Source: an uncultured Spartobacteria bacterium (GTDB lineage: Bacteria > Verrucomicrobiota > Verrucomicrobiia > Chthoniobacterales > Terrimicrobiaceae). Taken from it: a DNA stretch of 56,324 bases. Below, in pieces: positions 1-56,324 of this stretch. The notes beneath the pieces were generated by a model, which saw only the letters and a list, made by a program, of their open reading frames with translations, had not been told where the DNA came from and made no database searches. Position numbers and translations under genes: made by a program. The stretch covers positions 1-56,324 of the forward strand of contig CALFPA010000034.1 of assembly GCA_937919825.1 (NCBI GenBank), given 5' to 3'. How positions within the stretch are numbered: the first letter of the stretch is position 1; each line of letters starts with the position of its first letter.

Positions 1-1422
1 ATGCATCTCGATGCCGAGGAGGGCAGCGAGTTTTTCGAGTTTGCCGGAGATGTGGCCGACGCCGATGGCGCAGTGGTGTGCGGGGCCGTGCGCATTCCAT
101 TGCTCCATGAAGGCCCTGGCGCCAATGGGAAATTTGTAGCGGCTGTTCGTATTGCCGATTTGTAGGATCGGACCAGGAACGGATTCCCCCTCGGCGACGA
201 GGAACTCCGGGCGTCCATTGGAGCCCTCGATCACTGACAAAAGTGTTACTGGACCGTGACGCACGCTCATTTCCACGGATAATCCCCGACCGACCTTGCC
301 ATGGTAGACATCAAGGGGACGGACTTTGGTTTTACTGGAGGCGATTTTGATGTGACCAGGCCCGTCGTGGCCAAGGAGCACGACATCTTCGCGGAAATCA
401 GTGGCGTAGTATTCGGTGAAGGATCCCCCGGCCCCAAAGGTATCCATGATCTTCATGGCTTGGGCGTTCTTCACCTCGTATTCCCCGGCGACGGGAATGC
501 CGCGACCGGTGAGGAGCGAGTTGCCGAGGATGACCGAGGTCATGACATCCTCGTTCTCCTCCGAGCCTGTGCCCATGTAGTAGTAGGCCATCGAGCCGAG
601 TCGGTGCTTTTCGACAAGTTGATCGAGGGCCACAGCGGTGCGGGCCGCCCTGAGGAGCTCATCATTAGACACATCAGGCTGGATGTCGAAGGCGTCTTGG
701 AATTCAGCAAGCTTGGCATCGACTGCCTTTTGGGAAATGCCGCGCCGGATGGCAGCCAGTTCCTCGACTTCGAGGATTTCCATGTGGCCGCCGAAGCACG
801 CGAGTTGGGCGGTGAGGTCGGTGTAGATGTCCAGCATGCCATTGTAGTAATGGCCGAGCAGCCCCATGCGATTGTTGAACATCGTGTGGGCCACACGTGC
901 AGCTTCGATCCACCCATCGAGTTCGTTCCACACGGGATCGCCCTCCGCCAGGGTGCCGGTGACTTGATGAAAGTCGATGCCCGCGCGCTTGAAGGCATTG
1001 GCAATTTCCGGAACCGGGCAGGCGGCGCACCAGGCGAGCCAGTCCCCGGTCATCTTCGTGCGGTCGCCGAGTTTGTTGAATGCCTCGTAGTCGATGGCAT
1101 CGCCCGGTTGCAGATTCATGATCACCACCGGTGCCTTGGCGCGTTGCATTACCGGGAGAACGGTCGAAGACAGCGCGTAGGTCGTGACATGCAGAAAAAC
1201 GATATCCACCTCGGAGCGACGGAAGAGGCTGCCGGCTTCCACGGCGCGCTCGGGCGAATCGACAAGCCCGGCGTTGACGATTTCCACGCCAGGGCGCTGG
1301 AGCTTCGCGGCGACTTGGGCGACATAGCCCTCGAGTCGTTGTTGAAGCCCGTCGAATTGAGGCCAGTAGGTGTCGAGCCCGATGCCAAAGAGTCCGACGC
1401 GGAGGGGTGTTGGAGACATCAT
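1..1422 (-). CDS. L-fucose/L-arabinose isomerase family protein (3' end cut by window edge)
   Basis: The frame is open from ATG at 1422 to the window edge (474 codons, no stop seen), so only a short C-terminal piece can be missing. The N-terminus reads VGLFGIGLDTYWPQF, and the last residues read HHCAIGVGHISGKLEKLAAL, both typical of the L-arabinose/L-fucose isomerase family (COG2160-like). These enzymes interconvert aldoses and ketoses in the cytoplasm with a divalent metal. The exact sugar cannot be read from sequence alone. A second ATG follows immediately (1419), so the start is uncertain by one codon. The gene lies downstream of the PEP-CTERM gene on the same strand, after a stem-loop at 1525-1549, and the AT-rich stretch 1423-1520 probably holds its own promoter. 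No kinase or sugar transporter gene is visible nearby. Confidence 0.8.
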   Translation of the reverse strand, partial: MMSPTPLRVGLFGIGLDTYWPQFDGLQQRLEGYVAQVAAKLQRPGVEIVNAGLVDSPERAVEAGSLFRRSEVDIVFLHVTTYALSSTVLPVMQRAKAPVVIMNLQPGDAIDYEAFNKLGDRTKMTGDWLAWCAACPVPEIANAFKRAGIDFHQVTGTLAEGDPVWNELDGWIEAARVAHTMFNNRMGLLGHYYNGMLDIYTDLTAQLACFGGHMEILEVEELAAIRRGISQKAVDAKLAEFQDAFDIQPDVSNDELLRAARTAVALDQLVEKHRLGSMAYYYMGTGSEENEDVMTSVILGNSLLTGRGIPVAGEYEVKNAQAMKIMDTFGAGGSFTEYYATDFREDVVLLGHDGPGHIKIASSKTKVRPLDVYHGKVGRGLSVEMSVRHGPVTLLSVIEGSNGRPEFLVAEGESVPGPILQIGNTNSRYKFPIGARAFMEQWNAHGPAHHCAIGVGHISGKLEKLAALLGIEMH

Positions 1423-1524
1423 TTGTTAATTGTTTTGAATTTTAAGCATAATATTTTGAATATGGTAAATCCTATCATCAGTCACACGATTGTAATGGGT
1501 GTATGATAAAAGGCATTAACGAGG

Positions 1525-1549
1525 TCCCAAGAACCGCTTCTTCTTGGGA
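1525..1549 (-). terminator. Stem-loop after the PEP-CTERM gene
   Basis: A perfect 9-bp inverted repeat (TCCCAAGAA / TTCTTGGGA) with a 7-base loop lies 42 bases after the stop codon of the repeat protein. On the minus strand it is followed by mixed sequence and only later by TTTT, so it may terminate weakly or protect the 3' end of the message. Confidence 0.45.
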
Positions 1550-1591
1550 TCAGGAATTGAAGGTATAGAAGCAGACGTCGCTTTCTTTCAA

Positions 1592-3064
1592 TCACACCAC
1601 TTCTTTTCGCCTGCGCCACATCCAGATGCCCCCGCCGATCAGGAGCAGCGCGGCCGTGGCCCAGGTTTCGGGCTCGGGCACGGGGCGCACCTGCCATGGG
1701 CTGCTTAGGCCCTCGATAAAGCTATTCCCGATAAAGGAACTCCCGAAATCACTGTAGAAGCTGATGTATTGTAGGCTGCTGGAGAGATTCGCATTACTCG
1801 TGAAGTAGATGTGATCCGAATACAGCGTGTAGTTGTAGACATTAAGCCTTGTGCTGCTTGTCAGTGCCGAGGCGAGGCTGGAGAAGATCAGCGAGATATT
1901 GCCGTTGTCCATGTCGATCGTGGAGTTTGCTGAGAGCGTCAACGCACCAACCGTGTCGCTGATGTCTCCGTTGAAGCTCCATGTGCCGCCATTCAGATTC
2001 ACGTTGGACGAGTTGCCGATCGCATTACTCGCTTGGACTAGGATCGAGCCTCCATTGTGCACGGTGATGTTGCCGGTCGCTCCCAGCGCCCCGCTGGCAT
2101 TAGCCTCGAGCGTGCCGGCATTGACCACGGTGTCTCCCGTGTAGGTGTTGCTTGCTCCATTGACTTCCAGCGTGCCAGTCCCGTTTTTCGTGATGCCGCC
2201 AGATCCGCTGATCGTGCCGTTGAGCGACAGCGTCGTGCCGGAGGCCACGTCGTAGGTCGTGTTCTGCGCGGTGATCGCTCCACTCAGTGTCACTGTTTGA
2301 TTTGTCGCCACGTTGTAGATCGACATGGCGTTCGCGATCGTGCCGGTGGTGTCGAGTTTTAGCACCGAGGAGCCATCGGTTTGTGTGATTGTCCCAGTGC
2401 CGGCAGCGGCGGTGTTGCCGATGACAAGCGTGCCAGTGTTGAGCGTGGTGGTGCCGGTGTAGGTGCTGTTGCCGCTGAGCGTGAGCGTGCCGGTGCCCGC
2501 CTTGGTGAGGCTGCCGCCGGAACCGGCGAGGGTGCCGGTGAAGCTCGTCGTGGCGTTGTTGGAGCCGACGCTGATGGTATTGGCTCCGAAATCCAAGGTG
2601 TCGCCGCCTTGGATGGCCCCGATGTTGTAGGTGTTGGCGCCAGCCACGGTGAACGACACCTGCTGCGACCCGGAGGTGCCGGTATCGAGCGTGGTGTTTT
2701 GGAGGGCGTTCACATTCTCAAGCTGGAGCGTGGCGCCACTGTTGATCGTCGTGGTGCCAGAGTAGGTATTGGCCACGCTAAACCGCACCACACCGCCGGA
2801 CGAATCCGATGAGGCGACGTTGAGGTCACCGGAGCCCGAGATCACGGTGGTCGTGATATCGATCAGGCCGCCGCTGCGGACGGCGTCGAGCGTGGAGGTG
2901 GAGCTCAAGGTGATCCCTCCGGTGAGCGTCAGATTTCCGGCAGACACATTGCTGTCGTAGGCATATTGAATCGCCACGCTGCCGGCTCCACCGGCGCCGC
3001 CAGTCCCTCCGGTAGTTGCCGCCCCACCTCCGCCACCTCCGCCAAGACCATCCGTGCCCGCCAC
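1592..3064 (-). CDS. PEP-CTERM protein with autotransporter-type beta-strand repeats, 5' end missing
   Basis: The protein is a low-complexity Gly/Thr/Ser/Asn-rich beta-helix type with repeats such as LTLSGNSTYTGTTTLNTGTL and GTGTLEVNGASNTYTGDT, the pattern of autotransporter-associated beta-strand repeats. It ends in VPEPETW, a hydrophobic stretch and WMWRRRKEVV, a canonical PEP-CTERM sorting tail handled by exosortase in exopolysaccharide-producing Gram-negatives. It is therefore expected to be exported and sorted to the surface. The N-terminus is abnormal. The frame runs upstream through a poly-Gly stretch encoded by the GCC tract to a stop at 3194-3196, with no ATG and no signal peptide. 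The GTG at 3064 is only the first allowed start codon. The real 5' end is probably lost or lies across a wrong assembly join. Confidence 0.75.
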   Translation of the reverse strand: MAGTDGLGGGGGGGAATTGGTGGAGGAGSVAIQYAYDSNVSAGNLTLTGGITLSSTSTLDAVRSGGLIDITTTVISGSGDLNVASSDSSGGVVRFSVANTYSGTTTINSGATLQLENVNALQNTTLDTGTSGSQQVSFTVAGANTYNIGAIQGGDTLDFGANTISVGSNNATTSFTGTLAGSGGSLTKAGTGTLTLSGNSTYTGTTTLNTGTLVIGNTAAAGTGTITQTDGSSVLKLDTTGTIANAMSIYNVATNQTVTLSGAITAQNTTYDVASGTTLSLNGTISGSGGITKNGTGTLEVNGASNTYTGDTVVNAGTLEANASGALGATGNITVHNGGSILVQASNAIGNSSNVNLNGGTWSFNGDISDTVGALTLSANSTIDMDNGNISLIFSSLASALTSSTRLNVYNYTLYSDHIYFTSNANLSSSLQYISFYSDFGSSFIGNSFIEGLSSPWQVRPVPEPETWATAALLLIGGGIWMWRRRKEVV

Positions 3065-3127
3065 ACCTACCCCGTTCGCCGCACCCGCCCCGCCACCGCC
3101 AGTGCCGCCATCGCCGCCAACAGTATT

Positions 3128-3352
<225 letters not shown>

Positions 3353-3427
3353 CTGCTATGCTTTGGCATGAGTTTTTCGATGGCGCGATGCTCCCTCACC
3401 GGGTTTTGTTATGAACCGAACCAATCT

Positions 3428-4084
3428 ATGAAAATCGTTCAATGCTGGGACGACGGCGTGGAGGACGACATTCGCCTCTGCGAACTCCTCCGCTCCTTTG
3501 GTGCACAGGCCACTTTCAACCTGAATACTGGCCTCCACGGCACCGATCGCGGATCGGCCTGGCTTTTTCGCGGGGAAAAAGAAGTCCGCAAACTCGCTAA
3601 GAGCGAACTGGTCTCAGTCTATGAAGGGTTTGAGATCGCGAACCACACGCTCACCCATCTTTCCGCCGACAAGATTGATCCGGCCGAGTGGAAGCGGGAG
3701 GTTTTGGAAGGCCGCGCGCGGCTCGAGGATTTGTTCGGTCGCCGAATAGCTGGCTTCGCCTATCCCTTCGGCCATTGCCCACCGCATGCCGTTGAAACCG
3801 TCCGCGAGGCAGGCCACCTTTACGCCCGCACCTGCGCCAACGCCACGCCCTGGTTCCCGCCAACCGACCCAATGCTTCTCGCCGCCGATTGCTATTTCCT
3901 CAGCCCCCACTTCTGGGAGCGATACGCACTGGCCAAATCTTCCGGAGCCCCGGCGTTTTACTTCTGGGGACACAGCTACGAATTGTGCAGCGAGGACGAC
4001 TGGAAAAGCTTCGAGGAAAAACTCCGCCGTCTCGATTCGGATCCTGATGCCGAATGGGGATCGCTTTCCGGGATGTTCAATTAG
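3428..4084 (+). CDS. Polysaccharide deacetylase family protein (NodB-type)
   Basis: A 218-residue protein starting at ATG 3428 (the frame opens at 3368 but the conserved part begins with MKIVQCWDDGVEDD). It shows the NodB homology signature: an early Asp pair (WDDG) and the metal-binding HxxxH motif in IANHTLTH near residue 80, followed by the conserved GFAYPFG and a late FYFWGHSYE segment. Such enzymes hydrolyse N- or O-acetyl groups of polysaccharides or related small substrates. There is no signal peptide, which argues for a cytoplasmic substrate. It precedes the potCDB genes by 61 bases on the same strand, so co-transcription is possible, but no functional link is evident. Confidence 0.8.
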   Translation: MKIVQCWDDGVEDDIRLCELLRSFGAQATFNLNTGLHGTDRGSAWLFRGEKEVRKLAKSELVSVYEGFEIANHTLTHLSADKIDPAEWKREVLEGRARLEDLFGRRIAGFAYPFGHCPPHAVETVREAGHLYARTCANATPWFPPTDPMLLAADCYFLSPHFWERYALAKSSGAPAFYFWGHSYELCSEDDWKSFEEKLRRLDSDPDAEWGSLSGMFN

Positions 4085-4145
4085 AAATCCATCCAGCAAA
4101 ACACCCCGCTGGACATCCCCCGAGTTTTTCTGGAAAAGAGACGGC

Positions 4146-4991
4146 ATGATCGGTTCCGCAAGTTCCCCCGGCGCCAGATCGGCTTTTTCGCCGGGACGGG
4201 TTTTGCGTTTGCTGCGGCTTCAGAACTTTTTTTTCGGGGGATGGTCGTTGATGGTTTTTGCGTTTCTCTATCTTCCGATCGCACTGCTGGTTGTTTTTTC
4301 GTTCAATTCCTCGAAACTCAACATCCGCTGGGAGGGATTTTCGACGAAGTGGTATGAGGCGCTTCTCACGAACAAGGTTCTCATCACGGCATTCGAGAAC
4401 AGCCTGCTTGTTGCGCTCTTCACAACCTTGCTTTCCACGCTGCTCGGAACGATCGGCGCGTGGATGCTGCATCGCTACCGGTTTCCTTATCAGCGCGCGC
4501 TGGCGCTTCTGATTTTTATTCCGATGGTGATGCCCGAGGTTTTGATGGGCGTGAGCCTGCTGGTTCTCTTTGTTCAATTCCTCAACCTGCCGCTCGGTTT
4601 CACGACGCTGGTGATCTCGCACACGACCTTCTGCTTTCCGTTTGTGCTGGTCGGGGTTCAGGCGCGATTGCAGGGGCTTGATCCGTTTCTCGAGGAGGCG
4701 GCGATGGACCTCGGCGCGACGCCGCTGAAGGCATTTTGGAAAGTCATCTTGCCTTATCTCATGCCGGCGATTGTCTCGGGGGCGTTGATGTCTTTCACGC
4801 TCTCACTGGACGAATACATCGTGAGCGTTTTCACCACCGGAGCGCAGTCCCAGACGCTTCCGCTGAAAGTTTACGGGATGGCCAAGGTCGGCCTGAACCC
4901 ACAACTCAACGCGCTCAGCGCCATTTTCATCGCGGCCACTGTCGTGGTCGCGATCATCAGCCACACACTCGCTAGGAGAAAAACACCATGA
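4146..4991 (+). CDS. potC: Polyamine-type ABC transporter permease PotC
   Basis: A 281-residue inner-membrane permease with about six hydrophobic segments and the ABC permease EAA loop (EEAAMDLGATPLKAFWKVILP), the contact site for the ATPase. The sequence through MSFTLSLDEYIVSVF is characteristic of PotC. ATG 4146 was chosen; ATG 4251, just before the first membrane helix, is an alternative. The stop overlaps the start of the binding-protein gene (ATGA), so translation is probably coupled. In the family PotB and PotC form the pore for spermidine or putrescine uptake. Confidence 0.88.
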   Translation: MIGSASSPGARSAFSPGRVLRLLRLQNFFFGGWSLMVFAFLYLPIALLVVFSFNSSKLNIRWEGFSTKWYEALLTNKVLITAFENSLLVALFTTLLSTLLGTIGAWMLHRYRFPYQRALALLIFIPMVMPEVLMGVSLLVLFVQFLNLPLGFTTLVISHTTFCFPFVLVGVQARLQGLDPFLEEAAMDLGATPLKAFWKVILPYLMPAIVSGALMSFTLSLDEYIVSVFTTGAQSQTLPLKVYGMAKVGLNPQLNALSAIFIAATVVVAIISHTLARRKTP

Positions 4992-6028
4992 AAACAAAAA
5001 CCACAAAAACCATCCTGTCAGCCGCGGCCGCCGCCGCGCTGGCGTTCACTGCCACCGCGCAAGCGGCGGAGAAACTCAATATCTACTGCTGGTCCGAATA
5101 CATCCCGCAGGATGTGATCGACGATTTCGCGAAGGAGACCGGCATCAAGGTTTCCGTCGAAAACTACGCGTCGAACGAGGAAATGCTCGCCAAGCTGGGA
5201 GCCGGAGGAGGCAGCTTCGACATCATCCAACCGAGCGAGTATGTCGTGGAAGCACTCGTGAAGGAAAAACTCCTGCGTCCCCTCGACAAAAAGGCGATTC
5301 CGAACCTCAAAAACATCGGTCCGAAGTTCCTCAATATGCCGTTCGATCCCGGCAATAAATATTCCGTGCCATTCATGGCGGGAACCGTCGGGATCGTCGT
5401 GAACACGGAACTCGTCAAGGAGGATATCAAGAGCTTCTCCGATGTCTTCAAGCCGGCCAACAAAGGCAAAATCGTCGTCCTCGACGACGCCCGCGAGATC
5501 GTTTCCTGGGCCCTGCTTTCCAAGGGAATTCCCGTGAACGATGTGAGCGACAAGAATCTTGAAAAAGCCAAGGGCGTCCTCAGCGATTGGATTCCGCTGA
5601 TCAAGGTTTACGACTCCGATAGTCCGAAGACCGCCCTGCTGAATGGCGATGTCGCGATCGGCGTCGTGTGGTGCGGCGAAGGCGCCATCCTGCTCAATGA
5701 GAATAAAAAATTCCGCTGGGTTATTCCCGCCGAGGGCACCCATCTCTTCATCGACAGCTTGGCGATTCCAAAAACCGCGAAGAATTTTGCGAATGCCGAG
5801 AAATTCATGAACTACATCCTCCAGCCCGAGGTGAGCAAAAAAATCTCCGAGGCGTTCCCCTATTTGAACCCCAACAAGGAGGCCGTAAAACTTCTCACCG
5901 AGGAGCAACGAAACAACCCCGCGAGCTTCCCGAGCAAGAAGGATTTGGGCAAAATGGAAACCTTCAAAGACATCGGCGAGCGCGGCTCCGTGATCGAGGA
6001 AATCGTCACTTCCCTGAAAGTCGAATAA
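4988..6028 (+). CDS. potD: Polyamine-type ABC transporter substrate-binding protein PotD
   Basis: A 346-residue periplasmic binding protein. A signal peptide occupies about residues 1-27 (Lys/Thr-rich start, Ala-rich core, cleavage near AQA-AEKL). The mature start KLNIYCWSEYIP is the PotD/PotF hallmark, followed by FDIIQPSEYVV and MAGTVGIVVNTELV. It delivers a polyamine or a similar cationic ligand to the PotB/PotC pore. The gene sits between the two permease genes, unlike the common potABCD order. The exact ligand cannot be told from sequence alone. Confidence 0.9.
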   Translation: MKTKTTKTILSAAAAAALAFTATAQAAEKLNIYCWSEYIPQDVIDDFAKETGIKVSVENYASNEEMLAKLGAGGGSFDIIQPSEYVVEALVKEKLLRPLDKKAIPNLKNIGPKFLNMPFDPGNKYSVPFMAGTVGIVVNTELVKEDIKSFSDVFKPANKGKIVVLDDAREIVSWALLSKGIPVNDVSDKNLEKAKGVLSDWIPLIKVYDSDSPKTALLNGDVAIGVVWCGEGAILLNENKKFRWVIPAEGTHLFIDSLAIPKTAKNFANAEKFMNYILQPEVSKKISEAFPYLNPNKEAVKLLTEEQRNNPASFPSKKDLGKMETFKDIGERGSVIEEIVTSLKVE

Positions 6029-6035
6029 CTCCCCA

Positions 6036-6923
6036 ATGGCCCTCCCTTCGGCAGTCTCGAATACCGGCGGATCCGATATGCACCGCCGCAAGCCAGGTCT
6101 TTTGGCCTGGCTGATTCTGCTGCCACTGGTGGCCTGGCTGCTCCTGTTCGTCGTCGCTCCCACCGTCATGCTGATCGTGGTGAGCTTCGCCGAACGGGAC
6201 GCCCTCGGGCGGATTGTTTACGAATTCAACCTCCAAAATTATGCCCGGGCGTTCGATTGGGTCTGGCTGAAAGTCATGCTCCTCTCGATCTGGTATGCGC
6301 TCCTGACCACCATCCTCTGCATGGCCCTCGGATACCCTGTGGCCTACTTCATCGGACGAGCCCCTGAGCGCTGGCGCACCACACTTTTGCTTCTGGTGAT
6401 GGTCCCGTTTTGGACGAGCTTCCTGATCCGCACCTACGCGTGGATCACGATTCTCAGCAAGGATGGGCTCCTGAACGCCCTTCTCGTCGGATCCGGCATC
6501 CTCACCGAACCGCTGGCCCTGCTCTACACGCCCTTCGCGATCGTGCTGGGGCTGGTCTACAATTTCCTGCCCTTCATGATTCTCCCCATCTACACGAGCG
6601 TGGAGAAACTCGACAACGCCCTCATCGAAGCGGCCTACGACCTCGGCGCCGGGCCCGTTCGCGCTTTCTCGCAAGTCATCATTCCCCTCACCCGCCCTGG
6701 CATTGCCGCCGGAGCGATGCTGGTTTTCATCCCCTCCATCGCCATGTTCGCCATCACGACCCTCATGGGTGGCGGCTCGAACCCCACCATCGGCGAGGTC
6801 ATTTTCAAGCAATTCACCTCGGGTCGAAACCAACCCTTCGGCGCGGCGCTCGGAACCCTCCTGCTGGTCATTTTCTTGCTCGCCCTGTGGCTGACCAACC
6901 GCCAACGCGAGGAGAGAAACTAG
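6036..6923 (+). CDS. potB: Polyamine-type ABC transporter permease PotB
   Basis: A 295-residue permease beginning 7 bases after potD. After RRKPGLLAWLILLPLVAW comes the first membrane helix, then APTVMLIVVSFAERD, and a late EAA loop (IEAAYDLGAGPVRAFSQVIIP). The ATG at 6036 is near an in-frame ATG at 6078 that fits the usual PotB N-terminus better, so the first 14 residues are uncertain. Its stop TAG shares the palindromic CTAG with the stop of the convergent lipoprotein gene. No PotA ATPase gene lies on either side, so the ATPase must come from elsewhere in the genome. Confidence 0.88.
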   Translation: MALPSAVSNTGGSDMHRRKPGLLAWLILLPLVAWLLLFVVAPTVMLIVVSFAERDALGRIVYEFNLQNYARAFDWVWLKVMLLSIWYALLTTILCMALGYPVAYFIGRAPERWRTTLLLLVMVPFWTSFLIRTYAWITILSKDGLLNALLVGSGILTEPLALLYTPFAIVLGLVYNFLPFMILPIYTSVEKLDNALIEAAYDLGAGPVRAFSQVIIPLTRPGIAAGAMLVFIPSIAMFAITTLMGGGSNPTIGEVIFKQFTSGRNQPFGAALGTLLLVIFLLALWLTNRQREERN

Positions 6924-7360
6924 TTTCCAGCCAGGCTCGCGACTTGCTTGAGCATCGGTGCGAACTCGGCATTCCAAAGGCCCATCAAAGGACGCTGGCT
7001 GTCGAATCCCGCCTCCCCCGCATCGGTGACGCTGTAAACGCGTGGCTCCAGGCGAATGTCGGAGGTCATAGGAATTGCCACCATTTGAATCTTCACGCGA
7101 ATCGATTGAGGGGCGCCGTAGCTTCCCCACATGGCATTACCAAAACCTCCCGCGGGTTTATCAAACGAGATCGACTCCGGGTAGTTGGATTCGGAAAGCG
7201 TGTATCCGCGACCAGCAAAAACCGTTTGTGCCGCTGAAATCACACGATCAGGCGAGGTGTTTTTGACAGTTACCGCCCCTATTCCTCCAGAGCTGGAGAT
7301 CGGCGAGGAGAGGCATCCGGCAAGGAAAAGAACAGCGAGGCTGGCGGCCAGGAATTTCAT
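6920..7360 (-). CDS. Small outer-membrane-type lipoprotein of unknown function
   Basis: A 146-residue protein with a lipoprotein signal peptide: a short Lys start, hydrophobic core and lipobox LAGC with Cys16 as the predicted lipidated residue, followed by Ser/Gly. The rest (GAVTVKNTSPDRVISAAQTV, FAGRGYTLSESNYPESISF) resembles small lipoproteins that fold like a periplasmic domain, but I cannot name the family. It follows menE by 21 bases on the same strand and may be the last gene of that transcript; there is no evidence that it acts in quinone synthesis. Confidence 0.7.
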   Translation of the reverse strand: MKFLAASLAVLFLAGCLSSPISSSGGIGAVTVKNTSPDRVISAAQTVFAGRGYTLSESNYPESISFDKPAGGFGNAMWGSYGAPQSIRVKIQMVAIPMTSDIRLEPRVYSVTDAGEAGFDSQRPLMGLWNAEFAPMLKQVASLAGN

Positions 7361-7381
7361 AGGAGCCGAAACTACCAGCCG

Positions 7382-8728
7382 CTAAATGGCAGCGGCAAGC
7401 CGCTTGAAAAAGGCGAAATCCGGCTTCGCCAAATCCTCGGAAACCTCGCTTGGCCAGAGGTGAAATTTCTGCGGGATTGCGAATCGCTCCAGGCGAGCGG
7501 CGAGGAATTGGCGGACTTCTGCTTCTAGAAAATCCCCCGCGAGAAACGCCACCGGCCTCTCGCCAAAATCGGGGTCGGATTTCCCAACCACCACGGCACG
7601 GCGGACTCCTGGGATTTCAAGGAGGAACGACTCGATGGTCTCAGGCTGAATATTTTCGCCACCGGAGATGATCAAGCGGTCGCGGCGGCCTTGGATCACG
7701 AGATGTCCCTCGGCAGTGAAAGCTCCGAGGTCGCCCGTGCAAAACCACCCCTCAGCATCCGGCAAATCCTCCCAGAGTCCCTCCGGCCCGAGAGATTTTT
7801 TAGCGAGAATCGGACCACGAATTTGAATTTCCCCCGCATCGGAAATCCGAACCTCGCGGCCGGGAAGCGGGGCGCCAGCATGGAGAGGATTTGGCGTCTC
7901 CAGTAACCGCTCCGTCGTGCAAATCTGCGACGCGGACTCCGTCATGCCATAAGTAAGGTGGAGCGGCACGCCCGCACGGATGGCGCGATCGACAAGGCAA
8001 GACGGAATCGGCCCCCCGCCTACCAAAACAGCCTGAAGTCGATCCAGCGGAGCACCCGAGTCGAGCAAGCGTTGAAGCTGTGTGGGAACGAGAGAGAGGT
8101 GTGTGACAGCATCATCCTCGGTCGCATTTTCGGAATCCGAAAAAACAACAGCCGCGCCGGAGAGAAGGCAGCGGATGGGAATCGAGAAACCGCTGACATG
8201 ATTCAAAGGAAGTTGGAGCAACCAACCGCAGCCAGGCCCAAGCGGCAGGCGGAAAGCCGAACCCTCAGCGCTGGCGATGTGAGCGGCGAGGTCATGCCAA
8301 ACAACTCGAGCCCGTCCGCTGGAGCCGGAGGTTTGAAGGAGCGTGCCGGGCGAGTGCATTTCTTGCAGGAGGGTCCTGCTTGTCAGGACCGGACCGGCAT
8401 TTGCGGCTAGATCAATTCGGCTCTGACAAGCAGAGCCCTCCTGAGTCCAAAGTTCCTTCGCACCCAAATGGCGTGCGCGATCGATCGCCTCGGCTTTTGG
8501 TAGACGAAAAGAAATTGGCGCGACCAAAGCTCCTTGCTTCAGAGCCCCAAGGAGAACCAGAAGATGATCGAGCGAGGTTTTGGCCCAAGTCGCCACCACT
8601 CCTCCCGGCGTGACGGGCAAGGATTGCTCCAACTCCGAGTAACGAATCACGCGTCCGCTAGCGCGGTCGATCAATGCGGGTTCATTCCCAAATCGGGCGA
8701 GGTCAGAGAAGAACGAGTCGGGATTCAT
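7382..8728 (-). CDS. menE: o-Succinylbenzoate-CoA ligase MenE, with in-frame palindromic insert
   Basis: A 448-residue member of the ANL adenylating superfamily that makes OSB-CoA from o-succinylbenzoate, ATP and CoA. The phosphate loop reads LLQTSGSSGRARVVWH (about 130-145). The A5 motif TYGMTESASQI and the A7 motif WFCTGDLG follow; the C-terminal domain carries RRDRLIISGGENIQP. The start is ATG 8728, since the longer frame to 8947 would run inside menC. It overlaps the 3' end of menC by 26 bases. Residues 97-121 are encoded by a palindromic element and lie just before the phosphate loop. A C-terminal catalytic Lys is plausible at LAKPDF. Confidence 0.88.
   Translation of the reverse strand: MNPDSFFSDLARFGNEPALIDRASGRVIRYSELEQSLPVTPGGVVATWAKTSLDHLLVLLGALKQGALVAPISFRLPKAEAIDRARHLGAKELWTQEGSACQSRIDLAANAGPVLTSRTLLQEMHSPGTLLQTSGSSGRARVVWHDLAAHIASAEGSAFRLPLGPGCGWLLQLPLNHVSGFSIPIRCLLSGAAVVFSDSENATEDDAVTHLSLVPTQLQRLLDSGAPLDRLQAVLVGGGPIPSCLVDRAIRAGVPLHLTYGMTESASQICTTERLLETPNPLHAGAPLPGREVRISDAGEIQIRGPILAKKSLGPEGLWEDLPDAEGWFCTGDLGAFTAEGHLVIQGRRDRLIISGGENIQPETIESFLLEIPGVRRAVVVGKSDPDFGERPVAFLAGDFLEAEVRQFLAARLERFAIPQKFHLWPSEVSEDLAKPDFAFFKRLAAAI
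8366..8442. repeat. Palindromic element inserted in frame in menE
   Basis: Two 25-base arms (8367-8391 and 8418-8442) are inverted copies with four differences, separated by a 26-base centre. Each arm is itself a hairpin: GGTCCTG-CTTGT-CAGGACC in the left arm and GGCTCTG-ACAAG-CAGAGCC in the right arm, each a perfect 7-bp stem with a 5-base loop. In menE it is translated as 25 residues beginning EGSACQSR and ending LTSRTLL. A second copy of the same architecture and length lies in menD. Confidence 0.9.
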
Positions 8729-9620
8729 CAATGGCGGGAAGCGGTTGATCGGCGCGGAACACAAAACCAGAAAGATCGAGCCGATTCGTAAGAACATCCG
8801 ACTCCAAGCGGGAGTAGGTGTCGAGACCGGCCGCAGAAATCCTCGGAAGGGAGGCGGCGAATCGGCCGAGGGTATGGATTCCGACCCCAGACTCGTAAGC
8901 GGCGCTGACGACCGAGGCCATTCCAAGCCGTTCGCCTTCGCGGGCAAATTCCCGGCAATGCTGGAAGCCTCCCATGAGCGTGGGCTTCAAAACCAAGACA
9001 GCGGCTCCCTGAAATAACGCCAAATCGGCAGGAGAGATTTCGCGAAGGGTTTCGTCCAGGGCGATGGGACAAGCCGCACGGGCGATCAACTCCGGGAGTC
9101 GTTGGGCATCGGTCAGTGGTTCCTCAAAATACTCGATCGGGAAATCCCGCAGACTCTCCGCGATGCGGAGGGATGCCTCGAAGGTCCAAGAGCGATTCGG
9201 ATCGAGGCGAAGCTGGCAAAGACCCTCTGTCTCGCGGGTGATGTCGTTCAGCAAGTCAGGGAGGCGCGCGACATCGACTCCTGAGGTTTTGATTTTGAGG
9301 CAACGGCAACCCTCGCGATAGACACGAACGGCCCCAGCGAGGATTTCTTGGGCATTTCCATCCAGAAGGGCATTCAGCGGAACTTCCTTTCGGAGGGGAA
9401 CCCAATCCCCCTCCAGCGCCTCCCGAGCACATCGGAGCGAGGCGGGGACGAAATCCTCGGAACCATGCAAACACGCCTCCACCTCCTTGAGCGTTTCACG
9501 ACTCCAACCGGGCAGAGGAGCGGCGTCTCCCCAGCGGTTTCCTTGGCGAAGCAAAATCCCCTCACGACATCCACCATCCCTGAGCGGGAGGCGGTAGAGA
9601 TAGGCACGCGGAGGATTCAC
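8703..9620 (-). CDS. menC: o-Succinylbenzoate synthase MenC
   Basis: A 305-residue member of the enolase superfamily, dehydrating SHCHC to o-succinylbenzoate. The family acid-base Lys pair appears in CLKIKTSG, and metal ligands occur in RLDPNRSW (Asp), YFEEPL (Glu) and IALDETL (Asp); a second Lys is in VLKPTLMGG. Length is normal for the family. The start is GTG at 9620, overlapping the menA stop by 4 bases (GTGA). The 3' end overlaps menE by 26 bases. Confidence 0.9.
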   Translation of the reverse strand: MNPPRAYLYRLPLRDGGCREGILLRQGNRWGDAAPLPGWSRETLKEVEACLHGSEDFVPASLRCAREALEGDWVPLRKEVPLNALLDGNAQEILAGAVRVYREGCRCLKIKTSGVDVARLPDLLNDITRETEGLCQLRLDPNRSWTFEASLRIAESLRDFPIEYFEEPLTDAQRLPELIARAACPIALDETLREISPADLALFQGAAVLVLKPTLMGGFQHCREFAREGERLGMASVVSAAYESGVGIHTLGRFAASLPRISAAGLDTYSRLESDVLTNRLDLSGFVFRADQPLPAIDESRLVLL

Positions 9621-10492
9621 ATCAGCAGAAATACCGAAACCATGATCGCAAGAAACAGACTGGAGGTTCCGGCATGTGGCAGGAGGTCATTGATCACGCG
9701 GGGATCGCGAAGGCGGACCAATGGGCCACCAACGCGGAGAGCCGAGAGAAAGGCGGCCATGGCGCAGAGCCAACCTCCGCCGTGGAATTGCAGAACGAAA
9801 AGCGGAACCACCGCTGGCACGAATAGGAAGAAGAGGATTTCAATGCGCGCAAATTTTTCGCCGAAGCGGACGGCGAGCGTTTTTTTATTCACCCGCTGAT
9901 CGGTGGCGCGGTCGCGGAGATTGTTCAGGGCAATCAGGACGACGGAATAGCAACCCGGCATGACGCCCAGCAGAACGGAATCGGAGGAAAAGCTCAGCGC
10001 TTGCACGAAATAGGTTCCCGCTGTGGCTACGAGCCCGAAGAAGAGAAAAGTGAAAACCTCGCCGAGTCCGAGGTAGGCCAGCGAGAATGGTCCGGCGGTG
10101 TAGAGAATTCCGAAAAGGATCGAGGCCATGCCGATCGCCACCACAGGCCAGCCAGCGCGGAGCGTCAGAAAAACCCCCGCCGCGGTGGCGAGGAGAAAAA
10201 AGAAAACCATCCCGAAAAAAACGGTGCGGGGTTGGAGCAAGCCCGAGGCCGTGACGCGCACCGGGCCGAGGCGGTCGGCGGTATCGGCGCCTTTTTTGGC
10301 GTCCCAGTAGTCGTTTGCGAGATTTGTGGCAATCTGGATGCAAATCGCCCCGAACAAAGCGGCGAGCGCGGCGGGGAGGTTTCCCTTCGATTGCGAGAAT
10401 GCCAAGGCGCTGCCGAGGAGAACCGGCGCGACGGCAGCGAACAGGGTTTTCGGGCGACTCGCGAGCACCCAGGCTTTGAGCGTGGCGCTCAC
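9617..10492 (-). CDS. menA: 1,4-Dihydroxy-2-naphthoate polyprenyltransferase MenA
   Basis: A 291-residue integral membrane UbiA-family prenyltransferase with 8 to 9 hydrophobic segments. The Asp-rich prenyl-diphosphate site is seen in [15 protein letters not shown] (about 60-75), and a second in the cytoplasmic loop [14 protein letters not shown] (about 190-205). It joins DHNA to the polyprenyl tail to give demethylmenaquinone. The start is GTG at 10492 ([16 protein letters not shown], the usual MenA opening), overlapping the menB stop by 4 bases. Confidence 0.92.
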
Positions 10493-11313
10493 GGGCGCTT
10501 GGGGAATTTGCTGAAGTCAGGTTTGCGTTTTTCGACAAACGCATTCCGGCCCTCCTGCCCCTCCTCGCTCATGTAGTAGAGAAGCGTGGCGTTCCCGGCG
10601 AGTTCCTGAAGTCCGGCCTGGCCGTCGCAATCGGCGTTCATCGCGGCTTTGAGGCATCGAATGGCGAGCGGGGATTTCTCCAAAATCTCGCGACACCATT
10701 TGACCGTCTCGATTTCGAGTTCGGCGTAGGGGACGACGGTGTTGACCAGTCCCATGCCGAGGGCCTGCTGGGCATCGTAGGTGCGGCAGAGAAACCAAAT
10801 TTCGCGGGCTTTTTTCTGGCCCACGATCCGGGCGAGGTAGCTCGAGCCAAAACCTCCGTCGAACGAGCCCACGCGAGGACCGGTCTGGCCGAACTTGGCG
10901 TTGTCAGCGGCGATGGTGAGGTCGCACACGACATGAAGCACATGACCGCCCCCGACCGCCCAGCCAGCAACCATGGCGATGACGGGCTTCGGGCAGTTGC
11001 GAATCTCGCGCTGGAAATCGAGGACATTCAGGCGCTCGACGCCGTGATTGTCGGCATAGCCGGCGTCACCTCGGATTTTCTGGTCGCCGCCGGAGCAGAA
11101 GGCGTGCTCGCCCTCGCCGGTGAGGATGATGACGCCGATCGAGGAGTCATCGCGGGCCTCTTGCAAGGCGCGGCGCATCTCCTCGACGGTCAGTGGACGG
11201 AAGGCGTTGCGGCGCTCTGGGCGGTTGATGGTGATCTTCGCGATGCCTTCGGCTTTTTCATAGCGGATGTCCTCAAAGGTTCCGGCGGGTTTCCAATCGC
11301 AGGCGGGTTTCAT
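10489..11313 (-). CDS. menB: 1,4-Dihydroxy-2-naphthoyl-CoA synthase MenB
   Basis: A 274-residue crotonase-fold enzyme closing the second ring from OSB-CoA. It shows the family hallmarks [14 protein letters not shown], the oxyanion-hole segment [14 protein letters not shown], and [19 protein letters not shown], followed by [18 protein letters not shown], highly typical of MenB as opposed to other crotonases. Its length matches the family. The start is ATG 11313, and menH ends 9 bases upstream. Confidence 0.95.
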
Positions 11314-11322
11314 AGCGCGAAA

Positions 11323-12132
11323 TTAACGACGGGGCGTGGAGGGGCCAATGCCGAAGTTGGCGGGCAAAAAGTCTACCACCGCGCGGGCGAGTTCGAGTGG
11401 CGCTTCCTCCAGAAGGCGGTGGCCGCAGGCGGGGAGGATTTGGGTTTTGGCGGAACGGAAGGATTCCGCCATGCGGCGGGCGAGGAGGGAGTATTTCGAA
11501 TCAGCCTCGCCGGCGAGAATGAGGGCATCGCCGAGATAGGCAGGAAGTTCGTTCCAGAGAGAGGGCAAAACGCCAGGACTCCATGTCTCCAAAACCTCGG
11601 CCAAGGCGGCGGGGTTTTGAGTGCTGCGGGAGGCGAGGAATTCGGAGGAGGTTTTTTTCTTTGGTGATTCGAAGATCGGAAGATTCCACCAATCGTGAAG
11701 GAAGGACTCGAAGGATTCATCGCGGAGACGCCGGGCGAGTTTGGCATCGGCTTCGCAGCGGGCGTTTCTTTCGACGGGATTTTCAATTCCAGCGGTAGTG
11801 GAAATTCCGATGAAGGCTGGGAATCGCTGAGGATGTTCTATCGCAGCCGCGAGGGCGAGGCGACCACCGAGCGAGTAACCAGCGAGGGCAGCGCGAGAAA
11901 TTTGGGCGGCGTCCAATGTCTCGCAGAGCCGGGCGGTGAAGTTTTGTGGCGGGATGGAAACGGATTCGCCATGACCAGGCAGGTCGGGCAGGAGAATTTG
12001 GATATCGGGGCGCAGGCGCTGGAGTTCCTGGGCGAAGAGAATCCAGTCGATGCCAGTGCCGAGAAAGCCGTGGAGGCAAACGAGGGTTGGCCCGCCTTTC
12101 GGGCCGAGGGTTTGGAATTTCAGCGTTTCCAT
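11323..12132 (-). CDS. menH: Alpha/beta hydrolase, probable SHCHC synthase MenH
   Basis: A 269-residue alpha/beta hydrolase with the oxyanion strand CLHGFLGTGIDW, the nucleophile elbow AGYSLGGRLAL (Ser about residue 92) and a late catalytic His in PACGHRLLEEAP. In this context it is expected to eliminate pyruvate from SEPHCHC to give SHCHC. ATG 12132 is preferred over the in-frame GTG at 12138; it overlaps the 3' end of menD by 13 bases. Assignment as MenH rather than a generic hydrolase rests on its place between menD and menB. Confidence 0.82.
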   Translation of the reverse strand: METLKFQTLGPKGGPTLVCLHGFLGTGIDWILFAQELQRLRPDIQILLPDLPGHGESVSIPPQNFTARLCETLDAAQISRAALAGYSLGGRLALAAAIEHPQRFPAFIGISTTAGIENPVERNARCEADAKLARRLRDESFESFLHDWWNLPIFESPKKKTSSEFLASRSTQNPAALAEVLETWSPGVLPSLWNELPAYLGDALILAGEADSKYSLLARRMAESFRSAKTQILPACGHRLLEEAPLELARAVVDFLPANFGIGPSTPRR

Positions 12133-13808
12133 TTCCACTCGCGCTGTGAAATGCGGCGCGAAATTTCCAAATGAAGCGCGTGGTTGGCGGCACGGTCAGT
12201 GCGGCACTCGATGAGGCGGGGACCGCGCGGCGGTTGCGAGAGCAAATCGGCCAGCGCGGGGATGTCAGCGGCGCGGTGGTATTCGAGCCCGAACTGGGCG
12301 GCGGCATTTGAAAAATCCATGCCATGGGGCGTTTCCCAAAACCTCTCTCGTTCGGCAGGATCGATTCCCAGCGGGAGGAATTGGAAGATTCCACCGCCGT
12401 TGTTGTTCACCACCACGAGCGAAACCGGTTCACCCCGGAGGAGCGCAAGGGAATTGAGATCGTGAAGAAGTGTCAGGTCGCCGATGAGGGCGGTGATAGG
12501 TTTTCCGGCACCTGAGCAAATGCCCGCGATAGTGGCGATGTTGCCGTCGATGCCGCTGGCGCCGCGGTTTCCTAGGATTTGGGTGGGATGCGAAGATTTG
12601 GATTCCACGCAGGAATTAAAATCGCGCACGGGCATGGAATTTCCGAGGAAGAGAAGAGAGGAACTGGCGGCGACGGCGCGGGCGATGGAGGGTTCGGAGA
12701 GTTGATTGGTTTCCAAAACCTCGCTGAGAATTTCGGATGCGGCTTGGTTGGCCTCGATCCAGACATCCCGCCAAACCGATTGGGGTTGGATGGAAAGGGA
12801 ATCCAGAAACTCGGGAATGCCCGCGCAGACGATGGTTGGCGATTGGTGCCAAGGATCGAGGTTTTCGGGGAAGCGGCGGACTTGGAGATAATTTTCGCCG
12901 CGACAGTTCACCATCCATTCGCCGAGGCGCTTGGAGACAAGGCTGCCGCCGAAATGGAGGACGCGCTCGGGGGCGGGAACATTTCGGCTTTGGAGAATCC
13001 AATCAGCGTGACCGATGACACCGGGAAGTTGCCTCGCGCCAGAGAGGCCGTCGGCGATCAAGGGCCAGCCGAGGCGGTTCGAGAGATCGAGCAGGAGCGC
13101 GGCGTCAGGTTGTTCGGAGAGAGGGAGGCGTCCAACGAGAATCACGCCGTAAGGGGAATCGAAAAAATGGCCGAGGAGGGACCTGCTTGTCAGGTCCGGG
13201 GAGGCTTTCGAAATATCACCGATCCGGCTCTGACAAGCAGAGCCCTCCTCCCAAGGCACGGATTCGCCATCAGCTAAAAGTTCGGGCAGAACGGGCTCGG
13301 GGAACGGGACATTCAAGTGAACCGGACCCGGGTTTTCGCCTGTGGCGGAGGCGGCGAGATTTTCGAGAATGGCCGGGAGTTGGTTGAGATCGCCGGGGCT
13401 GGGAAGGTCAACTTGGGCTCGCACGAACGAGCCAAAGATTCCGGGTTGGTGGATCGTTTGATTCGCCCCCGTGCCGCGAAGTTCCGGTGGGCGATCGGCT
13501 GTGACGAAAATCAGCGGGATACCCGAATGGAAGGCCTCGACGCAGGCTGGCAGCAGATTGGCGACAGCCGAGCCACTGGTGGTAATGCAGACTGCTGGGC
13601 GGCCTGTGGCCATGGCCCATCCGAGCGCGGCAAAGGACATTCCTCGCTCGTCATAGTGGATCGTGGAATCGATTCCCTCCTCGACGACAGCGGCCACCAG
13701 AGACGATCCGCGGGCTCCGGGACTGATGAAAACACGCCCGGCTCCGAGTTTTTGGAGTCCGCAAACTATGGCTCGGCCCCAAGTGCGGTTCGAGCACGGA
13801 GGAGTCAT
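12120..13808 (-). CDS. menD: SEPHCHC synthase MenD, with in-frame palindromic insert
   Basis: A 562-residue ThDP-dependent enzyme that couples isochorismate and 2-oxoglutarate. The N-terminal domain shows FISPGARGSS, HYDERGMSFAALGWA and TTSGSAVANLLPAC; the ThDP site reads GDLTLLHDLNSLALL, followed by VVNNNGGGIFQFLP. The start is ATG 13808, overlapping menF by ATGA; the longer frame to 13859 would lie within menF. Residues 188-212 come from the palindromic element and fall at the junction between the N-terminal and central domains, a place where extra residues are likely tolerated. Confidence 0.92.
   Translation of the reverse strand: MTPPCSNRTWGRAIVCGLQKLGAGRVFISPGARGSSLVAAVVEEGIDSTIHYDERGMSFAALGWAMATGRPAVCITTSGSAVANLLPACVEAFHSGIPLIFVTADRPPELRGTGANQTIHQPGIFGSFVRAQVDLPSPGDLNQLPAILENLAASATGENPGPVHLNVPFPEPVLPELLADGESVPWEEGSACQSRIGDISKASPDLTSRSLLGHFFDSPYGVILVGRLPLSEQPDAALLLDLSNRLGWPLIADGLSGARQLPGVIGHADWILQSRNVPAPERVLHFGGSLVSKRLGEWMVNCRGENYLQVRRFPENLDPWHQSPTIVCAGIPEFLDSLSIQPQSVWRDVWIEANQAASEILSEVLETNQLSEPSIARAVAASSSLLFLGNSMPVRDFNSCVESKSSHPTQILGNRGASGIDGNIATIAGICSGAGKPITALIGDLTLLHDLNSLALLRGEPVSLVVVNNNGGGIFQFLPLGIDPAERERFWETPHGMDFSNAAAQFGLEYHRAADIPALADLLSQPPRGPRLIECRTDRAANHALHLEISRRISQREWKWKR
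13173..13249. repeat. Palindromic element inserted in frame in menD
   Basis: It has the same build as the menE copy: 25-base arms at 13174-13198 and 13225-13249, with a 26-base centre of unrelated sequence. The left arm forms GGACCTG-CTTGT-CAGGTCC and the right arm GGCTCTG-ACAAG-CAGAGCC. The right arm is identical to that in menE, while the left arm differs but keeps full pairing. It is translated in MenD as 25 residues beginning EGSACQSR and ending LTSRSLL. The opposite strand is also open in the equivalent frame (EGPACQVR to LTSRALL). Confidence 0.9.
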
Positions 13809-15136
13809 GGCGCGAGCAGATGGAGAACGCCGGCGATTTTGTCCTCCAACTCGTTCCACTCGCGCTCGGACTCGGAACCATCAACGATGCCCGCGCCGGC
13901 ATAGACATGGGTTTTTCGTCCCAACCAGAGCATCGATCGGATCGCCACGGCGAATTCGGCCTCGTCGCGAGAAACAAATCCCACCGGCCCCGCATACCAA
14001 CCTCGGTCGAAGGGTTCATTCTCGGCGATAAAGCGGGCGGCAGCGGCACAAGGGGAACCGCATGTGGCCGGCGTGGGATGGAAGGCGCGCAGAATCGCGT
14101 CGTCCCCCACCCCGTCGTTGAGTTGTCCAGCAATGGCGGTGCGGAGGTGTTGGACACGGGAGAGCTTGAGGACGCTTGGCGCGGTGTCTTGGGAAAATTC
14201 CGCGCAGAGTTCGCTGAATGTGGTCTCGAGCGAATCGACAACGAGGCGGTGCTCGAGTTGCTCCTTGGACATTTTGAGGAGTTGGGATTCGAGGCGTTCG
14301 TCCTCGACCGTATCGAGGCTACGGGGGCGCGTGCCGGCGACGGCCTCACTTTCAAGTCGCGAGCCTTCGCGGCGGAAAAGGAGTTCGGGGCTGGCTCCGA
14401 GGAAGGCCCCGGAGTTGGCCGTGGGCTGGAGGCAAAAGTGAAAACATGCCGGCGCACCGCCTGCGAGAATCTCGACCAGCGCAAATGGCGTGATGGTTTC
14501 CGTCAACTCCAGACAGGACTTGCGGGCGAGAACGACTTTTTGGAGGGAGCTGCCTTGAAATTCCTGCAAGGCATGGTCGACGGATTGCGACCAACTCGAG
14601 AAGTTCGGTTGATCCCAGCGCGTGAGCACGCCTGGACGCGGTGCCGAGCCGGTGTCGCCAAGCCTTTCGATCCATTGGGAGACATCGGAGAGATCGGTTT
14701 CGTTATCGGAAAGATTGACTGCCAGCGTGGTGCGACCGCCGGAGCGGATGATCTCGGCTTTTGGCACGAAGAAATATTCGTCAGGAAAATCGGCCCAATC
14801 ACTGCTTTTGTGCGAGGCGGCATCGAAGCGGCAGCCGCCAAAAACACGAATGCCCGAATCGCCGTCGTCGAGAATTTCGAGCAGGTCGGCGAGACTCCCG
14901 AAGGCTGCGGATCCCATGGCGAGGGTTTGGTCGCCGCCCGAGCGAGAACGCCAAAAGAAGCGTGGAAAAAGCGGCGCGCGGTCCAGCCAGCGGGGTGAGA
15001 AGAGGCCCTCGTCCTCGAGCGTCCATTCGATGCGGCGAATGCCCGAGGCCAGCGGGCGAGAGGAGCGGTGTGGGGCGTGAAGGTCGTTGTGCCGCCCGAT
15101 GCGGAGGGCGGATTGTGACGGCGCGGCGGGTGTCAT
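13805..15136 (-). CDS. menF: Isochorismate synthase MenF
   Basis: A 443-residue chorismate-using enzyme. The C-terminal catalytic domain carries KVVLARKSCLEL, GASPELLFRREGSRLESEA, AGTRPR, the HPTPATCGSP motif and RGWYAGPVGF, all standard in MenF/EntC isochorismate synthases. It feeds isochorismate to MenD and is the first gene of the men operon. The start is ATG 15136, with 84 bases to the divergent thioesterase gene, a stretch that must hold both promoters. Confidence 0.92.
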   Translation of the reverse strand: MTPAAPSQSALRIGRHNDLHAPHRSSRPLASGIRRIEWTLEDEGLFSPRWLDRAPLFPRFFWRSRSGGDQTLAMGSAAFGSLADLLEILDDGDSGIRVFGGCRFDAASHKSSDWADFPDEYFFVPKAEIIRSGGRTTLAVNLSDNETDLSDVSQWIERLGDTGSAPRPGVLTRWDQPNFSSWSQSVDHALQEFQGSSLQKVVLARKSCLELTETITPFALVEILAGGAPACFHFCLQPTANSGAFLGASPELLFRREGSRLESEAVAGTRPRSLDTVEDERLESQLLKMSKEQLEHRLVVDSLETTFSELCAEFSQDTAPSVLKLSRVQHLRTAIAGQLNDGVGDDAILRAFHPTPATCGSPCAAAARFIAENEPFDRGWYAGPVGFVSRDEAEFAVAIRSMLWLGRKTHVYAGAGIVDGSESEREWNELEDKIAGVLHLLAP

Positions 15137-15220
15137 TGCCCAATCGTTACGCTCGCCGGGGCGTCAAAGTTGTGTGGATTCATTTCGAATTGCGGCCTAA
15201 ACAAGATCAACATCGCCGCC

Positions 15221-15622
15221 ATGACAAGCCCCGCCACTCATATCCACCGACGCCGCGTGGAATTTGCCGACACCGACGCCGCCGGAGTCGCACACTTCTC
15301 GCGGTTGCTGGCGATGGTCGAGGAGGCGGAGCATGGATTTTTCCGCGAGCAAGGGATTCCGATCCTCACGGCGGAGTCCGCCTGGCCGGTGGTGAAGACG
15401 GAGGTGGATTTTTGTGGCGCGTGCCGGTTCGGGGAGGAAATCGAAATCTGCCTCTCGGATTTTCTTCCCGGAAAATCCTCGCTGACGTATGTGTTCGAGG
15501 GGACGATTGATGGAAGGAAGGTTTTTTCGGGAAAGATGACGAAATGCCACATTTCGCCTGCGACGGGGCGAGCGGTAGAGATTTCGGGAGATGTCCTGGG
15601 CAAAATTCGCGGGGTGATTTGA
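15221..15622 (+). CDS. Hotdog-fold acyl-CoA thioesterase, possible DHNA-CoA hydrolase
   Basis: A 133-residue 4HBT-type thioesterase. The motif RRVEFADTDAAGVAHFSRLL contains the family active-site Asp and the conserved V-H-F segment; FCGACRFGEEIEI follows. ATG 15221 is preferred over the TTG at 15170. The gene is divergent from menF with 84 bases between, and the men operon lacks a DHNA-CoA thioesterase, so a MenI-like role is a reasonable inference. A general acyl-CoA thioesterase of YbgC type cannot be excluded. Confidence 0.75.
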   Translation: MTSPATHIHRRRVEFADTDAAGVAHFSRLLAMVEEAEHGFFREQGIPILTAESAWPVVKTEVDFCGACRFGEEIEICLSDFLPGKSSLTYVFEGTIDGRKVFSGKMTKCHISPATGRAVEISGDVLGKIRGVI

Positions 15623-15624
15623 GA

Positions 15625-15640
15625 TGGCACATGATCTGCT
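15625..15640 (+). promoter_or_regulatory. Possible sigma-54 promoter before the unknown gene
   Basis: TGGCACA-N4-CTGCT with the required GG-N10-GC spacing (GG at 15626-15627, GC at 15638-15639); one mismatch to the -12 consensus TTGC. The start codon at 15657 is only 18 bases from the -12 element, so a transcript from it would have a leader of about 6 bases and lose the AGGA at 15645-15648. Confidence 0.35.
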
Positions 15641-15656
15641 TTGCAGGACTTGATTT

Positions 15657-16172
15657 ATGAACCCACTCCTCGCCATCACCGCTGCCAAGGTCGGCAATAA
15701 TATCCTTAACAATGTGGCCAAGAATATCTCGGGTGGCCAGAAGACCTCGCCGGAGGCGGAGATTCGCAAGGCGGAATTCAATAAAATGATGATCGCGGCG
15801 GCGAATACCCCGAAGGCTATTGCCCACAGGGAATTGAGCGCTAACGGGATTGGTGGACGGGGCGATGCGGAGTCGCAACTTCAGCACATCGCGCAGCAAA
15901 TCCTCCAGTCCTCAGAGGTTGGAAAATCCATCGATGGGAAGTCGGAGGCGTTTGAGTTGAAATTTCTGCCGGGGGGCAAGGTGTCGGTTAAAAATGCCGA
16001 TGGTCAGGTGAAAATTTTTGAGTTGAAGGGAGAAATGGCTCAGTCGGCTCAAAAGGCATTCGATATCATCGAAAAGGTGAAGATCGCTTATCCGCAAAAT
16101 GGCGCTGGCTCGGGCGAGCCTGGTGGAAGTCTGCGGATGATTCCCGGCGCGGGTTGCTCGTTGCTGGCTTGA
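15657..16172 (+). CDS. Unknown protein upstream of the flagellar genes
   Basis: A 171-residue soluble protein that I do not recognise. The first part (MNPLLAITAAKVGNNILNNV) is hydrophobic and Asn-rich; the middle is Gln-rich (AESQLQHIAQQILQSSEVGK); a predicted beta-rich part follows (FELKFLPGGKVSVKNADGQV), then a helix and a Gly-rich tail. An AGGA ribosome site lies 8 bases before ATG 15657. It precedes flgB by 204 bases, has a sigma-54-like site similar to that of flgB, and ends in its own terminator. A role in flagellar assembly or control is suggested by position only. Confidence 0.6.
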   Translation: MNPLLAITAAKVGNNILNNVAKNISGGQKTSPEAEIRKAEFNKMMIAAANTPKAIAHRELSANGIGGRGDAESQLQHIAQQILQSSEVGKSIDGKSEAFELKFLPGGKVSVKNADGQVKIFELKGEMAQSAQKAFDIIEKVKIAYPQNGAGSGEPGGSLRMIPGAGCSLLA

Positions 16173-16182
16173 TGCCACCGCT

Positions 16183-16207
16183 GCCTCGCGGGGTCGGGGC
16201 TTTTTTT
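16183..16207 (+). terminator. Rho-independent terminator after the unknown gene
   Basis: A 6-bp stem GCCTCG / CGGGGC (one G-T pair) with a 6-base loop is followed directly by seven T. It lies 10 bases after the stop at 16172 and separates this gene from the flagellar operon. Confidence 0.7.
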
Positions 16208-16346
16208 CATTCCCTCAGAAGTTCCGAGGGTTCGCTCGGCAAGTTTTGCCGTTTCGATTTTGCGTTTGAGGAACGATGTTCCGAATTCGAGCCGTTTGTT
16301 CGTTGCTGAGCGGGGAAAATCTGCCTCGGGAGTGGGGCGCGGGAGC

Positions 16347-16362
16347 TGGCACAGGTTTTGCT
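16347..16362 (+). promoter_or_regulatory. Sigma-54-type promoter before flgB
   Basis: TGGCACA-N4-TTGCT matches the -24/-12 consensus (GG at 16348-16349, GC at 16360-16361, 10 bases between). Sigma-54 control of flagellar genes is common. The difficulty is distance. The expected start of transcription (about 16373) is 4 bases before the flgB ATG at 16377, and the GAGG at 16369-16372 would fall outside the message. The stretch 16208-16346 shows no other clear signal. Confidence 0.5.
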
Positions 16363-16376
16363 TAGCTTGAGGTATT

Positions 16377-16766
16377 ATGGAATTGGTCGCCTCCCTTTTC
16401 GCCTCAGACAACTACACGGCAGTGAAGAAAATGATGGATGTCTCGGCGATGCGTCATGCCGCGATCGCCAGCAATATCGCGAATGTCTCGACACCAGGCT
16501 ACAAGCGGGTGGATTTGAGCAAGTCGTTTGAAGACGAATTGAAGGCGCAGATTCAATCGCGCGATGCGGATGCCATTACTGCCTCCGTGCCCCGCACGGA
16601 GCTGGATACCATGACTCCAGCGACCCGCGCGGACGGCAACAATGTCCAAATCGATCGCGAACTTTTGGCCATGAGCACGAACACGATGAATTTCGATGCC
16701 CTGACGAACTTCGCCAGCGGCTCCCTGAAACAGCTGAAGATGGCCATCACAGGCCGCCCGCAGTGA
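16377..16766 (+). CDS. flgB: Flagellar basal-body rod protein FlgB
   Basis: A 129-residue proximal rod protein with the axial-protein N-terminal signature IASNIANVSTPGYKRVDL (about 30-47) and a C-terminal amphipathic helix that packs with other rod proteins. It is exported by the flagellar type III system and assembled on the MS ring. Length and the distance from start to the signature fit the family, which supports ATG 16377. It opens a run of 21 flagellar genes on the plus strand. Confidence 0.93.
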   Translation: MELVASLFASDNYTAVKKMMDVSAMRHAAIASNIANVSTPGYKRVDLSKSFEDELKAQIQSRDADAITASVPRTELDTMTPATRADGNNVQIDRELLAMSTNTMNFDALTNFASGSLKQLKMAITGRPQ

Positions 16767-16785
16767 TTCTCCACTCATTTTTACC

Positions 16786-17196
16786 ATGAATGTCCTATCC
16801 GCCACAGCCATTACCGCCAGCGCGCTCGAGTCCGAGAAGTTGCGCGTGGACATCACTTCACAAAACATCGCCAACGCCCACACCACGAAAGGCCTCGATG
16901 GAAAACCCTATCAGCGCCGCGTGGTGGCCTTTGAGTCGGTCTTGAATGAGCAGATGGGGCAAAACATGCAGGGCGTCCGAGTTTCCGAAATCAAGCGGGA
17001 TGAAACGCCCGGGGAGATCATTAACAACCCCGAGCATCCCCACGCGGACGAGGAGGGCAATGTGAAAATGCCCAATGTGAACATCGCTTATGAAATGGTG
17101 GACATGATCACGGCCACCCGCTCCTACGAGGCAAATCTCGCCGTGGTGCGGAATGCCCGCCAAATGGCCAACCAAGCTCTCGCCATCGGACGCTAA
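16786..17196 (+). CDS. flgC: Flagellar basal-body rod protein FlgC
   Basis: A 136-residue proximal rod protein. The N-terminal SQNIANAHTTKGLDGKPYQRR and the C-terminal pattern VNIAYEMVDMITATRSYEAN with NARQMANQALAIGR are the FlgC consensus. It assembles with FlgB and FliE at the base of the rod. The start is ATG 16786, 19 bases after flgB. Confidence 0.95.
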   Translation: MNVLSATAITASALESEKLRVDITSQNIANAHTTKGLDGKPYQRRVVAFESVLNEQMGQNMQGVRVSEIKRDETPGEIINNPEHPHADEEGNVKMPNVNIAYEMVDMITATRSYEANLAVVRNARQMANQALAIGR

Positions 17197-17214
17197 TTTT
17201 AAAAAAACCGAATT

Positions 17215-17574
17215 ATGACACCTATCTCTTCCATCGCTCCAGACATGACCAGCATGGCTCCGTTGACCATGCGCAATTTCCAACCCGACATCGAGCGCTC
17301 GAATGCGATCCGCGAGGCGGGCATGGGTGCGGGCGCTACTCAAGTCGCGGGTCCCGATCCTTTCGGCCAAATGATGAAAAAATTCGTGAACGATGTGGAC
17401 GACAAAATGAAAGTTTCCGCCAACGAGAAAAACAAAGTGCTCACGGGCGAGGCTACGAACCTGCACCAAGCCATGATCGCCAGCCAGGAATCCAGCATCT
17501 CCTTCACCCTCATGGTCGAACTCCGCAATAAACTCGTGGAAAGCTACCAAGAGCTGATGCGCGCCCAGGTATAA
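17215..17574 (+). CDS. fliE: Flagellar hook-basal body protein FliE
   Basis: A 119-residue protein that joins the MS ring to the rod. The C-terminal half (FVNDVDDKMKVS, TNLHQAMIASQESSISFTLM and RNKLVESYQELMRAQV) is the FliE domain. The first 50 residues are variable and Met/Pro-rich. It is the normal neighbour of flgBC and fliF. Confidence 0.93.
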   Translation: MTPISSIAPDMTSMAPLTMRNFQPDIERSNAIREAGMGAGATQVAGPDPFGQMMKKFVNDVDDKMKVSANEKNKVLTGEATNLHQAMIASQESSISFTLMVELRNKLVESYQELMRAQV

Positions 17575-17606
17575 GCCGCGCTTAATCGTCTGTTGTCTCA
17601 CTCAGG

Positions 17607-19205
17607 ATGAAACAAATCTTCCAACAAATCGGAAATTTCTGGAACGAACTCGGCAAGCCGCAGCGGTTGACCATCGCCGCGGCAGGCGTCGGAGTTTTAC
17701 TGGGAATCGGCGGTCTTCTCTACTGGGCGCAAAAGCCCGACATGAAGCTCCTCTACGGAAAACTCGGGGAAAAAGAAGCCTCCGAGGTGGTGCAGGTGCT
17801 CGAAGAGCAAAACATTCCCTACCAAATCGCCGGCGGCGGAGCCTCGATCTATGTGCCCTCGAAGGATGTTTATCGCGTTCGCATGGACCTCGCCTCCAAA
17901 GGCCTTCCGAATACCGGTGGTGTGGGATTTGAAATTTTCGACCGCAGCAATTTCGGCATTAGCGACTTCGTTCAACGCACAAACTATTCGCGCGCAATCC
18001 AAGGCGAACTCGCCCAGACGATCGAGCAAATGCAAGGCGTCAAAAAAGCCCGCGTGATGGTGGTTTTGCCTGAGAGCCGGTTGCTCGTTCGCACGACCGA
18101 TTCGCGCCCGACCGCCTCGGTGTTTGTGGATACCGGAAGTGCTAAACTGGATGCCGCTGCGGTGAATTCGATCCGTTCGTTGGTCGCAAATTCGGTCGAG
18201 GGCCTGAAACTCGACGATGTCGCTGTGGTGGACAATGCCGGGAATGTGCTTTCGGAGGATTTGAAATCCGATCCCCAGCTTGGCTCGGCCTCGAGCATCG
18301 TGAAATACCGTCAGCAGACCGAGGATTACCTCTCCGCAAAAGTCGAGACGATGCTCTCCAAGGTCCTCGGGGCGGGAAATTCCGTCGTCCGTGTTTCCGC
18401 TACGATCAACACCGATGCCTCCACGATTGCCGAGGAAAAATTTGACCCCGAAGGCCAGGTGCCACGCCAAGAGACAACTATCGAGGATTCATCGAACACC
18501 TCGGAAAAAGCCGCGCAGGGACCGCCCGGAGCCGGCGTCGCGGCGAATGTCCCACCAGACCAAGCCAATGAAGATCAGCAAACCAACAAATCCAGTAACA
18601 CCGTCCGCTCCTCGCGCACACAGAGCTACGAGATCAATAAAACCATGACGAGTGTGGTGAAAAATCCCGGTGCCATCACCCGCATCACGGCAGCGGTTTT
18701 CCTCGCAACCAAATCAGCCGAATCCGGCGAGGCCGTCCCCCGGACTCCCGAGCAAATCACCGGCCTCCGGGGAATGGTGATCAACGCGCTCGGCATCGCC
18801 GTTCCAAAGGGCGAAGACGCTTCAAACTATGTCTCGATTCAAGAAGTCGATTTCCCATCGAGCATTTCCCAGCCTACGGCGGTCACCGAACAGATCGGTG
18901 GCTATATGGAACTCGTCCGCCCGATCGCGGCGCTCGTGATCGCAGCGATTGTGTTTGCCATTTTCTTCATTATGCTCCGACGCGCGAGACCCGAGGAAAT
19001 CTCCTTTGAACTGGTGGATGATGTCACGAGTAATCCCTCCAAGGGCGCGCTGCCGCTCGGTTCCGATGAGGATCCGAGCTCGTTCCTCCCAAGCGCCAAG
19101 AGCCTGAAAGTCTCACCAGAACTTCTCAACTCCCTCATCCGGCAAAAACCTGAAAATGTCGGCGCCACCCTCCGCGAGTGGCTCACGACCAAGAGCGAAA
19201 GCTGA
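17607..19205 (+). CDS. fliF: Flagellar MS-ring protein FliF
   Basis: A 532-residue protein forming the membrane ring of the basal body. A first membrane helix lies near residues 20-40 (LTIAAAGVGVLLGIGGLLYW), then the ring-building modules (DMKLLYGKLGEKEASEVVQV, RAIQGELAQTIEQMQGVKKA, RVMVVLPESRLL), and a second helix near 435-455. The cytoplasmic tail (SPELLNSLIRQKPENVGATL) is the FliG-binding segment. Length is typical. Confidence 0.96.
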   Translation: MKQIFQQIGNFWNELGKPQRLTIAAAGVGVLLGIGGLLYWAQKPDMKLLYGKLGEKEASEVVQVLEEQNIPYQIAGGGASIYVPSKDVYRVRMDLASKGLPNTGGVGFEIFDRSNFGISDFVQRTNYSRAIQGELAQTIEQMQGVKKARVMVVLPESRLLVRTTDSRPTASVFVDTGSAKLDAAAVNSIRSLVANSVEGLKLDDVAVVDNAGNVLSEDLKSDPQLGSASSIVKYRQQTEDYLSAKVETMLSKVLGAGNSVVRVSATINTDASTIAEEKFDPEGQVPRQETTIEDSSNTSEKAAQGPPGAGVAANVPPDQANEDQQTNKSSNTVRSSRTQSYEINKTMTSVVKNPGAITRITAAVFLATKSAESGEAVPRTPEQITGLRGMVINALGIAVPKGEDASNYVSIQEVDFPSSISQPTAVTEQIGGYMELVRPIAALVIAAIVFAIFFIMLRRARPEEISFELVDDVTSNPSKGALPLGSDEDPSSFLPSAKSLKVSPELLNSLIRQKPENVGATLREWLTTKSES

Positions 19206-19208
19206 CCC

Positions 19209-20228
19209 ATGGCTCATAATTACGAAACCATGAATAAAACGCAGAAACTTGCTGCGTTTTTCATCATCGTCGGTCCCGAACTCGCCCCCGAGTTAATGAA
19301 ACAACTCCGCGATCCAGAAATCGAAGCCGTCGCCCGCGAGATGGCCTCGATGGATGTGGTGGACTTCAAGCTTCAGGAAAAAATCATGGAGGAGTTCTGC
19401 GGCCTCATTGGAGAAGGCCTCTCCACCGCACTGGGCGGCATGGCATTCGTGCAAAAGGCGCTCGAAGCCGCCCGTGGCCCCCAAGAAGCCTCGGACATTC
19501 TCTTAAAGGCGCTGCCCGCGAGCAACTCGATCGATGCGGTGCGCGAGCTCAGCAAGATGGATACGCGCCAGATTTTCAATGTCATCAAGAACGAGCAACC
19601 GCAGACGGTGGCATTCATTATGTCCTACTTGGACGCGAAGCAGGTTTCGCAAATCATCCCGCTTTTCTCCCCACAGGCTCGCGAGGAAATCGTGGAACGC
19701 CTCGGCACGATGGATACCATTTCGAGCGAGTTGATCGGCAAGGTTCTCAAGAGCCTCGGAAAGCACCTCTCGAGTGGACCCCAAAAATACAGTCTCCACC
19801 GTCGTGGCGGCGTCATTGCAGCGGCACAACTTCTCAAGTCTCTCGAGAAAGATCTCAGCAAAAACCTTCTTACCAGCATCGAGGAGCGCAACGCCGAATT
19901 GGGCGAAGCGATCCGCAAAAAACTCTTCACCTTCGCCGACCTGGAGCGTCTCAGCCAACGCGACATTCAGCGCATCCTCCGCGATGTGGAGCAGGCCGAT
20001 CTGGCCATTTCCGTGAAGTCTGCTTCGGAGACTCTCCGACGCGCGATCTATGGCGCCATGTCGAAGCGCGCCGCCGAATCCCTCAAGGAAGAGATGGAAA
20101 TCCTCGGTCCGACACGCAGCAAAGATGTCGAAGCTGCCCAGGAACGCATCATTGCTCAGGTGATGCAGCTCTCGGAGTCGGGCGAGATTGATATTTCACC
20201 GGAGGACTCCAGTGAGTCTGGCGGCTAG
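19209..20228 (+). CDS. fliG: Flagellar motor switch protein FliG
   Basis: A 339-residue C-ring protein coupling the MS ring to the stator. Its middle domain shows EQPQTVAFIMSYLDAKQVSQ, and its C-terminal torque domain KKLFTFADLERLSQRDIQRI with charged residues that contact MotA. Length is standard. It begins 3 bases after fliF and overlaps fliH by 17 bases. Confidence 0.96.
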   Translation: MAHNYETMNKTQKLAAFFIIVGPELAPELMKQLRDPEIEAVAREMASMDVVDFKLQEKIMEEFCGLIGEGLSTALGGMAFVQKALEAARGPQEASDILLKALPASNSIDAVRELSKMDTRQIFNVIKNEQPQTVAFIMSYLDAKQVSQIIPLFSPQAREEIVERLGTMDTISSELIGKVLKSLGKHLSSGPQKYSLHRRGGVIAAAQLLKSLEKDLSKNLLTSIEERNAELGEAIRKKLFTFADLERLSQRDIQRILRDVEQADLAISVKSASETLRRAIYGAMSKRAAESLKEEMEILGPTRSKDVEAAQERIIAQVMQLSESGEIDISPEDSSESGG

Positions 20229-20814
20229 GTCGATCGACTTCTGCTCGGTGCCGATCGCCATTGCGATCGTTGACGGTTTGCCGCCGGAGCCGGAGGTCAT
20301 TCCCGAGCTTCTTGTGCCGATGAGCGAACACCAAGCCGCCTGCGAAGCCGCATTCAGCAAGGGTTTCCAAGAGGCGAATGATCATCTTGCCCAGCAAATC
20401 CTCGATCAACGCGCCGAAATCGCACAACTGCAGGACGCCGTTTTTATTTCTCTCTCGAAACAGCACGCGTCCCTCGCCGCCCAGGTGTCCGAGACTTTGC
20501 CGGACCTCGTGATTGAAATTGTCCAACGCGTTCTCGCCGGCATGACACCCGATCGCTCAGCCGTCGAGCGCCTCCTCACGGAGACCCTCGCTGAAATCGC
20601 CCCGGGCTCCACCGATGTCGAGGTGTTCCTCAGCGCATCCGATCTGGAACTCGTCAGCCGCCTCATGGCGGACTACGAGCACAAATACCCCGGCATCAAA
20701 CTCACCGCTGATCCCGAGCTTTTGCCCGGAGACTGCCGCGCCAAGAGCCGCTTCGGCATGATTGATGCAAGGGTTTTCACGAAACTCCAAAATGTGGCCC
20801 GCTCGTTGAAATGA
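20212..20814 (+). CDS. fliH: Flagellar assembly protein FliH
   Basis: A 200-residue protein that regulates the export ATPase FliI. It has a charged, Glu/Gln-rich middle (FQEANDHLAQQILDQRAEIA) and a C-terminal domain with IVQRVLAGMTPDRSAVERLL and ADPELLPGDCRAKSRFG, as in the FliH/V-ATPase E-subunit fold. The start is taken as GTG 20212, because a strong ribosome site GGAGGA (20201-20206) lies just upstream; the TTG at 20188 has none. Its end overlaps fliI by ATGA. Confidence 0.85.
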   Translation: MSLAARSIDFCSVPIAIAIVDGLPPEPEVIPELLVPMSEHQAACEAAFSKGFQEANDHLAQQILDQRAEIAQLQDAVFISLSKQHASLAAQVSETLPDLVIEIVQRVLAGMTPDRSAVERLLTETLAEIAPGSTDVEVFLSASDLELVSRLMADYEHKYPGIKLTADPELLPGDCRAKSRFGMIDARVFTKLQNVARSLK

Positions 20815-22139
20815 ACAACGAGTCGCCTATCCTTCCCACCCTCATGCAGAACCTGCGGGGGCGCATCAACGCCACCGCGCCGGTGGTTCGGATGGGAGAG
20901 GTCGTGCAAGTGACGGGGCTCGTGATTGAATCAGTCGGGCCGAATGTTTCCCTCGGAGACATATGCGAGATCAGTTCTCCGAGGCTGTCGGGCTTGCAGG
21001 CCGAGGTGGTGGGATTTCGCGATCACCGGGTTCTTTTGATGCCGCTCGGTGAGATGCAGGAAATTCATGCCGGCTGCGATGTCGCTGCCACCGGACGCGC
21101 GGCGGGAATCAATGTCAGCGAGGCGCTCGTGGGTCGGATCATTGATGGGCTTGGCCGCCCGATCGACGGCAAGGGTCCCCTCCCCGCCGGCGTGCTTCGC
21201 CCACTTCACTGCGCTCCGCCAAATCCCCTCACCCGCCAGCGGATTTTGAAACCATTTCAAACCGGGGTGAAGGCTCTCGATCTTTTCACGCCGGTGGGTT
21301 GCGGTCAGCGGTTGGGTATTTTTGCCGGAAGCGGCGTCGGGAAATCCACCCTGCTCGGCATGATCGCCCGGGGCGCCGAGTCGGAGATCAATGTCATCGC
21401 CCTCATCGGTGAGCGGGGTCGCGAGCTCCGCGAGTTTATTGAAAAAGACCTCGGTCCGGAAGGCATGGCGCGCTCGATCATTGTGGTTTCCACGAGCGAC
21501 CAACCCGCATTGATCCGACGCCGGGCAGCCCACATTGCCACAGCAATCGCCGAGCATTTCCGCGAGGAGGGCAAAAAAGTCCTCTTCATGATGGACTCCG
21601 TCACCCGCTACGCGATGGCTCAACGCGAAATCGGTCTGGCCGTGGGCGAGCCGCCCACCAGTCGCGGATACACGCCCTCGGTTTTCTCCGTTCTTCCCCG
21701 CCTTCTCGAGCGCACCGGCAGCGGGGAGCGTGGCTCGATCACCGCCCTCTACACCGTGCTCGTCGATGGCGATGACATGAACGAGCCGATCTCGGATGCC
21801 GTGCGTGGCATTTTGGATGGCCATGTGGTCCTGAGTCGCGCCCTCGCGACCGCCAATCATTTTCCCGCTGTGGATGTCCTCGAGAGCATCAGCCGCGTGA
21901 CGCTGGAAATCTGCGCGAAGGAAGAACTCGCCTCCATCGGCAAGGCCCGCGACCTCCTCGCCACCTATCGCAAACACGAGGATGTTATTACGATCGGAGC
22001 CTACACGAAGGGCAGCAACGCCCAAGTCGACCAGGCGATCGAAAAACAACCCGCCCTCCGCGAGTTGCTCCGCCAACCGATTGAGGACAAATGGTCGCGT
22101 GAAAAAAGCTTCGCCGAACTGAAAAAACTCGTTCCATGA
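20811..22139 (+). CDS. fliI: Flagellum-specific ATPase FliI
   Basis: A 442-residue F1-beta-like ATPase of the export apparatus. The Walker A motif reads FAGSGVGKSTLLGM (about 172-185), Walker B lies in KKVLFMMDSVTRYAMAQ, and EIGLAVGEPPTSRGYTPSVF is the FliI signature. It forms a hexameric ring with FliH and FliJ at the cytoplasmic side of FlhA. Length is typical. Confidence 0.96.
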   Translation: MNNESPILPTLMQNLRGRINATAPVVRMGEVVQVTGLVIESVGPNVSLGDICEISSPRLSGLQAEVVGFRDHRVLLMPLGEMQEIHAGCDVAATGRAAGINVSEALVGRIIDGLGRPIDGKGPLPAGVLRPLHCAPPNPLTRQRILKPFQTGVKALDLFTPVGCGQRLGIFAGSGVGKSTLLGMIARGAESEINVIALIGERGRELREFIEKDLGPEGMARSIIVVSTSDQPALIRRRAAHIATAIAEHFREEGKKVLFMMDSVTRYAMAQREIGLAVGEPPTSRGYTPSVFSVLPRLLERTGSGERGSITALYTVLVDGDDMNEPISDAVRGILDGHVVLSRALATANHFPAVDVLESISRVTLEICAKEELASIGKARDLLATYRKHEDVITIGAYTKGSNAQVDQAIEKQPALRELLRQPIEDKWSREKSFAELKKLVP

Positions 22140-22576
22140 AACGGCAGAAATTCAGTCTCCAGACGATCCTCGACCTCCGCGAAAAAGCCAAAGAGAAGGC
22201 CGAGGAGGTTTTTGCCGCCGCCATTCGCGAGCGGGATCTCGCCGCCAATCGCGTCGCTCAAGCCGCAGCCCGGCTGGATGAATTGAACCGGATGATTTCC
22301 GGCGATCGTTTTCCCGCCTACCTCCGCGCCCAAAGTTGGGACGCCCTCACCGCCCAGCGCGATCTTTTACTCACACTCCAGCACCGCCTTGCCCAAGAGG
22401 AAAAAAAAGTCGCCGAGAAACGGGAACTTCTCATCGTGGCCGATCGCGACCACCGCTTGGTCTGCAAACTTAAAGAAAAATGGGCGCTCGGCGTGGCCTT
22501 CGAACAGGCCCGAAGCGAGGAAAGAATTCTTGAGGATTTCGTCACCACCACCCGTTTTTTACAAACAGCACACTAG
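22136..22576 (+). CDS. fliJ: Flagellar export protein FliJ
   Basis: A 146-residue, all-helical, strongly coiled-coil protein (KFSLQTILDLREKAKEKAEE to VAFEQARSEERILEDF), fitting the FliJ stalk of the FliHIJ ATPase complex. Sequence conservation of FliJ is weak, so position directly after fliI, with ATGA overlap, carries much of the assignment. Confidence 0.85.
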   Translation: MKRQKFSLQTILDLREKAKEKAEEVFAAAIRERDLAANRVAQAAARLDELNRMISGDRFPAYLRAQSWDALTAQRDLLLTLQHRLAQEEKKVAEKRELLIVADRDHRLVCKLKEKWALGVAFEQARSEERILEDFVTTTRFLQTAH

Positions 22577-22588
22577 AACACACCCGTC

Positions 22589-23278
22589 ATGAAAAACACA
22601 CCCACCCTTGATCCCTTCGGCGAAACCGAATCCGAATCCCCCTCGCTTTGGGGCCCGATCATTATCGCCATCATCCTCGGAATCGCCACCTCGGCCGGAG
22701 TCCTTTTTTGGCGTTGGCCGAGCATCTCAGCCACTCAAGAAGCACCATCCCACTCCAAGGCGACCACCCTTTTTAAAACCAAAGCCGAAGCCCAATCGAA
22801 AAATTGGGATTACTACACCAGCGAGGTGGAAGGTGTCATGAAGGAACTTCGCGAACAGGTCATCACCTACGAACAAAAGACCAAGGATCTCGCTGCCGTC
22901 GAACTCCGCATTGATGCCGAAAAAAAAGAACTCCTCCGCATTCAGGACGAGATCAAAACCATGCGCAACGAACTCAACTCCCACTCGGCACAAATTCAAG
23001 GCTCTGAAAAAACCAACCTCCGCGTGATTGCCGGCACCTATTCCAACATGAAGCCCATCGATGCCTCGACAATTTTGGCTCAAATGCCAGAAACCGATGC
23101 CGCCAAGATTCTTTCCGTCATGAAAAAAGACGCCTCTGGCAAAATCCTCGGGGAAATGGCCCGCATGAAAGACCCCAACGCCGAAGATGGCGCGAAAGAT
23201 GCTTCACTAGCTACAAAGGCCGCAAAAATTACCTCGCAAATCCGGCTCTTGAATCCAGAACCAGCTACCGCCCAATGA
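22589..23278 (+). CDS. MotE-like flagellar protein (membrane anchor, coiled coil, MgtE-N-type domain)
   Basis: A 229-residue protein with one membrane helix near 20-42 (WGPIIIAIILGIATSAGVLF), a periplasmic coiled coil near 75-135 (EQKTKDLAAVELRIDAEKKE), and a C-terminal part reading MKPIDASTILAQMPETDAAK, which resembles the MgtE N-terminal/FliG-like repeat of MotE. MotE stabilises the stator protein MotC in some alphaproteobacteria. It lies between fliJ and fliK, a place often held by such a gene. Function here is inferred; no mot genes are in the window. Confidence 0.65.
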   Translation: MKNTPTLDPFGETESESPSLWGPIIIAIILGIATSAGVLFWRWPSISATQEAPSHSKATTLFKTKAEAQSKNWDYYTSEVEGVMKELREQVITYEQKTKDLAAVELRIDAEKKELLRIQDEIKTMRNELNSHSAQIQGSEKTNLRVIAGTYSNMKPIDASTILAQMPETDAAKILSVMKKDASGKILGEMARMKDPNAEDGAKDASLATKAAKITSQIRLLNPEPATAQ

Positions 23279-24372
23279 CAAATGTCCAGACATTGCCCAG
23301 CAAATCCCAGCCCACCGAAAGCGGTCGGGCCGAGATGGGCAATTTTTTCCAAGCGGCCAGATCCCCGCTTGCTGGAAATTTGTCCAATCCAGATTTCGAT
23401 AGTTTTTTAAGCGATCCCGAATCCAAAACCCTATCCGAGGAATTGCAGGAGGAGCAAGAGGCAGCCAAGAAAAGGAAAAAACTGGTCGACGCGGCGCTGG
23501 TCAGTCCAACTTTGCAATCGGAAAATCCTATTTTAGAGAGCCAAATCAAGGAGTGCAGCAGTTGCGATACTTCCATTGATCAAGAAGATGTAAATATACT
23601 TTCAACAAAATCCCCACAAGATGAGTTGATTGAAAAAAAAGAAGAAGCCTTAGAAGAAGAAGCAGAGGCTGAGATCTATTCAGAAACCCGTGGCACGGAA
23701 ACTGCTTTGGCAGATGATGAAATGATTGCTTTGGCACCAGTCGATGGCTCGGAGTCCCCAACTCAAACACTTCGCGAACCTGCGATTACATCGATCAATC
23801 GCCTTGCCGCCTATGCCGCCTTGGATCGTGGAGCGATCGCTCCTTTGGGAAATTCGGCGAACTCCAGCGATTCCGGCCTCGGAAATCCTGCTAGCGGCAT
23901 GCCAACACCGATTCAATCCATCAAGCCACAAGCCGCCACAGCCGCCTCCCAAGCAACTACTCTCTTCAAATCCCTTGCGCCGGAATTGGATAAGTTCAAA
24001 CAAACCGGCAGCTCCCAGATTCAACTGGATCTCCCCGTAAACGAGCAAGAATCCGTTCGCATCAAATTGTCCCTTCGCGGCGGCGAAATTCGCTCCACAT
24101 TCATCACCGAATCCCCCGAACTCCGAGAGGCACTCCAAAAGGCATGGCCCGAATTTTCCCAAAATTCCCGCGATCGAGGCTACCGCTTGGGAGACCCCGC
24201 CTTTCAACAAGGTTTCCAAGAAAATAACGCCAATCTCGGGGAAAATAGCCGCCGACAATCGGACAGCCGCCCCTACGAAACGGGCGAAGCTTTCGCCCCA
24301 ACCACCCTCCGCAAGGGAACATCCAACAGCTCCTCGACCTCTCAAACTCCCTCCACCGCCCTTTGGGCCTAA
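23275..24372 (+). CDS. fliK: Flagellar hook-length control protein FliK
   Basis: A 365-residue protein with a long variable, charged N-terminal region (EEEAEAEIYSETRGTE) and a more conserved C-terminal part (SSQIQLDLPVNEQESVRIKL, SLRGGEIRSTFITESPELRE), matching the FliK C-terminal domain that switches export specificity. A Ser/Gln-rich tail follows. The N-terminal coding region (about 23395-23760) is clearly more AT-rich than its neighbours. Assignment rests on domain shape and the place before flgD. Confidence 0.8.
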   Translation: MTNVQTLPSKSQPTESGRAEMGNFFQAARSPLAGNLSNPDFDSFLSDPESKTLSEELQEEQEAAKKRKKLVDAALVSPTLQSENPILESQIKECSSCDTSIDQEDVNILSTKSPQDELIEKKEEALEEEAEAEIYSETRGTETALADDEMIALAPVDGSESPTQTLREPAITSINRLAAYAALDRGAIAPLGNSANSSDSGLGNPASGMPTPIQSIKPQAATAASQATTLFKSLAPELDKFKQTGSSQIQLDLPVNEQESVRIKLSLRGGEIRSTFITESPELREALQKAWPEFSQNSRDRGYRLGDPAFQQGFQENNANLGENSRRQSDSRPYETGEAFAPTTLRKGTSNSSSTSQTPSTALWA

Positions 24373-24384
24373 AGTTTTACTGCC

Positions 24385-24891
24385 ATGACCGTCTCCAACG
24401 CTACAAACCCCGCCACAACCGCTACAGATCCGATGACTGGACTCGCCAAAACCAGAGATGTTGGGCAGAAAACCCTTGGCGCAGATGATTTCATGAAAAT
24501 CCTGATGACCCAACTCACGGCTCAGGATCCGATGAACCCCATGAAAGACACGGAGTTCATCGCCCAGATGGCAAATTTCTCATCGCTCGAGCAGATGCGC
24601 GGTCTGTCCCAATCGTTCACCGCCTATTCCAGCGGTCAGCAAATGGCCACAGCCCCGCTTTACCTCGGCTGCGAGGTGACCGTCAAAGACCCTTCCTCGC
24701 TAAACGGCGAGATCAAGGGCAAGGTGGAATCCGTAACGGTCAAGAATGGATCTCCTGCCCTTGTGATCAATGGCAAGACTTACGATCCCAAACTCATCAC
24801 AAATATTTCCCTCCCACCCGAGCCCATCGCACCCGTCGTTCCAAGCTCGATTGATTCTTCCACTGTAGCTCAGACCACCACAACCAACTAA
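24385..24891 (+). CDS. flgD: Flagellar hook assembly (cap) protein FlgD
   Basis: A 168-residue protein with the FlgD N-terminal signature DFMKILMTQLTAQDPMNPMK and FIAQMANFSSLEQMRGLSQS (about 33-75), followed by the SH3-like part (LGCEVTVKDPSSLNGEIKGK). It caps the growing hook and is later discarded. The protein is shorter than the roughly 230 residues of the enteric form, probably lacking much of the Fn3-type domain. Confidence 0.93.
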   Translation: MTVSNATNPATTATDPMTGLAKTRDVGQKTLGADDFMKILMTQLTAQDPMNPMKDTEFIAQMANFSSLEQMRGLSQSFTAYSSGQQMATAPLYLGCEVTVKDPSSLNGEIKGKVESVTVKNGSPALVINGKTYDPKLITNISLPPEPIAPVVPSSIDSSTVAQTTTTN

Positions 24892-24898
24892 AAATCCT

Positions 24899-25687
24899 AT
24901 GGCACTCCTCAATTCCTTCAACAGCGGCGTTGCCGGTATCAAAACCTTCAGCAAAAGCCTTGAGGTCATTGGCGATAACATTGCGAATGTGAACTCGACT
25001 GGCTTTAAGACCTCCAGGGTGACAAATCAGGATAGTTTTGTAGAAACATTAAGAGCTCCAACGGCAGCTAATGGAGACGCGGGTGGACTTAACGGCATGC
25101 AGGTTGGAATGGGTTCCAGCGTATCAAGCATTTCCCAGAAATTCACTCAAGGTGCGCTGACAACTACAGCGGGCCCGACAGATTTGGGTATTTCTGGTCA
25201 AGGCTTTTTTAAAATCACGGATGCTGCAGCCAATACTTTCTACACACGAGCCGGTGATTTCAGAGTGGATGAATTAGGAACTCTTCGAACAAATAGCGGA
25301 ATGTTGGTAGTTGGCGCGACAGCGGCAGCATTTTCAGGCGCAGAGGCATTCAGCTTTTCAAAAGACGGAACAATAAATATTTATAAAGCAGGATCGCCGA
25401 CTCCTGTGACCGGCGGCACTCTCGAGTTGATTACCTTTGCCAATCCAAATGGCCTCAAGCGAGAAGGAGCCAACTTGTTTAGCAATCTGGGAGCTGCAGC
25501 CGGCGCTGAAAATAGTGGCTCAACTATAAAAGGCGACATCATCCAAGGCACACTCGAGCTCTCGAATGTCGATCTCACGCAAGAATTCTCCGACCTCATC
25601 GTCGCCCAGCGTGCATTTCAAGCCAATTCACGCGTGATTACCGTTTCCGACTCAGTGTTGGAGGAAGTAGTCAACCTCAAGCGGTAA
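24899..25687 (+). CDS. flgE: Flagellar hook protein FlgE, short form
   Basis: A 262-residue axial protein. The N-terminal NSGVAGIKTFSKSLEVIGDN with IANVNSTGFKTSR and the C-terminal ELSNVDLTQEFSDLIVAQRA with FQANSRVITVSDSVLEEVV are the hook/rod signatures; GPTDLGISGQGFFKI is the D1 entrance. Its place directly after flgD points to the hook subunit, but it is much shorter than usual FlgE (about 400 residues), close to FlgF/FlgG in size, so a rod role is an alternative. The middle (25020-25500) is AT-rich compared with its neighbours. Confidence 0.75.
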   Translation: MALLNSFNSGVAGIKTFSKSLEVIGDNIANVNSTGFKTSRVTNQDSFVETLRAPTAANGDAGGLNGMQVGMGSSVSSISQKFTQGALTTTAGPTDLGISGQGFFKITDAAANTFYTRAGDFRVDELGTLRTNSGMLVVGATAAAFSGAEAFSFSKDGTINIYKAGSPTPVTGGTLELITFANPNGLKREGANLFSNLGAAAGAENSGSTIKGDIIQGTLELSNVDLTQEFSDLIVAQRAFQANSRVITVSDSVLEEVVNLKR

Positions 25688-25735
25688 AAAAAATCGCTCT
25701 TTTAAAAACTCGTCTAAACCCTAAAAAACACACCC

Positions 25736-26281
25736 ATGGCAGCAAACGAATCCGAAACAATCCCGGCCTCCGGAGGTTCCTCAAAAAAATCCAGCAACGC
25801 GCTGATCCCTATCATCGTAGTGATCCTGCTCGTGCCCGCACTTTGTTATGGGGTGATGGAGTTTCTCATCATACCGAAACTCAAGTCGGCTTCAGGTGGC
25901 GGGGCTAATCACTCGAAAACCGAGAGCTCTGCCAAAGCCAAAGGCGATTCCCGTGGCGGTGTGAAGCCTCCTGGCGAGCACACCGCGGAATTCGGCAAGG
26001 AGGCAATCGTTGTGAATCTCGCCGGTTCCGGAAATTCCCGATACCTCCGAACCAACTTCACCGTCGCAAGTTCCGATCCGAAAATTCAAGATCTTATTGA
26101 TGACAATATAAGTTTGCTCAAAGACGCGGCGATTACTGTTCTTACCACCCAGTCCCTGGATGCCCTCGATGGCGCCAATGGCCGCGAAGTAGTTCGCAAG
26201 GGCATCATCAGCAGATTTAATAATGTCCTTGGAGGTGAAGCGATAGATCAAATCTACTTCACCGAATTCCTCATCCAGTAA
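25736..26281 (+). CDS. fliL: Flagellar basal body-associated protein FliL
   Basis: A 181-residue single-pass inner-membrane protein: a Ser-rich cytoplasmic start, a membrane helix near 22-45 (LIPIIVVILLVPALCYGVME), a Ser/Lys-rich linker, and a periplasmic SPFH-like domain (NSRYLRTNFTVASSDPKIQD). The C-terminus VLGGEAIDQIYFTEFLIQ matches FliL. It forms a ring around the stator in known systems. It precedes fliM by 21 bases. Confidence 0.92.
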   Translation: MAANESETIPASGGSSKKSSNALIPIIVVILLVPALCYGVMEFLIIPKLKSASGGGANHSKTESSAKAKGDSRGGVKPPGEHTAEFGKEAIVVNLAGSGNSRYLRTNFTVASSDPKIQDLIDDNISLLKDAAITVLTTQSLDALDGANGREVVRKGIISRFNNVLGGEAIDQIYFTEFLIQ

Positions 26282-26302
26282 TTTACCTCCCAAAATCAAG
26301 TT

Positions 26303-27307
26303 ATGGCTGGCCCAATGAACCAATCCGACATCGACCAACTTGTCGCCGAAGCGGCAGGCTCGATCGATGCTAAGATGATTTTTCGGTCGGATGGCGAACG
26401 CTTTCCGAAATCGAATCCCGTGGCGCCAAAGACATTTGATTTTCGCACGCCAATCCATTTAGCCGAGGCCGAATTACGCCGTCTCCGCACGATCCACACG
26501 GGTTTTATCTCGACGATTTCGGCGCGCTTTTCCTCGCTCCTGCGAGCGGACATGAGCCTGAAACTCTCCCGCTTGACCACGATGCCTTACGCGAAATTCT
26601 CGGAGTCGATGAAAAACCCGACCCACATTTCGCTGTTCAAGGTCGATCAGTTATCCGGCATCGGAATCCTCGAAATCAGCCCCAAGCTCGCCATCAGCAT
26701 GACAAACCGCATGCTCGGCGGTCGCGGTATGTCCTCTGAAGAGGATGAACGCTACCTTACTGAAATCGAAGTCGCCCTCCTCGAAGAAATCGTCGACATC
26801 ATCGTTCAAGAATGGTGCCGGCAATGGAAGGACGAACGCCCCTTCACCGGCCGCCAAATCGGTCACGAAAATAATCCCCGCTTCCTCCAAGTTTGCTCGT
26901 CAGATGCCGTCACACTGGTTCTCACCATCGAGGCACTCGCCGGCGATAGTCCCGAGCAAATCCAGTTAGGCATCCCCTACAACATGCTCGAGCCGATCGT
27001 GAAAACCATTCACGCCCAGCGCTCACGAGAGATGCAAACCACCCCGGATTCGAAGCCCCAACAATGGCGCTCGTCCTACAACCAGATCGCGGTCCCCTTG
27101 GTCGCCGACTGGGAGGTTCCGCAAGTCAGCGTGAGTGATATTCTGGCGCTCCGAGCCGGCGATATCTTGGAAATGCCGAAGTCCACCCTCGCAAATACCC
27201 GCGTGCGCATTGCCAACTCTCCCCGATTCATTGCACAAGCCGGATCGGAAAACGGCCATGTCGCCATCCAAATCTCTTCCGAAATCAAAAACGCCACCAA
27301 ATCATGA
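26303..27307 (+). CDS. fliM: Flagellar motor switch protein FliM
   Basis: A 334-residue C-ring protein. The start MNQSDIDQLVAEA (residues 4-16) is the CheY-P-binding/EIDALL-like segment, though degenerate. The CheC-like middle domain reads ELRRLRTIHTGFISTISARF, then LLRADMSLKLS and ISMTNRMLGG, and the C-terminal SpoA domain forms VPLVADWEVPQVSVSDI. Length is typical. The end overlaps fliN by ATGA. Confidence 0.95.
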   Translation: MAGPMNQSDIDQLVAEAAGSIDAKMIFRSDGERFPKSNPVAPKTFDFRTPIHLAEAELRRLRTIHTGFISTISARFSSLLRADMSLKLSRLTTMPYAKFSESMKNPTHISLFKVDQLSGIGILEISPKLAISMTNRMLGGRGMSSEEDERYLTEIEVALLEEIVDIIVQEWCRQWKDERPFTGRQIGHENNPRFLQVCSSDAVTLVLTIEALAGDSPEQIQLGIPYNMLEPIVKTIHAQRSREMQTTPDSKPQQWRSSYNQIAVPLVADWEVPQVSVSDILALRAGDILEMPKSTLANTRVRIANSPRFIAQAGSENGHVAIQISSEIKNATKS

Positions 27308-27564
27308 GCTCCGCCACCGAATCCAAGAACCTGAATGTCATTCTCGATGTCAAAGTCGACCTCTCGGTCCGCATCGGCTCCTGCATGTTGCCCATGAGGG
27401 ATGTTGTGGAACTCGGCGAAGGAACCGTTCTCCAACTCGACCAATTGGCCAGCGAACCCGTCGGCCTTTATGTGAACGACAAATTGATCGCCCGGGGCGA
27501 GGTCGTCGTCGTCGAGGAAAACTTCGGCATTAAAATCACGCAGATCGTCGGAGAATCGGCATGA
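27304..27564 (+). CDS. fliN: Flagellar motor switch protein FliN
   Basis: An 86-residue SpoA-domain protein: NVILDVKVDLSVRIGSCMLP, VELGEGTVLQLDQLASEPV and VNDKLIARGEVVVVEENFGI are the FliN signatures. It forms the lower C ring and docks FliH. It lacks the N-terminal extension of some homologues. Confidence 0.95.
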   Translation: MSSATESKNLNVILDVKVDLSVRIGSCMLPMRDVVELGEGTVLQLDQLASEPVGLYVNDKLIARGEVVVVEENFGIKITQIVGESA

Positions 27565-28088
27565 GAAACTTGGCGTGGCGGTGCGCCCTCGCGGCGGCCC
27601 TCGCGTGTCTCTTACCAGCTTCTCTCAAGGCGACAGAATCGGCGGGAGCGGCTCCGGCATCGCACGCAAACTTCACCACCGAATCTTCCGAACCCAAATC
27701 CTCGGATCCCGCCCCAGCTCAGCCTGCCGTTGCTGCCCCGGAAAAAAACCAACCCACTCGCCCCCCCACTCCGGACTTCGATTCCTTGGGCCGGATGCTC
27801 GGATACCTCACCTTCTTCGCCGCGCTGGCTGGAGCCGTCCTCTATTTTGTAAAATTCGGCCTCCCGCTCCGAAAAGGCCTTGCTTCCGATCGCAAACTCC
27901 AAGTCTTGGAAACCCGCCCGCTCGGTAACAAACAATACCTTCTCGTCGTTGGCTACGAAGACACCCGAATGCTTATCGGTGTGACCCCTGGCAAAATCGA
28001 CTACCTCTGCCCCCTCGACTCGACCACGGCCCCGGCAGATTTCAGCGCGATGATGGGCCCCATCGAAAACCAAGCACCCCGTTCATGA
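27561..28088 (+). CDS. fliO: Flagellar biosynthesis protein FliO
   Basis: A 175-residue protein with a signal-like N-terminus (ALAAALACLLPASLKA), a Pro/Ala-rich periplasmic linker, one membrane helix near 80-95 (MLGYLTFFAALAGAVLYFV), and the cytoplasmic FliO domain (LQVLETRPLGNKQYLLVVGY, then EDTRMLIGVTPGKIDYL). It helps FliP complex formation. It overlaps fliN and fliP by ATGA. Confidence 0.9.
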   Translation: MRNLAWRCALAAALACLLPASLKATESAGAAPASHANFTTESSEPKSSDPAPAQPAVAAPEKNQPTRPPTPDFDSLGRMLGYLTFFAALAGAVLYFVKFGLPLRKGLASDRKLQVLETRPLGNKQYLLVVGYEDTRMLIGVTPGKIDYLCPLDSTTAPADFSAMMGPIENQAPRS

Positions 28089-28924
28089 TCCCGGTCCGTA
28101 AACTTTCCCGTCTTCTTTTGCTGGTTCTCGTTCTGCTCGGCGGAACGCTCCACTCGTTTGCCCAAACCCCCACAACTCCGAGTGCGCCGATCGCTCCGTC
28201 CGCCCCCGCAGCACCCACCGCCCCTCGCCCTCCATCGGCTCCCTCGGTTGCCACCCCCCTAATCAATTTGCAAATCGGCAACGGCAACGAGCGCGAAAAT
28301 CTCAGCACCGCGATCCAAATCGTGGTCGTCATGACGCTCCTCACATTGGCGCCATCTCTTGTCATGCTCATGACGAGTTTTACTCGCATTGTCATCGTTC
28401 TCGGCTTCGTGCGCACCGCACTAGGCGTGCCGAGCGCCCCCGCCAATCAACTCCTCATTGGGCTCTCCCTTTTCCTGACTTTTTTCATCATGGCCCCCGT
28501 CTGGCAGGACATCCAGGCCCAGGCACTCACGCCCTACATGAATGAACAAATAAGTTCGAACGAGGCCATGGACCGCGCGATTGCGCCGATCCGCACCTTC
28601 ATGCTCCGCCAGACCCGACCAGGCGAGGTCGATTTCTTCCTCGATCTCGCAGGAATGGGGCGCACGGCTGTCAACGACCTGCCCATGCGAGTTGTTCTTC
28701 CCGCATTCGTGGTGAGCGAACTCCGAACCGCATTTCAAATGGGCTTCCTGATTTTTATTCCATTCCTGGTAATCGACTTCCTGGTCGCCTCCACCCTCAT
28801 GTCGATGGGCATGATGATGATGCCCCCGACTATGGTTGCCCTCCCACTGAAATTGCTTTTGTTCGTGCTGGTGGATGGTTGGCAACTCGTGATCCGCTCG
28901 CTCGTTCAAAGTTTCGCCGCATGA
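28085..28924 (+). CDS. fliP: Flagellar export gate protein FliP
   Basis: A 279-residue protein of the export gate. A cleavable signal peptide (first 25 residues to SFAQ) is followed by a Pro/Ala-rich stretch and four membrane helices with LVMLMTSFTRIVIVLGFVRT, LFLTFFIMAPVWQDI and SELRTAFQMGFLIFIPFLVI, the FliP consensus. With FliQ and FliR it makes the central pore. Confidence 0.96.
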   Translation: MIPVRKLSRLLLLVLVLLGGTLHSFAQTPTTPSAPIAPSAPAAPTAPRPPSAPSVATPLINLQIGNGNERENLSTAIQIVVVMTLLTLAPSLVMLMTSFTRIVIVLGFVRTALGVPSAPANQLLIGLSLFLTFFIMAPVWQDIQAQALTPYMNEQISSNEAMDRAIAPIRTFMLRQTRPGEVDFFLDLAGMGRTAVNDLPMRVVLPAFVVSELRTAFQMGFLIFIPFLVIDFLVASTLMSMGMMMMPPTMVALPLKLLLFVLVDGWQLVIRSLVQSFAA

Positions 28925-29190
28925 ACCAAGAGTCCGCCATCGAGATGCTCCGCTCGCTCATCACTGTCTCTCTGACCGTGGTGACACCCGTGATTTTAGC
29001 GGCCCTCGTGGTTGGCGTGGCCGTGAGCCTCCTCCAAGCCATCACCAGCATTCAGGAACCCACTCTCAGCTTCGCCCCGAAACTCATCGCCATCGGAGCC
29101 GTCATCATCATCGGAGCGCCTTGGATGGTCCGCCAGTTGATGCAGTTTACGATTTTCTTCCTCAATAAAATCCCAGAGATGACGCGATGA
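28921..29190 (+). CDS. fliQ: Flagellar export gate protein FliQ
   Basis: An 89-residue protein with two membrane helices: TVSLTVVTPVILAALVVGVA and LIAIGAVIIIGAPWMVRQLM, joined by SLLQAITSIQEPTLSFAPK, the FliQ signature. The start ATG 28921 overlaps the fliP stop (ATGA); the longer frame from 28879 lies inside fliP. Confidence 0.96.
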   Translation: MNQESAIEMLRSLITVSLTVVTPVILAALVVGVAVSLLQAITSIQEPTLSFAPKLIAIGAVIIIGAPWMVRQLMQFTIFFLNKIPEMTR

Positions 29191-29945
29191 TCACGATCCG
29201 CATCGAGGACATCTACCCCGGAATGCTCATTTTTCTCCGAGCCTCCGGAATGTTTCTCATCATGCCCGTCTTTTCAGGCAGCATGATTCCCCCACCCGTG
29301 AGGATCGGGATCGCGGCAATGATCGCCTACCTTCTTGCTCCCATCTTCGGGAATTTCGGCGGCGTTCCAGCCCACTGGTTTTTGCTCGTCAGTGAGGTCA
29401 TCCATGAAGTCCTCACCGGCCTCTTGCTCGGATTTGCGGTCCGATTCCTGCTCTACGCTCTGGAAATGGCTGGTGAAATCATCGCAGTTCAAGTCGGGCT
29501 CTCCCTCAGCTCCAATATCGACCCCATCACGCGCAACTCCGCCACGCCACCGAATATCATGCTGCAGTCCTTCGGCTTGGTGCTTTTTCTGGTGACCGGA
29601 GCCTACCAATATTGCCTTGTCGCATTTGCACGGAGTTTTGAAATTTTCCCGCCCAACGCGATTTTCGACCCCCAATCGATCAACGAGGTCATCGCCGCCA
29701 GCGGACGGGTTTTCCTCTTGGCGATCCAAATCTCCGCGCCGCTCTTGGCGATCAGCTTTCTCGTCAATATGTGCTTCTCGGTCCTCGGCCGCGCCGCGCC
29801 GAGTCTCAATGTTTTCCTCCTCAGCTTCCCCGTCCAAATCCTCGCCGGCCTCACCGTTTTTGCGATGACGCTTGGGCTAACCGTGCAATACATCGTCCGC
29901 GACATGCAGCAACTGCCCGAGACGATGCTACGCTTCCTCCGCTGA
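29187..29945 (+). CDS. fliR: Flagellar export gate protein FliR
   Basis: A 252-residue membrane protein with about six helices. Features include RASGMFLIMPVFSGSMIPPP near the start, EMAGEIIAVQVGLSLSSNID (the FliR-specific Gly-rich loop) and VFLLSFPVQILAGLTVFAMT. It completes the FliPQR pore. It overlaps fliQ by ATGA. Confidence 0.95.
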   Translation: MITIRIEDIYPGMLIFLRASGMFLIMPVFSGSMIPPPVRIGIAAMIAYLLAPIFGNFGGVPAHWFLLVSEVIHEVLTGLLLGFAVRFLLYALEMAGEIIAVQVGLSLSSNIDPITRNSATPPNIMLQSFGLVLFLVTGAYQYCLVAFARSFEIFPPNAIFDPQSINEVIAASGRVFLLAIQISAPLLAISFLVNMCFSVLGRAAPSLNVFLLSFPVQILAGLTVFAMTLGLTVQYIVRDMQQLPETMLRFLR

Positions 29946-29952
29946 CCCCGCC

Positions 29953-31047
29953 ATGGCCGAGCAAAACGACAACGCCACAGAGAAACCGACAGAAAAAAAA
30001 CTCTCGGACTCCCACAACAAAGGCCAATTCGCCCAAGCCGCCGAAATCCAAATGGTCTTCGGCTTGGTCGCCGCTTATTTCGTTTTGCTTTTCACACTCG
30101 GCGACCAATCCCGCTTCATCACCAAGTTCGTCGCCAGCGTTCTGGGAAATCTCGAAAAATACGAAGTCGTCAGCTATGCGCTCCCTGAGTGGATCATGAT
30201 GGGTTTTCTCATGCTCTTCGGATTGCTCCTTCCGATGCTCCTGGCCACCACCGTCGCCAGCATACTGGCCGGGGGACTTCAAAGCGGCTTCAAAGGCACC
30301 CCGGAGGTTATTGAGGCGAAATTCGACAAGCTCAATCCCGTCACGGGCTTTCAGCGCGTCTTCAGCAAACAGGGGCTGGTCAAAATGGTCATCGACCTTG
30401 GTAAATGCCTCATCGTCGCCGCACTCATTTACACCGGCGTCCAGGATGTCCTCACCGACCCGATTTTCTTCACCCCCGTTCCGATTTTTCGTCTCGGAAC
30501 TTTTATCTTCGACTCAAGCCTCATGCTCTTTTTCCGCCTGGCGATCGCCATGAGCGGCCTGGCGCTTCTTCACTACCTCTACCAACTCAAAAAAACCGAG
30601 AAGGACTTGATGATGACCAAGCAGGAGATCAAGGACGAACAACGCCAGGCCCAAGGCGACCCAAATGTGAAAATGGCCCAGCGCGCCATGGCCCGCCGCC
30701 TCCTCCAGCGCCAAATGCTCGCCGATGTCCCGCAGGCCGATGTGATCATCACGAACCCGACCCACTACGCCGTCGCCCTCAAATACGAACGCGGCGTGGA
30801 CTCCGCCCCGGTCGTTCTCGCCAAGGGCCACAACAGCTTCGCCCAACGCATCAAATCGATCGGTGCGAAATTCGAAGTTCCCACGGTCGAAAACAAACCC
30901 ATCGCCCGTGCCCTCTTCAAATTCGGTCAGGTCGGCAAACCCATCCCCTCCCAACTTTATCAAGCCATCGCCGAGATTCTCGGCTATGTCTACCGCACCC
31001 ATCGCTACTACTTCTTCCAACTGAAATCCCGCCGCCTGAAATCCTGA
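29953..31047 (+). CDS. flhB: Flagellar export switch protein FlhB
   Basis: A 364-residue protein with four membrane helices and a cytoplasmic domain carrying the self-cleavage motif NPTH in DVIITNPTHYAVALKYE (Asn-Pro near residue 269). Cleavage lets FliK change the export class from rod/hook to filament. The start NDNATEKPTEKKLSDSHNKG is the conserved FlhB opening. Length is typical. Confidence 0.97.
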   Translation: MAEQNDNATEKPTEKKLSDSHNKGQFAQAAEIQMVFGLVAAYFVLLFTLGDQSRFITKFVASVLGNLEKYEVVSYALPEWIMMGFLMLFGLLLPMLLATTVASILAGGLQSGFKGTPEVIEAKFDKLNPVTGFQRVFSKQGLVKMVIDLGKCLIVAALIYTGVQDVLTDPIFFTPVPIFRLGTFIFDSSLMLFFRLAIAMSGLALLHYLYQLKKTEKDLMMTKQEIKDEQRQAQGDPNVKMAQRAMARRLLQRQMLADVPQADVIITNPTHYAVALKYERGVDSAPVVLAKGHNSFAQRIKSIGAKFEVPTVENKPIARALFKFGQVGKPIPSQLYQAIAEILGYVYRTHRYYFFQLKSRRLKS

Positions 31048-31059
31048 CGCCCTTAGAGA

Positions 31060-33246
31060 ATGGCCAATCCCACAGTCGATAGCGCAAACCCATCTCCGTG
31101 GAGCCGATTGCTGAAGCAATCGGACCTCATCTTCACCCTCGGCCTGTTCGGCATTGTTCTGCTTCTGGTCGTGCCCATCCCTACTTGGGCACTGGATTTT
31201 TTCCTTTCTTTGAACATCGGCATCTCGCTGATGATCCTCCTCGTCATCATCTATGTGAAGGATCCACCCGAGTTCTCGGCCTTCCCCACGATCCTCCTCG
31301 CCGTCACGCTGCTGCGCCTCGCGCTGAACATCGCCTCGACCCGCCTCATTTTGCTCGATGGCTACGCAGGCCAAGTCATCGAGGCGTTCGGCAAGGTTCT
31401 CATTCAAGGAAACTACCTCGTCGGCGCGGTGGTTTTCATCATCCTGGTCATTATCAATTTCATCGTGATCACGAAGGGCGCAGGCCGAATCGCGGAGGTC
31501 GCCGCGCGTTTCACTTTGGACGCCATGCCGGGCAAGCAAATGGCGATCGACGCCGAACTCAACGCCGGCATCATCGATGAATTAACCGCCACCAACCGCC
31601 GACTTAAGGTCCAAAAAGAAGCTGATTTCTACGGCGCGATGGACGGTGCCAGCAAGTTCGTGCGAGGCGATGCCGTCGCAGGCATTCTCATCACCATTAT
31701 CAATGTCATTGGCGGCTTCGGTATCGGAATGCTCCAAAAAGGCATGCCGATCGATGTCGCCCTCGAAAAATACACCCTCCTCTCCATCGGTGACGGCCTT
31801 GTTTCCCAAGTTCCTGCCCTCATCATTTCCGTCGCCGCCGGCTTGCTCGTCACCCGCGCCCAAGGCGAGAACAGCCTCGGCGACCAGATCGGCCAGCAAA
31901 TCGGCGCCTACCCCCGCGCCGTGGGAATTTGCGCCGGCTTGATTAGCGCAATGGCCTTCATTCCTGGATTGCCACCGATTCCCTTTCTGATTCTCGGCGC
32001 CATCACAGGAACGATGGCCTACCTGCTCAAGAAAAACGCCACCGCCGCCGAGGAAAAACTCGGACCCGGCGGGAAGCTCGCCCTCCCCGCTCCCGGAGGC
32101 TCCCGACCGGCCGCTGGCGGCGGAGCGCCCCCAGCCGGCGCCCAAGGCGGCGACGGCAAATCCCCCGAGGATTTCCACAAACTCATCGAAACCGAAATCC
32201 TCTCCATCGAGGTCGGCTACGGACTACTCCGGCTCGCCGACAAAACCCAAGGCGGCGACCTCCTCGACCGCATTACCGGCGTCCGCAAAGGCTTCGCACG
32301 CGACAATGGCATGGTCATCCCGCCCATCGCCATTCGCGACAGCCTGGAACTCGAGCCGAACGAATACCGCTTCCTCCTTCGTGGCAAATCCATCGCCCAC
32401 GCGACCGTCATCCCGAACCGCTGGCTCGCGATGAATGTCAGCGGCAGCCATATCACTCTCAAAGGCGTCCCGACCCGCGAACCCGTCTTCGGCATCGAAG
32501 CCGTCTGGATCGCCGAGGAGGAAAAACGCACCGCCGAGATCAATGGTTACAGCGTCGTCGATGCCGTCTCGGTCCTCATCACCCACCTCGCCGAATCCCT
32601 CAAACAAAGCGCCCACCTCATTCTCAGCCGCCAGGAAGTCCAAGGCCTCATCGACCGCGTGAAGGAAACCAACCCCTCGCTCGTCGCCGAACTCCTCCCC
32701 GATCTCGTCAATCTCGGCATCATCCAACGCGTCCTCCAAAACCTCCTCCGCGAGGGCGTGCCCATCAAAAACCTTCCCCTCATCCTGGAAACCGTCGCCG
32801 ACTACGCCACCGTCACCAAAAACCCCGACGAACTCTCCGAGCAAGTCCGCAAGCGCCTCGGCACCTATTTCATCGCCCAATACGAATCCGAGCCGGGCCA
32901 GATCAAAGCCATCACGCTCGATCCCCGCATAGAGCAAACCCTCATCACCCGCATCCAGCGCTCGCATTTCGAAACCACCCTCGCCCTCGACCCTCAAACT
33001 GCCCAATACCTCCTGCGCGAACTCACCATCCGCTCAAATTCCATGGCCGAGCAGGGCTTGTTGCCAACCGTCATTCTCAGCGCCGAACTCCGCCTCGCCT
33101 TCAAGCGCTTCTTCGAGCCCTCCCTCCCGAAGATTCATGTCCTCGCCTACCAAGAACTCCCCGCCCAAACCGAAATTCAAAACATCGGCATCATCACGCC
33201 GCCCGTGACTCAAGCCGGAGATCCGTCCAACCAAGTCGCAGCCTGA
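31060..33246 (+). CDS. flhA: Flagellar export gate protein FlhA
   Basis: A 728-residue protein with an N-terminal membrane domain of about eight helices (LNIGISLMILLVIIYVKDPP, FPTILLAVTLLRLALNIAST), the conserved cytoplasmic loop ELNAGIIDELTATNRR, and a large C-terminal domain (from about 370) that receives chaperone-substrate complexes. A Gly/Pro/Ala-rich linker near 335-365 is longer than usual. It closes the flagellar run; no flhF or flhG follows. Confidence 0.97.
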   Translation: MANPTVDSANPSPWSRLLKQSDLIFTLGLFGIVLLLVVPIPTWALDFFLSLNIGISLMILLVIIYVKDPPEFSAFPTILLAVTLLRLALNIASTRLILLDGYAGQVIEAFGKVLIQGNYLVGAVVFIILVIINFIVITKGAGRIAEVAARFTLDAMPGKQMAIDAELNAGIIDELTATNRRLKVQKEADFYGAMDGASKFVRGDAVAGILITIINVIGGFGIGMLQKGMPIDVALEKYTLLSIGDGLVSQVPALIISVAAGLLVTRAQGENSLGDQIGQQIGAYPRAVGICAGLISAMAFIPGLPPIPFLILGAITGTMAYLLKKNATAAEEKLGPGGKLALPAPGGSRPAAGGGAPPAGAQGGDGKSPEDFHKLIETEILSIEVGYGLLRLADKTQGGDLLDRITGVRKGFARDNGMVIPPIAIRDSLELEPNEYRFLLRGKSIAHATVIPNRWLAMNVSGSHITLKGVPTREPVFGIEAVWIAEEEKRTAEINGYSVVDAVSVLITHLAESLKQSAHLILSRQEVQGLIDRVKETNPSLVAELLPDLVNLGIIQRVLQNLLREGVPIKNLPLILETVADYATVTKNPDELSEQVRKRLGTYFIAQYESEPGQIKAITLDPRIEQTLITRIQRSHFETTLALDPQTAQYLLRELTIRSNSMAEQGLLPTVILSAELRLAFKRFFEPSLPKIHVLAYQELPAQTEIQNIGIITPPVTQAGDPSNQVAA

Positions 33247-33261
33247 TTCTCCCCGTTTTCA

Positions 33262-33300
33262 AAAAAATCGCAGCGCGTCATTTTCCCCCTGCGATTTTTT
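33262..33300 (+). terminator. Rho-independent terminator of the flagellar operon
   Basis: An 11-bp perfect stem AAAAAATCGCA / TGCGATTTTTT with a 17-base loop lies 15 bases after the flhA stop, ending in six T. The mirrored A run means it could also act on the other strand. Confidence 0.85.
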
Positions 33301-33322
33301 CATGACCTGCTAGGTTTTCCCT

Positions 33323-33883
33323 ATGAAATCAGCCGGGGAAATGTCACCAACGGAAATGCGCGCCGAAATCTTTCGCGTCGCCCGGCTCTGTGCCCCCTGC
33401 CTCGATTCGATGGGACCCGCCACCTTCCACGGCAATCCCGCCACCCCGTCGGAACTCACCAACTGGCGCGACTCCGTGTGGACTCCCTACCTTTCGCCCG
33501 CCGTCGAAGCCGCCCTCGCCGTTGGTAAAATCGGATGCCGCGAATTGATCGAAATCGACCAGAAACTCGATCTCCAACTCGCTGGCCCAATCGCCAAATC
33601 CTCCCGCACCGCCGGACGCCAACTCTCCACCCAATTCTCCGCCCCCGCCAACGAACCCGCCCTCCTCAAATTCCTCGCCGCCGTTGCTTCCGGCTCCTCC
33701 CCGGGCCACCTCGCCGTCGTCTTCGCCGCCCGCGCCGCCGTTTTCCACATCGCCCTCCCAACCACCCGCGCCGCTCTGCTGTTTCTCGAAATGCGTGCCG
33801 CGCCGATCGACTCGCTTTGGCCAATTCTCGAGGCTTGCCTCGCCGGAGCCAAGCCAGCCGCAACCTCGCTCCACGCCGCCTGA
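33323..33883 (+). CDS. Protein of unknown role, possible UreF-like fold
   Basis: A 186-residue, Ala-rich helical protein. The layout, with a helix around LIEIDQKLDLQLAGPIAKSS, then RTAGRQLS and later SPGHLAVVFAARAAVFHIAL, recalls urease accessory protein UreF (R-x-x-x-R-x-L and a G-H-x-x-V-V-F segment). Similarity is weak and no urease genes are present here. It is 13 bases ahead of clpS on the same strand. Confidence 0.5.
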   Translation: MKSAGEMSPTEMRAEIFRVARLCAPCLDSMGPATFHGNPATPSELTNWRDSVWTPYLSPAVEAALAVGKIGCRELIEIDQKLDLQLAGPIAKSSRTAGRQLSTQFSAPANEPALLKFLAAVASGSSPGHLAVVFAARAAVFHIALPTTRAALLFLEMRAAPIDSLWPILEACLAGAKPAATSLHAA

Positions 33884-33896
33884 TCCCTTTCCCGAG

Positions 33897-34187
33897 ATGC
33901 CCTCACTCGACACTCCCGAAATCGAAACCAAGGACAAATCCGATCTCGATTCCGTCTGGAATGTTGTGGTCCACAACGACCCTGTGAACCTCATGAGCTA
34001 TGTCGCCATGGTCTTCCGCAGAGTCTTTGGATTTCCCCGCGAAAAAGCCGAACTCCACATGATGGAAGTCCACAAAAGCGGACGCTCGATCGTCTGGAGC
34101 GGCTCCCGCGAGGAGGCTGAGTTGTATGTCCAACAACTCCACTCCCACCTCCTCCTCTCCACTCTGGAAAAAAATCCGGCCCAATGA
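33897..34187 (+). CDS. clpS: ClpAP adaptor protein ClpS
   Basis: A 96-residue adaptor that hands N-degron substrates to ClpA. It shows WNVVVHNDPVNLMSYVAMVF (the NDxVNxMxYV motif that starts the substrate pocket) and EKAELHMMEVHKSGRSIVWS with the conserved H-x-x-G. The first 25 residues are a flexible acidic tail. ATG 33897 gives the family length. It overlaps the next gene by ATGA. Confidence 0.93.
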   Translation: MPSLDTPEIETKDKSDLDSVWNVVVHNDPVNLMSYVAMVFRRVFGFPREKAELHMMEVHKSGRSIVWSGSREEAELYVQQLHSHLLLSTLEKNPAQ

Positions 34188-34672
34188 AAATTGGTATCAG
34201 CATTCTCCAGGACGGCGGCGTGCTCTTCGAAGGCATCAATCCCCTGCTCCAAAAAATGCTCACCGAAATCCGGACCTCCGCCGAACTCGACGACCCCCGC
34301 GTGGAAGCCAGATTTTTCCAATCACCAACCACCGATCCCGAGGCCGAGGACTTGCGTGAGGACTGGAAGGCCTTCGTCCAACCCGACCTCCACAGCGCTT
34401 TCGCCTCCTCCCGCGAGGTCGTCGATGCCGACCTCCGTCGCTGCTCGTCCACCCCTCAAGGCCACCGTTCTCTTTTGATTCCAAAAAATCACATCGACCA
34501 CTGGCTCTGCGCCCTCAACCAAGCCCGCCTCGCCCTCGTCGAATCTCATGGATTTTCCGAGAGCGAGATGTCCCGCCAACCAGAAAACCTCGAAGACCTG
34601 CGCGATTACGCCCTCCTCCAACTCAGCATCTACGGACTCATGCAGGAATGGCTCGTCTCCCTCCTCGACTGA
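34184..34672 (+). CDS. DUF2017 family protein
   Basis: A 162-residue protein of unknown function that overlaps clpS (ATGA), the gene pair seen for DUF2017 in several phyla, which suggests a role tied to protein turnover. Segments such as FVQPDLHSAFASSREVVDAD, HWLCALNQARLALVE and LRDYALLQLSIYGLMQEWLV match the shape of that family. No catalytic motif can be read. Confidence 0.65.
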   Translation: MKIGISILQDGGVLFEGINPLLQKMLTEIRTSAELDDPRVEARFFQSPTTDPEAEDLREDWKAFVQPDLHSAFASSREVVDADLRRCSSTPQGHRSLLIPKNHIDHWLCALNQARLALVESHGFSESEMSRQPENLEDLRDYALLQLSIYGLMQEWLVSLLD

Positions 34673-34683
34673 TCCTCTTCCCC

Positions 34684-34708
34684 CTCTGTGCGCTCTGTGT
34701 CCTCTGTG
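34684..34708 (+). repeat. Three CTCTGTG units spaced 9 bases apart
   Basis: CTCTGTG occurs at 34684, 34693 and 34702 in the 113-base gap between DUF2017 and proC. Similar CTCTGTG runs occur as scattered intergenic motifs in many environmental genomes, as far as I recall. Its job is unknown. No clear promoter is seen in the rest of the gap. Confidence 0.6.
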
Positions 34709-34785
34709 GTCAAACCCCCAAGTAGCCCCCCTTCCCGCTCACGACAGTCTTTGCAAATGCCCTGCTACCCACTAACCTTTCTGCC

Positions 34786-35583
34786 ATGAAATACGCGTTT
34801 CTCGGCGCGGGCCGCATGGCCTCGGCCATCATTCAAGGAATGCTCCGGGCCAATGTTTGCGAGCCCTCGGATATCGTTGCCGCCTGCCCCGAACCAGAGT
34901 TGCTCCAGAGCCTCCGCGACGCCACCTCGATCAAGGTCGTTTCCGACAACGCTGAAGCCGCCGCCAAGGCCGAGGTTTTGGTTTTGTGCGTGAAACCCCA
35001 AGACGCCGCCAAGGCCCTCAAACAAACCGGCGAGGCTTTGAAAAACAAACTCCTCGTCTCGATCGCTGCGGGACTTTCCCTTGATACCCTTCAAAAAATC
35101 GCGCCCGGCGCGCGTGTGGTTCGCGCTATGCCCAACACCGCCGCCATCGTCGGCCGCTCAGCCACAGCCTATGCGGCCGCTGCGGACACCTCCCCGAAGG
35201 ATCGCGAATTAGCAGAGTCCGTTTTTTCCAGCATCGGCGAGGTTTATCCGGTGGAGGAAAAACTTCTCAACGCCGTCACGGGTTTGAGCGGCAGCGGACC
35301 GGCTTATGTTTTTCTCATGATCGAAGCGCTCTCCGATGGAGGAGTCACTTGCGGGCTACCTCGCAAGCTCGCACAGGACCTGGCGATTCAAACCGTCCTT
35401 GGCGCCGCCGAACTCGCGAAAGCCACCTCGGAACACCCCGCCGTGCTGCGCGAAATGGTCACCAGCCCCGGCGGAACCACCGCCGCCGCACTGACGGAAC
35501 TCGAAAACCGGGGAGTCCGCGCCGCATTTATCGAAGCGGTTCGCGCTGCCGAACGCCGTTCCGGCGAACTGGCTGGAAAATGA
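34786..35583 (+). CDS. proC: Pyrroline-5-carboxylate reductase ProC
   Basis: A 265-residue enzyme for the last step of proline synthesis. The Rossmann start YAFLGAGRMASAIIQGML binds NAD(P)H; VLCVKPQDAAKAL, VRAMPNTAAIVGRSATAY and the C-terminal signature GLSGSGPAYVFLMIEAL with TSPGGTTAAALTELENRGVR confirm the family. Length is typical. It overlaps the following TPR gene by ATGA. Confidence 0.96.
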   Translation: MKYAFLGAGRMASAIIQGMLRANVCEPSDIVAACPEPELLQSLRDATSIKVVSDNAEAAAKAEVLVLCVKPQDAAKALKQTGEALKNKLLVSIAAGLSLDTLQKIAPGARVVRAMPNTAAIVGRSATAYAAAADTSPKDRELAESVFSSIGEVYPVEEKLLNAVTGLSGSGPAYVFLMIEALSDGGVTCGLPRKLAQDLAIQTVLGAAELAKATSEHPAVLREMVTSPGGTTAAALTELENRGVRAAFIEAVRAAERRSGELAGK

Positions 35584-36239
35584 GGCTCGGTCTCGGAGCC
35601 ATCCTCGCGATTGGGCTTGTATTCGCCCCATCGCTCCCCGCCCAAGAAGCTCCCGCCAAATTCACCCCGCGCATCCTCGCCGAGGCCGTCGTCGAGGGAA
35701 ACCGCGCTTTCGAGGCCAAAGACTACGCCACCGCCCGCCGCGCCTACGAGCGCGTCCTCTCGCTCGATCCTCAAAATCAAATGGGCCTCGTGAATCTCGG
35801 CATGGTCGAATTCTACTCGGGCGATCCCGCGAAATCCGAAAACCTCCTCAAACAAGCCGTCCGCCAGCGACTCGAAACCGCCCCGGCCTGGCTGACCCTC
35901 GGGATGATTTACATGGACCAAAACCGCTTTCCCGAAGCCCTCGCCGCCTTTTCCCAAGCGGCTCTGCACGATCCGAACAACCCTCGCGTCCGGAATTTCC
36001 TCGGCGTGGTGGTCGGCCGCGAAGGTTGGATTTACGGAGCCCAGCAACAACTCCGCCGCGCCGTGGAACTCGACCCCGCCTACGCCGACGCCCACTACAA
36101 TCTGGCCGTTTTCTACCTTCAGGAAAAACCGCCCGCCACCGAGTTGGCGAAGCGACATTATTTCAAAGCCATCGAACTCGGAGTTGAAAAAGACCCGTCG
36201 ATGGAAAAGGTTTTCCACCCAGCAAATCCCAAACCCTGA
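35580..36239 (+). CDS. Exported TPR-repeat protein
   Basis: A 219-residue protein with a signal peptide (MRLGLGAILAIGLVFAPSLP, cleavage after PAQ) and about four tetratricopeptide repeats, for example GNRAFEAKDYATARRAYERV, FPEALAAFSQAALHDPNNPR and LRRAVELDPAYADAHYNLAV. TPR proteins act as periplasmic scaffolds; the partner is unknown. The gene is translationally coupled to proC and lies 4 bases before the D-Ala-D-Ala carboxypeptidase gene. Confidence 0.85.
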   Translation: MRLGLGAILAIGLVFAPSLPAQEAPAKFTPRILAEAVVEGNRAFEAKDYATARRAYERVLSLDPQNQMGLVNLGMVEFYSGDPAKSENLLKQAVRQRLETAPAWLTLGMIYMDQNRFPEALAAFSQAALHDPNNPRVRNFLGVVVGREGWIYGAQQQLRRAVELDPAYADAHYNLAVFYLQEKPPATELAKRHYFKAIELGVEKDPSMEKVFHPANPKP

Positions 36240-36243
36240 CCTC

Positions 36244-37074
36244 ATGCGACTTCCTGCTTTCCTCGTCACCCTCGTTCTTCCTTTTGTTCTCTCAAACGCC
36301 AGCGCTGCGATTTCCGTCGCCGCCAAGTCCGCAATCCTTCTCGACGCCAACACCGGCCAAGTCCTCTACAAAAAAAACGACACCGCCCAGCGCGCCGTCG
36401 CCAGCACCCAAAAGCTCCTCACCGCGCTGATCGTCGCCGAGTCGGGCGATCTCGATAAAAAGTTCACCATCGAGTTGATCGATACCCAGTGCGAACCCTT
36501 CAAACTCTACATCAAGCCGGGTCAGACCTACACCCGCCGCCAACTTCTCCACGCCCTGATGATTCGCAGCAGCAACGATGTCGCCCGCGCTCTCGCCCGT
36601 GACAACGCCGGCAGCATCGAGGCTTTCGCCCTCAAGATGACGCGCCGCATGCAGGAACTCGGAGGAACTGCCTCAAATTTTGTGAACCCCAATGGCCTGC
36701 CCGCCTCCGGTCAGTATTCCACCGCCCGCGATATGGCTCGCGTGGCCCGCATGGCCTACCGCAATTCCACCCTCCGCCAGATTATGAACACCAAAAATTA
36801 CGATTTCCGTTTCTCGAGCGGGAAAGTCTCTCCTCTTCGCAACACCAACCGTCTCCTGCGCACCTACTCGTTCTGCAACGGCATGAAAACCGGCTACACC
36901 AACGCTGCCGGGCATTGTTTGATCTCCAGCGGATCGCACAACGGCCGCGACTGCATTGCCGTGGTGCTGGGATCAACCAAAGGCGTCGTCGCCGAGGAAT
37001 CCGCCAAACTCCTCGCCCTCGGCCTTCAAATGAGTCCCTCACAAGTCAAAACCACCCGACTGGCTAACAACTAA
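36244..37074 (+). CDS. Serine-type D-Ala-D-Ala carboxypeptidase (peptidase S11)
   Basis: A 276-residue exported enzyme that trims pentapeptide stems of peptidoglycan. A signal peptide ends near SNASA. The three active-site motifs are all present: S-x-x-K in ASTQKLLTAL, S-x-N in MIRSSNDVARAL, and K-T-G in GMKTGYTNAAGH. It has only the catalytic domain, without the second domain and membrane anchor of PBP5, so it resembles the DacF/PbpG type. ATG 36244 is chosen; the frame from 36184 would put residues before the signal peptide. Confidence 0.9.
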   Translation: MRLPAFLVTLVLPFVLSNASAAISVAAKSAILLDANTGQVLYKKNDTAQRAVASTQKLLTALIVAESGDLDKKFTIELIDTQCEPFKLYIKPGQTYTRRQLLHALMIRSSNDVARALARDNAGSIEAFALKMTRRMQELGGTASNFVNPNGLPASGQYSTARDMARVARMAYRNSTLRQIMNTKNYDFRFSSGKVSPLRNTNRLLRTYSFCNGMKTGYTNAAGHCLISSGSHNGRDCIAVVLGSTKGVVAEESAKLLALGLQMSPSQVKTTRLANN

Positions 37075-37080
37075 TTCGCC

Positions 37081-39117
37081 TTGTCGCGTTCCTACACACT
37101 CCACTCCCCGGCACGCCCGAATTCGGGCATCGATTTCGAGAAGGAACTCAACCCCGAGCAATTCGCCGCCGTCACCTCCTCACCCGGCAGATCCTTGGTG
37201 ATCGCCGGAGCAGGCAGTGGAAAAACCCGCACGCTCACTTATCGAGTCGCCTGGCTTTTGGAACAAGGCATCCCCGCAGGTTCGATTCTCCTGCTCACCT
37301 TTACCAACAAAGCCGCCCGCGAAATGGTGGAGCGCGTCCACAACCTCCTTCCCGGCGCGGCGGATGGACTCTGGGGCGGCACCTTCCACTCGATCGGGAA
37401 CCGCATCCTCCGCCGACACGCCGCCGACATCGGATTCCGCGAGGGATTTTCCATCATGGACCGCGACGACTCGGAGGAAATGATCGCCGCCGTGGTTGCG
37501 AAACAGGGTCTCGTGGATACCACACGAAAATTCCCCAAAGCCGGAGTCCTGTCCGATATCTTCAGCCTCGCCATTAACACCGCCGCCCCCATTGGCAAAA
37601 TCCTCGCCGAAAAATACCGCTACTTCATTCCCCTCGCCCCGGAGATCGAGAAAGTTCAAGCCGCCTACGAAGCCAGAAAGCGCGACGCGAACTCGATGGA
37701 TTTCGATGACCTTCTTTCCAAAACCCTGGAGCTTTTTCTGACCCAACCCGAAGTCGCCGCTCTTTACCAGCGCCGCTTCCAGCAAATCCTCGTCGATGAA
37801 TACCAGGATACGAACCGCCTCCAGTCCGAACTCATCGACCTCCTCGCCGCCCACCACGGCAATCTCATGGTGGTCGGAGACGACGCCCAGAGCATCTACT
37901 CCTGGCGCGGAGCGAATTTCGAAAACATCCTCCAATTTCCCAAAAACCACCTGGGCTCCCGCGTTTTTAAAATCGAAACGAACTATCGAAGCGTCCCCCA
38001 AGTCCTCGAAGTCGCCAACGCCGCCATCGGCGGGAACGAACGCCAGTTTCCAAAAACCCTTGCCCCCATCCGCAAGCCACACGCCGTCAAACCAGCCCTT
38101 GTCGCCCTTCCGACCAATTCCCAGCAAGCCGCCTTCGTCGCCCAGCGTGTCATGGAACTCCTCGACGAGGGCATCCCGCTCGAGCAAATGGCCGTGCTCT
38201 ATCGCGCGCACTACCACTCGATGGAAGTGCAGTTGGAATTCACCAAGCGAGGCATTCCCTTTTCGATCACCAGTGGACTCCGGTTTTTTGAGCAAGCCCA
38301 CATCAAGGATGTCGCCGCATTTCTGAAATTCACCGTCAACCCGCGCGATGAAATGTCCTTCAAGCGCATCGTCCGCCTCCTCCCGGGCATCGGTAACAAG
38401 ACGGCTGAAACGCTCTGGGAGCGCACCCAATCCCTCCTTGGCGGCTCGACCGACTTCGCCCGGCTCGCCGAAGCCAAAGTCCCCTCCAAGGCCGGAAAAG
38501 AATGGTCGCAACTTGTCCTCACCCTCGCCGACCTCGTTCCACAAGGCGCCCCGCTCGGCCCCGCAGCCATGATCGAATGCGTCCTCTTCGCGATCTACGA
38601 CGATTACATGAAGGGCAAATTCCCGAACTATGATGCCCGCCGTGAGGATTTGCAGACTCTCCAAACTTTCGCCGGCCAGTTCGAATCCGCCTCCGATTTC
38701 CTCTCTCAACTCGCCCTCCTCGGCGGTCTCGAAACGGCAGACGCCTTCGCCGGGGCCGCAGAGAGTGAGAAGATCACGCTCTCCACCCTCCATCAGGCGA
38801 AAGGCCTCGAGTGGCGTGTCGTTTTCCTGATCTGGCTGGCCGACGGGATGTTTCCAAGCAGCCGCAGCCTCGAGGACCCCGTGGGCCTTGAGGAGGAGCG
38901 CCGACTGTTCTATGTGGGCGTCACCCGCTGCATGGATGAACTCTACCTCAGCTACCCCGAAATGCGTCTCGGCGCCGGCTACGGCGAAATTTTTCAGACC
39001 CCCTCCCGCTTTCTCCGCGAGATTCCGGAGGAACTTCTCGAAGTCTGGGATGTCTCCCCCACCCCTTCCGCAAAATGGGGTGGCGATCCGCTCCCGATCG
39101 ACGACGAGCCGTTTTGA
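37081..39117 (+). CDS. UvrD/Rep-type ATP-dependent DNA helicase
   Basis: A 678-residue superfamily 1A helicase. Motifs in order: Q motif LNPEQFAAV (23-31), Walker A GAGSGKT (43-49), Ia LLTFTNKAAREM, II VDEYQDTNRLQ, III VVGDDAQSIYSWRGA, IV with TNYRS, V LSTLHQAKGLEWRVVFLIWL and VI RLFYVGVTRC. Motif VI has CMDEL where VALTRA-type is usual. The start must be TTG 37081, because a stop lies in frame 9 bases before it (the end of the preceding gene). It unwinds DNA in repair or replication restart; Rep, PcrA and UvrD cannot be told apart here. Confidence 0.92.
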   Translation: MSRSYTLHSPARPNSGIDFEKELNPEQFAAVTSSPGRSLVIAGAGSGKTRTLTYRVAWLLEQGIPAGSILLLTFTNKAAREMVERVHNLLPGAADGLWGGTFHSIGNRILRRHAADIGFREGFSIMDRDDSEEMIAAVVAKQGLVDTTRKFPKAGVLSDIFSLAINTAAPIGKILAEKYRYFIPLAPEIEKVQAAYEARKRDANSMDFDDLLSKTLELFLTQPEVAALYQRRFQQILVDEYQDTNRLQSELIDLLAAHHGNLMVVGDDAQSIYSWRGANFENILQFPKNHLGSRVFKIETNYRSVPQVLEVANAAIGGNERQFPKTLAPIRKPHAVKPALVALPTNSQQAAFVAQRVMELLDEGIPLEQMAVLYRAHYHSMEVQLEFTKRGIPFSITSGLRFFEQAHIKDVAAFLKFTVNPRDEMSFKRIVRLLPGIGNKTAETLWERTQSLLGGSTDFARLAEAKVPSKAGKEWSQLVLTLADLVPQGAPLGPAAMIECVLFAIYDDYMKGKFPNYDARREDLQTLQTFAGQFESASDFLSQLALLGGLETADAFAGAAESEKITLSTLHQAKGLEWRVVFLIWLADGMFPSSRSLEDPVGLEEERRLFYVGVTRCMDELYLSYPEMRLGAGYGEIFQTPSRFLREIPEELLEVWDVSPTPSAKWGGDPLPIDDEPF

Positions 39118-39128
39118 TCACTGCCGAT

Positions 39129-39152
39129 TCAAAAAGCGAACTCGCCTTTTGA
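39129..39152 (+). terminator. Weak stem-loop after the helicase gene
   Basis: An imperfect stem (TCAAAA, one mismatch, GCG paired with CGC and TTTTGA) around a 4-base loop lies 12 bases after the stop. There is no T run behind it, so a terminator role is only tentative. Confidence 0.3.
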
Positions 39153-39177
39153 AAGGCCCGATGGATACCTTCCCGCC

Positions 39178-39558
39178 GTGAGCCAATCCTGTCCCGTGCG
39201 CGTTCGTGCGAAGTTTTTTTTCGAGGGAGATAAAAAGTTTTTCATTAAGGGAGTGAACTACGGCCCCTTCGCTCCTGACTCCGAGGGCGAGCATTTCGGA
39301 ACTCCCGAAAAAGCCCGCGCCGATTTTGAATTGATGCGCGAGGCCGGCGTCAACCTCGTCCCTATTTACTATGTCCCGCCGCGCTGGTTTCTCAATCTCT
39401 GCCATCAATTCGGCATCCGCGTGTTGATCTCGATTCCGTGGGCCGAGCATTTGGAATTTCGCAACGACCGCGCCCGCCGCCTCAAACGCCGCGTGGCCGA
39501 TCTCGTGGAAGCCTCTGCCAACCGCTGTGGTCTGACCCGTATCTCAAAAAAAATCTAG
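39178..39558 (+). pseudogene. Truncated start of a large glycoside hydrolase-like/glycosyltransferase protein
   Basis: 126 residues beginning at GTG 39178. The sequence KFFIKGVNYGPFAPDSEGEH, then FELMREAGVNLVPIYYVPPR and VLISIPWAEHLEF, matches the first part of the TIM-barrel hydrolase domain fused to family 2 glycosyltransferases in some bacteria, proteins of roughly 800 residues or more. Here similarity ends after RRVADLVEAS, and the frame stops a few residues later, just before queA. Most of the gene, including catalytic parts, is missing, so it is likely a remnant. The family call is from memory of the motif. Confidence 0.6.
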
Positions 39559-39567
39559 CGCCTCGAG

Positions 39568-40545
39568 ATGTCCGGATCCGTCAGCGACTACCAATACAAC
39601 CTCCCCCCGGAACTCATCGCCAATCGCCCCGCCCTCCGGCGCGACGACTCGCGCATGATGGTCATCCACCGCAAAACGGGAGTGATCGAACACCAAACTT
39701 TCCGCGACTTTCCATGCCACCTTCTCGAAGGCGATTTAGTGACTTTGAACAACTCGCGTGTCATCAAAGCCCGACTCCTCGCTGAGCCTCTGGGCATCGA
39801 GGTTTTCCTTCTCGAAAATCTTGGTGACTCCCGCTGGAAATGCCTTTGCAAACCCGGCCGCAAACTTCGCATCGGCACGCGCATTCCGATTGCGGGAACT
39901 TCAGCCGAGGTTCTGGAAATCCTCCCCGGCGGCGAGCGTATCATGAGCTTCGACTCGCCCCCCGATCTCGAGACCCACGGCCACATGCCCCTGCCCCCCT
40001 ACTTCAAACGCGCCGCCGACTCGGCCGATGACGAACGCTACCAGACCGTCTATGCCAAAGCCTCCGGCTCCGTGGCCGCGCCCACCGCAGGACTACATTT
40101 CACTCCCGAAATCCTCGCCACGATTCCCCACACTTTTCTCACCCTGCATGTCGGCGCCGGCACCTTTCTTCCCGTCAAAACCGACCGCCTCGAGGACCAC
40201 GAAATGCACGAGGAATCCTACTCTATTCCTCCCGAGTCCGCCCTCTCCCTCCAGAGCGCCCGTCGTATCGTCGCCGTCGGCACCACCGTCACCCGCGTGC
40301 TGGAATCCCAGCCGCCCGGTCGCATCCAGCCCTGTTCCGGCGCCACCCGCATTTTTATTCATCCTCCCTACCAGTTCCAACACACCGGCGCGCTTCTCAC
40401 CAACTTCCACCTCCCCGGCTCCACCCTTCTGATGCTCGTGAGCGCTTTCGCCGGTCGGGAACTCATCCAGACCGCCTACGCCGAAGCCATTCGCAAACGC
40501 TACCGTTTCTTTTCCTACGGAGACTGCATGCTCCTCACGGATTAA
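39568..40545 (+). CDS. queA: tRNA preQ1(34) S-adenosylmethionine ribosyltransferase-isomerase QueA
   Basis: A 325-residue enzyme that builds epoxyqueuosine at wobble position 34. The start VSDYQYNLPPELIANRPAL and DSRMMVIHRKTG are the QueA opening; GDLVTLNNSRVIKARLL, YQTVYAKASGSVAAPTAGLH, TLHVGAGTFLPVKTD and LLTNFHLPGSTLLMLVSAFA are strongly conserved motifs. Length is slightly short of the usual 340-350. Its 3' end overlaps the convergent hydrolase gene by 11 bases. Confidence 0.96.
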   Translation: MSGSVSDYQYNLPPELIANRPALRRDDSRMMVIHRKTGVIEHQTFRDFPCHLLEGDLVTLNNSRVIKARLLAEPLGIEVFLLENLGDSRWKCLCKPGRKLRIGTRIPIAGTSAEVLEILPGGERIMSFDSPPDLETHGHMPLPPYFKRAADSADDERYQTVYAKASGSVAAPTAGLHFTPEILATIPHTFLTLHVGAGTFLPVKTDRLEDHEMHEESYSIPPESALSLQSARRIVAVGTTVTRVLESQPPGRIQPCSGATRIFIHPPYQFQHTGALLTNFHLPGSTLLMLVSAFAGRELIQTAYAEAIRKRYRFFSYGDCMLLTD

Positions 40546-41506
40546 CTGCCACCAAACCCTCGGACCATCTCGCAGGAACCCCATTCGCCACCCCCAGCAA
40601 CGAGCCCACCACCGCCCCGCGATGGCAATTGTCGCCACCCACATTCGCATTGGCCATGATGCCCCCGGAAAAATCCCCCGCATACTTCCAGGCCAGATAG
40701 AGTGACGCGGGAAACGCATCCTGGATGTAACACGCCGGACTCAGAATTCGACCCACCACCACGCCGTCCTCCTGTCCGATCCACTTCGCGATTTTTTTTT
40801 CAGAAATAGAGTCGCTGGCGTGCTCCAGAATCGCATCCCGCAAGGGACTGCCCGCCGCCAATGCCGCATGAATCCGCCCCAGGCAAACCGCTGCCCGGAT
40901 CACATCGCGGTTTTTGTGCGTGAGCGACACATGGGTCTCGAGCAACTCAATCAACCCAGGATGCCCGGCACCCACCGCCGAAATCAAAGCCGGCACCTGC
41001 GCCAATCCCCCAATGTGGACATCATCCACTCCGCAATTCCCCGGCTTTTTTCCCCGCGCCAGATTGGTGAAAAATCCGCGGTGATATTCCTCCACATAAG
41101 TGTCGCGATGTTTTCCCGGGGTCAGCATGAAATCCATGTAGCGCTCCAACCAAACCCCCGGATCATATTTCCCAGCCTCCCGCACCATCCGGAACAGCTC
41201 CACCGCCAACCGAAAATTCAGCGTATTCTCCCCCGCCGCGAGGAACTGGTGATAATGAACACCCTGATGCCCCCAGTATTGAGCCTGCTCACGAAGGATA
41301 TCCCCCCGCTCGTTTAACGGCACATAGCTCGACCTCCACAAAATGCTATCCGCGTGAGGCGACTTCGGAGCCAGATACCGATCCACAAATCCATAGTCCC
41401 GAGCCAAAGCCCCACGATCGTAATACCAATGCACCGGCATCGAAATCGCATCCGCCGCCAACGCCCCCAACAACCCATCCGGAAAATTCGCATTCATGTC
41501 GTCCAT
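40535..41506 (-). CDS. ADP-ribosylglycohydrolase family protein
   Basis: A 323-residue DraG-like protein. The N-terminal metal site appears as GALAADAISMPVHWYYD, and the C-terminal one as NANVGGDNCHRGAVVGSLLG, where the usual second Asp of GGDTD is replaced (GGDNC). That variant occurs in a group of uncharacterised members, as I recall. Members remove ADP-ribose from proteins or small molecules; the substrate here is unknown. ATG 41506 gives a natural start; the frame continues to 41575, and ATG 41497 is another option. Confidence 0.75.
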   Translation of the reverse strand: MDDMNANFPDGLLGALAADAISMPVHWYYDRGALARDYGFVDRYLAPKSPHADSILWRSSYVPLNERGDILREQAQYWGHQGVHYHQFLAAGENTLNFRLAVELFRMVREAGKYDPGVWLERYMDFMLTPGKHRDTYVEEYHRGFFTNLARGKKPGNCGVDDVHIGGLAQVPALISAVGAGHPGLIELLETHVSLTHKNRDVIRAAVCLGRIHAALAAGSPLRDAILEHASDSISEKKIAKWIGQEDGVVVGRILSPACYIQDAFPASLYLAWKYAGDFSGGIMANANVGGDNCHRGAVVGSLLGVANGVPARWSEGLVAVNP

Positions 41507-41612
41507 TCCATACGACCACCACCGCATCGCCGCGCACATTTTTTCCACCACCCGCAACTTGCCGATTGACTCCAATGAAATTCATCCCTTTATTACTCGC
41601 CCTTTCCTAAAA

Positions 41613-41689
41613 GCAGCCGTAGCTCAATTGGATAGAGCATCTGACTACGGATCAGAAGGTTGAAAGTTCGAGTCTTTCCGGCTGCACCA
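41613..41689 (+). tRNA. tRNA-Arg (anticodon ACG)
   Basis: A full cloverleaf: acceptor GCAGCCG / CGGCTGC, D-arm AGCTC...GAGC, anticodon stem TCTGA / TCAGA with loop CTACGGA (ACG, reading CGN Arg codons after A34 to inosine editing), T-arm GAAAG-TTCGAGT-CTTTC, and an encoded CCA (41687-41689). The flank 41690-41919 shows nothing else. Confidence 0.97.
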
Positions 41690-41919
41690 TTCTCCCCCAG
41701 CGGTTTATCCAAGAAAAATAATTTTTCCGTTTTTCGTGTTTGTCAATTTTATGCCACTTTTCCGCTCCAGCATGACCGTGCATGAAAGCCGCTATTCCGA
41801 CGATTCGCTTTGCGCAACGCCTGACGAATAGCATCCGGCGTGGGGGCGGTGAAGCGGCCGACCGGCCCCTCCATCTCGTAGTATTGAATGGCCTGCAATC
41901 CTTGCACATTGGCGTAGCC

Positions 41920-42270
41920 CTGCTCGCGCGGCGGTCGGCAATCGTGACGAGAAACCAGTTGATGTTTCGGGGGCAGGGAATGGTCTCGATGGTCTTGGAT
42001 CAGGATCAATGGTGAAAAAACTCCCCAGATGCCTCGTCTGCGTGGTTCGACCGCGCCCCAACCGGTGTTCGGATCGCCGGGCTTGAGTTCCGGCAACGGA
42101 TGCGCTCCCGGGTTGATCGAGATGCAGGCGTAGCCGTTGGCGGCCATTTTTTCGACCGTGCCGCGACTGGCGGTTTGGGCGCCTCCGTGAATATCCATCA
42201 AGCCCGGCACCTTGCCCACGGCAACACTCTGCGCGCCGATGCTTCCGTAGCCAGAAGTCAGGCTTTGCTG
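41920..42270 (-). pseudogene. Frameshifted remnant of an alpha/beta hydrolase (acetylxylan esterase-like)
   Basis: One frame (about 42012-42215) reads KVPGLMDIHGGAQTAS, then NGYACISINPGAHPLPE and TGWGAVEP, like the first part of an acetylxylan esterase-type hydrolase with its oxyanion HGG motif. After about 42010 similarity continues in another frame (about 41929-42003) with SKTIETIPCPRNINWFLVTI and ADRRA, the next conserved segment. The catalytic Ser region is not found. The gene is therefore broken by a frameshift and truncated. The family call rests on motif memory. Confidence 0.55.
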
Positions 42271-42410
42271 GCATGAGGGCACGGAGAGGTGGAGGCGAAG
42301 AATAGCCGGCGCAATCCGAAAGAACCTTGCCAAGGTCGGCAGAAATAAATCCAGCCTGTCGGGATATTGCCTCCTCATTGGCAGGAAGTAGGAATATAGG
42401 CAGGGGATTG

Positions 42411-43598
42411 ATGAATACTTTTACTGAATTCGGTCTACTGACCACTTTGCAGGAAACTCTGGTGGAAAAGCAGATTTTGCGTCCCACGGAAATTCAAGCG
42501 CGGGCGATCCCGGTGCTTCTCGGCGGGCGCTCGATCGTGGGTATCGCAGAGACTGGGAGCGGAAAGACGCTGGCTTATGCAATGCCCGCAATGCACCATA
42601 TCAAAAGTCTCGAAATCGCTGGGGATGCGATCACGCTTTCTGCACGGCCGAGGGCGCTCGTGGTTGTTCCAACACGGGAACTCGGCGAGCAGGTGACGAA
42701 AGCCTTCAAGCCATTCACGCACACGACGCGTCTCCGCGTTCGATCGGTGCTTGGCGGCACCACCACGGAAGTGGCGAAGCGAGGGCTAACCGGGGCGTTT
42801 GAGATTCTCGTCGCAACGCCGGGACGGCTTGTGCAAATGCTCGAGAGGCGGCTTGTGGATTTGGACGATGTGCGAATGCTGATCCTCGACGAAGCCGACC
42901 AGATGCTGGATCACGGGTTCCTGCCCGATGTCACAAAAATCATCCAGGCTTCTCCGCAAAAGCGTCAACTCGCCTTGTTCTCGGCGACCGTCTCGCCAGC
43001 GGTGGAAAAACTCATCGCCGATTTATTTTCTGGAGCCGAAGTGATTCGGAGCGCGGGGAGCCATCGAGTCGTCCCGACACTCACGACGATGCAGCTGGTC
43101 GTCATTGATGGTCAGCGGTTCCCTCTGCTGGAGCGGTTGCTCAAAAAGAAAGTGGAGGGAGGAACAATCCTATTCACGAACACGAGAGAGCAATGCGACA
43201 AGCTCGCCGCCCAACTCGCCGCCGCGAACATCGCTTGTGTGATTTATCGTGGTGAAATGGATAAAGTGGAGCGCCGGCAGAACCTGAAACTGTTTCGCGA
43301 GGGGGCCGTGGATTTGCTCGTTTCGACCGATCTGGCCTCGCGCGGGCTGGATGTCGACCATGTCGGGCGAGTGATCAACTATCACTTGCCGCAGCAAATG
43401 GAAAATTACCTGCACCGGGTCGGACGCACCGCCCGCGCGGGCCGGCCTGGGCTCGTGGTCAACTTCGTCACCGAGCGCGACGCCCCGCTTGTGAGCCAAC
43501 TGGAAAGCGTCCGCGCCCTGACATCATCTCAAACCCACCCGGCTCGCCGCAGCCCTTCGAGGCTCCAACCGCTCCGAAACCGAACTCGCCGGCATTAG
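42411..43598 (+). CDS. DEAD-box ATP-dependent RNA helicase
   Basis: A 395-residue helicase with the family motifs: Q motif LRPTEIQARAIP (23-34), Walker A AETGSGKT (46-53), PTRELGEQV (88-95), TPGR (136-139), DEAD (160-163), SAT (191-193), then DLASRGLDVDHVGRVINYHL and HRVGRTARAGR. ATG 42411 follows an AGGGG ribosome site; the frame extends upstream to 42327 within the remnant region. The tail after ESVRAL is short and basic (PLRNRTRRH). It may be natural or the product of a late frameshift, since another frame stays open there. It remodels RNA, for example in ribosome assembly or cold response. Confidence 0.92.
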   Translation: MNTFTEFGLLTTLQETLVEKQILRPTEIQARAIPVLLGGRSIVGIAETGSGKTLAYAMPAMHHIKSLEIAGDAITLSARPRALVVVPTRELGEQVTKAFKPFTHTTRLRVRSVLGGTTTEVAKRGLTGAFEILVATPGRLVQMLERRLVDLDDVRMLILDEADQMLDHGFLPDVTKIIQASPQKRQLALFSATVSPAVEKLIADLFSGAEVIRSAGSHRVVPTLTTMQLVVIDGQRFPLLERLLKKKVEGGTILFTNTREQCDKLAAQLAAANIACVIYRGEMDKVERRQNLKLFREGAVDLLVSTDLASRGLDVDHVGRVINYHLPQQMENYLHRVGRTARAGRPGLVVNFVTERDAPLVSQLESVRALTSSQTHPARRSPSRLQPLRNRTRRH

Positions 43599-43726
43599 TT
43601 TCATCCGACATCCGTTAAGAAATCGATCGCTGCACAGGGAGCCGTTCCAGCACCGCCGGAATGGCACAGCCGACCAAGAAAAGTCACGGAACTCGGCAAG
43701 CCAATTCAAAGATGGGGAGTCAAAAA

Positions 43727-43801
43727 TGGTGCGCGATGCAGGGTTCGAACCTGCGACTTCTTGCGTGTGAAGCAAGCGCTCTACCACTGAGCTAATCGCG
43801 C
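43727..43801 (-). tRNA. tRNA-Val (anticodon CAC)
   Basis: Read on the minus strand: acceptor GCGCGAT / ATCGCGC, D-arm AGCTC...GAGC, anticodon stem CTTGC / GCAAG with loop TTCACAC (CAC, codon GUG), T-arm GCAGG-TTCGAAC-CCTGC, discriminator A and an encoded CCA (43727-43729). The gap from the helicase stop (43599-43726) shows no other feature. Confidence 0.96.
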
Positions 43802-43977
43802 AAAAACTATGATTTACAATTTGAAACAAATAATAATCTGAATCAGATTTTGTAAATAAGTCTTTAATAAGAAACATGGGAAGCATGTCACAATTGTTGA
43901 CTAGGGTGAGATTAGTAATCTTTGACTCAGAAAGAGCGCAAGCAGATTCGCCTACTCTGTGGTGCTGCAATCCATCC

Positions 43978-43997
43978 TGCGACCAAAGCTGGTCGCA
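43978..43997. terminator. Stem-loop after the Nudix gene
   Basis: An 8-bp perfect stem TGCGACCA / TGGTCGCA with a 4-base loop lies 14 bases downstream of the Nudix stop on the minus strand. No T run follows on that strand; TTT follows on the plus strand. It may end the long minus-strand transcript. The AT-rich region 43802-43977 shows nothing coding. Confidence 0.4.
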
Positions 43998-44011
43998 TTT
44001 AGGCGTTCGTT

Positions 44012-44488
44012 TCACTCCCAGAGCAGGTGCTTGGAGAGCATCGTTTCGCCGTCGAAGTGGAAGTAGCCTCGGAAAGTGCCGCCTTGGATGACGCCGGGGA
44101 GCCAGTGGATGTCGTCGGCCCACATTTCGTCGTAGGGGATGCTGTCTAATGGGGTCCAGATCGGGAGCGCTTCATCGGTTTCGAGGAGGTCGCCGGTGAA
44201 TTCGTGGGCGACAAAAACGGCGCAATGGAGGCTGTAGCCGTCGGCGAATTGGAAGTGGAGTTCGCCTCGGTTTTGGACATTCAGCGGGGTGAGACCGACC
44301 TCTTCGGAGGTTTCGCGCACGGCGCATTCGTGGGGTTCCTCGCCGGGCTCGATGCGTCCACCGGGCCCGTTGATTTTACCAGCTCCCAGGCCACGCTTTT
44401 TTCGGATGAGGAGAATTTGCCCGTCCTGAATCAGAAAACAAAGGGTGGCTCGTTCGCGGGGTTCCCAGGTTTTCCAGTAGTCGTCCAT
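44012..44488 (-). CDS. Nudix hydrolase, NUDT1/MutT-like
   Basis: A 158-residue Nudix protein. The Nudix box GPGGRIEPGEEPHECAVRET-SEEVGL has the full G-x5-E-x7-R-E-x2-E-E-x-G pattern (about 41-66). RATLCFLIQDGQILLIRKKR with GLGAGKINGPGG resembles the 8-oxo-dGTP diphosphatase group, as does a late HWLPGVIQGGTFRGYFHFD. It likely cleans oxidised nucleotides. It starts 16 bases after nuoN on the same strand and may share its transcript. Confidence 0.88.
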   Translation of the reverse strand: MDDYWKTWEPRERATLCFLIQDGQILLIRKKRGLGAGKINGPGGRIEPGEEPHECAVRETSEEVGLTPLNVQNRGELHFQFADGYSLHCAVFVAHEFTGDLLETDEALPIWTPLDSIPYDEMWADDIHWLPGVIQGGTFRGYFHFDGETMLSKHLLWE

Positions 44489-44504
44489 GCCGGAGGACGC
44501 GGGG

Positions 44505-45950
44505 TCAGGGGAGGATTCCGATCAGGAGTTGGGGATAGACGCCGAGGACGAGAATGAGCATTGCGAGGAGGAAGATGGCCACCGAGGAGGTTTTGGTGAT
44601 GGCAACGGGGCCGGCGTCCTCTGGAGCGGGCTGCCAATACATGGCGCGGATGACTTTGAAGTAGTAGTAGAAGCCGCTGGCGACGGTTACGATACCCACG
44701 AGAACGAGGAGGTAGAGCCCTTGATTCATGGCGGCTTCGAAGATGAAAAACTTCCCGAAGAACCCGACCGTGAACGGCACGCCGGCGAGGGAGGCGGCGG
44801 CGATGAGCATGGCGAGCGCGAGGCCGGGAGAGCGGCGGGCAAGGCCATTGAAATGGGCGATGTCGTCCCCCCCGGAGGCTTTCGTAACAGGCACCAAAAT
44901 CAGGAAGGCGAGGAAAGTCATGAGCAAATACCCGGAGAGGTAAAAGACCACGGCGCCTCCGGCGAAGGTGTCACCGATGGCGGCGAGGCCCATGAGGAGG
45001 TAGCCGGCATGGGCGATGCTGGAGTATCCGAGGAGGCGCTTGAAATTGGTCTGAGGAATAGCGGCGAGGTTGCCGAAGATCAGGGTCAGCAGGGCAAGAA
45101 GGACGAGCGCGAGGAACAACTTGTTTTGGAAAGAGGGAACGGTGAAGAACGGCTCGAGGACTCGGATCAAAACCAGGAAGCCGGCGGCTTTGGATGCCAC
45201 GGCGAGGTAGGCGGTGACGGGCGTGGGCGCGCCTTGATACACATCGGGCACCCAGAATTGGAACGGCGCAGCGGCGATTTTGAAACCGAGAGCGACGAGG
45301 ACGAGCGCGAGACCAAAGAGGATGGCGGGATGGTTCGCGACGGGGACGAGTGGCAGGACCTCACGGATGGTGACGAGGTTCGTTTGGCCAGTGGCTCCAA
45401 AAAACCAGGTGATTCCGTAAACCAGGAAGCCGGTCGAGAGCGCGCCGAGGATGAGGTATTTCGTGCCTGCCTCAAGGCTGGACATGCTCCGGCGGAGGTA
45501 GGCGACTTGGATGTAGAACGAGATCGTGACGAGCTCAAGCGCACAGAAAATCATGATGAAGTCGGTGGCCGAAACCATCCACATGAGCCCCGCGCAGGTG
45601 AAAACGGGCAGGATAAAAAACTCGCCGGAGCCGGCACCGGGGCGTTCGGCGGGAACCAGGCGCTGAACGATCGGCAAGTAGTCCACCGACATCACCAGCA
45701 CCAAAATCGTGGAGATGAGGACGAAGCGTTTGAAGAACAGAGAAAGGCCATCCACCACATAGAATCCCGACACCTCAAAGCTGTTGGAGTTTGGGCCGAT
45801 GAAAAATGTGCCGATGAAAACTGCGGCGAGGCCGCCGATGGCCCACCAGGCGAGGGTGGATTTTTCCTTCGTGAGACCGAATGCCTCGGCCATGAGCAGA
45901 AAAATTCCCAGGACGACGACGCTGACTTCCAGAAAAACGGGATCGATCAT
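44505..45950 (-). CDS. nuoN: NADH-quinone oxidoreductase subunit N
   Basis: A 481-residue antiporter-like subunit of complex I with about 14 membrane helices. The conserved LELVTISFYIQVAYLRRSMS (with Lys/Glu of the proton path), TGFLVYGITWFFGATG, FKIAAAPFQFWVPDVYQGAP and KRLLGYSSIAHAGYLLMGL are NuoN hallmarks. It pumps protons while menaquinone is reduced. It is last in the nuoI-N run and overlaps nuoM by ATGA. Confidence 0.96.
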   Translation of the reverse strand: MIDPVFLEVSVVVLGIFLLMAEAFGLTKEKSTLAWWAIGGLAAVFIGTFFIGPNSNSFEVSGFYVVDGLSLFFKRFVLISTILVLVMSVDYLPIVQRLVPAERPGAGSGEFFILPVFTCAGLMWMVSATDFIMIFCALELVTISFYIQVAYLRRSMSSLEAGTKYLILGALSTGFLVYGITWFFGATGQTNLVTIREVLPLVPVANHPAILFGLALVLVALGFKIAAAPFQFWVPDVYQGAPTPVTAYLAVASKAAGFLVLIRVLEPFFTVPSFQNKLFLALVLLALLTLIFGNLAAIPQTNFKRLLGYSSIAHAGYLLMGLAAIGDTFAGGAVVFYLSGYLLMTFLAFLILVPVTKASGGDDIAHFNGLARRSPGLALAMLIAAASLAGVPFTVGFFGKFFIFEAAMNQGLYLLVLVGIVTVASGFYYYFKVIRAMYWQPAPEDAGPVAITKTSSVAIFLLAMLILVLGVYPQLLIGILP

Positions 45951-47452
45951 GGCTGAAGCAGGGCGGGAGTGACGAGGTTCACGAGAAGTTGCGGGAAGAA
46001 TCCGAAGAAGAGCATGACGCCGATGAGAAGCACGACAGCCACTCGGGGCAGACCAGCGAGGTCAGGCAAACGCGACCAGCGTTCGGGCAGCGGGCCCATG
46101 AAAATCTTGCGGTAAGCGCGGAGCATGTAGATCGCGGAAATGACGATGCCCCAGACGGCGCAGATGGTAACGATTTGGATCGAGTTGAAGCGGAAAACCT
46201 CGGCGACGGCTTGGGTTTGAGCACGCATTTGGGTGGGCTCGCCGACGAACGCCCCAAAGAAAACCATCAACTCGGAGGCGAACCCGATGAAGCCGGGAAG
46301 ACCGACCGAGGCCATCGCGGCGAAGCCGAAGGCCAGGCCGAGGCGGGGCGTGGCGCGGGCGATGCCGCCGAGTTCAGAAAATTCCAGTGTGCCGGTGCGC
46401 TCGCGAATTTCCCCGCAGAGGGCAAAGAGGAGGGCAACGGTCAACCCGTGGCTAAGAAGCATGAGCGAAGCGCCGGTGAGGCTGACAACATTGAGGGCCG
46501 CGAAGCCGAGGAAAATGTAGCCCATGTGCATGACGCTCGAGTAGCCGAGCATGGTGTCGAGCTTGCGCTGGGCGATCGTCACATACCCGACATAGAGGAT
46601 GTTGCCGACGATCAGGACGAGCAGCAGAGGGAGCAGCGCTTGGATCGACTCGGGGAAGACGGGGGCGCAGATACGGATGAGACCGTAGAGGCCGAATTTC
46701 TTGAGGACGCCGGCATGGAGCATCGCCGCCGGGGCGGGCGCGCTGGCGTAGGCTTGGGGCGCCCAGGTGTGAAAGGGGAAGAGCGAGACGAGGGTTCCAA
46801 ATCCGAAGAGCAGGAGGAGATAGACAATCGGGTTGTCAGGAATCAGGCCGGTCTCGGCGAGTTGGATGATGTGGCGAAGGTCAAAACTGCGGTCGCCGAG
46901 GGGCTGGAGGAGGTAAAGCCCGATCAGGCCGAGAAGGAGAACAAAGCTGCCGGTCGCAAGATAAATCGTGGCTTTCCACGCGGCGGCTTGGCGGTCCCCG
47001 GAGCCCCAGATACCGATCAAGAGGAAGGTCGGGATGAGCGCGAGCTCGTGGAACATGTAAAAAAGAAACACATCCACAGAGGCGAATGCACCAATGACGC
47101 CTGCCGAAATCATCAGAAGGCTGATGTAGAACCAGCGGTCGTTTTCCACTGGAGGACGGGCCACCGCAACGGCGGCCAGCGTGACGGCGGTGGAGAGGAA
47201 AAGCATGACGAAGCTGAGACCATCCGCACCGAGGATGAAATTGATCCCGAGTTGGGGAACGACCGGGAAGCTGGAGACAAATTGGAAGCCGGCCTCGGAG
47301 GCTCGGAATTTGGTGGCCAACACGAGCAGCAGGATCAAATTCAAGGCCGATGCGAGAAGCGAGATGGTGCGGGATTTTCCACCCAGCATCACGAGAACTG
47401 CTGCGACCAGCGGAATGAGAATGAGAAAAAGTAGCGGGCTGACGGTGCTCAT
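45947..47452 (-). CDS. nuoM: NADH-quinone oxidoreductase subunit M
   Basis: A 501-residue antiporter-like subunit. GADGLSFVMLFLSTAVTLAA, FYMFHELALIPTFLLIGIWG, FPFHTWAPQAYASAPAPAAM and MLGYSSVMHMGYIFLGFAAL are the NuoM signatures, including the conserved Glu and Lys of the channel. The start is ATG 47452, overlapping the nuoL stop by ATGA; the longer frame to 47560 is inside nuoL. Confidence 0.97.
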   Translation of the reverse strand: MSTVSPLLFLILIPLVAAVLVMLGGKSRTISLLASALNLILLLVLATKFRASEAGFQFVSSFPVVPQLGINFILGADGLSFVMLFLSTAVTLAAVAVARPPVENDRWFYISLLMISAGVIGAFASVDVFLFYMFHELALIPTFLLIGIWGSGDRQAAAWKATIYLATGSFVLLLGLIGLYLLQPLGDRSFDLRHIIQLAETGLIPDNPIVYLLLLFGFGTLVSLFPFHTWAPQAYASAPAPAAMLHAGVLKKFGLYGLIRICAPVFPESIQALLPLLLVLIVGNILYVGYVTIAQRKLDTMLGYSSVMHMGYIFLGFAALNVVSLTGASLMLLSHGLTVALLFALCGEIRERTGTLEFSELGGIARATPRLGLAFGFAAMASVGLPGFIGFASELMVFFGAFVGEPTQMRAQTQAVAEVFRFNSIQIVTICAVWGIVISAIYMLRAYRKIFMGPLPERWSRLPDLAGLPRVAVVLLIGVMLFFGFFPQLLVNLVTPALLQP

Positions 47453-49260
47453 TTGGAAAGCAGGATGTAAAGGAGGCCGACAACGCCCACGCCGAAGAAG
47501 AAGGCGTAGGCTTGGATGCTGCCGATTTGAAGGAATCGCAGGGCGAAGCCGCAGGCCCAAGTGAGCTTGCTCGGAACTTGAACGATGACGAGGTCAACCA
47601 CCCAGCGGTCGGCCCAGGAGAGCGCGATCGAGCCACCGCCTTGGATTTTATTCACGAACCAGAAATAGACATCGTCGATGTAGAGGCGGTTGGCAAAAAG
47701 CGGGATCGAAACGGGGTCCTTCTCGGCCTTGAAGTAGAGCAGGGTGGCTAGACCGGCGCCGCCGAAGAACATCGCGTATAGGAAGGGATGCAGGAGGTGC
47801 GGCACAGCGTTGGCGTCAGGATGAGAGAGGGTGAAGAATTGTTCTTGGATCATCGGCAAGCCGGCGAAAAGCGCGGGGACTGCGAGGATCAGCATCGGCA
47901 CCAGCATCGAGACGGGTTGTTCGTGGGCGTGCTCCGCGTGCTCGCTGCGGGCTTTACCGAAGAAGACGACGAAAAACTCACGGAAGATATAAAAGGCAGT
48001 GAGGCCGGCGGCGGCGGCGGCGAGCCAGCCGAGGAACGGAGTTTTTACAACCGCCCACTCGATGATGAGATCTTTACTGAAATAGCCGCTGGTGAAGGGG
48101 CAACCGGAGAGCGCGAGCATACCGGCGATGAAGCAGATCATCGTGACGGGAGTTTTTTTGCGGAGCCCACCCATGTGCCACATGTCGGTCTCGTGGTGCA
48201 TGGCGATCATCACGGAACCCGCCGCGAGGAAGAGGAGGCACTTGAAGCAGGCGTGGGTGAAAAGATGAAACATCGCCTCGCTGGAGGTCGGCGCGACACC
48301 GATGCCGAGAACCATGTAGCCGAGTTGGGAAATGGTGGAATAGGCGAGGATGCGCTTGATGTCATTCTGCTGCGTGGCCATGAGGGCGGCGCCGAAGCAG
48401 GTGATGCCGCCGACCCAAGCAATGATCTCGCGGGCGTCGGGAACGACTTCGAGGATCGGAAAAATCCGGGCAAGCATGTAAACACCAGCCGCGACCATCG
48501 TGGCGGCGTGGAGGAGCGAGGAAACGGGGGTCGGGCCTTCCATCGAATTTGGAAGCCAGACATGGAGCGGCATTTGAGCTGACTTTCCAACCGTTCCCAT
48601 AAAAACCAAAACACAGGCGACCGTGAGATACACCGGCGCGCCTTGAAAGCCTGGGATCGCCGAGAGGAGTCCTGAGAAAGCCACCGTGCCTGTCGCCGAC
48701 CAAAGCAAGAGGATGCCGAGCATGAAACCGAAATCGCCGATGCGGTTGACGATGAACGCCTGTTTTCCGGCATCAGCCGCCGAGTCCTTCGAGTAATAAT
48801 GCCCGATGAGGATGTAGGAACTTACTCCGACGAGTTCCCAGAAAATGAACATCATCACGAAATTGTCGGCCAGAACGATGCCGAGCATGGAGAAGAGGAA
48901 CAGCGAGAGCCCGGCGAAGAACCGTGTGTAGCCTTCTTCGTCGCGCATGTAGCCAGTGGAGTAGATAAAGACGAGCGTGGAGATCGTCGTCACCACGAGG
49001 AGCATGACTTTGCTCAGGTGGTCCAGCGTGATGCCGATCGTGATCGTGAGTTCGGGACCGAAATTCAGCCACTCCAGGGCCAGTTGCGGCGCGACTTCGG
49101 TTTGGCGGAACAGCCACCAACTCAGAAAGCAACCCGTGGCCGCCGAGAGGATCGCGAGGCCGGCGCTCAGGGTTTTGGAGAACCTCCCAATGAGGAAAAT
49201 CAGGACCGCTGCGACGAGCGGACTAAAGAGAATGATCCAAGGCGCGATTTGCGTGCTCAT
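47449..49260 (-). CDS. nuoL: NADH-quinone oxidoreductase subunit L
   Basis: A 603-residue distal antiporter-like subunit with about 16 helices and a C-terminal amphipathic part. The conserved FIFWELVGVSSYILIGHYYS, MPLHVWLPNSMEGPTPVSSL with LHAATMVAAGVYMLAR, and ILAYSTISQLGYMVLGIGVA mark NuoL. It starts with ATG 49260, sharing one base with the nuoK stop (TGATG). Confidence 0.97.
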   Translation of the reverse strand: MSTQIAPWIILFSPLVAAVLIFLIGRFSKTLSAGLAILSAATGCFLSWWLFRQTEVAPQLALEWLNFGPELTITIGITLDHLSKVMLLVVTTISTLVFIYSTGYMRDEEGYTRFFAGLSLFLFSMLGIVLADNFVMMFIFWELVGVSSYILIGHYYSKDSAADAGKQAFIVNRIGDFGFMLGILLLWSATGTVAFSGLLSAIPGFQGAPVYLTVACVLVFMGTVGKSAQMPLHVWLPNSMEGPTPVSSLLHAATMVAAGVYMLARIFPILEVVPDAREIIAWVGGITCFGAALMATQQNDIKRILAYSTISQLGYMVLGIGVAPTSSEAMFHLFTHACFKCLLFLAAGSVMIAMHHETDMWHMGGLRKKTPVTMICFIAGMLALSGCPFTSGYFSKDLIIEWAVVKTPFLGWLAAAAAGLTAFYIFREFFVVFFGKARSEHAEHAHEQPVSMLVPMLILAVPALFAGLPMIQEQFFTLSHPDANAVPHLLHPFLYAMFFGGAGLATLLYFKAEKDPVSIPLFANRLYIDDVYFWFVNKIQGGGSIALSWADRWVVDLVIVQVPSKLTWACGFALRFLQIGSIQAYAFFFGVGVVGLLYILLSK

Positions 49261-49580
49261 CAAAACTTCAGCGTGTTGAGGTCCTCGACATGAGTGGTCT
49301 GCTTGGCACGGAAGAGGGCGACGATAATCGCCAGACCCACAGCCACCTCCGCCGCCGCCACGGTGATGATGAAAAACACCAACACCTGCGCGTTGTAGTT
49401 TGGCAACCCGTTCGGCAGGAGATTGAACCGCGAAAAGGCGACCAAGGAAAGATTCGCTGCATTGAGCATCAACTCAAGGCCCATGAAGATGATCAGAATG
49501 TTGCGGCGCAGGAGCACCCCGGCCAGGCCGAGGGAGAAAAGCAGTCCGCTGACGAGGAGATAATGCGCTAGCGTAGGCAT
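49260..49580 (-). CDS. nuoK: NADH-quinone oxidoreductase subunit K
   Basis: A 106-residue subunit with three membrane helices: [40 protein letters not shown] (with the essential Glu) and [20 protein letters not shown] (with the second Glu). It is part of the proton channel next to NuoA/J. Length is normal. Confidence 0.97.
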
Positions 49581-49608
49581 GAATTTCGGAAAAAAACCGT
49601 GATTTCGG

Positions 49609-50112
49609 TCACTTGAGCTCCTTTCGGCTCAGGAGAACGACCCCCACCGTGGCAACGAGGAGTAGGACGCCGATGATTTGGAATGGGAGATTGAAATCGC
49701 GGAAAAGCGTGAAGCCCACCCCGGCGACATCATTGAACGAGGGGTCCGAGAGTTCTGGCTTGGTGTGATGAAGAGCGGGCCAACCGGCGACGACTTGGGT
49801 GATCGCAGCCATGAATCCCCCAACGACTAATCCCCCACCCAGCCAGGCGGACGGGCGGACTTTGCGTTGTTTTTCGGCCCGGAGGTCGAGAAGCATGATG
49901 ATGAAAAGAAATAACACCATGACCGCGCCGGCGTAGACCAGCACTTGAACGACGGCGATGAAGAAGGCGTCGAGCGTCACAAACACCGCCGCGAGGGCGA
50001 CAAAGGTCATGACCAGACTCATCGCGGAGGAAACGGGATTCCGAAGAAAAACCACGCCCAAGGCGAAGGCCAGCATGAGAATCGAGAAAATCCAGAAGAG
50101 AGCGAGTTGCAT
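49609..50112 (-). CDS. nuoJ: NADH-quinone oxidoreductase subunit J
   Basis: A 167-residue subunit with five membrane helices. The pattern [20 protein letters not shown], then [20 protein letters not shown] and [11 protein letters not shown], is typical of NuoJ, including the Gly/Tyr pi-bulge region. It lies 21 bases after nuoI. Confidence 0.95.
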
Positions 50113-50133
50113 GGGCGAGGTCGGGAGAGGCTT

Positions 50134-50664
50134 CTACTTTTTATCGTTCCACTTGTTCACGAGGCCCTTCATTTCGCCGCCCAACTCTCTGAGTTTGTGA
50201 ATGTCGTGGACCATTTCCTCGCGGGTGAGGCCGGTGATCGAGTAGTCCTTGCGAAGGTAGATCGCTTGTTCCGGGCAGACTTCCTCGCAGAGGCCGCAAT
50301 AAATGCAGCGAATCATATCAATGTCGAAAGACTTCGGACGCTTCTCCACCTTGCCCCAGCGCTCCTCGACCGGAATTTCCTCCGGGTGGATCGTGATGGC
50401 GCGAGGCGGGCAAATGAATTCGCAAAGTTGGCAACCCACACACTTATCGCGGCCCTCTTCGTTACTCACGAGCGTCGGCGCGCCACGATACCAAGCGGGC
50501 AATTGGGCGTCCCACTTCTGCTCGGGATATTGCATCGTCACCTTCGTCTGGCCGGTGATCTGGCGAAAAATATGTTTCAGCGTGATGAGCAACCCACCGA
50601 TGATTGACGGAAGATAGATTTTCTCAGCCAGATTGAGGCGCGGACGCGTGACGATGATGGCCAT
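50134..50664 (-). CDS. nuoI: NADH-quinone oxidoreductase subunit I
   Basis: A 176-residue peripheral subunit with two [4Fe-4S] clusters: the motifs CVGCQLCEFICP (about 70-81) and CIYCGLCEEVCPEQAI (about 113-128) are complete. It passes electrons to the quinone site. It heads the nuo run here. No nuoA-H lies upstream; the 49 bases before it separate it from coaD. A promoter is not clearly visible, so read-through from coaD is likely. Confidence 0.96.
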   Translation of the reverse strand: MAIIVTRPRLNLAEKIYLPSIIGGLLITLKHIFRQITGQTKVTMQYPEQKWDAQLPAWYRGAPTLVSNEEGRDKCVGCQLCEFICPPRAITIHPEEIPVEERWGKVEKRPKSFDIDMIRCIYCGLCEEVCPEQAIYLRKDYSITGLTREEMVHDIHKLRELGGEMKGLVNKWNDKK

Positions 50665-50713
50665 TAAAGTGCGTGGGTTCTAGCAAGGTTCTTTGAGCGT
50701 GGCAACGCCTGAC

Positions 50714-51238
50714 TCAACTTTTTTGGCGAAGCCTCGCCTGCTCGGCGATTCCCGGCTCGTGGAGGGCCTGCTTGAGCCTCACCGCCGCCGGAGCGGGGAC
50801 GAATTTTTCGACATCTCCGCCGAAAAGCGCGACCTCCTTGACGATGCGCGAGCTGAGATAAGTGTAGTCCTCTTTCGGCGTGAGATAGACCGTCTCCAAG
50901 CGCGGCTCGAGCTTGCGATTCATGAGTGCCATTTGGAATTCGAACTCAAAATCCGATACGGCGCGAAGCCCCCGGATCACGGTGAAAACTCCCTGCTCGC
51001 GGGCGAAATCCACGAGCAGACCGTGCAAGGGGAGGATTTCGATAGCAGGGTTGTCGCCGAGCGAGTCGCGGAGCATTTGGATGCGAGCATCCACGCCGAA
51101 GAGCGGACCCTTCGCCCGGCTCGCGGCCACTGCCACGATCACGGACGAAAAAATCTGCGTCGAGCGCCTGATCACATCGAGGTGACCGAGGTGCACGGGG
51201 TCGAAACTGCCGGGGTAAATCGCGCGGTTTTCCATCAT
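50714..51238 (-). CDS. coaD: Phosphopantetheine adenylyltransferase CoaD
   Basis: A 174-residue nucleotidyltransferase for the fourth step of CoA synthesis. The H-x-G-H motif is in YPGSFDPVHLGHLDVIRRST, RGLRAVSDFEFEFQMALMNR is the substrate segment, and YLSSRIVKEVALFGGDVEKF is the ISSTxxR-type ATP site. It is slightly longer than the usual 160 residues. Two ATG codons stand at the start (51238, 51235). Confidence 0.94.
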   Translation of the reverse strand: MMENRAIYPGSFDPVHLGHLDVIRRSTQIFSSVIVAVAASRAKGPLFGVDARIQMLRDSLGDNPAIEILPLHGLLVDFAREQGVFTVIRGLRAVSDFEFEFQMALMNRKLEPRLETVYLTPKEDYTYLSSRIVKEVALFGGDVEKFVPAPAAVRLKQALHEPGIAEQARLRQKS

Positions 51239-51300
51239 GGGACAATCCCCCTTTCACCGGATGCCTGGCGGTTTGGAAAGAGGAATCGTCCCGGCCGCCG

Positions 51301-53151
51301 CTACTCGACCGTCACGCTCTTGGCGAGGTTTCGAGGCTTATCGACATCGCACCCCAATTCGACGCCGATGTGATAGGCGAGCAATTGGAGCGGCAGGACG
51401 GTGAGGATCGGCGTGAGGAATTCCTCACACGCCGGCACGAGCACGACATCGTCGCACAAGTCGGCGAGCACATCGTCGCCTTGGGTTCCCACTGCGATCA
51501 CCGGTCCATTGCGGGCCTTTACCTCCTCGATGTTGCTGAGGTTTTTTTCGAAAAGCCCGTCCTGTGGCGCGATGAAGACGCTCGGCGTTTCCTCGTTCAC
51601 CAACGCGATCACACCATGCTTCAACTCCGCACTCGGGTGCGCGCAGGTGGAGATGTAGCTGATCTCTTTCAGCTTCAGCGCACCCTCGAGCGCGACGGGG
51701 AAATTCGCCTGCCGGCCGAAGAAGAGAAAACTCTTCGAGGCGGCGTATTTTTTCGCGATGCGGCGGATGTCGGCATCCAACTCCAGCGTCGAGGCCACGA
51801 GGTCGGGGAGCTTTTCCAGCGCTTCGAGGATTTGGGCGCCATCCGCCTGGCGCATGTCCCGCATTCGCCCGAGCATCAGGCCGAGCATGGTGAGCACGAG
51901 CACCTGCGAGGTGAAGGATTTCGTGGCGGCGACTCCGACCTCCTGCCCAGCGCGCAGATCGATCCCACCATCGCTCTCACGGCTGATCGTGCTGAAGGGA
52001 TTGTTGCAAATGCCGAAGGTCGGCGCGCCCCGGCGACGGCATTCGCGCAGGGCCGCTAGCGTGTCGGCTGTCTCCCCGCTTTGGCTCAACGCAAAGACTG
52101 CAGTGCCCATTTCGAGCGGAGAATTTCGATAGCGGAATTCGCTGGCGATCTCGCACTCCACCGGCACGCGGGAGAGGAATTCGATGATGTATTCGCCGGC
52201 GAGCGCCGCGTTGAACGAGGTGCCGCAGCCGGTGAAGATCAAAGTCTCCCACTGCCTCAATTCCTCGGGTGAACGCTCGATGCCATGGAAACACGCCGTG
52301 GCCTGCTCGGCGATCAACCGCCCGCGCATCGCCTCGCGCAAAGTCTCGGGCTGCTCGTGGATTTCCTTTTGCATGAAATGCTCGAACTCGCCCTTCGTTC
52401 CAGCCTTCGCCGCTTTCTCCATCGAGCGAACGACCACCGGCGCGGCGGCACGGCCGTCAATGCCTGCCACATCGAATGTCTTGCCATCGAGCCAGGCGAT
52501 CTCGCCTTCGTTCAAATACACGAAATTCGACGCCCAGCCGGCGATGGCCGCCGGATCGCTGGCGAGAAATTGCCCGCCGTCGCCGAGCCCGAGGGCCAGC
52601 GGACTGCCCCGCCGCGCGGCGAGGAGAAAATCCCCAAAATCCTCGTGAAGAACGCCGATCGCGTAGCCCCCCCTCACCTGTTGCAATGCCTCCCGCGTGG
52701 CCTCGACCAAACCCTCGCGCGACTTGTCACCATGCCCGTCGAACGCCTCGCCGATCAACCGCGAGAGGACTTCAGTATCCGTCTGCGATGCGAAGACATG
52801 TCCCCGCGACTCGAGTTCGGCACGGAGGTCTTTGTGATTTTCAAGGACTCCGTTGTGCACCAGCGCCAGCTTGCCGGAGGCGTCGCGGTGCGGGTGCGCA
52901 TTTTCCAGCGTCACCCTGCCGTGCGTTGCCCAGCGGGTGTGGCTGATGCCGCTCGTTCCCGAGACCGGATGGCATTTGATTTCCTCGACGAGCGAGGAGA
53001 CATGGCCCACGGCTTTTCGAATTTCGATTTTTCCATGATTCAGCACGGCAACGCCGGCCGAATCGTAACCCCGGTATTCCAGACGACCGAGCCCCTCCAA
53101 AAGAAAGGGCACGGCGTTGGAATCCCCAACATACCCGACGATTCCACACAT
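51301..53151 (-). CDS. glmS: Glutamine-fructose-6-phosphate aminotransferase GlmS
   Basis: A 616-residue enzyme that makes glucosamine-6-phosphate for peptidoglycan and LPS. The N-terminal glutaminase domain starts with CGIVGYVGD (Cys2 nucleophile), followed by RWATHGRVTLENAHPH; the isomerase domain has two SIS modules with FTGCGTSFNAALAGEYIIEF, ALSQSGETADTLAALRECRR and HPSAELKHGVIALV. The C-terminus DVDKPRNLAKSVTVE is standard. It lies 2 bases after the DUF2334 gene, so it is almost surely co-transcribed with it. No glmS ribozyme is expected or seen. Confidence 0.97.
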   Translation of the reverse strand: MCGIVGYVGDSNAVPFLLEGLGRLEYRGYDSAGVAVLNHGKIEIRKAVGHVSSLVEEIKCHPVSGTSGISHTRWATHGRVTLENAHPHRDASGKLALVHNGVLENHKDLRAELESRGHVFASQTDTEVLSRLIGEAFDGHGDKSREGLVEATREALQQVRGGYAIGVLHEDFGDFLLAARRGSPLALGLGDGGQFLASDPAAIAGWASNFVYLNEGEIAWLDGKTFDVAGIDGRAAAPVVVRSMEKAAKAGTKGEFEHFMQKEIHEQPETLREAMRGRLIAEQATACFHGIERSPEELRQWETLIFTGCGTSFNAALAGEYIIEFLSRVPVECEIASEFRYRNSPLEMGTAVFALSQSGETADTLAALRECRRRGAPTFGICNNPFSTISRESDGGIDLRAGQEVGVAATKSFTSQVLVLTMLGLMLGRMRDMRQADGAQILEALEKLPDLVASTLELDADIRRIAKKYAASKSFLFFGRQANFPVALEGALKLKEISYISTCAHPSAELKHGVIALVNEETPSVFIAPQDGLFEKNLSNIEEVKARNGPVIAVGTQGDDVLADLCDDVVLVPACEEFLTPILTVLPLQLLAYHIGVELGCDVDKPRNLAKSVTVE

Positions 53152-53153
53152 GA

Positions 53154-54761
53154 TTAATTGAGCGTTCCATTGAGGGGGGTGAATTCGTAGCCCAGCGCCT
53201 TCAGGCCTTCGACCGTCTCGCGCAGGAATTGTGGGTCCAGATACCAGTGGAAATAAAATCCGGCCCAGCCATCGCGCACAACCTTGAGCGCTTTCGCACG
53301 CTGCAAGAGGTCGTTTGGCAGGCTCGGCGGCTGGATTTCATACCAACCCCACGGATCGATATAACCGATCGTCTCCGGGATGCGTTTCAGCCCGTAGGTG
53401 TCGCGGTAGATATAGGGCGAGTTCAACTCACTTGCTTGTGTGACGCTCTGCGAATCTTTGAAAAACAGAATGCTGCGGTCGCAGGCGAACGGGTAAATGC
53501 TGGCAAACGCCTTGTAGCCCTCGGGGGTCGAGAGGTAGTGGGGCGTGAGCCAACCCACCGGCGTGAACCCCGCATTGAGCAGGAGTTTTTTTCCACGGTT
53601 CACACGCTTCTTGGCATTCGCGATGGAGTTGCCCGGCAGCGGCCCGACCAGCGAGAGAAACCCGAACTCATCAGCCGTCACGCGGTAGAACTCGTAGTCG
53701 TCGCCGCTGTCTCCCGAGTAGGGATTCAACAACCCATCGATCTGATGCGTCGTTCCGTGCTGGAGAATCTGGCCGCCGAAGGTCGTCCAGCGCTTGACCT
53801 CTGCGGTGACAGGGCTGTTTTTGGTGACACGCACCGTTTCGGGAACGCCGTCGTTGTAGACCCCTGACCAGTCGCGGTATTCGGGAATCAGACTAATGGT
53901 GAACGGCACATCGAGCGCGTCGAGCGTGTTGCCGAGCGTCTTGAGCGTGGGCAAATCACTGACCGCCGCCACATCCTCGATGCGGAAATACGCGCGGCGC
54001 CTCTCCTCGTGGAAAATGCCCAGCATGTCGTGAAGCAAATCCTGAAAGGCCAGCGAGCGGTTTTCGAAGCTGGTCGAGATCATTGGCATGTCGGCGACGA
54101 ACCAGAAATTCCCGCTCTGCACCGCATACGGCCAGGACTTCCCTTCCTCGTCGAGGGCGGTGGCATGGATCTTCGCCTTCGCGGGATCGAGGATTTCCAG
54201 GCGGCTGAGGCCGAGATCGAATTGATCCTTCTGCAGTTTGGTTTCCTTATAGACGACGCTCGGATGCTTGGCTCCCGAATAGGACAGAAACCGAAAACCA
54301 TAACGCGCCTCGAAGGCCGGTTTGTAGGAGTAATCAGTAAGATTCCAAGCGTAGCGCCAGAGATTCACCCCGAGCCAAACGAACGGCCGCGTAGTGGCCT
54401 CCAAGTCTGTCTGGAAAATGCCGGGCAACGGCGTTTCGTTCCAGACCGACGCGAGGTAGAAAGTCGCATCGTGTCCTTGCAGATCTCCCGCGAGGTATTT
54501 TGAAAATGGCTTCCGGACCACCCGGGCCTCGAAATGCCCGAGCAGGTTCTGAAGTTTCGCCGAGTAGATTTCGCCGAGCCAGCCGTATTGGCCCTCATTG
54601 TCGTAAAGAACGAGAACCGATGGCCCGGCCGGAACCGTGTCGATGCCGCCCGCAGGGGGCGTGAGTAGCAGGACCGCCGCCAGAATCAGCGCGGTCAGGC
54701 AGCCGCATTGGATCCAGACGGTCGGGCTCCATCGTTTTCGTATTGGTGTTTGAATATTCAT
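53154..54761 (-). CDS. DUF2334 family polysaccharide deacetylase-like protein
   Basis: A 535-residue protein anchored by an N-terminal hydrophobic segment (TVWIQCGCLTALILAAVLLL, about 13-32). The C-terminal half (from about 240) resembles DUF2334: YFRIEDVAAVSDLPTLKTLG (Glu-Asp metal pair), FTISLIPEYRDWSGVYNDGV, and ILQHGTTHQ with H-G-x-x-H as in carbohydrate esterases. It probably acts on a cell-surface or extracellular polysaccharide. ATG 54761 is preferred; the frame extends to a TTG at 54782 within the leader hairpin loop. Translation may be controlled by that hairpin. It leads into glmS. Confidence 0.75.
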   Translation of the reverse strand: MNIQTPIRKRWSPTVWIQCGCLTALILAAVLLLTPPAGGIDTVPAGPSVLVLYDNEGQYGWLGEIYSAKLQNLLGHFEARVVRKPFSKYLAGDLQGHDATFYLASVWNETPLPGIFQTDLEATTRPFVWLGVNLWRYAWNLTDYSYKPAFEARYGFRFLSYSGAKHPSVVYKETKLQKDQFDLGLSRLEILDPAKAKIHATALDEEGKSWPYAVQSGNFWFVADMPMISTSFENRSLAFQDLLHDMLGIFHEERRRAYFRIEDVAAVSDLPTLKTLGNTLDALDVPFTISLIPEYRDWSGVYNDGVPETVRVTKNSPVTAEVKRWTTFGGQILQHGTTHQIDGLLNPYSGDSGDDYEFYRVTADEFGFLSLVGPLPGNSIANAKKRVNRGKKLLLNAGFTPVGWLTPHYLSTPEGYKAFASIYPFACDRSILFFKDSQSVTQASELNSPYIYRDTYGLKRIPETIGYIDPWGWYEIQPPSLPNDLLQRAKALKVVRDGWAGFYFHWYLDPQFLRETVEGLKALGYEFTPLNGTLN

Positions 54762-54765
54762 ATTT

Positions 54766-54799
54766 TTTCCCTCTGCCCCCAATGTGGAGCAGAGGGAAA
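54766..54799 (-). promoter_or_regulatory. Hairpin enclosing the ribosome site of the DUF2334-glmS unit
   Basis: An 11-bp perfect stem (TTTCCCTCTGC / GCAGAGGGAAA) with a 12-base loop. On the minus strand the 3' arm contains AGAGGG, which sits 7 bases before the ATG at 54761 and is the only good Shine-Dalgarno candidate. Folding would hide it from the ribosome. The A-rich continuation argues against a terminator. Confidence 0.55.
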
Positions 54800-54839
54800 C
54801 CGCGCGCGATGGGGAGAACGCCCGACACGATCACAGGAG

Positions 54840-55625
54840 CTAAAGCGGGAGCAGGGTCTGCACCGCGTTGTCGATCACACCCGAGGAGATCGCATAGCGC
54901 GTGAGACTGGCGGTCTCGTGAATATGAAGTTTGTCCATCAGGTTCTGCCGGTGCTTTTCCACCGTCTTGATGCTGATCCCCAAATCTCCGGCGATTTGCT
55001 TGTTGGCAAAACCCTCGGCGATGAGTTGGAGCACCTCGATCTCGCGACTCGTAAGCTTCACAGCGGGTCGCGAGCCGTTTCCGATCGGCGTCTCGGCACC
55101 GATCTTCCGCATGCGGTGGGAAATCGACGGACTGAAAAATTTGCGACCTCCAACCACCTCTTGAATCGCGTGCAAGACGAGGTTGGAGGGCGAATCCTTC
55201 AGCAGGTAGGCGTCGAAATCCCCGAGCATCGTTTGGTTGATGAAGCTGTCATTTCCAAAGGCGCTCAAAAGCACGACACGCACGCCGGGAGCGGATTGGC
55301 GGATTTGGCGGGCCGCTTCCAAGCCGTTCATCCGGGGCATGCCGATATCCATCAGCATCACATCAGGCCGCTCGGCAATGGCCATTTCCACGGCCTTCCG
55401 GCCATTGTCCGCCTCGCCCACCACATGGATCGAGTCCTCCGCATCGAGCATGTTTCGCAGGGCCTCGCGGATGAAGGTGTGGTCATCCACGATGCCGATT
55501 GAGACTTTTTTGGAGGCAGGGGATTTAGGAGAGGCAGCAGGTTTTATCCGCGCGGCTGAAGGCTTGCCGGGTTTCACCGGACGAAGTTTTTCAGTGGGCC
55601 GCTTGGAGAGTTTGATTTTGGTCAT
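54840..55625 (-). CDS. NarL/FixJ-type response regulator
   Basis: A 261-residue two-component regulator. Residues 1-40 form an unusual Lys/Pro/Ala-rich extension. The receiver domain follows: acidic pair at 47-48 (GIVDDHTF), phospho-acceptor Asp93 (LMDIGMPRMNG), Ser121 (LLSAFG) and Lys143 (LLKDS). The C-terminal LuxR-type helix-turn-helix (about 190-245) reads LTSREIEVLQLIAEGFANKQ and IAGDLGISIKTVEKHRQNLM. No sensor kinase is adjacent, so it is an orphan here. The target genes are unknown. Confidence 0.92.
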   Translation of the reverse strand: MTKIKLSKRPTEKLRPVKPGKPSAARIKPAASPKSPASKKVSIGIVDDHTFIREALRNMLDAEDSIHVVGEADNGRKAVEMAIAERPDVMLMDIGMPRMNGLEAARQIRQSAPGVRVVLLSAFGNDSFINQTMLGDFDAYLLKDSPSNLVLHAIQEVVGGRKFFSPSISHRMRKIGAETPIGNGSRPAVKLTSREIEVLQLIAEGFANKQIAGDLGISIKTVEKHRQNLMDKLHIHETASLTRYAISSGVIDNAVQTLLPL

Positions 55626-55669
55626 GATTTTTATTTTAGGTTTTTTGGGTTGGGTTGAAAATCGTCGGT

Positions 55670-55714
55670 GCCCGCTGCCACACGGTAGGTAGAAACCCCA
55701 CCGGAATAGCGGGC
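55670..55714 (-). terminator. Stem-loop between the small gene and the response regulator
   Basis: A 7-bp inverted repeat AGCGGGC / GCCCGCT with smaller internal pairing lies just after the stop of the small gene at 55721 on the minus strand, followed shortly by ATTTT. It could be a weak terminator or the leader structure of the regulator. Confidence 0.35.
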
Positions 55715-55720
55715 GTCCGA

Positions 55721-55927
55721 CTATTCGGCTGGGGAAATTTGCTTGGCCTCGTTGGCTTTTTGGATTCGTGCCGCCACGGCGTTTCGCTCGATCGCGGCTA
55801 GGGTGCGGCCCTCGCTGCGGACCTTGCTGTTGACGGTTTTTCCGGCGTTCGTTCGCGCTCGATCTTCACGAGAGATGTGGGTGCGCGGGCTGGGTTCGAT
55901 GCCGGAGTTTTTGTTTTTGGTTTTCAT
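55721..55927 (-). CDS. Small basic protein, unknown
   Basis: A 68-residue, Lys/Arg/Glu-rich hydrophilic protein (MKTKNKNSGIEPSPRTH to RIQKANEAKQISPAE), likely helical in its second half. ATG 55927 is chosen; the frame extends to 56002 without a better start. No family is recognised. It lies upstream of the response regulator on the same strand. Confidence 0.45.
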   Translation of the reverse strand: MKTKNKNSGIEPSPRTHISREDRARTNAGKTVNSKVRSEGRTLAAIERNAVAARIQKANEAKQISPAE

Positions 55928-56034
55928 GAGTTGGATGCTTGAGCGCCGATAGACTCCAAAATCCACCCACCCAGCGCCACGGGGTGAAGACCCCGAAGAC
56001 ACACCCCCAAGAATCGCTTTGAGTCGAAGCGACT

Positions 56035-56324
56035 ATGAATCATCCCATCCTCGCAAAATTCTCCATCAGCTACACCGTCTTCCCGGACCACAACAAACGA
56101 GTGGATACCCACTACACCGACGATCCGGTGGAAGCGGAGATGTTCATTTCGCAGCTGCTCAAAACCGGCGCGCGGATTTTCGACATCAAGCACAACGGCG
56201 TGGATCTCGAATCGATCGCCTACGACCGCATGATCCGGATCGCATCCGAACGCCTCGCCGGGCGCTTGATCGGGGCTTCACTGAAAATCGACTACGCCGA
56301 GGTGCGGCACCGTTTCGGCCTCGC
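56035..56324 (+). CDS. Unknown protein, 3' end cut by window edge
   Basis: The frame from ATG 56035 stays open to the window edge (96 codons). It begins MNHPILAKFSISYTVFPDHN and contains DPVEAEMFISQLLKTGARIF and SIAYDRMIRIASERLAGRLI. The mix of a beta-rich start and a helical middle looks like a real soluble protein, but I do not recognise it. No clear ribosome site precedes it; two short hairpins (55980-55995 and 56014-56032) lie in the gap to the divergent small gene. Confidence 0.55.
   Translation, partial: MNHPILAKFSISYTVFPDHNKRVDTHYTDDPVEAEMFISQLLKTGARIFDIKHNGVDLESIAYDRMIRIASERLAGRLIGASLKIDYAEVRHRFGL

Follow-up and report, generated by a model that had tools for sequence, protein, structure and literature searches.

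We analyzed a window of 56,324 nucleotides, the whole stretch of DNA presented, which carries a cluster of men genes read from the minus strand. A repeat of 78 bp lies inside menD, which encodes an enzyme of vitamin K synthesis, and the features of the locus are as follows.

12120-13859, minus strand: menD (2-succinyl-5-enolpyruvyl-6-hydroxy-3-cyclohexene-1-carboxylate synthase; E. coli MenD 2jlc, E 1.1e-83)
13173-13250, plus strand: REPIN-type element, 78 bp, copy inside menD (covariance model match, 93.9 bits)
13179-13197, plus strand: left REP hairpin GGACCTG-CTTGT-CAGGTCC, preceded by GAGGAG (13173-13178)
13198-13225, plus strand: centre, 28 bp, asymmetric and loosely conserved
13226-13244, plus strand: right, inverted REP hairpin GGCTCTG-ACAAG-CAGAGCC, followed by CTCCTC (13245-13250)
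7382-8986, minus strand: menE open frame (AMP-binding enzyme), likely ATG near 8728, holding the second copy
8366-8443, plus strand: second element copy, in frame within menE
8703-15136, minus strand: remainder of the men cluster (menC, menA, menB, menH-like gene, menD, and menF)
8703-9620, minus strand: menC (open reading frame checked with Pfam)
9617-10492, minus strand: menA (named from reading the sequence)
10489-11313, minus strand: menB (named from reading the sequence)
11323-12138, minus strand: menH-like gene (named from reading the sequence)
13805-15136, minus strand: menF (named from reading the sequence)

From end to end, the repeat consists of AGGAG, a CTTGT-loop hairpin, 28 bp of centre, a second hairpin in inverted orientation, and CTCCT. 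As the original prediction had it, there are two copies with matching arm and centre lengths (25-bp arms and a 28-bp centre in both) and different centres; their right arms, described as identical, share the same bases inside but differ at the outermost one. The arm hairpin, GGnnCTG-CTTGT-CAGnnCC, has a perfect 7-bp stem and a 5-nt loop, and the two hairpins stand in inverse orientation, 47 bp apart in almost every full copy, with an asymmetric centre between them whose consensus is near GGRGCGGYTTTCGCAAACACACCGATCC. The tagged arm strand is written AGGAG-GGACCTGCTTGTCAGGTCC. AGGAG was invariant across 22 copies, and GGAG was the commonest tag 5' of hairpins across the loci sampled, a set drawn from around the element.

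The DNA fold of the whole element was far better than that of shuffled sequences (z = -6.2, with 0 of 200 shuffles as good), and the RNA hairpins were very stable (about -45 to -61 kcal/mol, z of -5 to -9). A lone strand has as its lowest-energy fold a long arm-to-arm hairpin (about -48 kcal/mol as RNA). Covariation was measured in a gapless alignment of 22 copies from which most orthologous duplicates had been removed. Within the arms, at two variable stem positions per arm, 97.7% of the 30 double-change cells were paired, a level reached by none of 500 shuffles; between the arms, the same alignment gave 4 cells and no excess over shuffles. One long palindrome was thus ruled out as the conserved structure, because left-right pairing fails exactly at the variable stem positions, and since the covariation lies inside the arms and not between them, the element is a REP doublet (REPIN). 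What had been described as a palindrome with a centre is present as a doublet, but each of its two arms is an independent, self-complementary, REP-like hairpin, the two being inverted relative to one another and not required to match.

These data also bear on whether the element is a classical MITE, that is, a deleted DDE-type insertion sequence whose arms are terminal inverted repeats and which is moved by the transposase of that element with target duplication. The inverted terminal repeats and the short length would suit such an origin. However, the arms covary internally, which DDE terminal repeats do not need, and their complementarity to each other is lost at the variable positions; moreover, no constant target duplication was visible at the copies compared. 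We consider a MITE improbable.

The exact pattern GGNNNTGCTTGTCANNNCC, searched with no demand that the N positions pair, matched 26 times in the own genome (G000) versus 0 times for a reversed-pattern control, and exact right-arm cores were found 11 times (control, 0). With the covariance model, we found approximately 16 elements in this 2.7-Mb genome, approximately 15 in MAG LacPavin_0818_WC45_MAG_58_13 (G003), at least 18 good copies and further weaker ones in REEB449 (G004), where one subfamily is 79 bp long, and 1 in Terrimicrobiaceae HJW.13 (G001). These were the 4 genomes with strong matches among 58 related genomes; the remaining 12 congeners scanned gave zero or weak matches only. At least nine places are filled in both G000 and G003, while some are private and some are common to G004. 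Over all shared copies, the arms were 7.1% different, the centres 11.8%, and the flanks 11.3%, and for the menD copy in G000 and G003 the differences amounted to 0 of 50 arm positions, 6 of 28 centre positions, and 8.7% of the flanks. Copies occur between genes too, in both orientations; about 4 of the approximately 16 copies in the own genome lie within genes recognized by Pfam, and most have no recognizable gene around them. Approximately 73 bp adjoining three copies (G000:C50:43241-43372 [L044], L238, and L166) is also repeated (TACCAACGGCTGTTTGCTTTTGGATTCTTTATCGGATCAGTGATTTATTCC), which suggests a larger composite repeat.

The exact arm pattern was searched for in 84,980 species genomes, and outside the genus it was essentially confined to Thermogutta sp. 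MAG-77 (Planctomycetota), which had over 60 matches; a lone match in Treponema looks like chance. The arms in MAG-77, GGAGGGACCTGCTTGTCAGGTCC and GGGCACGACAAGCGTGCCCCTCC, have the same flank, stem plan, and CTTGT loop, and they form doublets with GGGCACG-ACAAG-CGTGCCC. By the same measure, the hairpins there are spaced at about 53-54 versus 46-47, and often several stand in a row; the loci L148, L157, and L207 are dense arrays of this REP type.

REPs are usually described as extragenic. Eight genes backed by Pfam carry the element: menD, menE, an RMMBL/DNA ligase fusion (G000 and G003), a P-type ATPase gene (G004), valS (G003), gcvP (G004), a Ser/Thr kinase gene (G001), and a GcvT-like gene (G000 and G003), the last with a partial element. 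In the ligase fusion, a 906-amino-acid open reading frame (L048:5028-7748) in which a metallo-hydrolase RNA-specificity domain (RMMBL) is joined to an ATP-dependent DNA ligase, the element lies between both parts. Within genes, the element amounts to 26 codons without a stop in the phase used, giving a full-length host protein with a 26-residue insert, and in the cases compared the insert sites were a variable linker or turn. The encoded peptide, [QE]EGxACQxR...LTSxxLL, is the same from either orientation; the menD copy encodes EEGSACQSRIGDISKASPDLTSRSLL, and EEGSACQSR and IGDISKASPDLTSR are among the peptides predicted from the translated element. By open reading frame analysis and Pfam, all eight intragenic copies are in codon phase 0, which bears out the earlier statement that both men copies are phased for translation. 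Of 44 readings of the aligned copies, 40 were open in phase 0, 36 in phase 1, and 2 in phase 2, so that eight of eight in phase 0 has a P of about 0.006 if phases 0 and 1 are equally usable, a bias based on eight events. Phase-1 open reading frames across the element were rejected as intragenic cases: in those that matched Pfam or NCBIfam, the element precedes the domain, lying 5' of pyrC in one case and of a polyA polymerase-like gene in the other.

The original prediction had proposed a mobile element selected for harmless protein insertion. Its spreading is supported by the copies, the sister sets, and the presence/absence differences, but selection for harmless insertion is not, because only about 4 of approximately 16 copies in this genome lie in Pfam genes, and for sites that are variable linkers a filter of purifying selection is enough. 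If tolerated translation had shaped the length, the open frames, and the peptide of the element, a length of 78 bp, a multiple of three, a common peptide from both orientations, and the use of phase 0 in all eight genes when phase 1 is about as open would be expected. Most copies, however, lie outside recognized genes, G004 has its 79-bp subfamily, survivorship of tolerated insertions accounts for the open frames, and the bias rests on eight events, which leaves this proposal unlikely. Positive selection is unneeded for the in-frame state in MenD, and the phase-0 bias is the one observation that scatter and loss of harmful insertions leave unexplained.

A cis-regulatory RNA of the men operon (an attenuator, riboswitch, or processing signal) that overlaps the genes would agree with the very stable hairpins and the two copies in one operon. 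We regard it as very unlikely, since the element also occurs within unrelated genes (ligase, ATPase, valS, gcvP, and kinase) and between genes, in both orientations, and menD of the congeners is without the element. A search of Rfam with the element gave no family matches.

In MenD, the insert comprises residues 204-229 if the GTG at 13859 is taken as the start, or 187-212 if counting begins at an in-frame ATG 17 codons downstream, the latter fitting the residues 188-212 given earlier. It lies between the Pfam domains TPP_enzyme_N (26-138) and TPP_enzyme_M_2 (236-400). An AlphaFold model of MenD, based on the window and locus sequences, was confident (mean pLDDT of 80.5, pTM of 0.83) apart from residues 172-202, the only stretch with a pLDDT below 50; in the numbering of the model, the insert covers residues 186-211. 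The element is thus predicted to sit in an unstructured interdomain linker. From EPLL/EPVL to GVVVIGRL, this linker has 50 residues here, about 38-41 in element-free congeners, and about 50 in E. coli, in which there is no repeat. Palindrome-free relatives were therefore not uniformly as long in this region: the congeners are shorter, at 38-41 and not 24 residues, but E. coli is as long. Because the net gain over the element-free congeners is only about 9 residues, the insert displaced native linker, which was either deleted on insertion or eroded later, and by this comparison the 26-residue element in MenD is not a plain addition. That it is a native MenD linker merely resembling the repeat, as the total length of MenD near that of its relatives might suggest, is refuted by the 50 arm bases that match the dispersed family at approximately 15 other places in the genome and by the unrelated, shorter linkers of the congeners.

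Orthologues of ValS, GcvP, and MenE showed insertion polymorphism. In ValS, the element is present in G003 and absent from G000, the N-terminal parts being 98% identical, and the G003 protein exceeds its relatives by a net 28 residues, located in a variable turn ahead of the C-terminal coiled coil, where congeners have AP(Q/V/A)GH. GcvP of G004 carries the element in a linker (about 26 to 28 additional residues), while G000 and others are without it and most congeners have a short native stretch there. As far as the alignments indicate, the ValS and GcvP insertions are closer to simple addition than that in MenD. At the same position in GcvP, G003 has a different canonical REPIN, GTAGGGCAGGCGTCCCGCCTGCC...CGGGCGGGACGCCCGCGCTAC (L309), and at the menE site, where G000 has the element, G003 has a REP doublet, AGGAGTGTGGGCGTCCCGCCCACC...GGGGGCGGGATGCCCGCTCTCCT, with AGGAG/CTCCT ends and other hairpins (L293). 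Thus, the same linkers have been taken by different REPIN families in related species. No clean empty site was found at window position 40541 (G003 C28:63371), in MenE, at the kinase locus, or at C27, where the flanks are too diverged.

A separate observation concerns RAYT domains within tRNA synthetases. In two species (G003:C4:12222-15665, L231:2223-5669; G008:C147:24172-26181, L277), valyl-tRNA synthetase contains an in-frame RAYT transposase domain of approximately 200 residues that has HUH and Tyr motifs and is flanked by GTAG REPs; valS is uninterrupted by a RAYT in G000, whose flanking ValS is 98% identical, and in the other congeners with a complete valS. A related RAYT (approximately 45% identical) lies in frame in leucyl-tRNA synthetase (G012:C186, L099; G009:C403, L106), bounded by the REP peptides GTGVPPV and TGGTPVLP.

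The look-up of a RAYT in the own genome, proposed earlier, gave one, but of a different REP family. This Y1-type gene (G000:C123, L039:2280-3200; 148 residues, apparently intact) is flanked on both sides by GTAG REPs (GTAGGGGCGGCTCGCCGAGCGG), of which the genome has approximately 18-20 copies, and it was therefore ruled out as the cognate enzyme. Beside the RAYTs of the genus that were examined (G003, G004, and others), no CTTGT REP was found, and Thermogutta sp. MAG-77 was ruled out as the source of a cognate RAYT because Y1_Tnp had no match in it. In G004, G008, G009, and G012, one RAYT type has REPs on its flanks with GGGAGC ahead of them. These resemble the Pseudomonas GTGGGAGC REPs, which contain the same letters but use GTGG as their tag, so that GGAG would be at most a candidate guide to the RAYT. 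The 5' tetranucleotide matters for RAYT cleavage (PMC8266576), and RAYT-cognate REPs carry a GTAG or GTGG tag 0-2 nt ahead of the palindrome (PMC6006769, PMC3686654). Neither a perfectly clean empty site nor an excised circle nor a target duplication was seen, so for the CTTGT REPIN family we infer both the transposition step and the enzyme that carries it out.

With inverse hairpins at near-constant spacing, internal compensatory change, dispersed copies, and presence/absence polymorphism, the element was filed as REPIN-type; it was not filed as a RAYT-cognate REP sensu stricto, since the GTAG/GTGG tag is absent and no RAYT with CTTGT REP flanks was found in the genomes examined. REPINs and BIMEs are REP doublets that lie mostly outside genes (Bertels and Rainey 2011, PMC3116915). 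Like them, the element is an inverted hairpin pair of 70-80 bp with fixed spacing, a less conserved spacer, dispersed copies, and compensatory changes; unlike them, it has AGGAG instead of GTAG/GTGG and many in-frame intragenic copies, and no RAYT gene with this REP on its flanks was found. Di Nocera et al. (2013, PMC3733652) described intragenic REPs with GTAG or CGTC tags, dimers that are translated in frame into 20-30 residues within unrelated genes. The GTAG type was most numerous in the verrucomicrobium Opitutus terrae, with a DNA ligase among the hosts; in other species, tRNA synthetases were hosts. The tag, stem, and loop of our element differ from theirs, and no CGTC tag is evident in its arms. 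The same authors drew a parallel between REPs and the Rickettsia palindromic elements, short palindromes in frame in many unrelated proteins (PMC3733652). In-frame insertion in unrelated genes is common to these and to our element, whereas ours is a hairpin doublet in a verrucomicrobial lineage known from environmental MAGs. In-frame intragenic REPs, including those of Verrucomicrobia, were thus already known in 2013; what is new is the family, with AGGAG as its flank where GTAG/GTGG would be expected, its lack of a RAYT that carries it, and its presence in two phyla.

Overall, the element is probably a non-autonomous mobile repeat with REPIN anatomy that is tolerated as a linker insert. A single-strand HUH transposase of the Y1 type, acting in trans, would recognize each folded arm and copy the doublet elsewhere, on the model put forward for RAYT/REPIN pairs. 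Insertions would be broadly scattered; selection would retain intergenic ones and those that enter a flexible linker in an open phase, and the loss of harmful ones would leave a patchwork of intergenic and linker copies. In MenD, the insert may have taken over a linker free of constraint, some of which was later lost. A more far-reaching reading, which we put forward tentatively, is that of an AGGAG-tagged REPIN class in two PVC phyla that is mobile despite having no RAYT of its own, with its insertion into proteins directed to a single codon phase and to recurrent linkers.

These results show in-frame entry of this REPIN family, and of REPINs related to it, into conserved enzymes (MenD, MenE, ValS, and GcvP), and sister species provide before-and-after pairs for tolerated protein inserts. 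They bear on whether the codon phase is the choice of the element or the outcome of selection, and on what moves a REP without a GTAG tag. For annotators, peptides such as QEGSACQSR...LTSRALL, GTGVPPV, and VGQASRLSP are REP derived and are not conserved motifs. If the recurrent-linker reading is true, these genomes would repeatedly build protein linkers from REPIN sequence.

Follow-up and report, generated by a model that had tools for sequence, protein, structure and literature searches.

A conserved upstream box and a lineage-specific start-site hairpin at the DUF2334-glmS locus of an uncultured Spartobacteria bacterium

Background

Hairpins in which the Shine-Dalgarno sequence of an mRNA is masked are known from RNA thermometers and translational riboswitches, and elsewhere the gene glmS is controlled by the glmS ribozyme and by GlmY/GlmZ. 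Among regulators that act on DNA, DosR is of the NarL/LuxR type. The DosR/DevR box of Mycobacterium is given as TTSGGGACTWWAGTCCCSAA in PMC2275270.

Here we describe a locus that touches on each of these systems, in a 56,324-nucleotide stretch of contig CALFPA010000034.1 (hereafter the window) from an uncultured Spartobacteria bacterium (GCA_937919825.1; genome G000). As in the Shine-Dalgarno-hiding hairpins, a stem lies over the putative ribosome site of a gene for a DUF2334 protein and ends near its start codon, and the next gene is glmS, the target of the ribozyme and of GlmY/GlmZ. An earlier note on this DNA had seen in the hairpin the layout of a translational switch. The named genus relatives of G000 are Spartobacteria/Terrimicrobiaceae metagenome-assembled genomes, mostly from freshwater to judge from our own reading of isolate names.

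Results

The genes of the locus all lie on the minus strand. The DUF2334 gene (53154..54761; 535 aa; PF10096, E 4.7e-39) is followed by glmS (51301..53151; glutamine--fructose-6-phosphate transaminase; TIGR01135, E 3.7e-219), which starts 2 bases past the DUF2334 stop codon. This spacing, which the earlier note had reported, was confirmed and is close enough for the two genes to share a transcript; the switch that the note placed behind such shared control is not supported by the results below. Of the 16 loci that can be read downstream of DUF2334, the present one among them, 11 have glmS as the next gene. Upstream lie a LuxR/NarL-type response regulator gene (54840..55625; 261 aa; PF00072 and PF00196), our candidate regulator of the boxes described below, and a conserved 68-aa ORF (55721..55927) that is the first gene of the response-regulator unit. 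Several relatives also have this ORF ahead of the response regulator; a Pfam scan of its longer, 93-aa frame gave no match. No sequence relatives of the DUF2334 protein were found in the PDB at E 0.01; a homologue 41% identical to it is encoded far outside the phylum, in Fundidesulfovibrio agrisoli (L113, 2501-3985).

The hairpin before DUF2334 (54766..54799, minus strand) folds into a 14-pair stem with a 6-base loop. Its 5' arm, TTTCCCTCTGCTCC (54799-54786), and 3' arm, GGGGCAGAGGGAAA (54779-54766), enclose the loop ACATTG (54785-54780); 11 uninterrupted Watson-Crick pairs (54799-54789 with 54776-54766) are extended inward to 14, including one G-U, and the last four bases (54765-54762) of the range first noted, 54762-54799, fall outside the stem. 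The perfect 11-bp stem over AGAGGG that the earlier note had described is thus real, with a predicted folding energy of −26.1 kcal/mol (z −5.6; none of 200 shuffles was equally good). No other 11-pair stem with a loop of 3-12 bases exists in the whole window. Shuffled windows held 0.43 such stems on average (maximum 3 in 30 shuffles), so that it is not unusual for 56 kb of DNA to hold a stem of this kind; what is rare is its location at a start codon. Among the 51 mechanically called ATG starts of the window, ATG 54761 has the lowest folding z (−4.85), the runner-up being at −2.38.

In the folding model of the leader AGAGGG is fully paired, whereas the ATG, which begins 4 bases beyond the stem, is mostly unpaired (0.64). 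The unpaired probability of AGAGGG is 0.005 even at 80 C, which makes a thermometer unlikely, and we rejected this candidate because the modelled stem, still closed at 80 C, is not of marginal stability. Rfam searches of the region and of 12 loci from relatives and from the genome itself gave no relevant match, glmS ribozyme included, with E limits of 1 and 2, and on this ground a glmS ribozyme or another Rfam leader was rejected. The thermometer or ligand-sensing leader suggested by the earlier note finds no support in the model or in Rfam. An alternative start at TTG 54782, in frame here, was listed as a candidate in the window but not in the sister genome, and was rejected.

AGAGGG (54774-54769, minus strand) lies in the 3' arm and is separated from ATG 54761 by AAAAAAT, the 7-base spacing given in the earlier note; as a Shine-Dalgarno candidate, however, it is weak, with a match of only four bases (GAGG). 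A 5-base match occurs in 1 of the 18 usable DUF2334 leaders (L004), and of the window's 51 starts, 2 show a match of at least 5 bases and 24 one of at least 4, many of the latter not purine-rich. The 16S gene was looked for in G000 and not found, and we read the 16S 3' end, GGATCACCTCCTTT, which contains CCTCC, in the relative G014. Some Verrucomicrobia are classed as SD-scarce in one study (PMC10783764). The Shine-Dalgarno premise of the hairpin reading thus appears weak.

We searched 26 genomes of the family, the window's own included, for DUF2334 homologues and found them in 15, all within the genus (22 rows); 18 leaders were usable after L011, L016 and L018 (gene 5' end missing) and L023 (weak) were left out. 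With up to 3 mismatches allowed, the hairpin pattern is present in 2 of 16 genus genomes, G000 and its sister G017, in one copy each, which rules out a repeated or mobile hairpin. The sister genome is 90% identical, and its DNA 92.5% identical over the aligned window. Identity is 90-98% in the intergenic stretches, delimited with a rough gene set, and 96% in the hairpin leader, so that survival of the hairpin in G017 says little. G017 differs at two positions of 54762-54799, and its change within the stem, where a T of the 5' arm has become A, opens one pair without compensation.

The remaining 16 leaders fold differently ahead of the start codon. The earlier note had proposed that relatives be compared for stem conservation and covariation, and the two-genome distribution and the uncompensated sister change speak against both. 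It had also named loss of the stem with retention of AGAGGG as a refuting pattern; the other 16 leaders instead lack both as common features, most of them having neither. Hence the hairpin is genuine and an exception in the window, but specific to one lineage. In L010, L012 and L022 (G019, G016 and G021), another perfect hairpin of 8 bases, CTTCATAG with CTATGAAG, lies immediately ahead of and across the DUF2334 start; its 3' arm contains an ATG, and the folding z is −4.2 for L022 and −1.4 for the other two at the start used.

Directly upstream of the hairpin lies an operator- or promoter-like box of roughly 19 bases with the consensus GGG-N6-CCCCATSGCG (box 1; 54798..54827, minus strand; core GGGCGTTCTCCCCATCGCG at 54823-54805). 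Its core, GG-N6-CCYYAT, occurs in 16 of the 18 DUF2334 leaders, whereas 2000 dinucleotide-shuffled sets averaged 0.19 and never exceeded 2; the pattern was picked with the sequences in view and many of the rows are relatives of one another (L002/L003, L007/L008 and L010/L022 are near-duplicates), but the margin over the shuffles is still large. The core is absent from the DUF2334 paralogues L017 and L020, and L013 fits more loosely. From the CCCC to the start the distance is 48-57 bases in the 15 best leaders, counted from the upstream ATG in L014 and L015 and from the downstream of two in-frame ATGs in L010 and L012.

The box is present in more than one gene order. Eight of the 18 leaders come after the 3' end of the same regulator gene, whereas L005-L009 do not, and in several genomes the regulator does not adjoin DUF2334. 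The box is kept without the regulator gene upstream in L005-L009, L019 and L021, and without glmS downstream in L014, L015 and L021. It is not a general repeat, since the exact string GGGTGATCACCCCATGG is rare, with 3 carriers among the 147 genomes from the order. The core looks near-palindromic in many copies (GGGTGATCACCC; GGGGTCTTCACCCC) but imperfect in the DUF2334 copies. CCCCAT also resembles the −10 element of a sigma-32-type promoter; this candidate was rejected, as no CTTGAA was seen by eye at the right distance.

A second copy, box 2 (55968..55997, minus strand; GGGTCTTCACCCCGTGGCG at 55993-55975), precedes the unit of the 68-aa ORF and the response regulator. The core was found in all five readable genomes with this layout (G000, G017, G015, G019 and G021), compared with a mean of 0.08 and a maximum of 2 in 5000 shuffles (with R allowed at one site of the pattern), and outside the pairs G000/G017 and G019/G021 these leaders share only about half of their bases. 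G014 and G020 carry GGTCATCACCCA and GGTTATCACCCA, respectively, both 132 bases before the regulator's ATG. Because a copy of the box precedes the regulator's own unit, we propose that this unit may be autoregulated.

Additional copies were sought with three models (R1-R3) built from the DUF2334 leaders, whose E-values are rough. We read the neighbourhoods of the copies and ran 15 Pfam/NCBIfam scans of 13 proteins, one representative of most groups, with the remaining members assigned by similar N-termini. In genus relatives, box copies precede hsp20 (L120, with similar N-termini at L128, L130 and L137), a small ORF followed by the cyclopropane synthase gene cfa (L085, L088, L089, L090, L097 and L117; in L122 the box is on the other strand of this pair), a GGDEF gene with a divergent sugar epimerase gene (L080 and L115), a dienelactone-hydrolase-like gene (L126 and L138), a gene for a membrane protein weakly like DUF6789 (L131 and L134), ileS (L119) and ubiB (L132 and L133). 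The same motif thus stands before several transcription units, at a promoter-compatible distance. Among the 22 sites read in one neighbourhood set, four fall within genes and probably match by chance (L127, L129, L135 and L139).

In a stricter search (E 0.005), R3 matched 14 of the 16 genus genomes, the genus on which it was trained, versus 5 of 131 other genomes of the order. Two of these five matches lie in genes (G114 and G090), one has no clear placement (G007), and those in G110 and G145 (another family) lie just past a LuxR-type regulator gene. The G145 regulator is 47% identical to the window's response regulator, and the box lies between it and the next ORF, which encodes a 51-aa entericidin-like protein (Pfam score just under the cut-off). 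A literature search of partial coverage returned no match for the string TGATCACCCCAT and no such regulon in Verrucomicrobia.

The box might alternatively function as RNA, with GGG-N6-CCC forming a hairpin that acts in the leader. Three to four pairs are possible, and the box always stands before starts. In the gap between the regulator and DUF2334 genes of G015 (L004) it is part of a terminator-like hairpin, CCGGCC...GGCCGG followed by six T, which suggests a terminator or attenuator in that species. Across 33 box copies, however, the possible pairs do not covary (one double-sided change versus 2.1 in shuffles), the inner U-A pair is unpaired in 17 of 33 cells, and the RNA folds around the box vary between relatives. 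Given the lack of covariation and the differing folds, a DNA site is the simpler reading, and we regard an RNA element as quite improbable. In L014 and L015 (G014 and G020), the CATGGCGG of the box and a CCGCCATG at the start codon are complementary to each other, and the two are paired in the L014 fold.

Discussion

Because the relatives share the upstream box, and because the box also precedes several other genes, control of DUF2334-glmS is more likely to be transcriptional. We hold with moderate confidence that the unit is controlled mainly through the GGG-N6-CCCCATSGCG box as a DNA operator or promoter, the hairpin being a lineage-specific addition. A transcription factor would read the box as double-stranded DNA, and perhaps this is the adjacent LuxR-type response regulator, the best candidate because its own unit carries the same box. 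The hairpin would have arisen, or survived, just downstream of the box in the G000/G017 species pair only. If transcribed, it may damp translation, lowering or setting that of DUF2334 and, by coupling, that of glmS, with no conserved sensor; nothing shows a switch. Binding of the box as DNA, the protein involved, the transcription start site and any effect of the hairpin are inferred here. The extreme folding z of the hairpin and the other start hairpins of some relatives count against this reading and leave room for real translational control.

Such control could take the form of a true translational switch, operated by a small RNA, a protein or a ligand and recently gained in the species pair. 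The hairpin is very stable, sits exactly over the purine run before the most structured of the 51 starts, and keeps 11 pairs in the sister genome. Yet it is confined to two genomes whose leaders are too alike to reveal selection, one of its pairs is broken in the sister without compensation, and it neither opens with heat in the model nor matches Rfam; we therefore consider a switch unlikely. The hairpin might instead be static, damping translation, shielding the 5' end of the mRNA or having no effect, the last of which would follow if initiation here depends little on Shine-Dalgarno pairing. The scarcity of matches of 5 bases or more among the window's genes and in most orthologous leaders, the SD-scarce Verrucomicrobia mentioned above and the mostly unpaired ATG beyond the stem are all consistent with this. 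On the other hand, a stem of −26 kcal/mol so close to a start codon would be expected to block most ribosomes, whatever their mode of recognition, and a static hairpin, although possible, seems doubtful to us. Finally, the hairpin begins about 40 bases past the stop codon of the regulator gene and might be its transcription terminator, but on neither strand does the stem lead into a T run (the minus strand continues with an A run of the AAAAAAT type, the plus strand with AAACCG) and it was not among the terminator-like sites found, so that this explanation is highly improbable.

We tentatively propose that the box defines a small, apparently undescribed LuxR-type regulon of freshwater Spartobacteria. 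It would tie together the regulator's own unit, DUF2334-glmS and stress-type genes (hsp20, cfa, the entericidin-like gene and the GGDEF/epimerase pair), to which some lineages would add a start hairpin: the one described here in G000/G017 and different ones in G016/G019/G021 and in G014/G020. If so, amino-sugar synthesis through glmS would belong to a stress-type regulon in a freshwater lineage that is uncultivated. It is the shared box rather than the private hairpin that deserves focus, as its candidate regulator can be named and its targets can be tested. More generally, a striking ribosome-site hairpin can be lineage-specific, and hairpins seen in one genome therefore need relatives before they are labelled switches.

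Compared with thermometers and translational riboswitches, the hairpin has no conservation or covariation beyond one species pair, its stem is too stable in the model for opening by heat, and it has neither a ligand domain nor an Rfam match. The glmS systems known elsewhere differ in that glmS is here second in its unit and no ribozyme is matched, a GlmY/GlmZ-type small RNA having been checked by Rfam only. The closest parallel to the box is that of DosR, which is likewise an inverted repeat of G-rich and C-rich halves and has a regulator of the class that is the neighbour here, where its binding is a candidate interaction. The two boxes differ in spacing (N8 for DosR, N6 here) and in their flanks, of which only the right one, ATSGCG, is strongly conserved in the box described here.
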